Shown one piece after another: positions 1 to 41,297 of a stretch of 41,297 nucleotides of DNA; positions within the stretch are counted from its first letter, which is position 1; each line of letters starts with the position of its first letter. Origin of the DNA: a virus; the IMG/VR virus record IMGVR_UViG_3300025161_000014, positions 1-41,297 of that record. The stretch is one strand, 5' to 3'. Both the position numbers and the translations under genes were made by a program. Under the pieces are notes generated by a model. It made no database searches. It worked only from the letters and a program-made list of their open reading frames with translations, and was not told the origin of the DNA.

Positions 1-33
1 GAGCAGTTGCTCGAGGCCCTCAACGAAGCCTGA
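1..33 (+). pseudogene. 3' end of a second copy of the SAP-type head gene
   Basis: The first ten codons read EQLLEALNEA followed by TGA. They are base-for-base the 3' end of the leftward gene at 23152-23700, here on the plus strand. Only this tail is inside the window. Either a second full copy lies to the left, or the sequence edge simply falls in a repeat. It sits directly before a copied terminator. No function can be given beyond that of the parent gene. Confidence 0.6.
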
Positions 34-41
34 ACGTCAGC

Positions 42-77
42 AAAATAACCCCCACCCAACAGTGGGGGTTATTTTTC
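42..77 (+). terminator. Rho-independent terminator (copy)
   Basis: A GC-rich stem of AATAACCCCCAC paired with GTGGGGGTTATT, with a six-base loop, ends in a run of T. It follows the TGA of the partial gene at the left edge by about ten bases. It is the same hairpin as at 23109-23143. The A and T runs on both sides mean it can stop transcription in either direction. Confidence 0.8.
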
Positions 78-104
78 ACTGCGTTTTTACAAAACATTTG
101 TTAG

Positions 105-441
105 AGAAAAGAGGGGGTGTGGGGGAGCTATAATCCCCCGGTTTTTAAACCGGGGATACATGGACTCCCCCACGTGCTCCGAAGGAGCACATAGCATGGT
201 GGGCGGCGGATGTGTGGTAAAATGCCCCTGGGGACAGCGTTCCCTGTGCACCTTTGAAACTTGGAGTAGGGGGTTCCATCGGGTAGTCCGATGGGTAAAA
301 CTCCAAACGAACACCCGTGGCAGAGCCAGAAGCATTGCGCTCGCCTGCCGATACGGAGTCAAGGTCTTTCTGGGCCTGGACGGGGCCTTCGGGGGAGACC
401 CCGAGAAGCCCCGGACTTTAGTCCGGGGAGTCGTCACCCGA
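105..441 (+). mobile_element. IS200/IS605-type element without tnpB; structured RNA candidate
   Basis: This stretch has no convincing protein gene but is full of hairpins. The left side has CCCCGGTTT/AAACCGGGG and GTGCTCC/GGAGCAC. The middle has TTGGAGT...ACTCCAA enclosing CCATCGG...CCGATGG. The right side ends in CCCCGGACT-TT-AGTCCGGGG followed by AGTCGTCAC. That right end is nearly the same as the remnant at 29221-29248 and shares its hairpin with the right end of the TnpB element at 3589-4965. The two end hairpins with a protein-free middle fit a non-autonomous (PATE/MITE-like) element, possibly an orphan guide-type RNA of the omega/HEARO kind. The exact left boundary and the orientation are uncertain. 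It has no CTCGAG site, unlike the phage backbone. Confidence 0.65.
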
Positions 442-451
442 ACGACTGGAG

Positions 452-484
452 GTAGAACATTTGCTCTGAGACCAAATGTTCTAC
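452..484. promoter_or_regulatory. Perfect 12-bp palindrome before the AlpA-like gene
   Basis: GTAGAACATTTG and CAAATGTTCTAC are exact reverse complements with a nine-base spacer. No T run follows on either strand, so it is not an ordinary terminator. It lies 37 bases before the small DNA-binding gene at 521 and directly after the element end at 441. An operator for that protein is the simplest reading; this is inference. Confidence 0.5.
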
Positions 485-520
485 CCAAAGGGGTAAGCAA
501 TTCCACACCATGCGGGATGT

Positions 521-733
521 ATGGAAAACATCCCGTTGCTCGCAACCATTCCGGAGTTACACAGGCTGATCGGTAGAGAGCGGATCGGGCGCGATGCCCT
601 GTACCAGCTAGCCCGCAAGCATGGGGTACGGCTGGGTAAGCGAATGCTCATCCCCCGCCGCGTGGTGCTGGCCCTGCTCGAGGGCCGTCTACACGAGTTG
701 GAAACCCCCGCCGGGGCTGGCGGGGTTGAGTAG
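521..733 (+). CDS. AlpA/excisionase-like small DNA-binding protein
   Basis: A 70-residue protein with a helix-turn-helix of the excisionase/AlpA (MerR-like) kind: a segment 'IPELHRLIGRERIGRDALYQLARKHG' pattern of helix, turn and recognition helix at about residues 9-35, followed by 'GKRMLIPRRVVLALLEG', the typical beta-wing and closing helix. Proteins of this family bind direct or inverted repeats and act in excision or as small transcription factors. The start is the ATG at 521; the ribosome site is weak. A perfect palindrome at 452-484 just upstream is a likely binding site. No integrase is seen in the window, so a regulatory role is as likely as excision. It is the only plus-strand gene in the left 3.5 kb. 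Confidence 0.65.
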   Translation: MENIPLLATIPELHRLIGRERIGRDALYQLARKHGVRLGKRMLIPRRVVLALLEGRLHELETPAGAGGVE

Positions 734-812
734 GGGGGTGGCTATGCTCCCCGAGAACATTCTACAAGACAAGCTGGCTTTAGGTCAAGGGCGAAAGATG
801 GCCCGAGCTCCA

Positions 813-1025
813 CTATTTTAGGCGACGAGCCCGAGCCCGCTCAATCAGCTCGGGTACCTGAGCCGCTATAGCCAGATGCTCGAGCAGCTCGAGCGCATCT
901 TCCCCCGACGGCTCACGCCAGGAGAGGGCCTCGAGGTGTATTCGCATCACCTCGAGCATCCCCTCATAAGCTCGCACTTTGGCGGCCTGGCGCATACGGT
1001 GCCGCTTTACTGCTTCGTAAGACAT
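813..1025 (-). CDS. Small hypothetical protein
   Basis: A 70-residue protein, not recognised. The ATG at 1025 is preferred because GGGGAAGG stands seven bases upstream; an in-frame TTG at 1043 would add six residues. The protein is rich in Arg, Ala, Glu and Leu and looks wholly helical, with a basic N-terminal third (RHRMRQAAKVR) and a C-terminal RARARR cluster. It follows the gene ending at 1036 by ten bases and is the last gene of a leftward operon that starts at the promoter near 2215. A small nucleic-acid-binding role is possible but unproven. Confidence 0.6.
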   Translation of the reverse strand: MSYEAVKRHRMRQAAKVRAYEGMLEVMRIHLEALSWREPSGEDALELLEHLAIAAQVPELIERARARRLK

Positions 1026-1035
1026 CAGCCTTCCC

Positions 1036-1572
1036 CTACTCAATAAAGCCCGCGATACGATCCCGGTCGTAGTAGTCGGCCGCTGCTGGGGCCCACATGC
1101 CCCAGAAGCGGTCGAACTGGGCTTTTACTTCTGGGGGAGCATCCCCCAACTCGGCGTACCTCTGCGCGAGGGGTATACGGGTGCCGGCTAGCCCGGCCAA
1201 CTCGAGGATGGCCTCGAAAAGTTTGGCCCCTACGGAAGAGGCCAGTTCACCCGCCAAGCCGGCGGGGAGAAAAATCCGCGCGCAAACAACCAGGGTGGAT
1301 TGCTCATAGCGAACATCACCCCATTTTGAGACATCTGCGGCGGTAATCCCATACCGCTTCATTGCCTCGCCAATAGTAGCGGGCAGCACGTCATTACCCG
1401 CATCAACGATAGCGGCGCGCACAGCCGCCTCAACGCGCGAAGGCAGGGGGTCCTTTTTGAGGCCCAACACCAAAGCCTTCTTCGCTACATACTCGAGCAC
1501 GTAGGCTCGAGCCCGAGGGCCGTATTCCCCTGCTTTATCAAAAATCTGCTTTGCTTCGGCATGCAACAACAT
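1036..1572 (-). CDS. Hypothetical phage protein
   Basis: A 178-residue protein that I do not recognise. The start ATG at 1572 has a strong GGAGGAAGT ribosome site. It is mostly helical, has no signal peptide or membrane segment, and has several alanine-rich stretches (residues about 45-65 and 115-130). It ends with DYYDRDRIAGFIE. It is the middle gene of the leftward three-gene operon from the promoter at 2201-2229. Cytosolic; function unknown. Confidence 0.65.
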   Translation of the reverse strand: MLLHAEAKQIFDKAGEYGPRARAYVLEYVAKKALVLGLKKDPLPSRVEAAVRAAIVDAGNDVLPATIGEAMKRYGITAADVSKWGDVRYEQSTLVVCARIFLPAGLAGELASSVGAKLFEAILELAGLAGTRIPLAQRYAELGDAPPEVKAQFDRFWGMWAPAAADYYDRDRIAGFIE

Positions 1573-1630
1573 ACTTCCTCCTTCTTTTGCCTGCCTTTTA
1601 CCCCGGCAGGCAGGGGCAAGAAAGCTTGGG

Positions 1631-2179
1631 TCAAATCAAAACCACCCGCTCGGAAGCAACCGAACGAACGATTTTGGCCTTGCGCAGCACCGGCTCGCCG
1701 TCAGAACCGGTGCCCGCGATCTCACCGGCAACCTCGAAGACTTCGCGGTCGCCATTGAGGGCGATGAAAGATGGATCACGGGCAACGATGTAATAGCGCC
1801 CGCTTTCCTCAAACGCGGGATAGACGCTAACCCCCGCCTCGAGGCGGTTGTCTCGAAAGTTCTTGCTCCGGCCACCTTTAGGCAGACGGCCGTAGCGGAC
1901 GAAGCAAGGACGCCCCTCACGAGCGAGAATGTAACGACGGGCACTAGAAAAAATACCCAGCGCCTCTTCAACAACCTCAGGGGAGCAGCCGCTACTACGG
2001 ATGTGATCCTCTATCCCTTGGTCCATTAGTGCTTGTAGGGTGGACAAATCCAGGTCACCGAGATAGAAGTGAACCCCCCGGACACCAACAATAAAATCTA
2101 GCCCGTACTTTCGGTAGTGTATATTTAGAGCCCCATTCCAGCTTTTTTCAACCCTGACAAGCTCAACTTCTTTGTTCAT
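1631..2179 (-). CDS. Hypothetical phage protein, first gene of leftward operon
   Basis: A 182-residue protein with mixed alpha and beta pattern, not recognised. The N-terminal half contains alternating hydrophobic strands (LDFIVGVRGVHFYLGDLDLS) and the C-terminal half has strands ending in a valine-rich tail (SERVVLI). There is no signal peptide. The start ATG at 2179 follows a purine-rich GAGGAGGAGGA ribosome site, and a good sigma-70 type promoter stands at 2201-2229. It heads an operon with the genes ending at 1036 and 813. Confidence 0.65.
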   Translation of the reverse strand: MNKEVELVRVEKSWNGALNIHYRKYGLDFIVGVRGVHFYLGDLDLSTLQALMDQGIEDHIRSSGCSPEVVEEALGIFSSARRYILAREGRPCFVRYGRLPKGGRSKNFRDNRLEAGVSVYPAFEESGRYYIVARDPSFIALNGDREVFEVAGEIAGTGSDGEPVLRKAKIVRSVASERVVLI

Positions 2180-2200
2180 ATCCTCCTCCTCTATGAATAC

Positions 2201-2229
2201 AGATTAGCATAGATTGGCTAATGTGTCAA
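2201..2229 (-). promoter_or_regulatory. Promoter with overlapping inverted repeat
   Basis: On the minus strand TTGACA (2229-2224) is followed by a 17-base spacer and TAATCT (2206-2201), with TG one base before it as an extended -10. An inverted repeat ATTAGC/GCTAAT (2203-2208 and 2217-2222, 8-base spacer) overlaps both the -10 and the spacer, as an operator would. It reads into the gene starting at 2179. Confidence 0.65.
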
Positions 2230-2255
2230 GCCCCTAGCGTGGATTAGAAATTTTC

Positions 2256-2345
2256 CCCGTCATGTTTCCGACGGGATATGTTTTGTAAAACGTGTAAAAG
2301 TTTTTGAAATTGCCAAAAAGCCCCTTGATAAACCTGTAAACCGCA
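2256..2345. promoter_or_regulatory. Intergenic hairpin and TTTACA repeats
   Basis: The 225-base gap 2180-2404 has no gene. Beside the promoter it holds a hairpin CCCGTC/GACGGG (2256-2275) and, on the minus strand, three copies of TTTACA or TTTTACA between 2278 and 2340. ATGTTTTGTAAAA at 2278-2290 is repeated at 23088-23100 beside the capsid-operon terminator. The hairpin has only a weak T run, so its use as a terminator for the upstream leftward genes is uncertain. Confidence 0.35.
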
Positions 2346-2404
2346 TTTATTTGCCCTTTCAGCATCTCTCCCATTGCTGCGTCGCGATAATCCATTGTTG
2401 CCCC

Positions 2405-2800
2405 CTACGTTTCAAGCACCGAAAGCCACTTTTTGAGTTCATCCAGGCTTGTGACTACCGCAACCGGCACACCGGCCAACCTGTACCGCTCGTGCTCGAG
2501 CCGCTGGCCCTGACTGGTGCGTCCTCCCTGGGTACGCTTGCACTCAATGGCGATGCCGCGCCCGCCTTTGAGTGCGATAATGTCCGGCGTTCCTGGCTTG
2601 AGGCGGCCCCTCCGGTGTGCCTGGCGGGTCGCCCGGGCTACTTCTCCGGCGTCGGTGATCAGCACAATCCAGCCGTGAAGCTCGAGGTAGTCCCTGATGA
2701 GGGCCTGAATGTACGCCTCTTTCCGGTTGGCTACCACTCGCCTTTCAGGTGGCCTCTGGGCCCCCTGTACCCCTTTTTGCCCCTGGTCGCGTCGTGCCAT
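2405..2800 (-). CDS. VRR-NUC domain nuclease
   Basis: A 131-residue protein with the VRR-NUC (PD-(D/E)XK) fold of phage nucleases. After a basic N-terminal tail comes an opening helix with a conserved Glu (KEAYIQALIRDYLELHG), then GTPDIIAL with the catalytic Asp, then AIECKR with the E-x-K pair, then a Gln in the following helix. Length and motif order match stand-alone VRR-NUC proteins, which cut branched or Holliday-type DNA. It overlaps the end of the tail-chaperone extension (2731-2800), so the real start may be one of the later codons such as the Met/Val region near residue 20. The role is probably in phage DNA processing before packaging; that is inference. Confidence 0.85.
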   Translation of the reverse strand: MARRDQGQKGVQGAQRPPERRVVANRKEAYIQALIRDYLELHGWIVLITDAGEVARATRQAHRRGRLKPGTPDIIALKGGRGIAIECKRTQGGRTSQGQRLEHERYRLAGVPVAVVTSLDELKKWLSVLET

Positions 2801-3036
2801 GCGTTGCGCACCCCCACCGTCCGCTCGGCTTCCTGTTTGGCCTTTTCAGTGGCTACAAACTCGCGGTATTTTTCATCTACAAACTGCAAGTACCATTCGG
2901 CCACCGCCTCGGTCAGTGGCCCTGTGAATCCAAGGGCCTCGAGGGGGTCACGGTTGGCCCGCTGCGCTGCTGTTATCAGCAAAAAGGCCGTCGGGTTGTT
3001 GGTCAGGCTTTCCAGCGCTGCTTTCTCGTGTTCGAC
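2731..3036 (-). CDS. Tail assembly chaperone extension (gpT-like, by frameshift)
   Basis: This reading frame overlaps the 3' end of the 2948-3373 gene and is open through it, but has no ATG or ribosome site of its own; the first usable start would be a TTG at 2982. Entered from the preceding gene at 3037-3040 it continues smoothly as a helical region (residues AALESLTNNP, then TAFLLITAAQ) and ends with a basic tail. Overlapping tail chaperone genes joined by a programmed frameshift (lambda G and G-T) are a known tailed-phage pattern. The fused product would be about 112 + 101 residues. A true frameshift signal and a sequencing error give the same reading. Confidence 0.55.
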   Translation of the reverse strand, partial: VEHEKAALESLTNNPTAFLLITAAQRANRDPLEALGFTGPLTEAVAEWYLQFVDEKYREFVATEKAKQEAERTVGVRNAWHDATRGKKGYRGPRGHLKGEW

Positions 3037-3373
3037 GAAAGGATTGCACCTCGGCCTGATAGTGCCGGTAGAGCATAAAAAGTATGTCCTCGTCCTCCTG
3101 CGCCAACCGTGCGGGGTTTAGCACAGGCATCTGGCCCTTGGCGGCGTCGCCATCGTAGAAGCCTCTAGGGGCGCGTGTAATGGCCTGCTCGAGGGTAGCC
3201 ACAACGTGCAGTAGCACCCGCTCGCCCTCGGGCAGGTCGTCAAAACGCGCTCCATTGCAAAGCATGGCCTTGCGAACGCCTATCTGGATGTTGTCGGCTA
3301 CGGTCAGGTTGCGAAAATGCACCTCACCGGCCAGCTCGGGGTTTGGGTGTTGGATCGTGTAGGGTTTTAGCAT
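2948..3373 (-). CDS. Tail assembly chaperone-like protein (gpG-like)
   Basis: A 141-residue acidic and helical protein starting MLKPYTIQHP. The ATG at 3373 is chosen because CATAAT lies exactly six bases before it, the leaderless arrangement seen all over this window; the longer reading to 3403 has no such support. The N-terminal part (conserved-looking FRNLTVADNIQIG and FDDLPEGE) resembles the small tail assembly chaperones that coat the tape measure before tail assembly. The overlapping second frame at 2731-3036 strengthens this. The tape-measure gene expected next is not in the window. Confidence 0.5.
   Translation of the reverse strand: MLKPYTIQHPNPELAGEVHFRNLTVADNIQIGVRKAMLCNGARFDDLPEGERVLLHVVATLEQAITRAPRGFYDGDAAKGQMPVLNPARLAQEDEDILFMLYRHYQAEVQSFRRTRESSAGKPDQQPDGLFADNSSAAGQP
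3037..3043 (-). promoter_or_regulatory. Candidate +1 frameshift site TCC-TTT-C
   Basis: Frame 0 reads CAA TCC TTT CGT CGA. Skipping one base after TTT gives GTC GAA CAC GAG and enters the open downstream frame. TTT and TTC are read by the same Phe tRNA, so a one-base forward slip is chemically easy. No pseudoknot was worked out. Confidence 0.35.
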
Positions 3374-3462
3374 AGTCACATTATGCCCTGGTTTGCCCCT
3401 CAAGGCGCGGGGTGGTTGCTCTTAGACCGTGGTTTGACCCTGGATACTTGGCTCGCTCCACT

Positions 3463-3588
3463 TCAATGGTTTGACTTCTCGGCTTTCCCGAGTGTTTCAG
3501 AGGCTACTGCCTGGTCGCGGGTCAATCGCTTGACCGCTTCCAGGTCTTCTACTGACAGGGGTTTGTACTCATACGGATTTGTTATCAC
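3463..3588 (-). CDS. Small hypothetical protein next to TnpB element
   Basis: A 41-residue protein from a GTG at 3588 to TGA at 3463. The sequence (VITNPYEYKP, then LSVEDLEAVK) reads as a compact helical peptide. Its ribosome site AAAGGAG lies inside the left end of the TnpB element, five bases from the GTG. Before the insertion the gene would have sat directly behind the adenine methylase gene, whose last codons (GGAGGTGGAG) would have served as its ribosome site. Function unknown. Confidence 0.5.
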   Translation of the reverse strand: MITNPYEYKPLSVEDLEAVKRLTRDQAVASETLGKAEKSNH

Positions 3589-3669
3589 AGAACTCCTTTC
3601 GCGGATGCCCCGCATTTCAATGCGGGGAGGAAGCGGAAGCCGGGCAAAGCCCGGTGCAGGGTCGTTAAC

Positions 3670-3698
3670 TTGATTTGCGGTTTGATTTTTGGGATACT
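3670..3698 (+). promoter_or_regulatory. Promoter of tnpB 1
   Basis: TTGATT (3670-3675), 17-base spacer and GATACT (3693-3698) lie exactly six bases before the ATG at 3705. Transcription would start at or next to the start codon, giving a leaderless message. Confidence 0.6.
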
Positions 3699-3704
3699 AC
3701 TTTC

Positions 3705-4940
3705 ATGCACAGAGCAGAAACTATTGTGCTCAAGCTGCGCAACCCCGGAGCAGGCAAGCGGCGCTGGCTTGACCAGACCGCTGAACGCTTCCGCCAGGGG
3801 ACGCAGTTGGGGCTTGACTATGCTCTGAGCAACAAAACCTCGAACAGGGGGAAGATCCATGCCGCCACCTACCCAAACATTCGCACTCTGGGGTTGCCTT
3901 CTGACTACTGCCGCATGGCGGTCAACCAGGCTGTACAGCTTGCACGGAGCCATTTCGGGCTGCGCAAGAGCAAACGCAAGGTGGGCAAGCCCACAGTGGT
4001 TCGCAGCCAGGGCATAGGGCTGGGGGTCAACGCTTACAAGGTCGTTGGCACCACCCTGCGGCTGTCCACCGGGCGAAAGGGAGAATACCTCTGGCTTCCC
4101 CTCTGCGTCCCCACAAAGTGGCGGGAACGACTTCGGTGGGTCAAAGGAGATGCTCGGCTGTTCAGGAGGGGCAATGACTGGTTCGTGATGCTGCCCCTGC
4201 GCGTACCCCACACCCCTACCGTCCGTGACGGGCACGGTGAACCCACCGTGATTGGGGTAGACCTGGGTATCGTTCGGTTGGCCACAGCCAAGCACCCCAA
4301 TGGCCTTTTTGTCGCCAATGGTAAACCCATCCGCCACCGCCGGGAGCGCTTCGCTGCTCTGAGAGGCCGCTACCAGCGCCACCGCCGCACCGACCAGGTG
4401 CGGGCTCAAAAGGGCAAAGAGCGTCGCTGGATGACTGACCTGAACCACAAGGTCAGCCGTCAACTGCTCAACCTGGCCCTTCAGTACCCCAACCCGGTGC
4501 TGGCTTTCGAGCAACTCGACGGCATCCGGGATCGGGTGAGAGGGAGCAAACGTTTCAACCGCATGGTCTCCAGCTGGGCCTTCCGGCAACTGGTGGACTT
4601 CGTGCAGTACAAGGCCGAGAAAGCGGGTGTTCGGGTTGTGTTCGTAGACCCCCGCAAGACCAGCCGTACCTGCCCGAGGTGCGGCCATGCCACCCGGGCC
4701 AACCGACCCGAGCAGAGCCACTTCCGATGTGTGGCCTGCGGCTACCAGGGCAATGCAGACGTGGTAGCGAGTCTGAACATCGCTGGCGTAGCGGCTGGAC
4801 TGCTGCGTCAAGGGCCGTCTGACACGGCCCGTTTGGGGCAACCCAAACAGGCTGCTCCCGGCGGGGAGCGGCTGGATGGAGTGAAGGTAGGAGGGCAGCA
4901 ATGCTCGCATACAGACTCCAACCTCGAAAGTTCCGCTTAG
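3705..4940 (+). CDS. tnpB: TnpB RNA-guided endonuclease
   Basis: A 411-residue TnpB of normal length. All catalytic parts are present: RuvC-I in GVDLG (Asp about 186), RuvC-II in AFEQLDGIRDRV (Glu about 269), a zinc ribbon CPRCG...CVACG (Cys about 323, 326, 342, 345) and RuvC-III in GNADVVAS (Asp about 352). The N-terminal half carries the helical recognition region. The ATG at 3705 is preferred to the in-frame codon at 3675 because a leaderless promoter stands before it. Known TnpB proteins cut DNA next to a short target-adjacent motif under guidance of an RNA from the element's right end, and keep the element in place after transposon excision. It needs a Y1 transposase from elsewhere to move. 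Confidence 0.95.
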   Translation: MHRAETIVLKLRNPGAGKRRWLDQTAERFRQGTQLGLDYALSNKTSNRGKIHAATYPNIRTLGLPSDYCRMAVNQAVQLARSHFGLRKSKRKVGKPTVVRSQGIGLGVNAYKVVGTTLRLSTGRKGEYLWLPLCVPTKWRERLRWVKGDARLFRRGNDWFVMLPLRVPHTPTVRDGHGEPTVIGVDLGIVRLATAKHPNGLFVANGKPIRHRRERFAALRGRYQRHRRTDQVRAQKGKERRWMTDLNHKVSRQLLNLALQYPNPVLAFEQLDGIRDRVRGSKRFNRMVSSWAFRQLVDFVQYKAEKAGVRVVFVDPRKTSRTCPRCGHATRANRPEQSHFRCVACGYQGNADVVASLNIAGVAAGLLRQGPSDTARLGQPKQAAPGGERLDGVKVGGQQCSHTDSNLESSA

Positions 4941-4966
4941 GAACCCCCGGACTTCAGTCCGGGGAG
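4790..4966 (+). ncRNA. Candidate omega RNA (reRNA) of TnpB 1
   Basis: By family rule the guide RNA scaffold overlaps the tnpB 3' end and runs through the right-end hairpin. The sequence supports this with strong hairpins in the last tnpB codons (GGGCCGT/ACGGCCC near 4811-4831, TTTGGGG/CCCAAA near 4832-4848, GCTCCCGG/CGGGGAGC near 4853-4870) and the terminal CCGGACTTCAGTCCGG. The guide would be the roughly 16-20 bases after the end, in the 3' part of the methylase gene. No expression evidence. Confidence 0.5.
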
Positions 4967-4970
4967 GATG

Positions 4971-5606
4971 TCAGGCTCCACCTCCATCTTTTTTCATAAA
5001 TACCCTTTCTTCCAACAACTCGAGGCCCGTTTCGGTAGCCTCTGAGTAGAAGGCCATATCAAAAAAAGCCCCTTGCAGTTTGCGTTCTGCAATGAGGCTA
5101 AAGAGCCGGTCGCGGTTTTTGTCTCCCCATGCTATCAAGGCACTTGGGGCTCCCGATGACTGGCGCGGGATTGTACCGTCTGGACGCGCAAAATTGATGC
5201 GCCCTCGAGGGAATACGTAGGCGTGGGCAGTCGGGAAAATCACGCTCTGCCAAAGCTGAGTCTCCACCCTGGCGAAAATAAGCGCGATTCCACCATCGCC
5301 ACCGCTACGGTAGTGGTCAACGAGCTTTCTAACCCACACCTGGGTATGTGGCCCGTAAGGTGGGTTCAAAAAGATGTTGCCTTCCCACGGCTGGATCAGG
5401 CCGTTGTCCTTGACGGTGTAGTGCCGCTTAGCCGTGGGCCACGGCTGCGTCTCTGACGCGCATGGGTCAAGGTCAAAAAAATCAGGCCCCCCGAGTAAAT
5501 TGAGAAGCCATTTCGGGGTGATCCAGTCGTTTGTTTCGCCCTGGAAACCCCGTTCATGTCCAAAGCCGTCTTGCTTCACAGGCTCCCCCCCGCGTGTAGC
5601 ATACAT
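4971..5606 (-). CDS. Phage DNA N6-adenine methyltransferase (Dam type)
   Basis: A 211-residue enzyme of the phage Dam family (Pfam Dam/MT-A70-like phage group). It has the opening NDWITPKWLLNLLG, then FFDLDPCAS, then the catalytic NPPYG (residues about 92-96 with LNPPYGPH), then RGRINFARPDG near the C-terminal third, in the usual order. These enzymes methylate adenine in DNA and protect phage genomes from host restriction. The ATG at 5606 lacks a good ribosome site; a GTG at 5579 behind GGGGGGAG would shorten it by nine residues and is equally possible. Its 3' end touches the right end of TnpB element 1, and the TGA may come from the element. Confidence 0.9.
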   Translation of the reverse strand: MYATRGGEPVKQDGFGHERGFQGETNDWITPKWLLNLLGGPDFFDLDPCASETQPWPTAKRHYTVKDNGLIQPWEGNIFLNPPYGPHTQVWVRKLVDHYRSGGDGGIALIFARVETQLWQSVIFPTAHAYVFPRGRINFARPDGTIPRQSSGAPSALIAWGDKNRDRLFSLIAERKLQGAFFDMAFYSEATETGLELLEERVFMKKDGGGA

Positions 5607-5633
5607 GGCTAAAAAGGAAAAAGGAAATAGGTG

Positions 5634-5843
5634 CTACTCTTCGTAATACTCGGATGTTTTTCCGCTTACCGCTGTTATAAACCAAAAAACAAATAACGAT
5701 CCGATGAAAGTGCACCCAAACGTTATTGCCAAAGCAACTTCTTTGAACAGTATTGCAATGACCAAATTTATCAAACTCGTAACCAGGTTGATAAACCCAC
5801 CGACATAAACCAATAACTCCGGCGCTATTTGAACTCTTGTCAC
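5634..5843 (-). CDS. Small membrane protein
   Basis: A 69-residue protein with two hydrophobic segments (about residues 10-30 and 34-58) and a short charged tail GKTSEYYEE. The start is the GTG at 5843, six bases after TAGCAA, which fits the leaderless pattern although this box is weak. It would sit in the inner membrane. It stands between the methylase and a terminator, close to other membrane proteins at 5921-6815; a holin or antiholin is possible but not shown. Confidence 0.6.
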   Translation of the reverse strand: MTRVQIAPELLVYVGGFINLVTSLINLVIAILFKEVALAITFGCTFIGSLFVFWFITAVSGKTSEYYEE

Positions 5844-5871
5844 CAGGTTTTGCTACAATGTCAAGCCCTCC

Positions 5872-5906
5872 CCAAAAAAAGAGGGACTCGAGTAGCCCTC
5901 GAGCCC
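5872..5906 (-). terminator. Rho-independent terminator
   Basis: On the minus strand GGGGCTCGAG pairs with CTCGAGTCCC across five bases and is followed by TCTTTTTTT. It closes the leftward membrane/lipoprotein group (6815-5921). Confidence 0.7.
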
Positions 5907-5920
5907 CTTCGCCATCGCAT

Positions 5921-6217
5921 TTACCGCAATACCACCCCTGCCGATACCGTGCCCCTGGTTTGCAGTCTGTAGCGCCCTGGGGCATCACAGGAGACTGCCG
6001 AACGCGGCCCTGCGGCTAGGGTATCCCGAAACTGGCAGTTAGGCCCCTCTACAGCTTCTATAGGCCCGCTGCTGGCGGCTACAAACACCCCTCGAGCCTC
6101 CACACTGAACCCATGCGTCCAGGGGGCCTCTACCGGCTCCCGTTTGACGTTGGGGTCATTGAGCGCAGGAAAACACCCCGCCAATGCCAATACCGTCAGA
6201 AAAAGCACCGCTCTCAT
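5921..6217 (-). CDS. Lipoprotein, possible outer spanin
   Basis: A 98-residue protein with a lipoprotein signal: positively charged start, hydrophobic LFLTVLA and lipobox LAGC with Cys at about residue 15. The mature part of about 84 residues has two more Cys and beta-like pattern. A lipid-anchored protein in the host envelope is expected. Its ATG overlaps the end of the upstream gene (6214-6456) by four bases, and its ribosome site is GGGGGCGAGG. A short membrane/coil protein followed by an overlapping lipoprotein resembles i-spanin/o-spanin pairs; this is inference and the mature part is not proline-rich as classical Rz1 is. Confidence 0.65.
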   Translation of the reverse strand: MRAVLFLTVLALAGCFPALNDPNVKREPVEAPWTHGFSVEARGVFVAASSGPIEAVEGPNCQFRDTLAAGPRSAVSCDAPGRYRLQTRGTVSAGVVLR

Positions 6218-6456
6218 GCCTCGCCCCCCTCGGGCTCGGCTAGGGCCTGGGAAAGCAGGTACTCGGCCTTTGCATAGAGGGCTCTCAGTTCGGCTTCCCG
6301 CTGCACGTCATCGGTAAAGAATCGAATCAGAATCTCCGCGTTCTCAAACGATAGCTGCTGGATGATTTTGACCGGCAAAGCGGGATAGCGTTTGCGTAGC
6401 TCATCAGCCAAAGCTGTAATCAAAAGGTTGATTAGACCTGCAACAATCGGGCTCAT
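6214..6456 (-). CDS. Small protein with N-terminal hydrophobic helix, possible inner spanin
   Basis: An 80-residue protein. Residues 3-17 (PIVAGLINLLITALA) are hydrophobic, followed by a charged helical region to the end (REAELRALYAKAEYLLSQ), with no proline after residue 30. It overlaps both neighbours by four bases (translational coupling) and has GGGGAG as ribosome site. The order membrane protein, this gene, lipoprotein suggests a lysis group of holin-like and spanin-like genes. The hydrophobic helix is short, so a cytosolic helical protein is the alternative. Confidence 0.5.
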   Translation of the reverse strand: MSPIVAGLINLLITALADELRKRYPALPVKIIQQLSFENAEILIRFFTDDVQREAELRALYAKAEYLLSQALAEPEGGEA

Positions 6457-6815
6457 TCTTTATGCTCCCCTCGAGACAGGGTGGCAACACCCCCTACAAG
6501 CAAAGCTTGGCGGTTGAAGATGGCCCAAATCGCGATGTAGACGGCTCCTAGCGCCTCTGGCAGAGTAAGGACGCCTGCGACATACCCGCCCAAGGCCGCA
6601 AAAAATGCCGATACAGCCGTGTAAACCGAACCGCTTTTGAGCAGTTCTTTCCAGTCGGCTACCATGATGAGCTTCCACAGACTTGCAAGGCCAAACGGTG
6701 CGCTGATTAGAAGCAAAACCAGGCTCGGCCAATCGGTCGGCGGCTGCGGCGCGGCGGCCAACGCGAACATGATGATTCCCACAACCAACATGAAAACTAG
6801 CACTCGAGCAAACAT
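6453..6815 (-). CDS. Holin-like membrane protein
   Basis: A 120-residue membrane protein. The start ATG at 6815 follows GGGAGGGAT, which excludes the longer reading from 6890. Three hydrophobic segments are clear (about residues 4-22, 30-50 and 70-105, the last possibly two). The C-terminal tail RGEHKE is charged. Size and topology fit a holin but also many other small phage membrane proteins. It is the first gene of a coupled three-gene group with 6214-6456 and 5921-6217. Confidence 0.6.
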   Translation of the reverse strand: MFARVLVFMLVVGIIMFALAAAPQPPTDWPSLVLLLISAPFGLASLWKLIMVADWKELLKSGSVYTAVSAFFAALGGYVAGVLTLPEALGAVYIAIWAIFNRQALLVGGVATLSRGEHKE

Positions 6816-6828
6816 ACCTATCCCTCCC

Positions 6829-7314
6829 TTAGAATCCCACCGGCTGCCCTGGGCGCGGTACATCAGGCCCCAGCTCGCCCGCCTCGCCATTGGCTCCCAC
6901 GATGCGCAAGGCCAGACCTTGCACCTGGGTTTGAATCGGCTGGTTGGCGTTGATATTGCCGGATCGCCCGCGTAACGTCACGCCCTTGGCAACCCACATA
7001 ATCTCGCCGGTGCGCTGGTCAATGGCTTTCAGGTCAACAAGCGGCAACTGAATCAACTCGGATTTACCTACCTGCAACTGCTCTACCGCGTCGCTGTACA
7101 GCGCCAAAAGGCCGATGCTGATGTTGGCGGTGTACTGGTTGTGGACGTGTTCATAGGGATAGGCCGTCCCGATGACATACATCGGGGTCGTCCCCCCGTC
7201 TTCCTGTACGCTCACCTGCTGGGCCTGGCCGATAATTTGATCCCCGTTGCCGTCGCTCAGGTACACGTAACAAAGGTTTGCGTGGCGCGTGTTTTGCTCA
7301 TTCAAAGCTGCCAT
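6829..7314 (-). CDS. Tail tube-like protein
   Basis: A 161-residue beta-rich protein downstream of the tail sheath. ATG at 7314 is preferred because GAGGTGA stands six bases before it; the reading from 7359 has no such site. Motifs such as VYLSDGNGDQIIGQAQQVSV and repeated short strands, plus the position directly after the sheath, fit the inner tail tube of a contractile phage. It ends with a Pro/Gly tail. I do not see a decisive family motif, so the call leans on size and neighbours. Confidence 0.6.
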   Translation of the reverse strand: MAALNEQNTRHANLCYVYLSDGNGDQIIGQAQQVSVQEDGGTTPMYVIGTAYPYEHVHNQYTANISIGLLALYSDAVEQLQVGKSELIQLPLVDLKAIDQRTGEIMWVAKGVTLRGRSGNINANQPIQTQVQGLALRIVGANGEAGELGPDVPRPGQPVGF

Positions 7315-7355
7315 GAAGTCACCTCGAGCTTCACTGTACCCCCGAGTGCGGTCAT

Positions 7356-7389
7356 ACAAAAACCCCCAACGCGCCGAACGTTGGGGGTA
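7356..7389 (-). terminator. Rho-independent terminator upstream of the tube gene
   Basis: On the minus strand CCCCCAACG pairs with CGTTGGGGG across a seven-base loop and is followed by TTTTTG. It lies 40 bases before the tube ATG, so it either ends read-through from the sheath or works as an attenuator for transcripts starting at the TATAAT at 7434-7429. Confidence 0.75.
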
Positions 7390-7428
7390 GGCTTTTTGAG
7401 GCAGCCAGACGCGCCTGACTGCGCCTTT

Positions 7429-7467
7429 ATTATAGCACCACCCCCTGCCGTAACTCAGGGGGTGGTG
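7429..7467 (-). promoter_or_regulatory. TATAAT box beside a 12-bp hairpin
   Basis: A perfect minus-strand TATAAT (7434-7429) is followed downstream by a leader that runs into the terminator at 7356-7389. Directly upstream, in the place of the spacer and -35, is CACCACCCCCTG/CAGGGGGTGGTG (7436-7467), a perfect 12-bp stem. No good -35 is seen. Confidence 0.45.
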
Positions 7468-7509
7468 GGGTGCTCGTGGAGGCCAACCTGAGCACCGCTT
7501 GAATCATAA

Positions 7510-7537
7510 CAAAAACCCCCTGGGGTGGGCAGGGGGG
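7510..7537 (-). terminator. Rho-independent terminator of the sheath gene
   Basis: On the minus strand CCCCCT, nine bases, AGGGGG and then TTTTTG, about 60 bases after the sheath stop codon. With the two hairpins further on it fills the 283-base gap 7315-7597, which holds no gene. Confidence 0.7.
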
Positions 7538-7597
7538 TTACAGGATGGCAGGCTCAGGTAAACTCGCCGAAACCCTGGCCTGCGGCTCTACTATACC

Positions 7598-9319
7598 CTA
7601 TCGGGCTACAAGCCGAACAGGGGTCAGGAATCCTTCAACCAGGATGTAGGCGGCCTCGCCTACGGGGTGAGCCTCAAAACGCACCCGTACCGCGTCAAAC
7701 CCGTCAAACACAAGCTCTACGTTCTCAAAGGCAGGGCGGGCACGGCCATCTGTACCCACCCCTGGCGTGAGTACCCCGCTGGGGTTGAGAGCACCCCGTA
7801 CCTGGCTGTCCAGGTAAGCGACGATCCTCGAGCGCAACCGGCTGGCAAGGCTCTGGTCGGCCACCTGACCCACCTCCACACTGGCGGCTTTACGCACGCC
7901 CTTGAGCAGGGTGTCGTGAATGTCCATGCCGCTGACCTTGCCGTAAATCACGTTGGCATCCGCAACGTAGCTGGTGCGGTTGTTGGCAAAGCGATACTCA
8001 TTGGCCTCGCTGTCAAAGCGCACCGCCAAAAAGCCGTTGGTGAACAGCGAATCGTAATCGGCAGGGGTGTACTGGTAGCTGAGTTTCTGCACACCCACAG
8101 GCTTGTTGAGCAGGCTCATGGCGGGCTCCGAACCGGCCTTGATACCGGCGGCCATTGCCGCGAGGTAGTAGGTCGGATAACGCTGAGTGCCCTCTACCGG
8201 CTCCTGACCTGCAATAATCGCCCTGGCTCCACCGATAAGCTGGCGCAGATTGTTGAGCTTGGTTCCAAGGTCGGTTTTGCTGGTGGACAGGGCCACCCCG
8301 CAATACAGCAGGCGCTCGCGGCGGTTGGCGATGCTCGAGGCGGTCGTGACATGGGCCATAGCAGCGGCCAAGACCTGCTCGTCCCCTGTACCCACTACAA
8401 TCCCGTGCAGGTCGTAGGTATCGGCGATTTCAAACGCGTCTAGCCAATCCTGCAATACCACCGCTGGCCCGTTTGTGCCGCCCGATAGAAAAGCCCATGC
8501 CGAAAGGTCAACAGGCGAGGCAGGTGAGGCGGGCAGTTCGGCGGTGATGAGGCTCGAGTCTGCAAGGGCGTACAGGTAGGCCCTGGCCCCAATGCTGAGG
8601 GTGTACACCCCGCTCGAGGCCGTCACTGTGCCGGTTACAAGGTCGGTGGTGGGGATGCTCGAGCCGAGACTGCCTGCATAATCGGCTGACCACTCGCTAG
8701 AGTCGTTGATGATCTGGTACAGGTCGCCAATGGTGCGGGCCTGGTTAGAAGTGATTGTAAGGGTGCTCGAGCCCGTCAAGGTTACGGTCGTCACTCCACC
8801 CGAGGCGGTCACGGCCACCGAGGGCGAGCCTGCGCCCCCCTGGTAACGCACGGCCAGCACGGGCCCCAAGTTCAGGTACTGCTCGCGCACCCTGGCAACC
8901 AAGTCCTCAACGTACAGGTTGGCAACTCCGGCGGTGATGGTGCGTCTGACCCGAATGGAATTGCTGCTGGGGCCTGGGTTCGATGCGCGAAAAATCACAT
9001 CACCGGCGTCAATGCTGGCCGCAACTGCCTTGTTGACGCGGATGAAGATAACCTGCGAGGCCCCCCTGAATCCTCCGCCCGGGTTGAACACTTTGCTGGT
9101 CAGGTCGTAACCTACGCCTCCCACGAGTCTGCGGTTGGCGGCATTGAGGCTGCTAAACACATCGGCCTGGCCCACGCTCCCACCGTCTGCGACGGCAATA
9201 ACTGCAACGGCCCGCTCATTGCCCCTGCGCTCAGGGGTCATAGCATCCACGTTTAGGCGGGCATATGCGCCTGGGGTCAAGATGATTTCGTTCCCGAAAG
9301 AGACTCCAAACTGGCTCAT
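7598..9319 (-). CDS. Tail sheath protein
   Basis: A 573-residue contractile tail sheath protein. The N-terminus FGNEIILTPGAYARLN has the PG(A/V)Y turn typical of sheath proteins, followed by the conserved core (VAVIAVADGG, then a large beta insert of about residues 130-270), a central helical part, and a C-terminal region with DVIYGKVSGMDIHDTLL and a final beta domain (RVRFEAHPVGEAAYILVEGFL) that matches the sheath fold. Sheath subunits encase the tube and contract to drive it through the envelope. The ATG at 9319 stands six bases behind TAAACT, a leaderless start. It is followed by a strong terminator, in keeping with high expression. Confidence 0.9.
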   Translation of the reverse strand: MSQFGVSFGNEIILTPGAYARLNVDAMTPERRGNERAVAVIAVADGGSVGQADVFSSLNAANRRLVGGVGYDLTSKVFNPGGGFRGASQVIFIRVNKAVAASIDAGDVIFRASNPGPSSNSIRVRRTITAGVANLYVEDLVARVREQYLNLGPVLAVRYQGGAGSPSVAVTASGGVTTVTLTGSSTLTITSNQARTIGDLYQIINDSSEWSADYAGSLGSSIPTTDLVTGTVTASSGVYTLSIGARAYLYALADSSLITAELPASPASPVDLSAWAFLSGGTNGPAVVLQDWLDAFEIADTYDLHGIVVGTGDEQVLAAAMAHVTTASSIANRRERLLYCGVALSTSKTDLGTKLNNLRQLIGGARAIIAGQEPVEGTQRYPTYYLAAMAAGIKAGSEPAMSLLNKPVGVQKLSYQYTPADYDSLFTNGFLAVRFDSEANEYRFANNRTSYVADANVIYGKVSGMDIHDTLLKGVRKAASVEVGQVADQSLASRLRSRIVAYLDSQVRGALNPSGVLTPGVGTDGRARPAFENVELVFDGFDAVRVRFEAHPVGEAAYILVEGFLTPVRLVAR

Positions 9320-9344
9320 ATGCCTAGTTTATCGGCGCGAACAG

Positions 9345-9629
9345 TCAGGATGTTTTGCGGTTCAAAAGGTCACTGACAAGGGCATTCCAGCCCTCGAGGG
9401 TACGCTTGTCGGCTTTGTGCATGGTCAACAGAATGCCCTGCACCCCTACGGGCACGGCAACGCTCTCAAGGTAGGCGGTCAGGGCGATGGGCTCCCCGCT
9501 GGCCTCGGCCTGGGACAGTAGCAGTTCCACCAGTTCGGCCTTGCTCTGGTTGTCAACCTCAAGCCCCCTGGCCTTTGCCAGCGTGATCAGTTCGGCCTTT
9601 GTTTTGGCCTCGAGTTCGGCTCTTTCCAT
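9345..9629 (-). CDS. Rho-N/SAP-like small protein
   Basis: A 94-residue protein whose first 40 residues (KAELITLAKARGLEV, then KAELVELLLSQ) form the helix-extended-helix of Rho N-terminal and SAP-type domains, which bind nucleic acid. The rest is helical and unrecognised. A similar helix-extended-helix occurs twice in the head gene at 23152-23700. Start ATG at 9629, six bases after TATACT (leaderless). It lies just upstream of the sheath gene, where tail completion genes are common. Confidence 0.65.
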   Translation of the reverse strand: MERAELEAKTKAELITLAKARGLEVDNQSKAELVELLLSQAEASGEPIALTAYLESVAVPVGVQGILLTMHKADKRTLEGWNALVSDLLNRKTS

Positions 9630-9883
9630 GCTTCGAGTATACCGTCAAGCAGGGTGGGGGTTGTAGCTCGTATGCGCTTGAACGGGCTGCGCCCCCCCTG
9701 GTGGGTGATGTCCACCATGCCGCAATAGTTCAGCTCGCGCAACGCCTTCTTGACGGTGTTGGTGGCGAGGCCGGTTATCTCCGCTACCTGGGCCTGGGTG
9801 GGTTCGCCCTCAATGCACACACAGACCAGAACGCGCACGGCTTCAGGAGATAGGGTTTTGAGTGCCTGCCGGATGGTTCGCAT
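9587..9883 (-). CDS. Winged-helix transcription regulator
   Basis: A 98-residue protein with a winged helix-turn-helix. Residues about 12-65 show helix (SPEAVRVLVCVCIEG), turn-helix (TQAQVAEITGL) and recognition helix (ATNTVKKALRELNYCG), then a wing (MVDITHQGGRSPFKR). It resembles MarR/replication-type wHTH proteins and the N-terminal part of the initiator at 29854. It starts 24 bases from the divergent portal gene and so is placed to control both the portal and the leftward tail genes. A weak TAGCAA box stands six bases before the ATG. Confidence 0.75.
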   Translation of the reverse strand: MRTIRQALKTLSPEAVRVLVCVCIEGEPTQAQVAEITGLATNTVKKALRELNYCGMVDITHQGGRSPFKRIRATTPTLLDGILEAWKEPNSRPKQRPN

Positions 9884-9893
9884 ATCTGGTTGC

Positions 9894-9899
9894 TACAAT
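9894..9899 (+). promoter_or_regulatory. -10 box of the portal gene (leaderless)
   Basis: TACAAT ends seven bases before the portal ATG at 9907, and no Shine-Dalgarno is present. No clear -35 is seen. The divergent regulator gene begins at 9883. Confidence 0.5.
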
Positions 9900-9906
9900 A
9901 TCAGGC

Positions 9907-11658
9907 ATGACCGACTATAGTTTCTCGATTCCCCTCGACGCCCTAAAGGCCATGACAAAGGGGCCTCGAGATGAGCGTTTTCAAGCCGAAAAAGAAGTGG
10001 CGGCGGTGGCCCGCATAGGTGCGCGGGACATGATGCGGGCTCCCTGGTTCCAGGAGTTTCTACTAAATGCGCAAATGGCGAAAGCGCAAGACCTGGGCCC
10101 TCAACTAAAAAAAATGGGCAAGGCCACACTGGACTTGCAAGACGGTGAAAAACAACACCTCTGGCTTACCCGGCCTGTGGGCCTGGACTTCTGGCAACTG
10201 CGGCAAATTGTTGAGCGCGATCCGGTACTCAAAGGCATCATCCAAACGCGCATAAACCAGGTACAGCGATTTCTCAGGCCCTCCCGCGAACGCTGGCGGC
10301 CTGGGTTCCAGGTGCGTTTCAAATACGAAGAGCACGAGCCTTCGCCCAATGAACGGCGCTATCTCCGGCTCATGGAGGAATACGTACTGAATTGCGGCGC
10401 TGTGACCGATCCCCGCGAACGGCGGCGGTTGCGGCGCGATGATCTATGGGACTGGGTTTTCAAGCACCTGTACGACTCGCTTTCAATGGACGCGGCTCCC
10501 ATCGAGATTATTCCCACAGCCGAAGGAGTCACGCATGGCTGGATTCACGTGGACGGTGCGGCGGTGTTCCTGGTTGACCCGAATGACCCGCTCGAGACCG
10601 AGAATGTCCCGCTGATTGAATCGGCCTATAACCTGCACGTGCCTGACCCTGACCAGGTGACGGCGGTGCTGGCAACTGAGGGCATTGTGCGGGCCTGGTA
10701 CACCCATGACGATATGATTTATAGGGTTCGGCGGCCTCGCACCCAAATAAACAGCCTCAACTACGGGCAGGCCGAGCCCGAGGACTTGATTCAAATCGTG
10801 ACGGGCTTCCTGAACGCGCTGCAGCTCAACCTGCGCGGCTTTACCGATAACTCCCTACCTCGAGGGCTCCTGCTCATGTTTGGGGCTTTCAATCCTGCTG
10901 ATGTAGAAGAACTGAAAGCCCGCTGGGAGGCACAGGTACAGGGCGTGCACAACTTCTGGCGGCTGCCGATGATTGTTGGAGACGATTCGCCCAACCCGAC
11001 AGGGGCGCAATTTATTCCTATCGGCAATGATTTCAACGAGATGTACTTCTCGCGCTGGATGACATTCCTGGTGGCGATAAAGGCCATGCTGTACGCAATG
11101 GATCCCGAAGAGATCAACTTTGAATCATTTACCAACCGGCCCTCGAGCCTTTCGGGTTCCGATACTGAAGAAAGACTTGCATCCAGCAAGGATAAGGGCT
11201 TGTGGCCCTTGATGCAGTACCTCGGGAAAACCATAAACGAACTTCTGGCGACGGTTGACCCACGGCTCGAGTTTGTGTGGACAGGGCTCGAGTCTGACCA
11301 GCAACTGAGCAAACAGGATGAATCGGCCATGCTTACCCTGGGTGAGTTCCGCAAACGGCGGGGTGAGGCTGTTCCAGAGGACGAGGTGATGGCGAATGCA
11401 CCGATGAACCCCGCTTTTATGGGCCTGTACATGCAGCAACTACAGGCCAAACAGCAAGAAAGCATGGGGCAAATGATGCCCGGTCAGGGCATGCCTGGGC
11501 CTGGCAACATGCCGGATACGGACGAACAGGGCAACCGAGTACTTCCAGATGCTGAGGGGCAAATGTACGGGGTTGAACCTGGCAAACAACCTCAGCCGCA
11601 ACAGGGAAAGCCGCAATTCAAGCAACCTCCGCTCGAGCTTGACCAGGAGTCGCCATGA
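9907..11658 (+). CDS. Portal protein
   Basis: A 583-residue portal protein, the ring at the capsid vertex through which DNA enters and leaves. Portal features seen: an N-terminal helical part, RDPVLKGIIQTRINQV (the helix common to portals), KHLYDSLSMDAAPIEII, the stem-region PRGLLLMFGAFNPADVEELKARWEAQVQG, a loop with MTFLVAIKAMLYAMDPEEINF, and a Gln/Met/Pro-rich C-terminal tail (about residues 520-583). The ATG at 9907 is preferred to earlier codons because of the leaderless TACAAT box. Its stop overlaps the next start (ATGA). It is on the opposite strand to the other head genes, so this module has been moved or inverted relative to them. Confidence 0.9.
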   Translation: MTDYSFSIPLDALKAMTKGPRDERFQAEKEVAAVARIGARDMMRAPWFQEFLLNAQMAKAQDLGPQLKKMGKATLDLQDGEKQHLWLTRPVGLDFWQLRQIVERDPVLKGIIQTRINQVQRFLRPSRERWRPGFQVRFKYEEHEPSPNERRYLRLMEEYVLNCGAVTDPRERRRLRRDDLWDWVFKHLYDSLSMDAAPIEIIPTAEGVTHGWIHVDGAAVFLVDPNDPLETENVPLIESAYNLHVPDPDQVTAVLATEGIVRAWYTHDDMIYRVRRPRTQINSLNYGQAEPEDLIQIVTGFLNALQLNLRGFTDNSLPRGLLLMFGAFNPADVEELKARWEAQVQGVHNFWRLPMIVGDDSPNPTGAQFIPIGNDFNEMYFSRWMTFLVAIKAMLYAMDPEEINFESFTNRPSSLSGSDTEERLASSKDKGLWPLMQYLGKTINELLATVDPRLEFVWTGLESDQQLSKQDESAMLTLGEFRKRRGEAVPEDEVMANAPMNPAFMGLYMQQLQAKQQESMGQMMPGQGMPGPGNMPDTDEQGNRVLPDAEGQMYGVEPGKQPQPQQGKPQFKQPPLELDQESP

Positions 11659-12191
11659 ATGCAAAACGCTTTTACAAGGCTCACGCCACTGGCTACCCGC
11701 TGCACAGCCGCCTCAAGTGGCGCGGCCTGAATATCAGCATCGAGAACGGCGTGGGTAGCGTTCGAGAAGGCGTAGACGGTAACGGCAAACCCTGGCGGGT
11801 GAGGATGAAAGTACCCTACGGGTACATACGAAACACCGAATCGCCGGACGGCGATCACCTGGACGTGTTTGTAGGCCCCAACCTGTTGAGCGATAAAGTA
11901 TTTGTCGTCCACACCGTAGACCCCGTTCAGGGGCGCTACGATGAGGATAAAGTTTTTATCGGCTTTGACTCGCCTCAAGGCGCAAAAAAGTGCTTCCTGG
12001 AGCACTATACCGATCCCCGCTGGTATGGCGGCATGACTCAGTTTGATGCTGACCATTTTGTGCTGCTGGTGAAGTCTGGCAAACTCATGAAAAGGAAAGC
12101 GCTGGTTGGCAAACCCGTACCCAACGCCTCAAAAAGCGAGCTGCAAAGACTGCTCGAGATTGCTATTCAAGCGAACACGGTGAAACAGTAA
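11655..12191 (+). CDS. InPase-like polyvalent-type domain protein
   Basis: A 178-residue protein matching the phage 'inorganic pyrophosphatase' domain described in polyvalent proteins. Seen in order: ISIENGVGSVREGVDGNGKPW, VPYGYIRNTESPDGDHLDVFVGP (with the acidic D-x-D-H-x-D cluster), VFVVHTVDPVQGRYDEDKVFIGF, and a C-terminal FDADHFVLLVKSGK. In larger phages this domain is part of giant proteins carried in the virion; here it stands alone. Its substrate is not established. It overlaps the portal gene by four bases, so it is made with it and may be a virion protein. The TnpB element 2 right end begins at its stop codon and leaves it whole. Confidence 0.8.
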   Translation: MNAKRFYKAHATGYPLHSRLKWRGLNISIENGVGSVREGVDGNGKPWRVRMKVPYGYIRNTESPDGDHLDVFVGPNLLSDKVFVVHTVDPVQGRYDEDKVFIGFDSPQGAKKCFLEHYTDPRWYGGMTQFDADHFVLLVKSGKLMKRKALVGKPVPNASKSELQRLLEIAIQANTVKQ

Positions 12192-13482
12192 CGGTTCCCC
12201 TGACTAGAAGTCAGGGGCTTTCGGAAGCCCTGAAGGTGCACGAGAGCAACTCCGAGCCACGAGGCTGCGTTACGCTCAGCCCCACCAGACGAATCACCTG
12301 AGCGCCATTATGGTCAGCATCCCCCACCCACCCACAGTTCCCACACGCAAAGCGCTTGCCCTGCCGCTTGCCGATGTGCAGGCAGTGGTGGCAGGTTTGC
12401 GAAGTGTAGGCGGGGGGTATGGGAATGACCCGCACCCCGGCCAGAGCCGCCTTGTACTCCACGAAGCCGCGCAACTGCTGGAAGGCCCAGGAGTTGCTGC
12501 GGCGACGCTCCGTGGAGTTCCTGGGCTGGGTGTTGCTGCGCTCCCGGATGCCCGTCAGGTCTTCCAGCGCGATGGCCGCACCCAAAGCCTGAGCCTCCGA
12601 GACGATGGCCTTGCTGACCACGTGGTTCACGTGTTTCTGGAAACGTCCCTCTTTGCCCGACAGCCGTCTCAGCAGCGCCCCAGCCCTGCGGCGGGTGCTG
12701 CGCGTGCCTTTCGAGCGGTTCTTCTGCACCATCTGACGGGTCTTTGCGAAGCGGTCCCGCACTTTTGTTACCGCTTGGCCCGACCAGCTTTTGCCCGTGG
12801 AGGTAACGGCTATATCGGTTCTGCCCAGGTCCACCCCGATTACGTCCTGGGGTTCAGCCGCTGGGGGAACCTCCCGCTTGACCTGCACATGCAGCCACAA
12901 TGTGCCCTTGGAGTCCACCAGCGTAGCGCTGGCGGGTTGAGCACCTTGCAGTTTTTGCAGGTGGTATTTGGAGAGCCGAAGGTCAACCCGAAGCCGACCC
13001 TTGACCGTGCTCAGAGAAGCAGTCTCATCCCGCAAACGGAGGTCAAAGATGCGCGCGTCGTAGTCCACCGACGTGGGCTTGAACGCTTTGACTTTGCCGC
13101 CCAACTCCTTTGCCGCCTTGCGGTTCATGCTCACCCGAGCGATGGCCCTTACAGCCAAATTAGCGCTCAACCCGAACTTCTGCCTTACCTCCTTGTAGGT
13201 CAACTGCTGTATCCGGGCGCTGTTCCGGATGTTTTCGGGCACAGCCGCATGGATGTGGTTGCAGGCGTCCGCGAAGGCGACCAGCGTAGACCTCAGAGCC
13301 GCTTCTTGCTCCGGGGTAGGAGCCAGCCTGATTTTCACGGTAAGCACCTGCTGCACGAAAGGAGTATACCACAAAATGTCACTCTATGCGATCAATAACT
13401 TGCGGGGATTCCAGCGGCGTATTCACGCCGCCCTTCGGTTCCTCCCCGCTCTAAAGAGACGGGGCATCCCCGAAGGAGTTCT
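12192..13482 (-). mobile_element. IS200/IS605-family TnpB element 2 (no tnpA)
   Basis: Read on the minus strand, the left end starts AGAACTCCTTCGGGG and has the hairpin GCCCCGTCTC/GAGCGGGG followed by AGGAACC, as in element 1. The right end at 12196-12217 has CCCCTGACTTCTAGTCAGGGG. One intact tnpB lies between; no transposase. The left end touches the GTG of the gene at 13483 and supplies its AAGGAG ribosome site. CTCGAG is absent throughout. A guide RNA, if made, would run out of the tnpB 3' end and take its guide from the end of the InPase gene. Confidence 0.85.
12211..13356 (-). CDS. tnpB: TnpB RNA-guided endonuclease
   Basis: A 381-residue TnpB with complete active site: RuvC-I IGVDLGRTDIA (Asp about 176), RuvC-II AIALEDLTGIRER (Glu about 265), zinc ribbon CHHC...CGNC (Cys about 322, 325, 338, 341) and RuvC-III GDADHNGA (Asp about 348). 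The start GTG at 13356 is chosen because TATACT lies exactly six bases before it; an upstream TTG would place the promoter inside the gene. It differs strongly from TnpB 1 in sequence although the element left ends match. The broken tnpB at the right edge of the window is closer to this one (ALEDL, GIRER). Confidence 0.95.
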   Translation of the reverse strand: MQQVLTVKIRLAPTPEQEAALRSTLVAFADACNHIHAAVPENIRNSARIQQLTYKEVRQKFGLSANLAVRAIARVSMNRKAAKELGGKVKAFKPTSVDYDARIFDLRLRDETASLSTVKGRLRVDLRLSKYHLQKLQGAQPASATLVDSKGTLWLHVQVKREVPPAAEPQDVIGVDLGRTDIAVTSTGKSWSGQAVTKVRDRFAKTRQMVQKNRSKGTRSTRRRAGALLRRLSGKEGRFQKHVNHVVSKAIVSEAQALGAAIALEDLTGIRERSNTQPRNSTERRRSNSWAFQQLRGFVEYKAALAGVRVIPIPPAYTSQTCHHCLHIGKRQGKRFACGNCGWVGDADHNGAQVIRLVGLSVTQPRGSELLSCTFRASESP

Positions 13483-13725
13483 GTGAAAAGCTACTACTTG
13501 CTATTGTGGGGCGGCCACGCCTGGGATGAGATGCGTTTTGATCACCCACAGGCGGCTGTGGCCTATGCGCAGGAGCATTTTCCGGCTCCAAAGTACGCTG
13601 TATACGTGATAAGCAAAAAAACTTCACGTACCAAATTCGTTGTTTATCACCGGCACGGGACACCAGGCCAAACCCTGGCAGACCTGCGCAACGCTACCGC
13701 TAAAAACAGTACGATGCAGGTATGA
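13483..13725 (+). CDS. Small hypothetical protein
   Basis: An 80-residue protein from a GTG start with AAGGAG five bases before it. That ribosome site belongs to the left end of TnpB element 2. The sequence has aromatic-rich strands (SYYLLLWGGHAWDEMRF, YAVYVISKK) and a short basic stretch; not recognised. It overlaps the following gene by four bases and so opens a rightward operon of tail-fibre genes. Confidence 0.65.
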   Translation: MKSYYLLLWGGHAWDEMRFDHPQAAVAYAQEHFPAPKYAVYVISKKTSRTKFVVYHRHGTPGQTLADLRNATAKNSTMQV

Positions 13726-14072
13726 ACGAACAGGGATATGCAATCTATAACCGGATACAGGACGCGCCAAAGCACCGCCAAACCCTGCGCGGGGCCGTCT
13801 TGCAACTGGATCAAATCAACTGGCTGACCCGTCGCGCCTATGAGCTGGGCACGGAGTTTGAAGTGCCAGACACCGTAAAACGCGACGGGGACGGGAATGT
13901 AGAGACTGACGAAAACGGAAACCCGATTATTGTCAAGGGGGGCGTATCCAGGGCCGACAATTGGGCGGCGGCCATTGCTGAGTTTGAGCAAACGCACGAG
14001 ATTCAAGGCAACTTCTGGGTTCCCAAAAAAGTCGAGACTACGGCCTCGAGCCGCAAAAAGGCAGGTAACTAA
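13722..14072 (+). CDS. Hypothetical protein in tail-fibre operon
   Basis: A 116-residue protein, not recognised. It starts with a helical part (residues 1-45), then an acidic turn-rich segment with GDGNVETDENGNPIIV (about residues 60-75), then a helical C-terminus with a Ser/Arg/Lys tail. Overlaps of one to four bases with both neighbours indicate co-translation with the fibre gene at 14072. A structural or assembly role for the fibre is likely from context only. Confidence 0.6.
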   Translation: MNEQGYAIYNRIQDAPKHRQTLRGAVLQLDQINWLTRRAYELGTEFEVPDTVKRDGDGNVETDENGNPIIVKGGVSRADNWAAAIAEFEQTHEIQGNFWVPKKVETTASSRKKAGN

Positions 14073-15019
14073 TGGCATTCCTCACAGGTTCTACTCCTGC
14101 CGGTTCTTCGGCTGCCGATCCGTTTCTGAACGGCTTGCGGGTTGAATTTGTTTTTGGCGCGTCCACCTTCGACATTTTTACGGTTGACCGCGTAGGGATT
14201 GACCAGGTTAGCGGTTTTCCCAGCACTGACAACTCCACCTCCAACCTCTCACCGGCTGCAACGGTAATCACCAACGGTACGGCGGGCTCTTACAACGACA
14301 CTAACAAACGGCTCACCATCGCCTCTACAGCGGGGCTTTCGGTGGGGGATTACCTGTTGGTGGCGCATTCATCGGTCAACGGCGGTAACGCCTTCCTGGT
14401 GCGCATTTTGAGCATCCCCGTTTCGGGCTCCGTGACTTTTGAAACGCCCGATGGGACTAATCCGTTTGACGGTGGGGGCAACCGTACCAACATCAGCTAT
14501 CAAGTAGCCTGGCGGTTGGCCCTGACAGCGGGCAACTCTCCCACCGTCTCGAGCGGATCGGGTACGCAAAACTACATCAAACACCGCTCGTCCGATCAGG
14601 CTAGCAACCAGGCCCAGCAAGAAGAGTCCTTTTGGATCAGAAACAAACCTTCCAACGCTATTACGCTTCAGTCACAGGACGCTGAGATAGGCGCGGCGGG
14701 CAACTCTACAAACCCCGTTTTACGGGTGCTTTCGGCCTGGGACAACCGAGGTGGGGTGCGCACCCTTGAATGGGCCAACCACAGCACTCTGAGCCGCAAT
14801 GATTTTCGCTGGAGTGATAACGGTACTAACGAGCGGGCTTTTACGGTAGCCGAGCTGGGTTCGGGCATTTCCCTCAACCTGACCGCTGGCGACGGCATAA
14901 AGGCGGGGCGGTTGCTGTTGCGGGCGCGGCAGGGCTCGAGTGTAGCGGTAGGCCTGGACATCACCTATAACCTTGACAGCACCGCTCCCACCCTGGTCAT
15001 GGCGGTTTATGGTGGATAA
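14072..15019 (+). CDS. Tail fibre/structural protein with PTLVMAVYGG tail
   Basis: A 315-residue Ser/Thr/Gly/Asn-rich beta protein typical of phage fibres. Rough parts: an N-terminal head (residues 1-55), a beta module around a loop GLSVGDYLLVAHSS (residues about 85-130), a stretch with QASNQAQQEES, and a C-terminal beta domain with LEWANHSTLSRNDFRWS. It ends with the peptide APTLVMAVYGG, which recurs as the end of the 37-residue protein at 17589-17702. It is expressed with the tailspike gene that follows at once (15019). Probably a host-contacting tail component. Confidence 0.65.
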   Translation: MAFLTGSTPAGSSAADPFLNGLRVEFVFGASTFDIFTVDRVGIDQVSGFPSTDNSTSNLSPAATVITNGTAGSYNDTNKRLTIASTAGLSVGDYLLVAHSSVNGGNAFLVRILSIPVSGSVTFETPDGTNPFDGGGNRTNISYQVAWRLALTAGNSPTVSSGSGTQNYIKHRSSDQASNQAQQEESFWIRNKPSNAITLQSQDAEIGAAGNSTNPVLRVLSAWDNRGGVRTLEWANHSTLSRNDFRWSDNGTNERAFTVAELGSGISLNLTAGDGIKAGRLLLRARQGSSVAVGLDITYNLDSTAPTLVMAVYGG

Positions 15020-17205
15020 TGCTACCTGATAGCGTCCTGGAAACTACTACCAGCACCGGCACGGGCAGTATTGCACTTGCCGGTGCTGTAACAGGTTTTG
15101 TGACGGTTGGCGGAAGATTATCCGATGGTCAGCGGGCCGTGTTCCTGATTGAGGCGGTAGACGCCAATCTGAATCCAACGGGCGCGTGGGAAATTTGCGA
15201 GGCAACCTATACTGCCTCGGGAAACCAGCTAACCAGCCGGACGGCCATCCGCTCGAGCGACAGCAATAACCTGGTCAATTTTGCGGCTGGGACTAAAACG
15301 GTAGCACTCGTAGAAGATCCCCGCTCAGTGCAGTTACCCACCTTCACCGTCAGCACCCTGCCCATTTTGCCGTCCAACTACAGGGCTATTGCTCACTGCT
15401 CCGATATGGTTTGGAGCGGTGGCATAGGCGGCCTTGCACGCTGGAATGGCAAACGCTGGCTCGACCCCGATGGCCGCCTTGCGCTCAGCACTCAGCTAAA
15501 CATCGCGCCCAACGGCGCTACAAGAGCAGAGCGATACAAGGCAATGTTGGCTAGATACATTGCCGAGGCCAGTAACATCTACTACGCTGCCCCAAGCGGC
15601 AGTAGCGGCAACAGTGGTACACGAGCTTCGCCCTGGAGCTTACAACACGCCCTCAACCAACTGCAACCGGGCGATGTCCTGCTTCTGATGGACGGCCTGT
15701 ACACGTCCGCCAACGGCTATGGCGCTGCCGCCTATCAAACGTTGAACAGCGGGACAAGCAGCGCCTACATCACCGTGGCCTCAGAAAACCTGCACGGGGC
15801 GCGGATTCACAGCACCACCGCTTCGTTTGGTTTCTTCATCCAGCCGGGCGATGATTATTATCGCGCGATGGGCCTGGAGATTACCGGCGTTATCGGCGTG
15901 GGCATTTACTGCCGGGGCATTGGCTCGCACATGCTCTACAACTACATCCACGACATGAACGCGGTGGAAGGGGTAGACGGCGGGACGGGCATTCTCATTT
16001 ACGACGGTGGCGTGGGTGCGGCCATGAACTGCCTTGTGGAGGGCAATATCATCCACGACACCGCCGATTTTGACAGCCGCACCTGGGGTAACGGTTCGGC
16101 TCCGGCAACCCGCGTGCACGGCATCTACTTCTACGGCAACGGTAGCATCATCCGCAACAACGTAATATTCCGCATTATTGCGATGGGCATCACATCCTGG
16201 GGTAGCAACCAGAACAACGTAGTGGCCTATAACACTATATGGGGCTGCAAATATGCGGGCATTTCATTAGGCGCGGGGGACGTGACGACCCCTCTCTGCC
16301 AGAACAACGTCACGGTGGGCAATATCGTAGCGCATTGCTATTACGGCCTGGACGTGGTAAACGCTACCGGGGCCAACACCTGGGACAGAAACGTGTTGTA
16401 CAACAACACGTTCAATATCACATCACGAATCACGTCCAACGGCGGTCACACCAACGGCATCACCACTGACCCCCAACTGATTTTCCCCGGCTACAGGGGG
16501 GATTTCAGGCCCGCCCTCACTTCTCCAGCCCGTCGCGCGGGGGAAACTACCTATCTCCCCGCACTCGATTTTGACCTGCTTCCTCGAGTATCCCCTGACC
16601 TTGGGGCTTTCGCCATCCGCGAAGAAGTCGAGCGGGACATGGGCACGGGCCTGATTTCTCAGCGCTCGCACCTGTTTACCCTGCCCGTGGCATTGCCCCC
16701 CGGCTTCCCGACCAGCACCACGCGGCCAGTAATCAGCGCGATTGGAGCCACCGCCTTCACCACGCTGGCCCTCACGTCGGGCCGCGCCTACTGGATTCCG
16801 TTCAGAGTAGAGCGCTGGATTCGCTGCATAACGCTGACTGCCGAGGTCACGACTACCGGGGCCGGGACACAAACACTGCATCTGTACAAGTCCGACTCCC
16901 TCGGTCGGCCTACCGCACGGCTCATCAGCGGGACATTCGATGGCTCGTCCACGGGGGTGAAAACGGTGACCCTCAACCAGCCGCTCGAGCCGGGCGTGTA
17001 CTGGCTGGTACTGCATGCAGGCTCAACGCCGACTTTGCGTGCAGTGGCAGTAGGCGGTGCGGTTCCGCTAGCGCATGCAACCGGCGGGACAGCGTTGGTG
17101 ACGCATTTCTACACATCCGGCGTACCATCCAACCCCGCGCCAACCAGCGGGTTCACGGCAGGGACGGGATCTATCCCTGCCATCGGCATCGAGTATGTTT
17201 TGTAG
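15019..17205 (+). CDS. Tailspike with right-handed beta-helix
   Basis: A 728-residue tailspike. Residues 1-120 form a head that probably attaches to the virion. From about 190 (YYAAPSGSSGNSGTRASPW, an opening seen in many beta-helix proteins) to about 490 there are repeated coils with N-x-I/V turns (NYIHDMN, GNIIHDT, NNVIFRI, YNTIWGC, GNIVAHC) typical of pectate-lyase-like parallel beta-helices. Residues about 560-728 form a separate beta domain (carbohydrate-binding-like, with LHLYKSDSLGRPTA). Such proteins bind and often cleave surface polysaccharide. Catalytic residues cannot be picked out. It overlaps the fibre gene by one base. Confidence 0.85.
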   Translation: MLPDSVLETTTSTGTGSIALAGAVTGFVTVGGRLSDGQRAVFLIEAVDANLNPTGAWEICEATYTASGNQLTSRTAIRSSDSNNLVNFAAGTKTVALVEDPRSVQLPTFTVSTLPILPSNYRAIAHCSDMVWSGGIGGLARWNGKRWLDPDGRLALSTQLNIAPNGATRAERYKAMLARYIAEASNIYYAAPSGSSGNSGTRASPWSLQHALNQLQPGDVLLLMDGLYTSANGYGAAAYQTLNSGTSSAYITVASENLHGARIHSTTASFGFFIQPGDDYYRAMGLEITGVIGVGIYCRGIGSHMLYNYIHDMNAVEGVDGGTGILIYDGGVGAAMNCLVEGNIIHDTADFDSRTWGNGSAPATRVHGIYFYGNGSIIRNNVIFRIIAMGITSWGSNQNNVVAYNTIWGCKYAGISLGAGDVTTPLCQNNVTVGNIVAHCYYGLDVVNATGANTWDRNVLYNNTFNITSRITSNGGHTNGITTDPQLIFPGYRGDFRPALTSPARRAGETTYLPALDFDLLPRVSPDLGAFAIREEVERDMGTGLISQRSHLFTLPVALPPGFPTSTTRPVISAIGATAFTTLALTSGRAYWIPFRVERWIRCITLTAEVTTTGAGTQTLHLYKSDSLGRPTARLISGTFDGSSTGVKTVTLNQPLEPGVYWLVLHAGSTPTLRAVAVGGAVPLAHATGGTALVTHFYTSGVPSNPAPTSGFTAGTGSIPAIGIEYVL

Positions 17206-17215
17206 GGGGTAGGCT

Positions 17216-17302
17216 ATGTTCGATAAACTCGCAATTCAGACTTCCAAAACTCTAAATGTAGAGTTGCAAACTCCGAGAGTCCACATTAAATGCATCTTGT
17301 AG
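17216..17302 (+). CDS. Small ORF, 28 residues
   Basis: ATG at 17216 with AGGGGGTAGG just before it; stop TAG at 17302 overlaps the ribosome site of the next gene. The peptide is plain and soluble (MFDKLAIQTS, then KTLNVELQTP). It contains the palindrome ACTCTAAATGTAGAGT in DNA. Spacing and ribosome site argue that it is translated; no function can be given. Confidence 0.4.
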   Translation: MFDKLAIQTSKTLNVELQTPRVHIKCIL

Positions 17303-17310
17303 GAGACCGA

Positions 17311-17577
17311 GTGGAGCCAGAAATGCAACGAATCTACGAGCGCTTGGAGCGTGTGGAGCGTACGGAGGAACGCCACTCGGCCATCCTCCAAGAGCACTCA
17401 CGCCGCCTCGAGGCGCTCGAGGGCTTGCCGTCCGCGCTGGCGGCCATCAATCAGGCAATAGGCAGGCTCGAGGCGAAAATAGAGGGACAACGGCAATGGT
17501 CGGCATTGATTCAGGCGGTGGTCTGGCTGATTCTAGGAGGGGTGCTGGCGGCAGGATTCGAGCTGTTCAAACGTTAG
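17311..17577 (+). CDS. XhlA-like coiled-coil membrane protein
   Basis: An 88-residue protein with a coiled coil (residues about 5-60: MQRIYERLERVERTEERHSA and onward) and one C-terminal membrane helix (about 66-84, ALIQAVVWLILGGVLAAGF) ending in a basic tail. This is the build of haemolysin XhlA and its phage relatives, which accompany holins at the membrane. The GTG at 17311 is chosen for the AGGAG site eight bases before. It is placed among tail-fibre genes, so a lysis helper or a membrane-contact role are both possible. Confidence 0.65.
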   Translation: MEPEMQRIYERLERVERTEERHSAILQEHSRRLEALEGLPSALAAINQAIGRLEAKIEGQRQWSALIQAVVWLILGGVLAAGFELFKR

Positions 17578-17588
17578 AAAGGATTTTT

Positions 17589-17702
17589 ATGAGATCGCGC
17601 CTGATCATTGCAAGGTTCACCGTGTCGCGGCGACGGCGCTTCCGTCCGGCCTCGAGCGATACCACACCCCCTACTTTGGTTATGGCTGTCTACGGTGGCT
17701 GA
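17589..17702 (+). CDS. 37-residue basic protein with PTLVMAVYGG tail
   Basis: ATG at 17589 with AAAGGA seven bases before; stop overlaps the next start as TGATG. The first half is very basic (RRRRFRP), the end is PPTLVMAVYGG. The same last ten residues end the fibre protein at 14072-15019, but the codons differ at most third positions, so the match is kept at protein level. In both cases the stop runs directly into the next gene. Perhaps a docking tag for a common partner. Confidence 0.55.
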   Translation: MRSRLIIARFTVSRRRRFRPASSDTTPPTLVMAVYGG

Positions 17703-18190
17703 TGATTTTTTATCGAGGCAACTATACCCAACTCTGGCTTGTTCTAACCTCGGATGAGCCGCTAGGGGTTTTGGACACGGATTTTCTCGAGGACTACTTC
17801 GGGGCTGACGGCTTCGTGACCCTGCGCCATCTACCCACGGGCAACACCTACCAGATGCCGATGGTGGCGGTGGGTACGGGCAACACCATGTTTCGGGGTT
17901 TTTACAACCTGAACCTTCTGCCGGATGGGTTGTTTCAGATAGAGGCGCGGGTGCGCGATCCGGTGGGCAACTACACGATTCTGAACCAGGTACTCAACCC
18001 CTTTGGCAACGAGCGGGTGCTGGCGCTGGGCTTTGAGATACGCCCTGGTGACGCGGTGAGCCTGTTTACAGGTAGCCTAATCGTGATGGGTGGTTTCGAG
18101 GGGTATCTAAATTGGGACAACCCCGCCTACTTTGCGGGGTTGCTTCGGGTGGATGATGAGCTTGAGGGCCGCCTGTCGGTGTTCGTTTAG
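17702..18190 (+). CDS. Structural protein, possible fibre-associated beta domain
   Basis: A 162-residue beta-rich protein, not recognised by family. Residues about 5-110 read as an Ig-like or carbohydrate-binding-like sandwich (YTQLWLVLTSDEP, GLFQIEARVRDPVGNYTIL). It has no signal peptide. It follows the PTLVMAVYGG peptide gene with a TGATG overlap, just as the tailspike follows the fibre gene. It converges with the gene ending at 18187 and the two overlap by four bases. Confidence 0.55.
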   Translation: MIFYRGNYTQLWLVLTSDEPLGVLDTDFLEDYFGADGFVTLRHLPTGNTYQMPMVAVGTGNTMFRGFYNLNLLPDGLFQIEARVRDPVGNYTILNQVLNPFGNERVLALGFEIRPGDAVSLFTGSLIVMGGFEGYLNWDNPAYFAGLLRVDDELEGRLSVFV

Positions 18191-18693
18191 CTGTCCAGTG
18201 GCGGGATAGGCGGCTGTTTTACGCCGTCCTGCTCATCTTCGGGAATGTCCACGTCCAGCATCCTCATAAACGCGATAAGTTCGGCATAAAAGACATCACC
18301 GTTTTCTCGGGCTCGAGCCTCGAGTCCAAACTTTTCGTTGTACTTTTTCACGATGACAGCCGCCTCATACAGACTTTCAGGCTCTTCTACGCGACGGGCA
18401 ATGAGTACCGCCATAGCCGATAAAATGCGGTCGGCTATAGCAGTGCGGATGTAGTCAAAGCTGTCATTCAAAAAGTGAGCCTCGAGGAGTCCTTCGGCGC
18501 TTCCTTCGGGACGGTAAAAGTATTGCCCCATGACAAGTTTTACTGGTACTGGCGTGTCGCTTACTTGATTTTTGTCCGTTTTCTCTGCATAGCCACACAA
18601 AACAAACCCGTGCAGGCTCTCAAAGTCCGACGGGTGGGTTTCGTCTGGCATAAGAATTTTTGTAATAGCTTCAAGGTCTATCGGCTTTTTCAT
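18187..18693 (-). CDS. Hypothetical protein divergent from the anti-CRISPR gene
   Basis: A 168-residue protein starting MKKPIDLEAITKILM at the ATG at 18693 behind an AGGAGG site. Mostly helical, acidic and with a Pro-rich end (KQPPIPPLDS). Several residues suggest a phage tail or head completion protein (compare the opening of the 23152 gene: both have a 'GFVLCG/GYILRG' strand after an acidic first third), but this is weak. It shares a 113-base divergent intergenic region with the anti-CRISPR gene. Confidence 0.55.
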   Translation of the reverse strand: MKKPIDLEAITKILMPDETHPSDFESLHGFVLCGYAEKTDKNQVSDTPVPVKLVMGQYFYRPEGSAEGLLEAHFLNDSFDYIRTAIADRILSAMAVLIARRVEEPESLYEAAVIVKKYNEKFGLEARARENGDVFYAELIAFMRMLDVDIPEDEQDGVKQPPIPPLDS

Positions 18694-18759
18694 ACTGGCC
18701 TCCTGTTGCCCTGGAATGTAGCAGGCAACGCAACAATCATGGCATGAAGCCAGGGATGC

Positions 18760-18788
18760 TTGCAAGGTGTAGCAGAGTATGCCACATT
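18760..18788 (+). promoter_or_regulatory. Promoter of the anti-CRISPR gene
   Basis: TTGCAA, a 17-base spacer ending in TGC, then CACATT and the downstream run TTGGGGGTGGAGG. The same layout, with 21 of 23 bases equal from TGC on, stands before the operon at 40180 (40094-40122). GGAGG of the run serves as ribosome site for the ATG at 18807. Confidence 0.55.
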
Positions 18789-18806
18789 GGGGGTGGAGGA
18801 AATGAT

Positions 18807-19157
18807 ATGAGCAAGTACCTGGTAAACGCTTTTAGTCTGAACATGCTTCTTTTCGCCGTCGAAACGACGGTCAAGTTTACCCCCCTGGGCCTCGAGGAGG
18901 CCCGCGCGTACTCGCGGGCCAACAAGCTGACTCCTGCGGTGGGGCACGCAGACACTGCCCGGGTGGTGGACGGGCTCCTGGGGCTCGAGGCCCAGGGGGA
19001 AACCCCCGCCTCTTACGGGCGGATAAACGTCAGCCTGGTGGAAGGTGACGAGGTTCTCGTTGCCCAGTACACCGGGCCTCGTCTCCCCGAAGGGGCAACG
19101 ACGCTCCCCGAGGGGGCGGTGATCAACTTTTGGCTCGCTACCGTCACTGACGCGTAG
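18807..19157 (+). CDS. acrIII-1: Type III anti-CRISPR ring nuclease AcrIII-1 (DUF1874)
   Basis: A 116-residue protein with the DUF1874 signature: KYLVNAFSLNML at the N-terminus, the centre AVGHADTARVV with His at residue 47, and the C-terminal block QYTGPRLPEG followed by TTLPEGAVINFWLA. His47 matches in place the catalytic His47 of SIRV1 gp29. Family members are viral ring nucleases that cut cyclic tetra-adenylate, the alarm molecule of type III CRISPR systems, and so stop Csx1/Csm6-type effectors. The start ATG at 18807 has GGAGG ten bases before. It has its own promoter and a strong terminator at 19169, as expected for an early, separately expressed gene. Confident by motif; activity not shown. 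Confidence 0.92.
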   Translation: MSKYLVNAFSLNMLLFAVETTVKFTPLGLEEARAYSRANKLTPAVGHADTARVVDGLLGLEAQGETPASYGRINVSLVEGDEVLVAQYTGPRLPEGATTLPEGAVINFWLATVTDA

Positions 19158-19168
19158 CGGCCAACCCC

Positions 19169-19205
19169 AAGATGCCGGGCCTTTGGGCTCGGCATCTTTC
19201 TTTCT
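19169..19205 (+). terminator. Rho-independent terminator of acrIII-1
   Basis: AAGATGCCG pairs with CGGCATCTT, with further GGCC/GGGC pairing inside the loop, followed by TTCTTTCT. It begins 12 bases after the anti-CRISPR stop codon. Confidence 0.85.
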
Positions 19206-19220
19206 GGGTACAATAAGGCC

Positions 19221-19574
19221 ATGATCTACGCGGGCGATTGGGGTTTTGTCTACACCCTGACAACCAATGTCAATACGCACAACCCCTCAATCCTGCAAAT
19301 TGAGCTATTCCTGATAATGCCCAACCGCAAGCACAAAAAGCGGGTGTTTACCCTGGCCCAGCTTCTCGCCCTGCCCCCCCAAACCCTCATCTGGGAGTTC
19401 CAGCAAGGCGACATCCCCGCTCACCTGCCAGGGCAATACGGCTTCGAGGCCTACGTGACCTATGCCGAAAACCCTGCCACACCCACCGTAGCAACGGCGG
19501 GTCGCTCGAGTAGCCCCTGGACGTTTGAGGTGCGTCAAACCCTGCGCTACGGGACTACACAATTGCTTCCATGA
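19221..19574 (+). CDS. Hypothetical beta-rich protein
   Basis: A 117-residue protein, not recognised. TACAAT lies exactly six bases before the ATG, a leaderless start right after the anti-CRISPR terminator. The centre has a long strand pattern (LQIELFLIMPNRKHKKRVF) and an Ig-like layout, with a final basic stretch. Its 3' end overlaps the convergent gene at 19555. The layout recalls the 162-residue protein at 17702 (both describe a 'YTL...' strand, a polar loop, and '...GFEAYV/ FQIEARV'), so a structural role is possible. Confidence 0.5.
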   Translation: MIYAGDWGFVYTLTTNVNTHNPSILQIELFLIMPNRKHKKRVFTLAQLLALPPQTLIWEFQQGDIPAHLPGQYGFEAYVTYAENPATPTVATAGRSSSPWTFEVRQTLRYGTTQLLP

Positions 19575-20433
19575 TGGCCCCAAACTCGGGGCTGACCGCA
19601 TACAGCATTTCCTCGCGGGCCACAAGCTCTATCACCCCGTCCACTGTCACTTCCTCGGCAAAAATCACCAACCCTTCAGGGTCTTGACCCCCTCGAGTCA
19701 TGCGCTGGTCGGTGATCTCGCGGTAGCCCGCTTCTTCCAGCAAGAGCCAATCGGTTTGCACCATCTCTTGCAGGATGTTGCCCAAAATGGTGCGCTCCGA
19801 TGGGTTCTCACTGATGGCGAGCATGTCAAGCCTGGCGCGGTACAAACGGGTGCGTTCGATAAACATTTTGCCGTCCTTGAGCCGCTTCCACTCACCCCGT
19901 ATCCCGCCTATGGGCTGGCTGATAAAAGTCTGTGTCTCCTTGATGAGCACGGCGGGTAATGGCTGGTCTTTGGCTAGAACGTCCTGCTCGTATACCGGCA
20001 CGTGGTTGACCCGTGGCCCCAAACGGTTGGCGGCTATGGCCTTGTTCAACGCATATTCAATACGAGGCTTGAGGATGTCGCGCAACACAACGGCCTGGGC
20101 CTCCATGCGGCGGGTGGGCGTGACCTGGACGGTGAGCGGATCGCCTACCGAAAAAAGGCAGTGGTAATAGACGGGGGTCTCAGCCCGTAGGGTGGGGTGC
20201 ATGTCCACGGTCTGATACCAATGCCTCTGTGGGCTCTCTATAGCGATTCTGGAGGCCGTCCTATGCCACCTGAACATTCCATCTGCCACAAGCCGGTAGG
20301 CGGGCCCTGGCGGGCCTACGGGCGGCGTAGGAAGGCTCGAGGCATAGACTGCAAAGGTGACGCTTTCCTCACCCACCGCAACCGTGAGGCGGCAGGCAGC
20401 TCCTGATGGCAGGGGTTCGACAAGAAAAATCAT
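19555..20433 (-). CDS. Hypothetical phage structural protein
   Basis: A 292-residue protein, not recognised. It starts with an overlap (ATGA) on the upstream peptidase gene, so is co-translated. Residues 1-90 look beta-rich with a PPVGPPGPAYR turn; residues about 95-292 are mixed, with a helical part (RRMEAQAVVLRDILKPRIEY) and a C-terminal strand-helix part. Being last in the leftward connector block, it may be a tail completion or terminator protein; this rests on place only. Confidence 0.5.
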   Translation of the reverse strand: MIFLVEPLPSGAACRLTVAVGEESVTFAVYASSLPTPPVGPPGPAYRLVADGMFRWHRTASRIAIESPQRHWYQTVDMHPTLRAETPVYYHCLFSVGDPLTVQVTPTRRMEAQAVVLRDILKPRIEYALNKAIAANRLGPRVNHVPVYEQDVLAKDQPLPAVLIKETQTFISQPIGGIRGEWKRLKDGKMFIERTRLYRARLDMLAISENPSERTILGNILQEMVQTDWLLLEEAGYREITDQRMTRGGQDPEGLVIFAEEVTVDGVIELVAREEMLYAVSPEFGAIMEAIV

Positions 20434-21125
20434 GGCCGGTCTTTTTTCAAAACCCCGTCCTGGATGGGGCCGCGTGCGTACTCGAGCGGGTCACAATACT
20501 CAAAGTGCATCCCGTCGGCCAGGCTGAAGTCGTTTTTTCCTCTGGGCCCCCTCCACCGCCCTCCCCAGGCAAAACCATAAAACTCGAAAATCTGGGCTAC
20601 GCGCTCATCGAGCTGGGGTTTTGCGCCAAAGCCGTTCGTGCGGGCGGCTACGTCCAGGGCCATGCCCCAACTGTGGACGCTGAGGGGTCGTGAGGGGTTG
20701 AAAAGCTGGTGGCGTGGAACCCACAGGCCGTCAAAAGTAGCGACCTTGCTCTGTAGGTTCTCCAGAAAAACAATGCGCCATGCGAGTACCAGAGCGGGGG
20801 CCATGAGGCGGTGACACCATACTTTAGGCACAGTGGTAAAAGCGGGTTTACCGTTGCGCAAGATAGGTGTGGGAGGCCATCCCGGCAAATCGGGAACAAA
20901 ATCTTTCAGGGCGTTGCGTTTGCCGTATTCCTGAGTCGTCAGGCTCACGATATTTTTAGCCGTCCACTCTGGATCGGTGATGACGATTGTGCCGTTGGGT
21001 GCGCTCCGGTATTTGAATCGGCCACATGCCGCGTTCAAGCTGGCGGTGTCGCTTGAGGGCCTCAACGCCAAGTTTTTCCTTACCAGGGCGGCCAATTCTT
21101 CTATGGTCATCTTCGCGTAGTCCAT
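20430..21125 (-). CDS. M15-type peptidase (endolysin or virion lysin)
   Basis: A 231-residue protein whose C-terminal half has the metallopeptidase M15 (VanY/L-Ala-D-Glu peptidase) motif set: SVHSWGMALDV (zinc-binding His and Asp) and, about 60 residues later, DGMHFEY (third zinc ligand His). These enzymes cut peptidoglycan peptides. The first part (residues 1-110) has a helical start and an unrecognised linker. ATG at 21125 with GGGGAGG site. It sits inside the head-tail connector operon, so it could be either the endolysin or a virion-carried wall enzyme. Confidence 0.85.
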   Translation of the reverse strand: MDYAKMTIEELAALVRKNLALRPSSDTASLNAACGRFKYRSAPNGTIVITDPEWTAKNIVSLTTQEYGKRNALKDFVPDLPGWPPTPILRNGKPAFTTVPKVWCHRLMAPALVLAWRIVFLENLQSKVATFDGLWVPRHQLFNPSRPLSVHSWGMALDVAARTNGFGAKPQLDERVAQIFEFYGFAWGGRWRGPRGKNDFSLADGMHFEYCDPLEYARGPIQDGVLKKDRP

Positions 21126-21127
21126 TT

Positions 21128-22063
21128 CTATCCTCCCCTACCTGGGTATAGGTCGAACAACCGCAAGCCTACCCTGCGCGGCAGTCGTAGGCCGTCCACA
21201 TGGCGCATTTGGGGCAGCTCGGCGAACACGTAATACTCAGGGCAGGCAATGTAGTCCAGGACGTAAGGGCTTCCATAGGGCGGGCCGCTAGTGAGCCATT
21301 GCACGGCGTTATTGTTTATTACAAAGTCCACCCCTGGCTCATAGGTCACTTCACTGCCCCCAACAATCGCCCTGGCCGCCTTGATTTCCCAAAAAGTCGG
21401 GTATAGCAGGGTTTCGCGGCTGCCCCTGGTCATGCGCTGGTTGACGGGGCGCTCGAGGTCTAGGAAAACAAAGCGGTCGTGTTCCTTGGCCTGAAAAGCT
21501 GGGTTTGGAGTTATCAAGTCCTCGAGGCGCTCGGGTATCGAGCATTCCATATCGCCCTCTTTCACTTCCCCCCTGGCCGCCCATGACCGTTGTGTGCGTA
21601 TGACCTGGGCGTGCAGGCGCATTTGTTCGGGGGCGCGGTATCGCACGGTGTATAGCGTGCCTGGCTGCGGTCGGCGGCTCCCCCAAACTATGACCGATTC
21701 TTTCCCCACGCTGACGTCGCTGTGTGTGCCACCAAACTGGTCGCGTACTTCCAGAATCTCAGTCACTCGAGCCCTCGACAGCCGTTCATCAGCCACCTTG
21801 AAACTGAATCGCCATTCCAGGTACGGGCCTGGGCCGTAGTGGGTCAGGGTGTCTTCATACTCAACAAGAGGCACGGTTGACCAGATATAGCCGCGTCCTT
21901 CGCACACAGGGCAGTCGTGGGCCGGGCCTCCGCTGCGGCCATCGTCACAGGGGCATAGCCTGGCTGCACGGCAGCTCACCCGATAGGTCAGGGGGCCGTT
22001 CAAAAGCATGTCGAACAGTTCAGGTTCAAACTCGCCCTGGGGAAAATCTGAGTATTGCGGCAT
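21128..22063 (-). CDS. Head-tail structural protein with zinc-ribbon motif
   Basis: A 311-residue protein, not assigned to a named family. Near residue 30-55 it has CPCDD...HDCPVCEGRG, which looks like a zinc knuckle or a DnaJ-type CxxCxGxG half-motif. After it come repeated beta stretches (LEWRFSFKVADERLS, VTEILEVRDQFGGT) ending in a C-terminal 'ECPEYYVF' strand. The start ATG at 22063 has TAGGTG before it; the GTG at 22069 is the alternative. Its place between the connector protein and the peptidase points to a virion component. Confidence 0.55.
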   Translation of the reverse strand: MPQYSDFPQGEFEPELFDMLLNGPLTYRVSCRAARLCPCDDGRSGGPAHDCPVCEGRGYIWSTVPLVEYEDTLTHYGPGPYLEWRFSFKVADERLSRARVTEILEVRDQFGGTHSDVSVGKESVIVWGSRRPQPGTLYTVRYRAPEQMRLHAQVIRTQRSWAARGEVKEGDMECSIPERLEDLITPNPAFQAKEHDRFVFLDLERPVNQRMTRGSRETLLYPTFWEIKAARAIVGGSEVTYEPGVDFVINNNAVQWLTSGPPYGSPYVLDYIACPEYYVFAELPQMRHVDGLRLPRRVGLRLFDLYPGRGG

Positions 22064-22069
22064 ATGCAC

Positions 22070-22864
22070 CTACAGAATGTCCAGCATAAAACCCGATTTG
22101 TTGGCCCAAAAAGATTTTAGCCACTCCTGCACTTCTTCTTTTAGGTGGCCCCACAGGTTTGAGTATTTCAAACCGTCCGGCGTGTTCATAAACTGCACCG
22201 ACTGGCTGAGGCCATCCACCCCAACGCTGCGCCCCTGCACCCCTGCCACGAAGTTGCGATCCAGCGAACCCGGCGCTAGAATCTCCATCGCGGCCATTTT
22301 TGCTAGGTTCAATAGCACATCAGCCCACGGGCCTCGCAAGTCGCTCTCGTCGTATCCGGCGGTGTAAGAAAAATGCCATGCCTGGGGTACGTTGCGGGCC
22401 ATGTTGACCATCGTCAAAAAGCCTGGGCCGTACACGTTGGGAATGGTGAGGGTGCGTCCTGGGTAAATCTGCACGGTGGCGGGCCTGGGCCACTCATAAA
22501 CCCAATCGGTCGGCAGCCTCGAGCCCGACGGCATACCGGGCAACCACAGCCCTACCGCGTGAATCTGGCGAATGGGGCCAATGGGCAGGCGCATGATGTG
22601 GTAGGTTTGCCCGTGGACACCGGCGGCGCGGTACGGCAGAGCCGGTAGAGTCTCGTCGTGCTCTGGAAGCTCACCTGGCAATACTTCACGCCCTAGTTTG
22701 ATTGTGGTGGGTTTCAAACGCACCCCAAACCGGCGTTCAAACCATGCCACCGTAGACTGTATACGAAAATCCAGGGCGCGATCACTCAACGGCTGACCCA
22801 TGGAGTCTACCAGCGGCAACCCCGGCAGGATATTCTCCCGTACAAAGTTCGTGGACAGTAGCAC
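22070..22864 (-). CDS. Head-tail connector/adaptor-like protein
   Basis: A 264-residue protein with a GTG start six bases after TAGCAT (leaderless). The first part (SDRALDFRIQSTVAWFERRFGVRL) has the helical layout of the phage gp6-type adaptors that attach under the portal. The centre has beta stretches with IPNVYGPGFLTMVN and YTAGYDESDL, and the end is helical (LKEEVQEWLKSFW). Order behind the capsid gene supports a head-completion role. Exact family not named. Confidence 0.65.
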   Translation of the reverse strand: MLLSTNFVRENILPGLPLVDSMGQPLSDRALDFRIQSTVAWFERRFGVRLKPTTIKLGREVLPGELPEHDETLPALPYRAAGVHGQTYHIMRLPIGPIRQIHAVGLWLPGMPSGSRLPTDWVYEWPRPATVQIYPGRTLTIPNVYGPGFLTMVNMARNVPQAWHFSYTAGYDESDLRGPWADVLLNLAKMAAMEILAPGSLDRNFVAGVQGRSVGVDGLSQSVQFMNTPDGLKYSNLWGHLKEEVQEWLKSFWANKSGFMLDIL

Positions 22865-22873
22865 AACTACATG

Positions 22874-23071
22874 CTACCACCCAAACATGTTGCGGATGTT
22901 TTTCCAAAGTTCGGCTCGAGCCTGCCAAAAACGACGCTCGGCCTCGCGCATACGTTTGAATCGCACGATTACGATGTATCCCTCTTCGTTGTTTAGCAGG
23001 GCGTCGTGGTACTGCTCGCGCAACCTGTTGGCCTCGCAAAATGATTCTAGGTACTGTTTGAGAGGGGTCAT
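22874..23071 (-). CDS. Small charged helical protein
   Basis: A 65-residue protein, all helical and highly charged (RFKRMREAERRFWQARAELW), no membrane segment. ATG at 23071 stands six bases behind TAGGCT, a leaderless start directly after the capsid-operon terminator. That TAGGCT straddles the exact end of the inverted repeat (23081). It opens the connector operon. Unknown function. Confidence 0.6.
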   Translation of the reverse strand: MTPLKQYLESFCEANRLREQYHDALLNNEEGYIVIVRFKRMREAERRFWQARAELWKNIRNMFGW

Positions 23072-23080
23072 AGTCTCAGC

Positions 23081-23184
23081 CTAACAAATGTTTTGTAAAA
23101 ACGCAGTGAAAAATAACCCCCACTGTTGGGTGGGGGTTATTTTGCTGACGTTCAGGCTTCGTTGAGGGCCTCGAGCAACTGCTC
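23081..23184. repeat. Inverted repeat arm, partner at 1-104
   Basis: Exact reverse complement of the first 104 bases of the window. It covers the 3' end of the SAP-type head gene and the terminator, and ends one base before GCTGAGAC, inside the promoter of the gene at 23071. Confidence 0.9.
23109..23143 (-). terminator. Rho-independent terminator of the capsid operon
   Basis: A stem AATAACCCCCAC/GTGGGGGTTATT with T runs on both strands lies ten bases after the stop of the gene at 23152. It ends the leftward protease-scaffold-capsid operon. Identical to the copy at 42-77. Confidence 0.85.
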
Positions 23185-23700
23185 TTTAGTCCAGTGCTGC
23201 CCCACCGGGATACCCTTATCTTCCGCAAGCGCAAAAAGCTCTTCCTGTGTCATGTCCTCGAGGCGACGGGTCGGTTCGCGGTTTTTGATTGTCTCAATGA
23301 TCTTAGCTTTGGGCAGTGCGGGATTGACCTCGATGCCGTTTTTCTCGGCATACTCCAAAAGCTGCTTCTTGGTCATGGTTTCAAAATAAGGGCCTTCGTC
23401 AACCGACTCCGGTTGCTCTTTAGGCTTTGCATCAGCGGGCGCGTCGAAACTCATCCCATCGGGTACACCCGGTTTACCGTGCTCACTCAGGTCAGACAGG
23501 AATGGATAGGGTTTTTCAGCTCCACGCAAAATATAGCCCTCGATGCCGGTAAACTCTCCAGCGGTGGCGTTGTCCACGGGCTCCGACAAAATCATGTCCT
23601 CAACGCGGCGAAACTCCACGTTGTTGATCTCAATCTTTTTCTGGCGGCTTACCATGTCCTTGATAAAGTCCAGCCTGCACTCAATGCGATATTCACTCAT
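23152..23700 (-). CDS. Head protein with two SAP/HeH-type domains
   Basis: A 182-residue protein. Residues 1-80 are mixed and unrecognised. The C-terminal half has two helix-extended-helix units, MTKKQLLEYAEKNGIEV (about 107-140) and MTQEELFALAEDKGIPV (about 148-182), of the SAP/HeH/LEM-like kind often seen in small phage head proteins and known to bind DNA. ATG at 23700 with GGAGG site. It follows the capsid gene after a partial terminator. Its last ten codons are repeated at the left edge of the window. Confidence 0.7.
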   Translation of the reverse strand: MSEYRIECRLDFIKDMVSRQKKIEINNVEFRRVEDMILSEPVDNATAGEFTGIEGYILRGAEKPYPFLSDLSEHGKPGVPDGMSFDAPADAKPKEQPESVDEGPYFETMTKKQLLEYAEKNGIEVNPALPKAKIIETIKNREPTRRLEDMTQEELFALAEDKGIPVGQHWTKEQLLEALNEA

Positions 23701-23723
23701 ATTTTCCTCCTTTATTGGGGTAA

Positions 23724-23751
23724 ATTACCCCCCTGTCCCCAGGGGGGTAAT
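23724..23751 (-). terminator. Hairpin after the capsid gene
   Basis: ATTACCCCCCT and AGGGGGGTAAT form a perfect 11-bp stem; on the minus strand only TTTA follows. It probably reduces but does not end transcription from the capsid gene into the next gene. Confidence 0.55.
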
Positions 23752-23759
23752 ATCAGGGC

Positions 23760-25256
23760 TTAAAACGGCTTCCAGCTCGCCTTCATTTCGGGGGGCAGGA
23801 TGTTCTTGACCACAAAGTGGTGCTGAGGGATGGAAACCTGGAGGGCGGTATACATCGCTACTGCCCAGAACTGCCCGAGGCCCGTCGCGCCCGTGGCGTA
23901 TAGGGGGATGCTCTGGGTGGGGAAAAGGGTCAGGTAGCTGATGCTCTGAGGGTTGACGTTGAGGAAGAAGCTGCGGCTCGAGCCTGGGATGTCCTCGAGG
24001 TTCCAGGTGTACACTGTGGGGTCAGCGCTGCCTGGGTTGGTGGCTGGAATCCGCCTGATGAGCCGGTAATCCTTCAAGGTGGGTGTGCCGGTGGGGTTGC
24101 GGGTGGTCACGTACAGCGCATACCCAGTCTGGCGGCGGTCGGCGTTGGGGGTGATGGTGAACTCCACAACATCACCGGTGGCAACGGCGTGGGTGACGGG
24201 CGCGGACAAAAACCCTTCCTCGCCGGACTCGCTGATGGCGGCCACGCGGAAGATGTACGTGCCCGCCTTGGCCGCGTCAAAGCGGCTGTTTGGGTTGACG
24301 GGGGAGGCTACCGCAAGAGTGGGTGCGCCCGGGCTGTTGGCATCTACGCGGGTATTCCCGCCTTCGTCCGCGTCGAACGCTTCCTGTGGCATGGCGCTAT
24401 CGGCGTTGGGGATGTAGATGTCGTACATGTTGGTTACGACTTCATTCCCGATGCGCAGGCGGGGTACAGCCGAACCGTAGGCGATGGTGGTGGGGTTGTT
24501 GTCCAGCATGATGCGGTAGGTGGGGTCAAGGAATTTCTGCAAGAAGGCTTCCATCAGCGGGTCGCTAAAAACGTGGGTAAGCTCGCCAAAAATCCCCTGG
24601 TTGCCAATCCGTGCCCCAATGCTGCGGGCGGTGTCCATCCACGCCTCCATGTAGGTACGGGGGTCGTTGGAGGTCGTGATGGTGGACATGTCAATGATGT
24701 GGTTGGGCCGCTCCTGCCGCAAAATCGTCTCAATGCCATTGAACTGAAGCGGGGCTACCTGCTCGTCGCCAAAAAAGATGCTCCAGTTTGCATCGCGCAG
24801 CAGACGGGTCACAGCGTTGACGTTTTCCAGCGCCCGCATGTTCTCAAGGGTGCGCTGCACGCTGGAAAAGTGGCCGATGGAGGCCATTGTGTACTGCTGC
24901 TTAATGTAGGTCACGCGCCGCTTGTACGAACCTACCTGGCTTCTCAGGGCCGCAAGTTCGCGCCCGAACGTACCGCCTACCTGCCCACCAATGGACACCT
25001 GGATGGTGTACTCGTTGACGGCGCTGCGGGTACGCTCCTTTGGAAGCGTTTTGTAGATACGGAATTTGTCCTGGGTGTCAACCACTTTGCGTACAAGAGA
25101 CTCGAGGTTCTCAGGCCGCAAAGCGGTCATACCGCTCATGAGCAGCGGGTTGGTTTCGTAGGTCGAGGTAATGGCGCTGGCCTTTGCGAACTGGTCAAAG
25201 TCCTCGAAAGTCAAAGGGCCGCTCTGTGCGCCTGGGATGTGGAAACGGGGTTCCAT
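23760..25256 (-). CDS. Major capsid protein with FN3-like insertion
   Basis: A 498-residue major capsid protein by size, place after protease and scaffold, and HK97-type pattern: an N-arm (about 1-60), an E-loop-like strand pair with FGRELAALRSQVGSYKRRVTY, a spine helix with RTLENMRALENVNAVTRLL, and a C-terminal end HHFVVKNILPPEMKASWKPF. Between about residues 305 and 425 is a beta-sandwich resembling fibronectin type III or a similar surface domain (GTYIFRVAAISESGEEGFLS, ADRRQTGYALYVTT). Such domains decorate phage capsids. ATG at 25256; GGAGG lies 12 bases before. Confidence 0.85.
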   Translation of the reverse strand: MEPRFHIPGAQSGPLTFEDFDQFAKASAITSTYETNPLLMSGMTALRPENLESLVRKVVDTQDKFRIYKTLPKERTRSAVNEYTIQVSIGGQVGGTFGRELAALRSQVGSYKRRVTYIKQQYTMASIGHFSSVQRTLENMRALENVNAVTRLLRDANWSIFFGDEQVAPLQFNGIETILRQERPNHIIDMSTITTSNDPRTYMEAWMDTARSIGARIGNQGIFGELTHVFSDPLMEAFLQKFLDPTYRIMLDNNPTTIAYGSAVPRLRIGNEVVTNMYDIYIPNADSAMPQEAFDADEGGNTRVDANSPGAPTLAVASPVNPNSRFDAAKAGTYIFRVAAISESGEEGFLSAPVTHAVATGDVVEFTITPNADRRQTGYALYVTTRNPTGTPTLKDYRLIRRIPATNPGSADPTVYTWNLEDIPGSSRSFFLNVNPQSISYLTLFPTQSIPLYATGATGLGQFWAVAMYTALQVSIPQHHFVVKNILPPEMKASWKPF

Positions 25257-25274
25257 AGGTCAGTGTTCCTCCAA

Positions 25275-25913
25275 TTACCCAAAAATCGCTTTACGCTGAT
25301 CTTCGGTCAGAATTTCCTTGAACGCATTGAGTGAGCCGGTCATCAGGTATTGCTGTGCCTCAGCAAACTGCGCGGGGTCGGTGATGACCTGCTCGGCCTT
25401 CGCCAGCAACTCACCCACGGGCAAGGCTGCGTGGCGTTCGCCGGTGGGGATGGAAACAAGGCTTTTGGGCTTACGGGGCTGTCCGGTGGCGATGTTGACG
25501 GCTTTCGCCATCGTCTCGAGGCTGGACTGCTGGGCCTTGGCGATGGTTACAAACTCGTCCAATTTGACCACCAGGGCCTTCACCATCTGCTCGAGCTCGT
25601 CCTGGCGCTCCTGTACCGCTCCTACCGATTCAAGATATTCCTTGTGGCGACGATCAAGCTCGTTGAGCACGGGCGATAGGCTCTGTACCGCTTTTGCAAT
25701 CATCGCTGCGGGCGCGGCCTGCGGGGTATCGTCCTCTTCTTCCTCGTCGTCGTCCATGTCCATGCCCTGACCACGGTTGAGCATGGCCCGCTCCCTGTCC
25801 TCATCGTCCATTTCGGCCATCTCGTCGTCGTCCATATCCTCGGCTTTTGCAAGCAAGGCGGCGGCTCGAGACAGCGCGTCCTGAACCTTTTCTTTCTCAA
25901 GTTCGGTCAGCAT
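25275..25913 (-). CDS. Scaffold protein
   Basis: A 212-residue protein with the build of a capsid scaffold: helical start, a very acidic segment (DMDDDEEEEDD near residue 50-60), a coiled-coil middle (DELEQMVKALVVKLDEF), and a short C-terminal helical region (EILTEDQRKAIFG). Scaffold proteins direct procapsid assembly and are removed by the protease. It sits between the protease and the capsid gene, the standard order. ATG at 25913 with AAGGAG seven bases upstream. Confidence 0.8.
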   Translation of the reverse strand: MLTELEKEKVQDALSRAAALLAKAEDMDDDEMAEMDDEDRERAMLNRGQGMDMDDDEEEEDDTPQAAPAAMIAKAVQSLSPVLNELDRRHKEYLESVGAVQERQDELEQMVKALVVKLDEFVTIAKAQQSSLETMAKAVNIATGQPRKPKSLVSIPTGERHAALPVGELLAKAEQVITDPAQFAEAQQYLMTGSLNAFKEILTEDQRKAIFG

Positions 25914-25957
25914 AGCGTCTCCTTCATAGCACTCACTGTAATAACGTCAGCAGTCAA

Positions 25958-26896
25958 TCATCCAAGCACCCGCAAAACGTCGCGCATGATGCGCTCGGTG
26001 ATCTCGGTGGCCTGTTTTTTGCTCATGCCCTGAGCCACTAAAAAAGCGCGAATCGTATCGTATTTTGGCAACATTTGCCCTTTACGAATGCGGTTGAAAA
26101 CTCTGGCCCGCATTTTTTCGTAGGGCATCGCTGGGCGCTCGGTCTGGTTTCTAACAGCCCCCTCGAGGCTTTCCCTGGTGAGGGCCTGCACACCCGTTTT
26201 TGACGGCGAATCAAGGACGACGTCACCCGTCGTCAGGGCCTTTACAAAGGTGTTCACGCCCATCTCCCACACGCCCTTGCTGACGCGGTTGAGGTTCAGG
26301 TCTACAGCTTTTCTAAGCCCTCCCATCGGCTCGGTAGACACCGGCGGAAGCTCGGGGTGCTGCGCTCTGGTTGCAAAACCCACCGAGTACCATTCTGTGC
26401 CCGTAATGACACGCACCCGACGCCCACGGCGGTTCTCCACCCTTACCGATTTGATATTGCCGAAAACGCTCGGATACCACCGCTTTGGCGGGTTCATGGC
26501 GGTAATGCTGTGCCAGAATTCATCAGCCCAAAACCCCATGCCCTCAAACCCTGCAAGTTTGGTCGGTTTGGTGGCGTTGGTGTAAATCTGGCCCTTTACG
26601 AAAATGCTCTTACCCTGGCGGCGGGCATCTACCGGAATACCGATCTCGTACTCGGGGCGGCGCTCTGTGCCATAGGGGTTCCCTAGAAAGCTCCAGTGGT
26701 TGATGTCCAATGTGCCCTGCTCGAGAAACAGGTCTTTGCTGGCCCAAAGCGCATCGGCCAAAATGTCGTCGCCTTCGCGGTCAATGACCCCCTCGCGGCT
26801 GGTCTCGAAGTAGACAAAACGCTGCCCCCCTATTTCTTCTGCTTTTGCAAAATAGGGGAGTCTGAGCGAAAAAGGTACGTTGCTGTAGGTTTCCAC
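25958..26896 (-). CDS. Prohead protease
   Basis: A 312-residue capsid maturation protease by place and pattern. Residues about 25-60 (YFETSREGVIDREGDDIL) and GTLDINHWS, with the His, recall the N-terminal catalytic part of phage prohead serine proteases; WEYSVGF-like TEWYSVGFATRAQHPE near the middle fits the second half. The C-terminal 100 residues are helical and may be an extra domain. The start is the GTG at 26896, six bases after TAAAGT (leaderless). It opens the head operon and would process the scaffold and capsid. Confidence 0.7.
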   Translation of the reverse strand: METYSNVPFSLRLPYFAKAEEIGGQRFVYFETSREGVIDREGDDILADALWASKDLFLEQGTLDINHWSFLGNPYGTERRPEYEIGIPVDARRQGKSIFVKGQIYTNATKPTKLAGFEGMGFWADEFWHSITAMNPPKRWYPSVFGNIKSVRVENRRGRRVRVITGTEWYSVGFATRAQHPELPPVSTEPMGGLRKAVDLNLNRVSKGVWEMGVNTFVKALTTGDVVLDSPSKTGVQALTRESLEGAVRNQTERPAMPYEKMRARVFNRIRKGQMLPKYDTIRAFLVAQGMSKKQATEITERIMRDVLRVLG

Positions 26897-26989
26897 GCCC
26901 TTACTTTAGCGAGGGCAACGGTTGATCAACTGCGGGCGCTGACGAAGCTGGCCCATTCCATATCGGGGTCGTATAGGGTATAGGGCTCG

Positions 26990-29125
26990 TCAATTGGCCT
27001 GGTCTAACACCTGTTCGATGGCCTGCTCGGGCTCTACTTCGGCGGTCTGCAACTGTTTGGCGGCCTCGAGCAAAGCCTCGTGCGGTTCCTCACCTTGCTT
27101 GACCTTCTCGGCGGCCTCCTGCAACTGTTTGGCGGCCTCCTGGATAGGATCGGCCTGGGCATCGGTGGCGGGTTGGGGTTCAGGACGGTTCAGGTGCGCG
27201 GTTGCGCGTTCAAAAGCTTCTCGAGCCTTTTCCTCGTCGCTGGCCGTCTGTACTAAAAAGTTCTCGTCGGCTTCCTCATCGCGCCCACGAATTACCCACG
27301 GATATTTTTTGCCTGGCATGTGAAGCAGGCTATAGGTAACAGTTCCATCGTCGCCTTCTACACGGTGTTCATGGCGCTGGTCGTCCTCTTTGTCGTACCG
27401 CTCCCAGCGGTGGTTTTCGTTGAGGATGTACCGGCGGCCATTGAGGGTGCGAATCTCGCCTACCTGGTGGTGCTCGTCATACTGACCTTCGTAGGGGTCA
27501 GCGGGTGGGGGCGCGGGGGGCTCCTGTGCGGTCTCGGCCTGGGCCTGGGCAGCAGGCCCGCTCTGCTCCGGTTTGGGGGGCTCGTAGCCGTAGGTTCTGA
27601 TGTTTTTCAGGAATGTGTCCGCAAACTGTTTATCAGGCTTTTTGATATGCCGTCCAGCAAAGTTCACAACCGCATCCTTGAAAAACAAGTGCCCGTCATC
27701 GGTTAGCGTGAACACAAGTTCACTATCGAGAATGCGATCCCCGCTCTCATTGTAGTAATGCGACACATACAACTCGTGCTCTTTGCCCGCTTTGTGGCGC
27801 TCGATAACAAGGTCTTGGTAGCCTTCTTTTTGCAGCCGGATGTGAAAGGTGTCGCCCTGCAAAACTTTCTCTGCAAGCCCCCATTTTTTGAGCATCATGG
27901 CAAGTTTGCTCTCAATGTGGCCTATTTGGTTGCGTGGTTCGATTGATGCGGGTTGGGTTGGGTTGCTGTATCCAACGCTGATTTGAATGATATGCCCGTG
28001 CTTTGGGTCTATGATATTTGGCTTGGCTTCGCTTGCCTTTATGTCGGCCAATATGCTGTTCAAAACTGATATTGCTGCTCCGGCATTTTTTCGCGTTTCT
28101 CTTATGCTGTTCCTGCCGGTCATTTCGACAAATTCCAGTTTTTTCGTATCAGGGTTGAGTTTGAAAACCAGGCCGTCAATCAATCTGCGAGTGTCCTGAT
28201 TAATAACTCTTTCCACCTTCACGTAGTCTTGGTTGCTGCTACGGAAACGGTGTACTAATACCTGGCCCTGCTTTATATCGAACATGCCCCTGTAATCAGG
28301 GTTTTCGAGCACCCGCTCCAGGCCATAATCTTGCAAAAAAGCATGAGCGCTCTCAGCTAAAGCCGCTGGCTCTTTTGCGGCTCGCAACAATTTGGGTATA
28401 TCTCTAGTTTTAGTTTTGGGTGGAACCAAATCCCGAAACGCTATTTCGTCGGCGAGCCTCGTCAGTTTTTTCAAAATATCTCTTGCGAATCTAGGGTTTT
28501 GTAGAGCCGCGTCTGTAAAAGCTAACGGCCCATGGGCCACATCTAAAGATAAATTACCTTTGTTATCTACGTCAAACCTGATAAAACCTCTACCGCGTTC
28601 AGGTTCATACGACAAAATCACCTGATTTTTACCTTCTCTATTGACGTTGCGAATGCTCACTTCTACAGAATCATTCTCTATTGTTTTGGTAAAACCTGGC
28701 GTTGTAAGAACGTCCAGCAAACCATGCCTCTCGAGAAAATCCCTGGTTTCTTTGATCAACAAATTCTCTTCTGCGCGGTAGGCAAGAGTTTTTTGCTTGC
28801 TACTTCCTGAACCCGCTTGCTCTTTTGAATCGGCCTGGGCGGGGACGGGTGCAGGGGTTGGGATGTCCTGGGTGGGTTTGGGTGCTGGTGTCGCCTGGGT
28901 GGGTGCAGGGGTTGGGGTGGGTGCGTCAAAAAGGCCCGGCTGTTCAACTTTCGGCTTGCCCTCGTCACGTTCTACGTAATAGGTTTGCAAAAATGTTTTA
29001 CCCTTCCGAGTGACCGGTTTTTTGACCGGCATCAGTTCAGGGTTTACGTCGGCAGCCGGTTTGTTGTTATTGTCAAAAAGAAAGCCTTGTACGGCTTTGG
29101 CAATCAAATCCTGCAAAGAGGTCAT
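26990..29125 (-). CDS. Large protein with threefold internal repeat and Pro-rich linkers
   Basis: A 711-residue protein, family not recognised. The N-terminus carries VTRKGKTFLQTYYVE (about 38-52), then a Pro/Thr/Ala linker (about 69-98). Three divergent repeats follow (about 120-235, 256-365 and 403-513), each opening with a helix of the form FLERHGLLDVL, FLQDYGLERVL or MLKKWGLAEKVL and closing with strands and a helix. A second Pro/Ala/Gln linker (about 515-545) leads to a domain with GEIRTLNGRRYILNENHRWE and two helical QEAAKQLQ segments. ATG at 29125, six bases after TAAAAT. The linker motif APTQATPAP recurs in the helicase at 34077, so the two may be polyvalent-type proteins carried in the virion. 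Confidence 0.6.
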   Translation of the reverse strand: MTSLQDLIAKAVQGFLFDNNNKPAADVNPELMPVKKPVTRKGKTFLQTYYVERDEGKPKVEQPGLFDAPTPTPAPTQATPAPKPTQDIPTPAPVPAQADSKEQAGSGSSKQKTLAYRAEENLLIKETRDFLERHGLLDVLTTPGFTKTIENDSVEVSIRNVNREGKNQVILSYEPERGRGFIRFDVDNKGNLSLDVAHGPLAFTDAALQNPRFARDILKKLTRLADEIAFRDLVPPKTKTRDIPKLLRAAKEPAALAESAHAFLQDYGLERVLENPDYRGMFDIKQGQVLVHRFRSSNQDYVKVERVINQDTRRLIDGLVFKLNPDTKKLEFVEMTGRNSIRETRKNAGAAISVLNSILADIKASEAKPNIIDPKHGHIIQISVGYSNPTQPASIEPRNQIGHIESKLAMMLKKWGLAEKVLQGDTFHIRLQKEGYQDLVIERHKAGKEHELYVSHYYNESGDRILDSELVFTLTDDGHLFFKDAVVNFAGRHIKKPDKQFADTFLKNIRTYGYEPPKPEQSGPAAQAQAETAQEPPAPPPADPYEGQYDEHHQVGEIRTLNGRRYILNENHRWERYDKEDDQRHEHRVEGDDGTVTYSLLHMPGKKYPWVIRGRDEEADENFLVQTASDEEKAREAFERATAHLNRPEPQPATDAQADPIQEAAKQLQEAAEKVKQGEEPHEALLEAAKQLQTAEVEPEQAIEQVLDQAN

Positions 29126-29220
29126 GCTTGCATTTTACTTACCCTTGCGGTTGGATTTTTTGCGGTAGTCTTTTTTGTTTTGGCTTTTTGCGCCTGGTAA
29201 ACTTCCTCGAGTTCCAAAGC
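29122..29220 (-). pseudogene. Detached 3' end of a gene
   Basis: The minus strand of this 100-base stretch reads ALELEEVYQAQ, then KAKTKKTTAK and ends KMQA with TGA overlapping the next start as ATGA. It has the stop/start overlap of a real operon gene and a Lys-rich end, but no start. The element remnant at 29221-29248 separates it, out of frame, from the gene at 29435. It is best read as the original C-terminus of that gene or of a gene lost with it. Confidence 0.4.
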
Positions 29221-29248
29221 CTCGGACTTCAGTCCGGGGAGTCGTCAC
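29221..29248 (+). mobile_element. Solo IS200/IS605-type end
   Basis: CTCGGACTTCAGTCCGGGGAGTCGTCAC matches the right end of the element at 413-441 in all but two bases and keeps the hairpin. No second end is present to the left. It encodes the last residues (CDDSPD) and stop of the gene at 29435, so it has changed that protein's end. Confidence 0.65.
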
Positions 29249-29435
29249 ATGTGGGTCGGCTTTGTGTAACAAGCTGTGATAGGCGCTCGAGTGCATCCTC
29301 TACCCCCTTTTCGTCAATCTGAACAACATAAACTCGCCCGTCTTTCATCGCGGCTACTACCTGTTCTTCTATTTTCAAGACGTAGCCATAGTTAGAGACT
29401 AACTGCATCAGCGGGTACAGTTCAGGGCCTAGCAT
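29229..29435 (-). CDS. Small protein truncated by an element remnant
   Basis: A 68-residue protein starting MLGPELYPLMQLV at the ATG at 29435 behind GGAGG. A short beta pattern follows (YGYVLKIEEQVVAAMKDGRVYVVQI), then a helix. The last five residues come from the element end, and the likely true end lies at 29122-29220. It overlaps the upstream gene end by 14 bases. Function unknown; perhaps a fold of two strands and helices for a small phage regulator or assembly factor. Confidence 0.5.
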   Translation of the reverse strand: MLGPELYPLMQLVSNYGYVLKIEEQVVAAMKDGRVYVVQIDEKGVEDALERLSQLVTQSRPTCDDSPD

Positions 29436-29655
29436 GGTGCAGTACCTCCGCAAGCCGGGCCTGCTCGAGGGCTTCCAGATAGGCATCTCCAACAGCGGGG
29501 TTGCCTAAATCGTGTCTGGCGGCGGCCTGGGCCTGTCCCGCGTGACCCTCTTTCAGCGCAGCTAGGTGATCCTTTAGCTGGCGTTCAAAATAATGTTGTT
29601 CAGCAAGCGCTCGAGCTATATCTGTGTAAAGTGCCCTTGCGTTTTCAAGTTTCAT
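29422..29655 (-). CDS. Small helical protein
   Basis: A 77-residue, charged, helical protein without membrane segment. ATG at 29655 stands six bases behind a perfect TATAAT with no ribosome site, a clear leaderless start; the longer reading to 29829 is rejected. It begins the leftward transcript from the divergent promoter region 29656-29728 that runs toward the 711-residue protein. Not recognised. Confidence 0.6.
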   Translation of the reverse strand: MKLENARALYTDIARALAEQHYFERQLKDHLAALKEGHAGQAQAAARHDLGNPAVGDAYLEALEQARLAEVLHHARP

Positions 29656-29661
29656 GGCCCC

Positions 29662-29708
29662 ATTATAGGGTTTACAATGTTGACACACCGGATGTAGCAA
29701 CTCATAAT
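29662..29708. promoter_or_regulatory. Divergent promoters of the replication module
   Basis: Rightward: TTGACA (29680-29685), 17 bases, CATAAT (29703-29708), a near-ideal promoter for the gene at 29729 and the initiator. Leftward: TATAAT (29667-29662) reading into 29655. The two overlap face to face, so a repressor here would switch both directions. Confidence 0.7.
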
Positions 29709-29728
29709 GCACCCACAAGGGGGTAGGC

Positions 29729-29860
29729 GTGAAAACAATCATCGGCAATGTGTGGACTTTTTTGATCGCCTGGCTGTTGGCGCTGGGCATACTGGGTATG
29801 GTCTTTGACAAAGGCGCACCTGTTTGCAATAAGCAGGTGCGCCTTCCTTCGGGGTGGTGA
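29729..29860 (+). CDS. 43-residue membrane protein
   Basis: GTG start at 29729 with AAGGGGG ahead. Residues 8-26 (VWTFLIAWLLALGILGMVF) form one membrane helix, followed by a short polar tail with one Cys. Its stop overlaps the start of the initiator gene. It is the first gene after the strong rightward promoter. Role unknown; small membrane proteins at this place can be superinfection-exclusion or lysis-control proteins, which is a guess. Confidence 0.6.
   Translation: MKTIIGNVWTFLIAWLLALGILGMVFDKGAPVCNKQVRLPSGW
29811..29845. repeat. Perfect 12-bp inverted repeat
   Basis: AAGGCGCACCTG and CAGGTGCGCCTT with an 11-base loop lie in the 3' end of the 43-residue gene, nine bases before the initiator's start. 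No T run follows. In RNA it would form a hairpin that could limit access to the initiator start. Confidence 0.6.
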
Positions 29861-30909
29861 GCGTGATTCCATCGGGTTTGAGACGATTCCTTTCAGAGCT
29901 ACCTAGCAATGCTGGGTGGCTTTTTTTGGCTATGGTAGATAGCCCTGAGCCGATGACCCGGGCAGACATGGCGGCTGAGTTTCAGGGCCATGCCTTTCCT
30001 GAGTCGGCAGTACGGCGGGCCTTGCAGGTTCTGGTAGAGCGGGGCTTGGTCAGGGTGGTGGGTGAAAAACCACTGCGGTATGTGGCCGATACTACAATCG
30101 TAAAAAGTTACGATACACCATCGAGCATCGTAAAAAATTACGATTATCCTTCTCATGAAGAAGAGAGCATCGTAAAAATTTACGAAACTCCCCAAGAGAG
30201 TATCGTAAAAATTTACGAACCCACAGAACAAAGTCCAGTGCGCGAAAATGACACCTTCGTAACTTTTTACGAACAGCCGCAACAGCAAAGCATCGTAAAA
30301 ATTTACGAAACTCCACAGCCAGAGCCGGGCATCGTAAAAATTTACGAAACTCAGGAAAATGCGCCGGGCGCGGCAAACGGTGAAGTCGTAAAAAATTACG
30401 AACAACCGGCAAAAGATGAGGAAATGGTTAGAAACGACAATTGTTTAATTACTAAATTAAATTCTCTTAAGCAAGAGGATAATTTTTTGGAGGGGTGTGG
30501 GGAACCTTTTTTGCTTCCGTCGCCTGAACCCAAACCCAAAGCCTTTGACCTCGCCGACTATGCGGCGGCGTATAACCGGTTCAAGGCGTCTACCATGCCC
30601 GCCTGCCAAACCAAGGACGCCTCGGGATTCCGCAAAAAGAAGCTACAAGCACTTTTGAAGCACTACTCGCACGAGACTTTGATACAAATGATTGAGCAGG
30701 GCACGGCGTACATGGCCGCTGACGGCTTCCTGAGCGGACGCGAAAACGGCAAGGCTTTTGGATTCGATACGCTTTTGCGGCATCTCGAGGACTACTCAGA
30801 ACGCGGCGCTGCCCTCATCAAACGGCGTGGCGGCATACCGGCCAACAGCACTCAAGCCTCTGAAATGCTCTCGCCCTACTCCACAAAGGTGTCCAGTTAT
30901 GCAGATTGA
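29854..30909 (+). CDS. Replication initiator with iteron-encoded linker
   Basis: A 351-residue replication initiator, like lambda O in build. Residues about 10-75 form a winged helix (SNAGWLFLAMVDSPEPMTRADM... with ALQVLVERGLVRVVG). Residues about 82-183 are a linker in which the motif IVK(I/N/S)YE is repeated eight times; the DNA of each repeat is a palindrome. Residues about 225-340 are a helical C-terminal domain (FDLADYAAAYNRFKAS, LLKHYSHETLIQMIEQG) like those of DnaD/primosome-type or helicase-loader-binding domains. Start GTG at 29854 (29857 and 29863 possible). The next but one gene is a DnaC-like loader. Expected role: bind the iterons, open DNA, and recruit the loader with helicase. 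Confidence 0.8.
   Translation: MVSVIPSGLRRFLSELPSNAGWLFLAMVDSPEPMTRADMAAEFQGHAFPESAVRRALQVLVERGLVRVVGEKPLRYVADTTIVKSYDTPSSIVKNYDYPSHEEESIVKIYETPQESIVKIYEPTEQSPVRENDTFVTFYEQPQQQSIVKIYETPQPEPGIVKIYETQENAPGAANGEVVKNYEQPAKDEEMVRNDNCLITKLNSLKQEDNFLEGCGEPFLLPSPEPKPKAFDLADYAAAYNRFKASTMPACQTKDASGFRKKKLQALLKHYSHETLIQMIEQGTAYMAADGFLSGRENGKAFGFDTLLRHLEDYSERGAALIKRRGGIPANSTQASEMLSPYSTKVSSYAD
30097..30402. repeat. Eight palindromic iterons; likely replication origin
   Basis: Eight copies of TCGTAA-N4-TTACGA, at 30097, 30127, 30169, 30202, 30256, 30292, 30331 and 30385 (18 bases each with flanks). All eight keep both 6-base arms exactly. At 30256 the codons differ (the peptide is FVTFYE instead of IVKIYE) yet the palindrome is kept, which shows selection on the DNA. 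They lie inside the initiator gene before an A+T-rich stretch, as in the lambda origin. Confidence 0.85.
30417..30490. other. A+T-rich stretch next to the iterons (likely unwinding region)
   Basis: From about 30430 to 30490 the sequence is mostly A and T (TTTAATTACTAAATTAAATT and TAATTTTTT), sharply unlike its surroundings. It follows the last iteron by about 30 bases inside the same gene. In lambda such a stretch next to the iterons is where the strands first open. Confidence 0.65.
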
Positions 30910-31216
30910 AGCGCGTCACGTCTGGCTTCTGGCGGGCTATCCAGTGGCCTATACCCCTGCTGGTCTGGTCTTTTATGGCCCCCCTAGCCTCAACCACTTT
31001 TGTTATCGGTATGCGGTTCTGTTGGGCAAATACCTGGGTAGCGTCCCTGTCCACTACAGCGAGCTATCAGACGACTTCCAAGCCGATTTGCACCGGGCGG
31101 TCATTCTCGCTATCTGGGATAAGCCCAACTACCTCGAACGCCCCTGGCTCGAGGCTTCGCAGGTGGTCAAGCAGGCTCTTGATAGCGTGATTGACAACGT
31201 AAAGGTAGTGCGTTAG
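30899..31216 (+). CDS. Hypothetical protein between initiator and loader
   Basis: A 105-residue protein starting MQIEARHVWLLAG at the ATG at 30899, which overlaps the end of the initiator gene; AAAGGTG stands before it. Aromatic-rich first half (PSLNHFCYRYAVLLGKYLG) and a helical second half. Not recognised. Position inside the initiator-loader operon suggests a helper in replication. Confidence 0.55.
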   Translation: MQIEARHVWLLAGYPVAYTPAGLVFYGPPSLNHFCYRYAVLLGKYLGSVPVHYSELSDDFQADLHRAVILAIWDKPNYLERPWLEASQVVKQALDSVIDNVKVVR

Positions 31217-31226
31217 GCTACACCCT

Positions 31227-32051
31227 ATGGATGAGTTACAGGAAATACTCGCCCAAATCAAGGCGAGAGTCAAACCTGCCGAAATTGACCCCGCGCTCCC
31301 AAAGTGCCCCCTGTGCGGCGCGGGCGGCCTGGTCGGTCATTATGAATCGGCCTTCAGCCTCCGGCACGACTGTGACTGTGAGGCCGAACGCACCCAAGAG
31401 TACCTGCGTGGCCTGAGCCACCTTTGGAATGTCCAGCAAAGTCTCAAGGCTTTTGTTGGACAGCTACCGGCGCTGTACAAAAGCGTTGGGTTTGACAGCG
31501 TGCCCAAAGGTCTCAAGTCCAACAATCCGGGCCTGTTCACGGCCTTGCAGCGCCTATCTCAGAAGCCTCGAGAAATCGGGATACTCTACCTTTGGGGCAA
31601 CGCTGGGGTGGGTAAAACCACCCTGGCGATTTGCGTGGGCCGTGCCATGTGTGAATCCGGTCTGCGGGTGGGGTTCTGGAATGAAGGGGCCTGGTACGGC
31701 GCGATGGCTGAAGCTGACCGTACACGGTACAGCCCCAACCCCGCCCCCTTCCCTGACCTAACCCGCTACGATGCCCTAATTCTGGATGACCTTGCAAGCA
31801 TGGTGGCAACCGCACGGGCATCCAGGGATGATGTGCGGGCGCTGCGCGAGTTTTACAGGGTGCTCGAGCACTACTACGTCGAGCGCAAGCCCCTGATCAT
31901 AACCAGCCAGTTTGACCCTGGCGTAGCGGCGCAAAAAGTGGCCTATGCCGATTCGGTGGATGCGGCTATGCGCTGGGCTTCGAGGCTTGCGTCAGGCAGG
32001 GTGTTTCAGGTGACGGCTCCCCGCGACTACAGGCTGCAACCGGAGGTGTGA
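31227..32051 (+). CDS. DnaC-like helicase loader
   Basis: A 274-residue AAA+ ATPase of the DnaC/IstB group. An N-terminal zinc-ribbon-like part (CPLCG...CDCEAER, about 27-54) precedes the ATPase: Walker A GNAGVGKTT (about 124-132), Walker B LILDDL (about 184-189), and a sensor Ser/Gln region IITSQFD (about 225). Such proteins load the replicative helicase at the origin. ATG at 31227 stands seven bases behind TAGGCT, with no ribosome site. Next to the iteron initiator it completes an initiation unit; the helicase itself would come from the host. Confidence 0.9.
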   Translation: MDELQEILAQIKARVKPAEIDPALPKCPLCGAGGLVGHYESAFSLRHDCDCEAERTQEYLRGLSHLWNVQQSLKAFVGQLPALYKSVGFDSVPKGLKSNNPGLFTALQRLSQKPREIGILYLWGNAGVGKTTLAICVGRAMCESGLRVGFWNEGAWYGAMAEADRTRYSPNPAPFPDLTRYDALILDDLASMVATARASRDDVRALREFYRVLEHYYVERKPLIITSQFDPGVAAQKVAYADSVDAAMRWASRLASGRVFQVTAPRDYRLQPEV

Positions 32052-32053
32052 AC

Positions 32054-32476
32054 ATGATTGACAAGGCAACAATGGGGCAGGAGCTTCGCAGGATCAGGAA
32101 AAACCTGAACCTGTCAATAAAAAAGGCCGCATACTCCACTGGTCTGAGCGTGCCGCTCATCTCCGACATTGAGCGGGGGCGCACATGGCCGTCCTACGCA
32201 ACCCTGTTCAAGCTGGCAAAACTGTATGGCGTAGCTCCAAGTCAAATCATTCGAGCAGTAGAGGAAGAAAGCGTTGAACGGTCTTACAGCCTGCCCCTCG
32301 CGCCTGGGGTGCGTGAGCTGGCAGACATGCCAAACATCTGTGAAATTTTTGGCATTACCGCTCAGGACTTGAACGACCTGAACAAAATCAGATTGAGCGG
32401 TAAAGGTTTCCAGAGCTTTCACCAGGCTGTAGCGGCGTTTCTGATACTCAAAGGAGTGACGTATGGAAGTAGATAA
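32054..32476 (+). CDS. XRE-family transcription regulator
   Basis: A 140-residue protein with a classic XRE helix-turn-helix at residues 7-62 (LRRIRKNLNLSIKKAAYSTG, LSVPLISDIERGRTWPSY, LFKLAKLYGV). The C-terminal half has a second small helical domain (EIFGITAQDLNDLNKIRLSG) with no protease motif. Start ATG at 32054 behind GGAGGTG. It overlaps the clamp gene that follows. Candidates for its target are the divergent promoter region 29656-29728 and the operator-like repeat at 2203-2222. Confidence 0.9.
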   Translation: MIDKATMGQELRRIRKNLNLSIKKAAYSTGLSVPLISDIERGRTWPSYATLFKLAKLYGVAPSQIIRAVEEESVERSYSLPLAPGVRELADMPNICEIFGITAQDLNDLNKIRLSGKGFQSFHQAVAAFLILKGVTYGSR

Positions 32477-33560
32477 ATCCGAACTGGTCAAAGTCCTTAA
32501 CGTGGTCAAGCGTGTAGCACCGACTAGAGCCTCAAACCCGATAATGACTCAGGTGCGGCTTACCGGAACCAATGACGATCTGACCCTGACCGCCTTCAAC
32601 GGTGAAGTGTTCTACAGGGGGGTTGTCCCCGCAAGCGTGGGGGCCATTTTTGACACGCTTGTACCTGCACACAAGCTCATCGAGTTAGTGAGTAACCTAA
32701 AAAGCGATAGCATTTTCATCGAACTCGAGAATAACGAGATGCTATTTGCGGCGGGCAGGCAACTGGCAAAACTGACCACGATGCAAGCAAGCGATTATCC
32801 CGAATTTGTTTTTGAACCATACGAACAGGGGGCGCAAATCAAAGCTAAAGACCTGCACGATGGGTTGGACTCGGTTGCCTACTGCTGCGCCACTGACGAC
32901 TTTCGCGGGATTTTTCGCGGTGTGTTGTTGAAAACGCACGACGGGCTTATTGTTTTTGCCGCCTCAGACGGCTACAGGTTCGCCGAAAAAAAGATGGCCT
33001 ACGATAGCCACATACCTTCTGTGGTCATCCCGAAAAGAAATCTTGCCTTTATCACAACCGTACTCAACCTGTGCGGGCCTGAAAACATGGTAGCGGCGGG
33101 CTATGCACATGGCCGCTTCACCGTTTCGGGGAAAAACCATACCATTCAGGTTGCCACCCTCGACGGCAATGACTTTCCTAACTACGAAAAAATCATTCCT
33201 CAGGACAGCAATGTTATTTTGCGCTTTGACAGACGGGCGCTAATGGATGCGTTCAAAATGATGGGCATTTTTGCCGCTGGTGATACAAGGCCCACGAGGA
33301 TCGAGGTGAGCGGTAAAACGATGGTTCTAACATCCCGTGGCGATTACGGCGAGTCCAGCGACGTGGTGATACTGGAGGATGAGGTTGAAAAGCCGTTCTC
33401 CTTCCACATCTCGGCGGCCTACATGCAAGACGCTCTCAACCAGGTTTCCGCTGAGGGTCTACAATGGGCGCTGACTGTAGAGGGTGAAACAGCAAAAAAG
33501 CCTACGCTGCTGACTGATTCGGCGGGCAACCTTGCCGTAGTCGTGCCTTTGGTGGTGTGA
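32463..33560 (+). CDS. dnaN: DNA polymerase III sliding clamp (beta)
   Basis: A 365-residue beta clamp, full length. Three repeated domains are seen: MEVDKSELVKVLNVVKRVAP at the start, RGIFRGVLLKTHDGLIVFAASDGYRFA in the second domain and MVLTSRGDYGESSDVVI in the third, ending in VVPLVV in place of the usual MPLRL/MPMRL tail. The clamp encircles DNA and holds polymerase on it. A phage-borne clamp beside the loader suggests it redirects the host polymerase. ATG at 32463 with AAGGAG site. Confidence 0.93.
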   Translation: MEVDKSELVKVLNVVKRVAPTRASNPIMTQVRLTGTNDDLTLTAFNGEVFYRGVVPASVGAIFDTLVPAHKLIELVSNLKSDSIFIELENNEMLFAAGRQLAKLTTMQASDYPEFVFEPYEQGAQIKAKDLHDGLDSVAYCCATDDFRGIFRGVLLKTHDGLIVFAASDGYRFAEKKMAYDSHIPSVVIPKRNLAFITTVLNLCGPENMVAAGYAHGRFTVSGKNHTIQVATLDGNDFPNYEKIIPQDSNVILRFDRRALMDAFKMMGIFAAGDTRPTRIEVSGKTMVLTSRGDYGESSDVVILEDEVEKPFSFHISAAYMQDALNQVSAEGLQWALTVEGETAKKPTLLTDSAGNLAVVVPLVV

Positions 33561-33562
33561 AC

Positions 33563-33850
33563 ATGCCCGAGCGCGATACCGACCTGACGGGCTGCCCCTC
33601 GCACTGGCAAGTTGTGTCCGACCTTCCACCAAAAGGCTCGAGGGTCTCCACTCAGGTGACTGATGGCTACGGTGCGCTTTACAAGGTCAAGCTGCGCGGG
33701 GTATGGTTCCTCATCAAGTTTTTGCGCCCTCCCCTGCACCGGCTTTCGATCACGAGCCAATACGGTGAGGTGCGCATTTTTGAAAACCTTGACGACCTTG
33801 CTTCTAGGTTTGATGCCATCCGCTGGGTTACTGGCGGCTCCAAAAGGTAG
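33563..33850 (+). CDS. Small hypothetical protein
   Basis: A 95-residue protein from the ATG at 33563 (a GTG at 33557 overlaps the clamp stop and is possible). It has the strands VSDLPPKGSRVSTQVTDGY and LRGVWFLIKFLRPP and a short helical end. Not recognised. It is co-transcribed with the clamp. Confidence 0.5.
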   Translation: MPERDTDLTGCPSHWQVVSDLPPKGSRVSTQVTDGYGALYKVKLRGVWFLIKFLRPPLHRLSITSQYGEVRIFENLDDLASRFDAIRWVTGGSKR

Positions 33851-33859
33851 GATAGAGAC

Positions 33860-34117
33860 ATGAAAAACTGGGAAAGCTACCTTGACCCTACTGACCGCGA
33901 ACGTCTCGAGGCTACTCGCAAATACTACAACGAGAACTACCCGGGCGACCTTACCTTTGCCCGCAACTGGGTACAAATCACCCACAGCCCTGACTTCTAC
34001 GAGGAATTGGCCGAGGCCCAAACGCCTGAAGAAAAAGCCGAGGTTCACTATGCCGCTGAGATGCGGGCGTACCCGTTCAAAGTAGTTTACCCTGATTCGC
34101 CTTTCTACGACGTTTAG
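33860..34117 (+). CDS. Small acidic protein
   Basis: An 85-residue protein, rich in aromatic and acidic residues (TRKYYNENYPGDLTFARNW), not recognised. ATG six bases behind TAGGAT (leaderless). Last gene of the rightward replication module; it converges with and overlaps the helicase gene end by 41 bases. Confidence 0.55.
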   Translation: MKNWESYLDPTDRERLEATRKYYNENYPGDLTFARNWVQITHSPDFYEELAEAQTPEEKAEVHYAAEMRAYPFKVVYPDSPFYDV

Positions 34118-36674
34118 GCGGCTCAATTAATCCCTGCTGCAAAAGATCAAACAAGGTCAACTGTTCTTGCGGCTTCGCCTTACGGGGGGGCCGCTTACCT
34201 TTTTTGCGGTAGGTGGTCACGGCTCGCGTCGTGCCAGTCTCTGGGTCAAAAACACGATAGGTAAGGGGTGCGTAGTCAGGGTTATCTTTGCGGCGAACCG
34301 GAGTAGGCGGGTTCAGAGGCTTGGACTTTGGGCGCTGGGCACGTGCTGCCTGCCGCTCCTGTTTCAAGCGCTGTTTGCGCTGCCAGGGGTATTCAGTTTC
34401 CTGGCCGAATAGGTCAACCGCTGCTTTTTCGACGGCGGGCATGACGGGCTTTGGCGGTGCGATAACTGTGGGCGGTCTGGGCCTCGAGGCTGCTTCGGCG
34501 GCCAAATCAGCCAGGGCGGGTACAGCGGCAGTTATCGAGTCCATCGAATAATCTTTCAACTCGGGCGCTGCTGTGGGTTTGGGTGCTGAGGCCGGTTTGG
34601 GGGTTGGGGTGGGTGCTGGCGTGGGCGCTGGCGTTGCCTGGGTGGGCGCAAGGTCAGGGGCCTTTGACAGCATCTCCTCGAGCCCGCCCTTTTTGGCATT
34701 GGCAAACCCGTATTCAAAGGCATCCAACAAATCGGCTCCGATACCGGAATAATCCCCGCGTACCGTGTAGCCCATGCTCTGCATCTTGGCTCCAATGATG
34801 CCCGCTAGTTTACGTTCAAAGCTGGCGGCAGATGTTGGGAATTTGACCGAAACCTTGGAGGCCAACCCCTTGCGGATCGCGCGACCTAGCATCTGGTCAA
34901 GCTCCATTGCCGAATAGGGGTAGGACATAATGAACTGCGTGGTGGGCCGGTTCCCTACGGTGTCGTGAAAACTAAGACCCGTACCGCCCTTGGCTCCTGT
35001 GAGTACCAGAAGTTTAATTTTGCCACTGTTGAAGTCCGCTTTGGCCTTGCGTAGCTGAGGCAGGGACTCATTGCCCGTGTACAGGCCCACGCCATAGCCG
35101 GAACTTTCAAACGCGTCGCGCAAAAGGCGGGTGGGACTCGGCAGCTTGAAATCAAGTCCTTGAAGGGCTTTTTTAATTTCGACCGAGACAGAATCGGCTT
35201 CTTCGGTTTCCAACAGCAAATCGTCCAGTTTGAAATCCTCGCTGGTTTTGCTGGACTTGTATTGCGTAAATACCGCAACACTCTGCCCCTTGGCAAGCTC
35301 TTCTCTGATAAGCGGAATGGACGCCTCGACTTTGGCCCGCTCGAGAATGGCTCTCAGCAGGTTGGTGCGTTGGGCCATGATGAGGCCCTTGTATTTGCTT
35401 TGTTCGGCGGCTTCAGTAAGCCGTTCACTTACCTCATCCATGAGTTTTTGATATTCCTCGCTAATCGCAATTGGCGGGGCATCAGATTCAACAAGGCTCG
35501 GATCGGGCTGGAATATGCGCTTGGTGAGCACCCCGCTCCGTACCAAATCTTCGTGCGCACGGCGCAGATCACCCGGTTCACCGCGAAACACATACCGCTT
35601 GCTGTCGTTCCAGCCCTTCTCTATCACATACTTGTACTGCTGAATCCAGCCGTCAAATTTCAGGCCCTGAGTCAACCCACCGAACGACAAGTACTTGGCT
35701 TCCTCGAGGTCTTGGTAAGGGGTGGCGCTCGAGAACAGGATAAAACCCGCTTTCGTCATTGTGTCTATCGCGTTCCGTCCCCGCTTGCTCTGTTTGCCCC
35801 CAAAGGCGTTTTTGATTTTGTGAGCCTCGTCAAAAATTAGAATCGTTCCTTTGTCAATGTCTGGCAATTGGCCTTTACTTAGCTCGGTGTAGGTATGCGT
35901 GCGTATCTGCGTCGGGTCAACCCCAACATGCTTTAGCGCCTCATCTACCTGTTCGCGCAAATCCCTGCTAGGCACGATAAGCACGACCTTGTAACCGTTT
36001 TTGAGCCACTCTTTTGCGGCAGCGGCGTAAACGTAGGTTTTGCCCGTGCCCGTGCCGTTTGCAAGGATAATGCCCTTGTGCCCGTCTTTCCAACGCTGTA
36101 AAACCCTCTGGGCGTCAATAATCTGCTCAGGGAATAACTTGGTTTTGGTTTCATCGTCAATCGGGTACTCCGCTGTGGGATACCCGTCGGCATCGTAAGT
36201 AATTGGTTTTTGGGGCTTTTCTTCGGGCATGGGCTCCGAAGTGGGGGCGCTGTAGTCGCTGTCCTCCTCGAGCTTGAACCCCAACGCCCTGAGCTGGGAC
36301 ATGGCTTTTTCGGTCACGAGGTAGCTTTTTAGCTCCCGCTGCAAAGCCATAAAATTTTTCGGCGGGATGATCCAGGACTTGGTGTCTGGGTCAAACTTGC
36401 GTCCTACGGCATATTTTTTCAGGATGTCTTTTTCTTTTGAGCCGTAGGCAACCGATGCTCTCAGGTTCCCGTCCGGCCCCCAACTAAAACCCACCATGTC
36501 ACTGGTCTCTGGTGGAGAGTCGTCTTCATCATGATAAAAGTACCGCCACTTAGCATTTTTGCTGTCCCACTCCCTACGGTGGTATTTGTGTCCCGGCTTG
36601 ACCCACCCGTAGGGCAGGCCCTTAGCGAAAATTCGCTTTAGAGACACGCTAAATAAATTTGTCAGACTCCGCAT
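34077..36674 (-). CDS. DEAH-box helicase (strawberry-notch/SNF2-like) with HARP-like domain
   Basis: An 865-residue superfamily 2 helicase. A HARP-like segment lies at about 65-115 (VGRKFDPDTKSWIIPP). The ATPase has Walker A ANGTGTGKT (about 205-213), DEAH (about 282-285), SAT (about 316-318) and a C-terminal lobe with GAKGGTGLSFHD and LDQMLGRAIRKG, as in strawberry-notch-type phage helicases. After about residue 690 follow a Pro/Thr/Ala linker and a basic tail with LTLFDLLQQG. TACAAT stands six bases before the ATG at 36674. Such helicases occur among polyvalent proteins injected with phage DNA; this may be so here too. Confidence 0.85.
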   Translation of the reverse strand: MRSLTNLFSVSLKRIFAKGLPYGWVKPGHKYHRREWDSKNAKWRYFYHDEDDSPPETSDMVGFSWGPDGNLRASVAYGSKEKDILKKYAVGRKFDPDTKSWIIPPKNFMALQRELKSYLVTEKAMSQLRALGFKLEEDSDYSAPTSEPMPEEKPQKPITYDADGYPTAEYPIDDETKTKLFPEQIIDAQRVLQRWKDGHKGIILANGTGTGKTYVYAAAAKEWLKNGYKVVLIVPSRDLREQVDEALKHVGVDPTQIRTHTYTELSKGQLPDIDKGTILIFDEAHKIKNAFGGKQSKRGRNAIDTMTKAGFILFSSATPYQDLEEAKYLSFGGLTQGLKFDGWIQQYKYVIEKGWNDSKRYVFRGEPGDLRRAHEDLVRSGVLTKRIFQPDPSLVESDAPPIAISEEYQKLMDEVSERLTEAAEQSKYKGLIMAQRTNLLRAILERAKVEASIPLIREELAKGQSVAVFTQYKSSKTSEDFKLDDLLLETEEADSVSVEIKKALQGLDFKLPSPTRLLRDAFESSGYGVGLYTGNESLPQLRKAKADFNSGKIKLLVLTGAKGGTGLSFHDTVGNRPTTQFIMSYPYSAMELDQMLGRAIRKGLASKVSVKFPTSAASFERKLAGIIGAKMQSMGYTVRGDYSGIGADLLDAFEYGFANAKKGGLEEMLSKAPDLAPTQATPAPTPAPTPTPKPASAPKPTAAPELKDYSMDSITAAVPALADLAAEAASRPRPPTVIAPPKPVMPAVEKAAVDLFGQETEYPWQRKQRLKQERQAARAQRPKSKPLNPPTPVRRKDNPDYAPLTYRVFDPETGTTRAVTTYRKKGKRPPRKAKPQEQLTLFDLLQQGLIEPPKRRRKANQGKLL

Positions 36675-36713
36675 GATTGGATTGTACCCTCTAGTGCAGT
36701 CAGAAACGAAAGG

Positions 36714-36742
36714 TTGACGCTATGAGCAAAACCGACTACATT
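36714..36742 (+). promoter_or_regulatory. Promoter of the collagen-like gene operon
   Basis: TTGACG (36714-36719), 17-base spacer and TACATT (36737-36742). It drives the rightward genes from 36779 and lies back to back with the TACAAT of the helicase gene. Confidence 0.65.
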
Positions 36743-36778
36743 ACGGTATGCGTGTAACGCTACAAAGAAGGAGGTTGT

Positions 36779-37855
36779 ATGAGAGTGATGGTGGTGGCGG
36801 TTTTATTGCTCACCTGCTGCGCCCTGGCGCAAAAGGGCGTGGTGGGGCCGGTGGGTATTGAGTACCTTGACCTCAAAATCAACTATCAGGTTGACCCCGT
36901 TGACGGTCTGGGAAAGGTAACGCTGACCCTGACCGATGGCTCGGTGCGGGTCTGCCGGTTCATGTACGGCGATCCGGATACCGATAAAGACGGCAAAACA
37001 ACTTTCCGGCAAAGCGAACCGCTCACTCGAGGGGACGCAAGTCTAATTCTCCAGCGGGCCTTACCGTGCTTGCTGGATGCCCTGCTCGAGCAGGCACGGT
37101 TATTGACCCCTGTAGCGGGCTCCCCTGGCCCCCAAGGGCCTGTAGGCCCCCAGGGTGAGCCTGGGCCGCCTGGCCCAAGGGGAGAGGCCGGGCCTCCTGG
37201 CCCTGCGGGTGTAACCCCGCAACTGGAAATCGGGACAATAACCATGCTCCCACCTGGGACTGCCCCCCGTGCTTACCTAACCGGCACACCCGAGAGGCCG
37301 GTTTTGAATCTGGAAATACCTGCTGCCCCCCCTGGCCCCCAAGGGCCTGTAGGCCCCCAGGGTGAGCCTGGGCCGCCTGGCCCAAGGGGAGAGGCCGGGC
37401 CTCCTGGCCCCCCCGCCTCAGTGACCGCTACAGTGGCTCCTGAGCCGTTTACGGCCAAGCCCTGGCGGGTGGGTGTCTCGGCCAACTACACCCCCAACCT
37501 GAGCACCCTGAGCCTCCAGGGGTCAATCTGCCATGATGCCCTGCTCGTGCCTGGGGTGGGCCTCTGTGCCCGCCTCGAGTCCGGCAACCTGGCCCCTCTG
37601 GGCCGTGACTACGCCCTGGTGCTGGCGGGCGCGGGCCTGCTTCAAACCCCTCTTGGTGCGCTGTATCTACAGCCGGGCCTTGGCTATGCCCTGGGCGCTA
37701 CCAGTGGCCTGCATACGTTCGTGCAAGTCCTGGTAGGGGTTGAGGTGGCCCTCGAGCCCCTTATCCTCTTTGCTGAGGCCTCGACCAATCTCTACATCGA
37801 ACGTCCCGAGGGTCTTGGAAAGCTGGCCCTGGGTGTGCGTTATCGTTGGAGGTAG
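36779..37855 (+). CDS. Exported collagen-like protein with beta-barrel-like C-terminus
   Basis: A 358-residue protein. A signal peptide (hydrophobic [16 protein letters not shown]) is followed by a small N-terminal domain (to about 110), a first collagen-type Gly-X-Y run (about 115-142), a linker domain (about 145-180), a second Gly-X-Y run (about 184-211) and a C-terminal beta part (about 230-358) with alternating strands ending GVRYRWR, as in small outer-membrane barrels. The two collagen runs are coded by an 82-base direct repeat. ATG at 36779 with AAGGAGG. Export suggests a surface protein made in the host (lysogenic conversion) rather than a virion fibre. Confidence 0.7.
37122..37203 (+). 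repeat. 82-bp direct repeat, copy 1
   Basis: Identical to 37329-37410, 207 bases apart, both in frame. It codes for the Gly-X-Y collagen run [17 protein letters not shown] and onward. The perfect identity, including third positions, points to recent duplication or gene conversion. Confidence 0.85.
37329..37410 (+). repeat. 82-bp direct repeat, copy 2
   Basis: Second copy of 37122-37203. Recombination between the copies would remove 69 codons in frame and leave one collagen run. Confidence 0.85.
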
Positions 37856-37859
37856 ACGC

Positions 37860-38255
37860 GTGGAAATCCTGATTAGGCGGCACAATAGGCAAAAAGGCGG
37901 CAACCGTGCCGCCTATGCTGACCTTGAGCGGGCGGGCGCAATGTTCGTGTACTGCGGGCGTCCTGGGCCGCTGGGCAACCCCTTCAGGGTGGGGCGCAAC
38001 TACAGCAAGCAACGGGCTGTAGACGATTACCGGCTGTTGCTGGGTGAGGACTATGCAAAACACTTTCCCGCTGACAAAGTGGAGTACGTTCGCACCCGCG
38101 CCCTCGAGCGCATCCAACAAATCGCTAAAAAAGTCCGGCGAAACCCCACCGCTCACCGCATTGTGCTGCTCTGTCCCTGCTACGTGGAGGGGGAGCCGTG
38201 CCACGCGGAAGTCATCAGGGAAAAGCTGCTTGAGGTTCTGGAGGTAGCAAAATGA
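37860..38255 (+). CDS. DUF4326 protein
   Basis: A 131-residue protein with the DUF4326 signature: VYCGRPGPLGNPFRVG near residue 25, then a helical middle and ALERIQQIAKKV, and LLCPCYVEGEPCHAEVI at the C-terminal end (Cys and His cluster). The family occurs in phages and has no known reaction; the C-x-C and H residues suggest metal or redox chemistry. The GTG at 37860, with GGAGG eight bases before, is the start; the longer reading from 37740 overlaps the collagen-like gene and is rejected. Confidence 0.8.
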   Translation: MEILIRRHNRQKGGNRAAYADLERAGAMFVYCGRPGPLGNPFRVGRNYSKQRAVDDYRLLLGEDYAKHFPADKVEYVRTRALERIQQIAKKVRRNPTAHRIVLLCPCYVEGEPCHAEVIREKLLEVLEVAK

Positions 38256-38923
38256 CTAAGGCAAAGTTCATCACTCTAACTCTTCTGTTGACCGCCTGCG
38301 GTCAAGCCCCCCTGCCCCCCGTGCAACCCCCGCCCCCGCCTGACCCTGAGCCTGCTACCGTCACCGTTACGGCCACCGTCCTCTCCCTGGCCGGTGGGAT
38401 GGCTACCCCTAACGATTTTGCCCTGCGGCTGGTGCAGGGCGTGAGTACACAGGCCATACCCATCTCGAGCGGGTTTCCCGTCCAGGTTCCTGCGGGTGAG
38501 TACCGCGTTGCTTTCACCCCTGTACCTGGCTACGCCTTTGCGGGCTATGTGGGCTGTTCCGCTGACGGCGTGCTCATCACCCGTCCAGGACAGAGCCACT
38601 TTTGCGGGCTGACCTTCGTCGAGCCCCCCCGCCTGCCTGAGCCCCCCGTCATCCCGCCCGAAACTTCCTCGCTGGCGGTGGTGGTGCTGGGCCTCGAGCC
38701 CGCCACAATCGCCATTGACGGCGTAAACGTGACCGTCAACCGCAACCATATCGAGTACCGGCCCCCTGGCAACTACACCGTGACCGCCAAAGATCAAAGC
38801 GGGTATAGGCCCGATAAGTACAGCCAAACCGTAGTGGTTCCGGTTGGGGGTACAGGTGTGGCCGTCGTGGTGTTTACCAAAAAAGTCTCTAGCTGTTCTG
38901 TGGGGGTGATGACCGGATGCTAA
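38252..38923 (+). CDS. Lipoprotein with repeated beta domains
   Basis: A 223-residue protein with lipoprotein signal: KFITLTLLLTAC, lipid Cys at about 16, then a Pro-rich tether (PLPPVQPPPPPDPEP). The mature part has two beta (carboxypeptidase-regulatory or Ig-like) domains, about residues 35-125 and 140-210, each with a PAGEYRVAF / PPGNYTVTA strand, typical of surface lipoproteins. ATG overlaps the previous stop. With the collagen-like protein upstream it forms a surface-protein group. Confidence 0.7.
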   Translation: MTKAKFITLTLLLTACGQAPLPPVQPPPPPDPEPATVTVTATVLSLAGGMATPNDFALRLVQGVSTQAIPISSGFPVQVPAGEYRVAFTPVPGYAFAGYVGCSADGVLITRPGQSHFCGLTFVEPPRLPEPPVIPPETSSLAVVVLGLEPATIAIDGVNVTVNRNHIEYRPPGNYTVTAKDQSGYRPDKYSQTVVVPVGGTGVAVVVFTKKVSSCSVGVMTGC

Positions 38924-39375
38924 CCATTTACTTCAAGACGCCAACGGGCCACCGCGTGTCAGTGACCTGCGAGGAAAAAGACTACAGGGCCACCCTGGTC
39001 AAATATGGCCGTCGGCGCTGGGTTCCAGAGGACTGGCCTGCACGCGGTTACAAGTTTCCCCTTGCCAATCACGACAATTTTGACTGGGCCCTCATCGGTG
39101 CAGAGCCTGGTGAGGTGCTGGACAGAGACTCTGGCGAGATGGTTCCTGGCGTGTGGTTCGGTGGTGAGTTCTACAAAAAGCGCGAACTGGCGGCCAATCC
39201 AAAAAAGAAAATGGCGGCTGCAATCAAGTACAGCCGTGGCTTCAGGCCCGGCCATGACGACCCTGCGCGGCAAGAAGGCGATGAGGAAGGTTTTACCTAC
39301 GTGACCCTGGCGAAGTTTGTTGGAGACGGCAAAACCTGGGAGTTCTGGAATAAGCAGGGGGACAGGGATGTTTGA
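38917..39375 (+). CDS. Hypothetical phage protein
   Basis: A 152-residue protein, not recognised. Beta-rich first half (MLTIYFKTPTGHRVSVTC), a basic helical middle (NPKKKMAAAIKYSRGF) and an acidic end. ATG at 38917 overlaps the previous gene; its own stop overlaps the methylase start. Being between the lipoprotein and the methylase and coupled to both, it may help either. Confidence 0.5.
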   Translation: MLTIYFKTPTGHRVSVTCEEKDYRATLVKYGRRRWVPEDWPARGYKFPLANHDNFDWALIGAEPGEVLDRDSGEMVPGVWFGGEFYKKRELAANPKKKMAAAIKYSRGFRPGHDDPARQEGDEEGFTYVTLAKFVGDGKTWEFWNKQGDRDV

Positions 39376-40084
39376 TTTTGAGCACACCGACGCGCTTTCC
39401 TACATGGCGCGGATGGCTAACCAATCCTTTGATCACATCATCACCGACCCGCCTTACTCCGAGGCGGTACACGCGGCTCGAGCCAACGATACCCTCGAGG
39501 ATGGCCTTCAGCGCAACCGTGTACAGAACTACGAGCACATGAACGACGCGCTCATTCAAGCCGTATCAGTGGAATTTGCGCGTCTGGCGCGGCGCTGGGT
39601 GCTGGTTTTTTGCGACATCGAGCTAGTGCCCAACTGGAAAGCGGGCCTGACTCGAGCGGGCCTCAACTACGTTCGCACCGGCATCTGGGTCAAGGAAAAC
39701 CCCCCGCCTCAATTTTCGGGCGACCGGCCTGGCGTGGGCTACGAGTGCTATGTTCTGGCTCACCGGCCTGGCCCTACTGCCTGGAATGGCGGCGGGCGGG
39801 TGGCCGTCCACCATCACCTGACCCTGATTGATCGTAAGCGTAACGGCCAGGGCAAAATCCACCCCGCGGAAAAACCGCTATCTCTGATGGAAGAACTTAT
39901 CGCCTACTACACCAACCCCGCTGAGCATGTCCTAGACCCCTTTGCGGGCGTTGCCACCACCGGCGTAGCGGCCCTGCGCCTTGGCCGTCATTTTTACGGT
40001 TGCGAGACAAACGAGGGCTACTACAAAGCGGGCCTCGAGCGCTTGAATGCCGCCTCGATGGTGCAAAGTTTGTTCCTGCCTTGA
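39368..40084 (+). CDS. DNA methyltransferase (N6-adenine or N4-cytosine, beta class)
   Basis: A 238-residue DNA methylase with motif IV (catalytic) DPPYSE near residue 25 and the AdoMet-binding motif I DPFAGVATTG near residue 190, so the order is IV before I, the beta class. KPLSLMEELI just before motif I also fits. The start ATG at 39368 with GGGGGACAGGG is preferred to 39317. It probably marks phage DNA against host restriction, together with the Dam-type enzyme at 4971. There is no restriction partner next to it. Confidence 0.9.
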   Translation: MFDFEHTDALSYMARMANQSFDHIITDPPYSEAVHAARANDTLEDGLQRNRVQNYEHMNDALIQAVSVEFARLARRWVLVFCDIELVPNWKAGLTRAGLNYVRTGIWVKENPPPQFSGDRPGVGYECYVLAHRPGPTAWNGGGRVAVHHHLTLIDRKRNGQGKIHPAEKPLSLMEELIAYYTNPAEHVLDPFAGVATTGVAALRLGRHFYGCETNEGYYKAGLERLNAASMVQSLFLP

Positions 40085-40093
40085 AGCTGAGTG

Positions 40094-40122
40094 TTGCCAA
40101 ACTTGCTACATTGTGCTACCTT
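40094..40122 (+). promoter_or_regulatory. Promoter of the right-end operon
   Basis: TTGCCA, 17-base spacer ending in TGC, TACCTT, then TTGGGGGTGGAGG. Near-copy of the anti-CRISPR promoter at 18760-18788. A tiny reading frame (MLAR, 40155-40169) follows and its stop overlaps the ribosome site of the first gene. Confidence 0.55.
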
Positions 40123-40179
40123 GGGGGTGGAGGCTGGGCGAAGCGGTGGAAGCCATGCTCGCCCGTTGAGGAGGAAACC

Positions 40180-40677
40180 ATGTACGATCTGAACAAAATC
40201 GAGGACGAGTACCGCGCCGCCGAAGCGGTGCGGGGAGCGACACAGAATTTCCACTTTCCCCGCAAGGTCTGGGACGTGCTGGAAGAATGCGTGCTGCCCG
40301 AGGCGGAGTACGCCCGGGCGCGGCGGGAGCGGGCCCGGAGGGAGGCGAGGCTGCACTACGGGGTGGCCACCACCGCCATCCTCAACGCCTACGCATGGCG
40401 CTTCGGATTACCAACAATAAGCCTGCCTGCCCGATTCCTGCCCAAACCCCCAGAGGCGCTCAAACACCACCTCGACGACCATTACATGTACTTCAACCTC
40501 AAGAAGGAACTCATGAATCGCCTGGCTCAGGAAATGGGCCTGGACGACCCCGAGGAAACTCCGATGCATCAGGTCCTCTACCAGATGGCCCTGTACTACG
40601 GCAACCTCAAAGGCCGCGTGGCGCTGTGGGAGGCGGTGGGGGAGCGTCTTCGGCTGGACCCGGAGGAGGACGCATGA
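40180..40677 (+). CDS. Hypothetical protein, first gene of right-end operon
   Basis: A 165-residue helical protein, not recognised; start ATG at 40180 with GAGGAGG. An Arg/Glu/Ala-rich coiled stretch lies at about residues 45-65 (ARRERARREARL). Codons are more G/C at third positions than in the phage genes to the left. It overlaps the next gene by four bases. The promoter match with the anti-CRISPR gene suggests early expression; a counter-defence role is a guess from that. Confidence 0.55.
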   Translation: MYDLNKIEDEYRAAEAVRGATQNFHFPRKVWDVLEECVLPEAEYARARRERARREARLHYGVATTAILNAYAWRFGLPTISLPARFLPKPPEALKHHLDDHYMYFNLKKELMNRLAQEMGLDDPEETPMHQVLYQMALYYGNLKGRVALWEAVGERLRLDPEEDA

Positions 40678-41024
40678 ACCTGATAAAAGTCACCTGCTTC
40701 GGTGAACCCGAGTACGTCCTGCTGCGCAACCACCAGGCGGTAGCGACCTGGACAGCAGGCGAGGCCTGGGGGAGCTTCGTGAAGGCCCTGCTGGAACGGG
40801 TGGGGTTCACGGTGGAGGAGTACGACGCCACCCCAGCGGTGGTTTCCTTCGGGGACGCCCTCGACGAGGACAGCCCGGGGTGGACGGTGCCCCGGCTGGT
40901 GGAACTGGTGGCGGGCCGCTTCGGCCTGGGGGCGCTCGAGCGCCCCCTCAGCCAGGGGGAGCGGGAGTGGCTGTTGGGACAGGACCTCCTGGCGGAGGCC
41001 CCCGAACTTCGCTTCCGGGAGTGA
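40674..41024 (+). CDS. Hypothetical protein
   Basis: A 116-residue acidic protein, not recognised. A small alpha/beta pattern (LIKVTCFGEPEYVLLRNHQ), a helix (AWGSFVKALLERVGF) and a hydrophobic centre. ATGA overlap with the previous gene. Same G/C-rich codon use. Cytosolic. Confidence 0.55.
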   Translation: MNLIKVTCFGEPEYVLLRNHQAVATWTAGEAWGSFVKALLERVGFTVEEYDATPAVVSFGDALDEDSPGWTVPRLVELVAGRFGLGALERPLSQGEREWLLGQDLLAEAPELRFRE

Positions 41025-41030
41025 GGAGTC

Positions 41031-41240
41031 ATGGAAATCTTTGATCGGCTCAAGGCAAAGGGAATCCTCGAGGCCCGCGTGGGTTTCAGGGGGAAAAACG
41101 GGGACATCAACCTCACGCACGTACGCTGCTACCCGGACTTCCGGGAGGAAGAGGAAGGGCGGAAAAAAGTCCACTGCGACAACCAGACGCGGCATCGCTC
41201 TGGAAGACCTTCAGGGGATCCGCGAACGGGTACGGCTTAG
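41031..41240 (+). CDS. Small hypothetical protein, end altered by tnpB fragment
   Basis: A 69-residue frame from the ATG at 41031 with GAGGAG ahead. Residues 1-46 read as a normal small protein (LEARVGFRGKNGDINLTHV). From about residue 50 on it runs out of frame through tnpB-derived sequence (HRSGRPSGDPRTGTA), so the original C-terminus seems lost. Third gene of the right-end operon. Confidence 0.45.
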   Translation: MEIFDRLKAKGILEARVGFRGKNGDINLTHVRCYPDFREEEEGRKKVHCDNQTRHRSGRPSGDPRTGTA

Positions 41241-41297
41241 GAAGCCCCAGAGAGCCACGCTGCATAGCTGGGCGTTTTTCGACCTGGGCCAGAAACT
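41182..41297 (+). pseudogene. tnpB: tnpB fragment, cut at its 5' side and by the window end
   Basis: The frame starting near 41185 reads RRGIALEDLQGIRERVRL, then HSWAFFDLGQK, the RuvC-II region of TnpB (compare AIALEDLTGIRER and NSWAFQQLRGF in the copy at 12211-13356). No N-terminal half or RuvC-I is present upstream, where a phage gene runs instead. The rest lies outside the window. Third tnpB of the region. Confidence 0.8.

What the first reader, a model, noticed from the sequence alone, without database searches (positions are those of the whole stretch)
3585..13490. TnpB elements insert at GTGA starts and supply a new ribosome site to the gene they hit
Seen: both intact TnpB elements (3589-4965 and 12192-13482, opposite strands) abut a GTGA, and in both the GTG is the start codon of the neighbouring gene (3588 leftward, 13483 rightward). 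In both, the element's own left end reads outward as AAGGAGTTCT directly before the GTG, so the Shine-Dalgarno lies in the transposon. Known: IS200/IS605 and HEARO/IscB elements have short fixed targets, and ATGA/GTGA is reported for some. Inferred: choosing stop/start overlaps and bringing an outward ribosome site makes the insertion harmless to the host gene, which would favour survival in compact phage genomes.
Basis: partly seen in the sequence, partly recalled or inferred. Interest (0 to 1): 0.78.

Follow-up and report, generated by a model that had tools for sequence, protein, structure and literature searches.

The report
Transposon ends that mimic gene junctions
Two jumping elements in a heat-loving bacterium's phage sit exactly where one gene stops and the next starts, and their own ends carry a stop signal for the first gene and a ribosome-binding sequence for the second, which could let them insert without breaking either gene.

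Summary
Two TnpB elements of different subfamilies (3589-4974 and 12188-13482) abut GTGA, and AAGGAGTTCT lies inside each element. Twelve insertion sites, including element 1, have natural empty counterparts: target present once, no duplication, AAGGAG absent from element 1's empty site. The elements behave like IS200/IS605 members. The target TCAN is matched by a guide at the left hairpin (37 of 42), and TCAN read backwards is NTGA, a start codon that can overlap a stop.
Insertions cluster at gene junctions: 13 of 21 sites of the window's class (background 3.7%) and 14 of 21 ATGA sites of sister classes (background 10.2%). All six distinct phage sites found are junctions. Much of this follows from the motif plus loss of gene-breaking insertions, but an excess remains for the GTGA class. 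Not noticed before: the right end reads outward CTGA or GTAA and restores the upstream gene's stop in frame.
The ribosome-site claim holds only for one left-end class. Sister classes hit start codons without one, and AAGGAG persists away from starts, so function is unproven. This is a new variant of a known kind.

The parts
3589..4974 (+). Element 1, TnpB-only IS200/IS605-like, 1386 bp
   Evidence: LE next to TCAC and constant RE ...GATGTCAG shared by copies with different flanks; natural empty site L159
3585..3588 (+). Target TCAC (reads GTGA on the - strand; GTG is the start of the hit frame)
3593..3598 (-). Outward AAGGAG inside the left end, 4 nt before the GTG; with its 5' neighbours GAAAGGAG complements the 16S tail CTCCTTTC
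   Evidence: not in the empty site
3604..3607 (+). Left guide GATG, predicted to pair with target TCAC
   Evidence: pairing rule from PMC5934647 passages
3608..3627 (+). Left-end hairpin
3705..4940 (+). tnpB of element 1 (411 aa, P0001)
   Evidence: PF07282 E 2.8e-23 above cut-off; PF01385 hit below its cut-off
4810..4985 (+). RNA family HgcC match (presumed TnpB guide RNA), running 11 nt past the right end into the flank
   Evidence: Rfam RF00062, 52.6 bits, gathering 50
4971..4974 (+). Right cleavage site TCAG; outward CTGA gives the upstream gene its TGA stop
3463..3588 (-). Hit frame of 41 codons beginning at the GTG
4971..5606 (-). Upstream gene, Dam-like methyltransferase; stop codon lies in the element's right end
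   Evidence: PF05869 E 1.1e-13
12188..13482 (-). Element 2, TnpB-only IS200/IS605-like, 1295 bp
   Evidence: same boundaries in L009, L010, L089, with three different flanks in all
12211..13356 (-). tnpB of element 2 (P0002; start codon placed by eye at a GTG)
   Evidence: PF07282 E 8.5e-21 and PF01385 E 2.6e-9, both above cut-off
12188..12191 (+). Right end read outward, GTAA; makes the TAA stop of the upstream gene
11655..12191 (+). Upstream gene, pyrophosphatase-like, ending in the element
   Evidence: PF18823 E 5.1e-39
13473..13478 (+). Outward AAGGAG inside the left end of element 2
13483..13486 (+). GTGA (target TCAC on the other strand)
13483..13725 (+). Hit gene of 80 aa, chained by an ATGA overlap to the next gene
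   Evidence: found in two other phage contigs

Best explanation
These are TnpB-only IS200/IS605-type elements. Shown: they insert without target duplication 3' of TCAN, and a tetranucleotide at the foot of the left hairpin matches that target by the IS608 pairing rule. On the other strand TCAN reads NTGA, i.e. a start codon that can overlap a stop. Shown: surviving insertions lie mostly at gene starts, stops or stop/start overlaps. Shown by sequence: at such a site the downstream gene keeps its start codon, and with right ends ending TCAG or TTAC the upstream gene keeps a stop in the same frame (CTGA or GTAA). Shown: in one left-end class, the window's, the element also places AAGGAG 4-11 nt (in one case 4 or 16 nt) before the start, where the native ribosome site has been moved more than 1 kb away by the full-length elements. 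Inferred: because both frames survive, such insertions escape selection, most of all in compact phage genomes. Inferred and least certain: the outward AAGGAG is actually used by ribosomes. The transposase is supplied in trans (inferred; no tnpA was found beside class A ends).
For: Empty sites: 12 distinct sites align contiguously with natural loci (17 alignments, all spanning), NTGA once; at two of them other species show ATG/GTG exchange at the site, as start codons do (L114/L203, L108/L205). Guide-target match 37 of 42 at the left end, with TCAC/GANG, TCAT/GANA, TCAA/GAGT. Position: class A 13 of 21 at junctions against 3.7% of 433 background GTGA sites (p 3.7e-14), and 13 of 20 against 26% of non-disruptive sites (p 2.6e-4). 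Phage class A sites 6 of 6. ATGA classes 14 of 21 against 10.2% of 693. Independent annotation: L152 start at 2443 equals the target at 2440-2443. Ribosome site: 16S tail GGATCACCTCCTTTCT in 43 of 61 genomes; class A left ends mean -11.3 kcal/mol against native -5.3.
Against: AAGGAG is kept at non-start sites and changed in L007 and L208. Classes without it also sit at starts. In element 2 the predicted outward RNA pairs GAAGG with an upstream CCTTC. Restoring the stop is not clearly tied to stop sites: class A 8 of 16 against 0 of 5, p 0.06; by my count there is no such tie in class C, where three TGAC-ended copies also sit at stops. For ATGA sites the excess over non-disruptive background is weak (14 of 19 against 53%, p 0.055). 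The four tnpB-less copies found by right end in bacterial genomes are all called intergenic. Annotated starts do not support the T. thermophilus plasmid copies L149-L151 as start insertions.
Confidence: 0.66

Rival explanations
1. By-product only: a 4-base target that happens to be a reversed start/stop overlap, plus loss of gene-breaking insertions. CTCCTT in the left end is a transposase-side or spacer sequence inherited by all members, and neither end was shaped by translation.
For: Non-disruptive background already contains 53% junctions for ATGA. AAGGAG retained away from starts. Left ends shared by TnpBs only 34% identical. Class C lacks AAGGAG yet hits starts.
Against: Excess over non-disruptive GTGA sites (13 of 20 against 26%, p 2.6e-4). 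Spacer sequence is otherwise free to differ between classes that share the TCAC target (A and B).
Confidence: 0.45
2. Active targeting: the single-strand transposition machinery prefers gene junctions or translation-start regions for a reason beyond the tetranucleotide.
For: Junction excess over non-disruptive sites in class A.
Against: Numbers are small; promoters and 5' regions counted as intergenic may themselves be selected against. IS608 is reported to need its guide-paired tetranucleotide and to prefer C at +1 (PMC5934647 passages).
Confidence: 0.12
3. The AAGGAG belongs to the host genes and was merely next to the insertions.
For: In L253 the native flank also carries AAGGAGTTGA next to the target.
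Against: Empty sites of W1, L100, L133, L134, L135 and L139 show other sequences directly before GTGA, while the left ends keep AAGGAG.
Confidence: 0.03

Closest known systems
IS200/IS605 family (IS608, ISDra2), TnpB-only IS1341-like elements
   Same: TnpB with Cas12f1-like TNB domain, insertion 3' of a short target without duplication, subterminal hairpins, guide-target matching, HgcC-type RNA at the right end
   Different: Target TCAN coincides with start/stop codons; one class carries an outward ribosome-site sequence; right end restores a stop; no tnpA in the element
HEARO/IscB elements
   Different: No HEARO match in Rfam; proteins are TnpB, not IscB
IStrons (group I intron plus IS200/IS605)
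   Same: A device that makes an IS605-type insertion harmless to the gene it hits (PMC4227781 abstract and passages)
   Different: IStrons act by RNA splicing inside genes; here no intron was found, and the reading frames are kept by codons and possibly a ribosome site at the element's ends
Insertion sequences that affect the next gene's expression
   Same: The element can influence the gene next to it (PMC3196728 passages)
   Different: Here a translation signal rather than a promoter; no promoter-like site by the sigma-70 scan

Membership tests
IS200/IS605 (TnpB-only) | TnpB/OrfB protein | tested here: met
   PF07282 in both, above cut-off; PF01385 above cut-off only in P0002
IS200/IS605 (TnpB-only) | Insertion 3' of a short fixed target without duplication | tested here: met
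   12 sites with natural empty loci, target once
IS200/IS605 (TnpB-only) | Left guide tetranucleotide matching the target | tested here: met
   37 of 42 by script; one of the five misses (L122) is a parsing failure
IS200/IS605 (TnpB-only) | Right guide matching the right cleavage site | tested here: inconclusive
   12 of 42 by a crude parser; by eye, where the hairpin foot was found, it read AAAG/TTAC, CAAG/TGAC, GAAC or GAGC/TCAG
IS200/IS605 (TnpB-only) | Y1 transposase TnpA, in the element or in trans | tested here: inconclusive
   None in the elements. Y1_Tnp in 30 of 111 genomes; of the 30 tnpA loci fetched none carries class A ends, while L235 and L241 carry class C1-like left ends, but next to TGAA with guide CAGT
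IS200/IS605 (TnpB-only) | RNA-guided cleavage next to the target motif | not testable with these tools
   needs biochemistry
HEARO/IscB | IscB protein and HEARO RNA | tested here: not met
IStron | Group I intron at one end | tested here: not met
   no Rfam intron match at gathering threshold

The most novel reading that the evidence does not exclude
The ends are adapted as a translational seam: the right end supplies the upstream gene's stop (CTGA or GTAA) and the left end supplies the downstream gene's ribosome site, so a transposon can sit inside a translationally coupled gene pair and leave both proteins intact. This would be a protein-level counterpart of IStron splicing that favours life in compact phage genomes.
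Probability: 0.33. Interest if true: 0.82.

Novelty: new variant of a known kind. Interest (0 to 1): 0.62.

Why it matters
It offers a concrete, testable reason why TnpB elements persist in gene-dense genomes: the target motif is a reversed start/stop overlap, so the insertion rule itself spares genes. If the outward ribosome site works, it shows a mobile element evolving translation signals at its ends to stay harmless, and it gives a rule for placing inserts in operons. The target is also expected to serve as TnpB's recognition motif (as in ISDra2, PMC8612924 passages), so the RNA-guided nuclease would patrol gene starts.

Tried and rejected
Tried without result: a tnpA with class A ends; a sigma-70 outward promoter; close relatives in annotated phages (no match, only distant TnpBs); a natural empty site for element 2 (the two near relatives both carry the element). 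Literature: searches found no paper in the held library, as far as the listings and the passages read show, that reports start-codon insertion or an outward ribosome site for this family; most subscription papers are not held.

Rejected: AAGGAG as host sequence. Also rejected as a proven link: that restoring the stop goes with stop sites (p 0.06 in class A).

Dropped rows: of the 57 genome loci fetched plus L007, L009-L011, L013-L016 and the window's two elements, 49 had both ends recognised. L093 (contig end) and six duplicates (L007, L010, L011, L105, L136, L137) were left out, giving 42. Not analysed: L101, L128, L138, L140, L013, L014, L016 (an end not recognised), L015 (no right end), and L126, L127, L129-L131, L141-L145 (tnpB fragments). 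Left-end-only copies L015, L208, L218 are outside the counts, as are the annotated plasmid and phage copies L146-L155, which were only looked at by eye. In the empty-site search 30 of the 42 sites were queried, and the tool scored two candidates per genome, so a miss is not an absence. The gene caller is home-made: it missed the starts at W1 and W2, called the murI start L114 'inside', and called L094 'intergenic' although it splits an ABC ATPase. No correction was made in the counts. The AAGGAG retention is biased upward, since the left-end patterns used favour it; the right-end search was free of that bias, and three of its four added copies keep AAGGAG.

Full report
What is there. The window is a virus record of 41,297 bases with phage genes, including a portal-like gene. 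Two TnpB elements lie in opposite orientation. Both carry tnpB alone. Their proteins are 34% identical over 212 aa, but the first 28 bases of their left ends are 93% identical. The exact sequence AAGGAGTTCTGTGA, reading outward, occurs only at these two ends.

Boundaries. Copies with unrelated flanks fix both ends. The left end starts directly after TCAC. The right end finishes ...GATGTCAG for the element 1 type and ...CCGTTAC for the element 2 type. A natural empty site for element 1 exists in another phage contig, L159: GGAGGTGGAGC-GTGATAAC. It matches the predicted junction without a gap over 123 bases. In all, 12 distinct insertion sites have empty counterparts (17 alignments, all spanning the junction), each with the target once. 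At L114 and L108 other species carry ATG or GTG at the target position, the exchange expected of a start codon. The empty sites show that AAGGAG is the element's.

Target rule. IS608 pairs a left guide with its target, and the two T's of TTAC pair with the first two guide bases (PMC5934647, passages). Applying that rule, 37 of 42 left ends match, and the last guide base follows the target: GATG or GAAG with TCAC; GATA, GAGA or GAAA with TCAT; GAGT with TCAA. TCAN reversed is NTGA, so the same four bases can be a start codon and, one base on, a stop.

Where insertions survive. I joined flanks, called genes with a simple codon model, and compared insertion sites with all other NTGA sites in the same DNA. 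One search covers 42 distinct sites. ATGA: 14 of 21 at start, stop or just upstream of a start (13 at starts, 7 of these also stops), against 10.2% of 693 background sites. GTGA: 11 of 19, against 3.1% of 913. TTGA: 0 of 2. For the window's left-end class with extra copies: 13 of 21, against 3.7% of 433. The phage copies are 6 of 6, and 5 of 6 overlap the upstream gene's stop. Part of this must come from loss of gene-breaking insertions. Against non-disruptive background the excess is clear for GTGA (13 of 20 against 26%, p 2.6e-4) and marginal for ATGA (14 of 19 against 53%, p 0.055). Counter-examples exist: sites inside or antisense within called genes (L092, L099, L102, L125, L132), an ABC ATPase gene that copies L094 and L218 appear to split (read by eye), and intergenic copies.

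The right end. Read outward, the right end begins CTGA (element 1 type) or GTAA (element 2 type) and takes the place of the target's GTGA in the same frame. The Dam-like gene therefore stops at TGA (4971-4973) and the pyrophosphatase-like gene at TAA (12189-12191), both inside the elements. Other right ends read GTCA and do not restore the stop at that place. Within class A, stop sites are 8 of 16 for restoring ends and 0 of 5 for non-restoring ends, p 0.06. In class C three non-restoring copies also sit at stops, so the association is not established.

The left end. The 16S tail GGATCACCTCCTTTCT is present in 43 of 61 genomes of the class, so GAAAGGAG is a good ribosome site. Class A left ends score a mean of -11.3 kcal/mol (15 rows, one of them the altered allele L007 counted with class A) against -5.3 for the native sequence before the target, while class C left ends score -0.7 (22 copies) and random 18-mers -3.6. 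Class B left ends score -8.5 (5 copies) through G-rich sequence rather than AAGGAG. In 12 of 21 class A sites a start codon lies 0-12 nt beyond the target (by eye), which puts AAGGAG 4-11 nt before it (4 or 16 nt in L139, depending on the start chosen). Against function: AAGGAG is kept at sites without a start, is altered to GAAAGGTTTTTT in L007 (the same site as element 1) and similarly in L208, and is partly paired in the predicted RNA of element 2. The ribosome-site step is therefore plausible but unproven.

Non-autonomous copies. Three phage copies of 354-357 bp (L253, L255, L256) keep both ends but no intact tnpB, and all sit at stop/start junctions. A tnpB gene in the element is thus not needed for the position. 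Four tnpB-less copies found by right end in bacterial genomes (61-576 bp) are called intergenic.

Transposase. Y1 transposase genes occur in 30 of 111 genomes. None of the 30 loci fetched has class A ends. Two (L235, L241) have class C1-like left ends, but these sit next to TGAA and carry guide CAGT, which fits the same pairing rule with another target. A related autonomous element thus exists, and the source of transposase for the window's class is unknown.

RNA. Rfam's HgcC family matches 4810-4985 of element 1 above its gathering score, running 11 nt past the right end into the flank. From recall, HgcC-type RNAs correspond to TnpB guide RNAs. No intron and no HEARO match was found at the gathering threshold.

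Conclusion. Insertion at start/stop sites is real and strongly enriched in this family in Deinococci genomes and phage contigs, mostly because the target is a reversed start/stop overlap. The ribosome-site idea applies to one left-end class and awaits a reporter test.

Noticed in passing
window 101-437: A tnpB-less element-like stretch: its left part is 73-93% like the left ends of tnpA-bearing elements in the class, and parts of both ends are 97% identical to stretches in Thermus phage phiLo.
   Followed up: partly
window 29217-29247: An orphan right-end-like hairpin CGGACTTCAGTCCGGGGAGTCGTCAC with no left end seen nearby.
   Followed up: no
L253, L255, L256, L265: Internally deleted copies of 354-357 bp, and one of 61 bp, that keep both ends; the longer ones also keep the 3' part where the guide RNA would lie.
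   Followed up: partly
L253, left end and right flank: The first bases of the left end (TCAACTCCTTT) equal the first bases of the right flank, so the native site already held AAGGAGTTGA; chance, or capture of host sequence by the left end.
   Followed up: partly
L235 1348-1375 and L241 1408-1437: tnpA-bearing elements with class C1-like left ends next to TGAA and guide CAGT: a change of guide seems to have moved the target within one lineage.
   Followed up: partly
L159 near 3100: The empty site matches the presumed guide of element 1 for 12 bases and then differs, which would weaken recognition by TnpB.
   Followed up: no
window 3585-4910 (-): A 441-codon open frame antisense to tnpB of element 1, probably a GC-rich artefact.
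   Followed up: no
L094 and L218: Two copies in one genome each end in half of what looks like one ABC ATPase gene, as if recombination between copies had rearranged it.
   Followed up: no

Follow-up and report, generated by a model that had tools for sequence, protein, structure and literature searches.

A putative replication initiator gene of this phage apparently carries the phage's own origin of replication. Eight exact copies of a 16-bp palindrome lie in the middle of the gene and are followed by the least stable DNA of the window (the whole stretch of DNA analysed, one virus record 41,297 bases long in which no end repeats were found), with a gene for a DnaC/IstB-like helicase loader one gene further on. 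We put at roughly 85% the probability that the locus works like a lambda-type origin embedded in its own initiator gene. The proposal of the first-pass annotation that the initiator gene holds its own origin is thus well supported, because the anatomy (iterons, a melting minimum or unwinding element, a loader gene) and the comparison with Thermus phages both agree with it; initiator binding, melting, helicase loading and origin activity are what we infer. Cumulative GC skew, which had been proposed as a check, has its minimum near 23 kb and leaves 30 kb unmarked, and is uninformative here.

The phage is a myophage, with a tail sheath, a portal and a major head protein recognised among its genes. 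Over its full length the tail sheath shares 44% identity with those of the Thermus phages Lalka27a, Lalka8, and Lalka27b, which ties the phage to the Lalka group, and 32% with those of Cumys and phiMa. The best annotated phage matches of the beta clamp, by coverage and identity, are again the Lalka phages (27%), and a helicase gene of the window matches a Thermus thermophilus plasmid protein (36% identity). Given that tail sheath, clamp, and helicase matches all point to Thermus phages or a Thermus plasmid, a host of the Thermus/Meiothermus type is a reasonable supposition. Two further repeat features were observed in the window: the 6-bp palindrome CTCGAG is strongly over-represented (106 occurrences vs about 13 expected from base composition), and a tail-fibre protein with collagen-like repeats is encoded at 36779-37855 by DNA with 27-bp repeats.

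Array, melting element, and replication genes

The features of the locus are as follows.

29680..29708, + strand: promoter-like TTGACA-N17-CATAAT, 11/12 consensus (shuffles give 1.3 ± 1.2 such sites)
29854..30909, + strand: putative replication initiator gene, 351 aa, with a winged helix and a weak phrog_345 match; the start could be GTG 29863
30098..30401, unstranded: array of eight palindromic iterons TCGTAA-N4-TTACGA, 16 bp each, exact matches, starting at 30098, 30128, 30170, 30203, 30257, 30293, 30332, and 30386
30257..30272, - strand: iteron 5, inverted, TCGTAACTTTTTACGA, coding for FVTFYE; exact reverse complement of iteron 1
30411..30490, unstranded: likely DNA unwinding element, the least stable 80-bp stretch of the window, 74% A+T
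30899..31216, + strand: small gene between initiator and loader, 105 aa, no Pfam or PHROG match
31227..32051, + strand: DnaC/IstB-like helicase loader (phrog_50, E 1.1e-12; Pfam IstB_IS21, E 1.3e-5, above cut-off)
32048-32476: Cro/CI-type helix-turn-helix (HTH) protein, between loader and beta clamp
32463..33560, + strand: DNA polymerase III beta clamp (TIGR00663 above cut-off; phrog_947, E 8e-58)

The array is unique in the window. The first-pass annotation had described eight such palindromes with invariant arms in mid-gene, and both their number and their exactness stand, perfect 6-bp arms being found in eight of eight iterons; of the range that it gave, 30097-30490, the first base needs correction, since the first site begins at 30098 and not at 30097. 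No further copy with up to two mismatches occurs outside the array in the 41,297 bases; at up to three mismatches shuffles give 7.5 ± 2.6 sites and the window 17, of which all nine outside the array carry exactly three. Across the whole window the array is also the sole cluster of at least three identical 6-bp-arm palindromes with the same gap per 600 bp, and the sole cluster of at least four identical 10-mers per 600 bp. At their centres the iterons are rich in A (AAAG, AAAA, AAAT; CTTT in the inverted iteron 5), while the spacers between iterons differ greatly in length and sequence. Start-to-start spacings are irregular (30, 42, 33, 54, 36, 39, and 54 bp) and without significant helical phasing (p 0.41).

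The A+T-rich stretch reported after the iterons is present, and no part of the window is less stable. Duplex stability was calculated from nearest-neighbour stacking energies in windows of 40, 60, and 80 bp; over the whole 41,297 bases the least stable 40-mer begins at 30446, the 60-mer at 30428, and the 80-mer at 30411, so that at all three sizes the minimum begins 10 to 45 bp past the last iteron, on its 3' side. The same calculation on lambda, used as a control, recovers the known A+T-rich region: its second-deepest minimum in 2.4 kb falls immediately after iteron 4.

The product of the open reading frame 29854-30909 is probably a replication initiator, as far as modelling and profile matches can tell. 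Its predicted layout comprises a winged helix (about residues 7-78), an iteron-encoded linker (about 80-185), and a helical C-terminal domain (about 230-350). For residues 1-82, AF2 run without an alignment predicts a wing of two strands together with three helices and a recognition-helix candidate (50-62); mean pLDDT is 78 in the best of five models and 50-57 in the others. Foldseek matches the predicted domain to winged-helix DNA-binding proteins (top 2d1h, E 7e-4), and a Pfam scan gives weak HTH matches. Thus, the N-terminal winged helix named in the first-pass annotation is supported as a prediction. The full-length protein, modelled without relatives, folds poorly (pLDDT 37). The match to phrog_345, "replication initiation O-like", is weak (E 7e-4, residues 38-309), and a genome search with that profile at E<=1e-3 did not regain the initiator and matched another small ORF; a small ORF at 9587-9883 on the - strand weakly resembles phrog_345 in its winged-helix portion (E 4.9e-4). 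Searches for sequence homologues of the initiator in phages, plasmids, and viral contigs found none, nor was a relative found by way of initiator, clamp, and loader searches.

The initiator, loader, HTH, and beta clamp genes form a replication module. The DnaC-like loader, which had been noticed one gene past the initiator, is supported as a prediction by its phrog_50 match; a phage DnaB was not found among the window genes scanned. Judged by its sequence, the promoter-like element at 29680..29708 could drive transcription through the origin and the replication genes. At 29895-29923 on the + strand, within the opening codons of the initiator gene, lies an intrinsic-terminator-like hairpin (13 pairs, then a T run) that could be an attenuator. 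Just upstream of the initiator start, a near-perfect inverted repeat with 15-nt arms and a 5-nt loop (29811-29845) is located at the end of a small ORF (about 29729-29860) for a possible membrane peptide.

Palindromic arrays in Thermus phages

The new point, a small one, is that related Thermus phages share this arrangement but with unrelated palindromes. The Lalka phages, which were reached via the beta clamp and not via the repeats, carry exact GTGCA-N5-TGCAC palindromes in their O-like gene: eight in Lalka27b (PQ109077; L121), 11 in Lalka27a (PQ109076), and eight in Lalka8 (PQ109075). These palindromes stand directly after the winged helix, are mostly 21 bp apart (21-23), and fall in two frames; in the 16-kb locus, duplex stability over 40 and 60 bp is lowest directly after the array. 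In Lalka27b the first six sites code for GAPDAP-like peptides and the last two, in the other frame, for VHEVHQ and VHVVHP, and the winged helix of its O-like protein is recognised by HTH_36 (E 1.2e-13) and by phrog_391, "replication initiation O-like" (E 2.6e-17). The likeness to the window thus extends to a winged helix, palindromes, and then the least stable DNA inside an O-like gene, to a beta clamp, and to a myophage particle. The Lalka phages differ in having their own DnaB-like helicase and a primase adjacent, and no DnaC-like loader there; their sites also differ from TCGTAA-N4-TTACGA in sequence and are regularly spaced in two frames, whereas those of the window are irregularly spaced in one. 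The annotation of the Lalka gene deserves a remark: in Lalka27b (L121:4305-5648) the frame with the winged helix begins at 4305, the annotated start is an internal GTG at 4713 within the array, and a spurious 43-aa CDS (4582-4713) is annotated over the array; the O-like genes of L125 and L126 are mis-annotated in the same way. In those parts of the Lalka description (PMC11437467) returned by term searches palindromes are absent, and the mentions of origins or repeats are unrelated to the array.

Two further Thermus phages resemble the window in having, in a replication initiation gene, a winged helix, a palindromic array, and then low-stability DNA. In phiMa (MH673674) six GGTCAAC-N3-GTTGACC-like sites in three frames precede the stability minimum of the locus; in Cumys (PQ109079) a degenerate GTGCA array of about five sites in two frames precedes the third least stable place. 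A virus contig reached via the loader (L122) carries five 23-bp repeats that are direct and not palindromic; they occupy three frames and are followed immediately by low-stability DNA. A winged-helix initiator-like gene (L118:11344-12285, in IMGVR_UViG_3300049434_000028; phrog_270, E 2e-7) has three sites of the GTCGTCACCCGTGACGAC type, placed in two frames, and the stability minimum of the locus follows them directly; having been found by the palindrome search itself, this locus is used for the frame argument only. The layout is common but not universal, since other O-like genes have weaker palindromic arrays or none: those of Klebsiella and Shigella contain weaker, 15-bp-spaced repeats, and in PseuP_224, BS46, and MT839380 no palindromic array was found in the gene stretch examined. 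Pattern scans for paired palindromes in viral and genome contigs returned mostly chance matches or unrelated repeat arrays. Separately, chromosomal arrays of at least eight regularly spaced TCGTNA-type palindromes (for example, TCGTGAATTTTCACGA at intervals of about 40 bp) were observed in L053 and L082 (both Cytobacillus oceanisediminis) and in L031 (Peribacillus); a motif screen of these arrays found no IVKxY-type peptide in any frame.

DNA sites, encoded peptides, and alternative roles

All spacings being divisible by three, the eight iterons fall in one frame of the initiator gene and code for a repeated peptide: IVKSYD, IVKNYD, IVKIYE (four times), FVTFYE, and VVKNYE, in which the Val and Tyr positions are invariant. 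It is conceivable, although in our view unlikely, that the locus is dual coding, the eight IVKxY(D/E) copies in the linker forming a docking motif for the loader, helicase, or clamp superimposed on the iteron array; were this the case, protein and DNA repeats would evolve together.

A regulatory role, in which the palindromes are operators bound by the initiator or by the Cro/CI-type protein (32048-32476) and control transcription of the replication genes, the origin lying elsewhere, would suit the 16-bp length, a typical operator size, the frequent binding of repressors to palindromes, and the presence of a Cro/CI-type gene two genes on. We consider it quite improbable: the eight copies are in mid-gene and not at a promoter, no copy with up to two mismatches exists at any promoter or elsewhere in the window, the array adjoins the melting minimum, and related phages carry different palindromes at the same position of their O-like genes.

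Selection on the peptide itself is a further alternative, under which IVKxY(D/E) would act as a multivalent docking motif (for the clamp, helicase, or loader) and codon choice would have produced the palindrome incidentally. The window locus taken alone is compatible with it, because all eight copies share one frame, with Val and Tyr invariant at the same positions. Yet the shared frame is weak evidence, as it is explained by duplication within a gene, which must keep the frame, and by the stop codon TAA that the palindrome reads in one frame. Moreover, nearly all palindromes are lost on synonymous recoding: against the eight observed, at most four sites were regained in 50,000 draws from the codon usage of the window, at most five with the gene's own codon usage, and at most five in 20,000 within-gene synonymous permutations, these nulls taking the iterons as independent, so that duplication could lower their effective number, though the spacers are very different. 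The iteron that had been singled out earlier for coding a different peptide while keeping the palindrome is iteron 5, in which F-T-F replaces I-K-I and both arms are unchanged. The palindromes are thus conserved beyond what the protein requires. The first-pass annotation had also proposed an alignment with related phages as a test; homologues of the initiator were not found, and on analogues the palindrome persists while frame and peptide change. The arrays of the Lalka phages, phiMa, Cumys, L118, and L122 span two or three frames and code for unrelated peptides, and in the related Thermus phages it is the DNA site that stays constant and the peptide that varies. Two matches of an IVRxYE peptide screen (L115 and L119) were rejected as out-of-frame readings of a low-complexity NREKIRER repeat. 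Peptide selection as the sole cause of the array is accordingly very unlikely.

Finally, palindrome arrays also occur at parS-type sites, but it is extremely improbable that the array serves a phage-plasmid for partition (as a centromere-like site) or incompatibility, instead of or besides acting as an origin: no ParA/ParB family match was found among about 30 window proteins scanned, and the array sits within what is probably an initiator gene, next to the melting minimum and a loader gene.

Proposed mechanism and comparison with known origins

Under the origin reading, the origin would, as in lambda, lie in the middle of the initiator gene, where the linker is encoded. Each 16-bp palindrome would be bound by an initiator dimer through the N-terminal winged helix and, by analogy with lambda, several dimers may bend and wrap the DNA of the array and so help to melt 30411-30490. 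The DnaC-like loader would then put the host DnaB helicase onto the opened strands, and the host polymerase would extend using the phage's beta clamp. The IVKxY(D/E) repeat would simply be the DNA sites read through a flexible linker.

Such an assignment supplies a precisely placed origin, open to experiment, in a phage of Thermus/Meiothermus type. It also suggests that the design known from lambda has turned up repeatedly in phages that each use a different palindrome and between whose initiators no sequence similarity is detected; these matched initiator/site pairs may be well suited to studying how the specificity of a winged-helix initiator and that of the sites embedded in its gene change together. 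The origins could, in addition, seed replicons for thermophile vectors.

The plasmid origins of the iteron type (RepA/RepE/pi) provide one comparison: they have direct, monomer-bound, helix-phased repeats, whereas the window sites are palindromic, one of them inverted, and unphased with irregular spacing, so in repeat symmetry and phasing the locus does not fit this type. The closer model is lambda, where the origin lies in O, O dimers bind nearly perfect 19-bp inverted repeats, and an adjoining 40-bp A+T-rich region opens (PMC5043065). The first-pass annotation had taken the symmetric site as a departure from lambda, a difference that falls away given the near-perfect symmetry of the lambda iterons (PMC5043065). 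Its other contrast, twice the iteron number, is correct (eight vs four) but not exceptional, with six iterons in Stx phages (PMC7466680) and 8, 11, and 8 palindromes in the Lalka phages. Differences of detail remain. Iterons in lambda (four) and in the Stx phages (six) are 18-19 bp long and spaced by 20-24 bp, vs eight of 16 bp spaced by 30-54 bp in the window; the lambda loader is P and that of the window DnaC-like. Lambda O belongs to Pfam Phage_rep_O and matches it and phrog_277 clearly (5.7e-36 and 1.2e-152), whereas the window initiator matches neither; BLASTP against lambda O is not significant, and no BLAST or profile similarity links the initiator to lambda O or to the Lalka O proteins. 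Its sequence would thus place the initiator outside the lambda O protein family. The anatomy is nonetheless that of lambda and of the Stx phages P27 and 933W, in which the origin sits in the O gene, inverted-repeat iterons are followed by an A+T-rich stretch, and the loader gene P lies downstream; the window likewise has iterons in a predicted initiator CDS, in the form of inverted repeats, with an adjoining A+T-rich stretch and a loader gene downstream in the same direction. Overall, the general picture of phage replication is unchanged, and the locus would add a further example of a known design.
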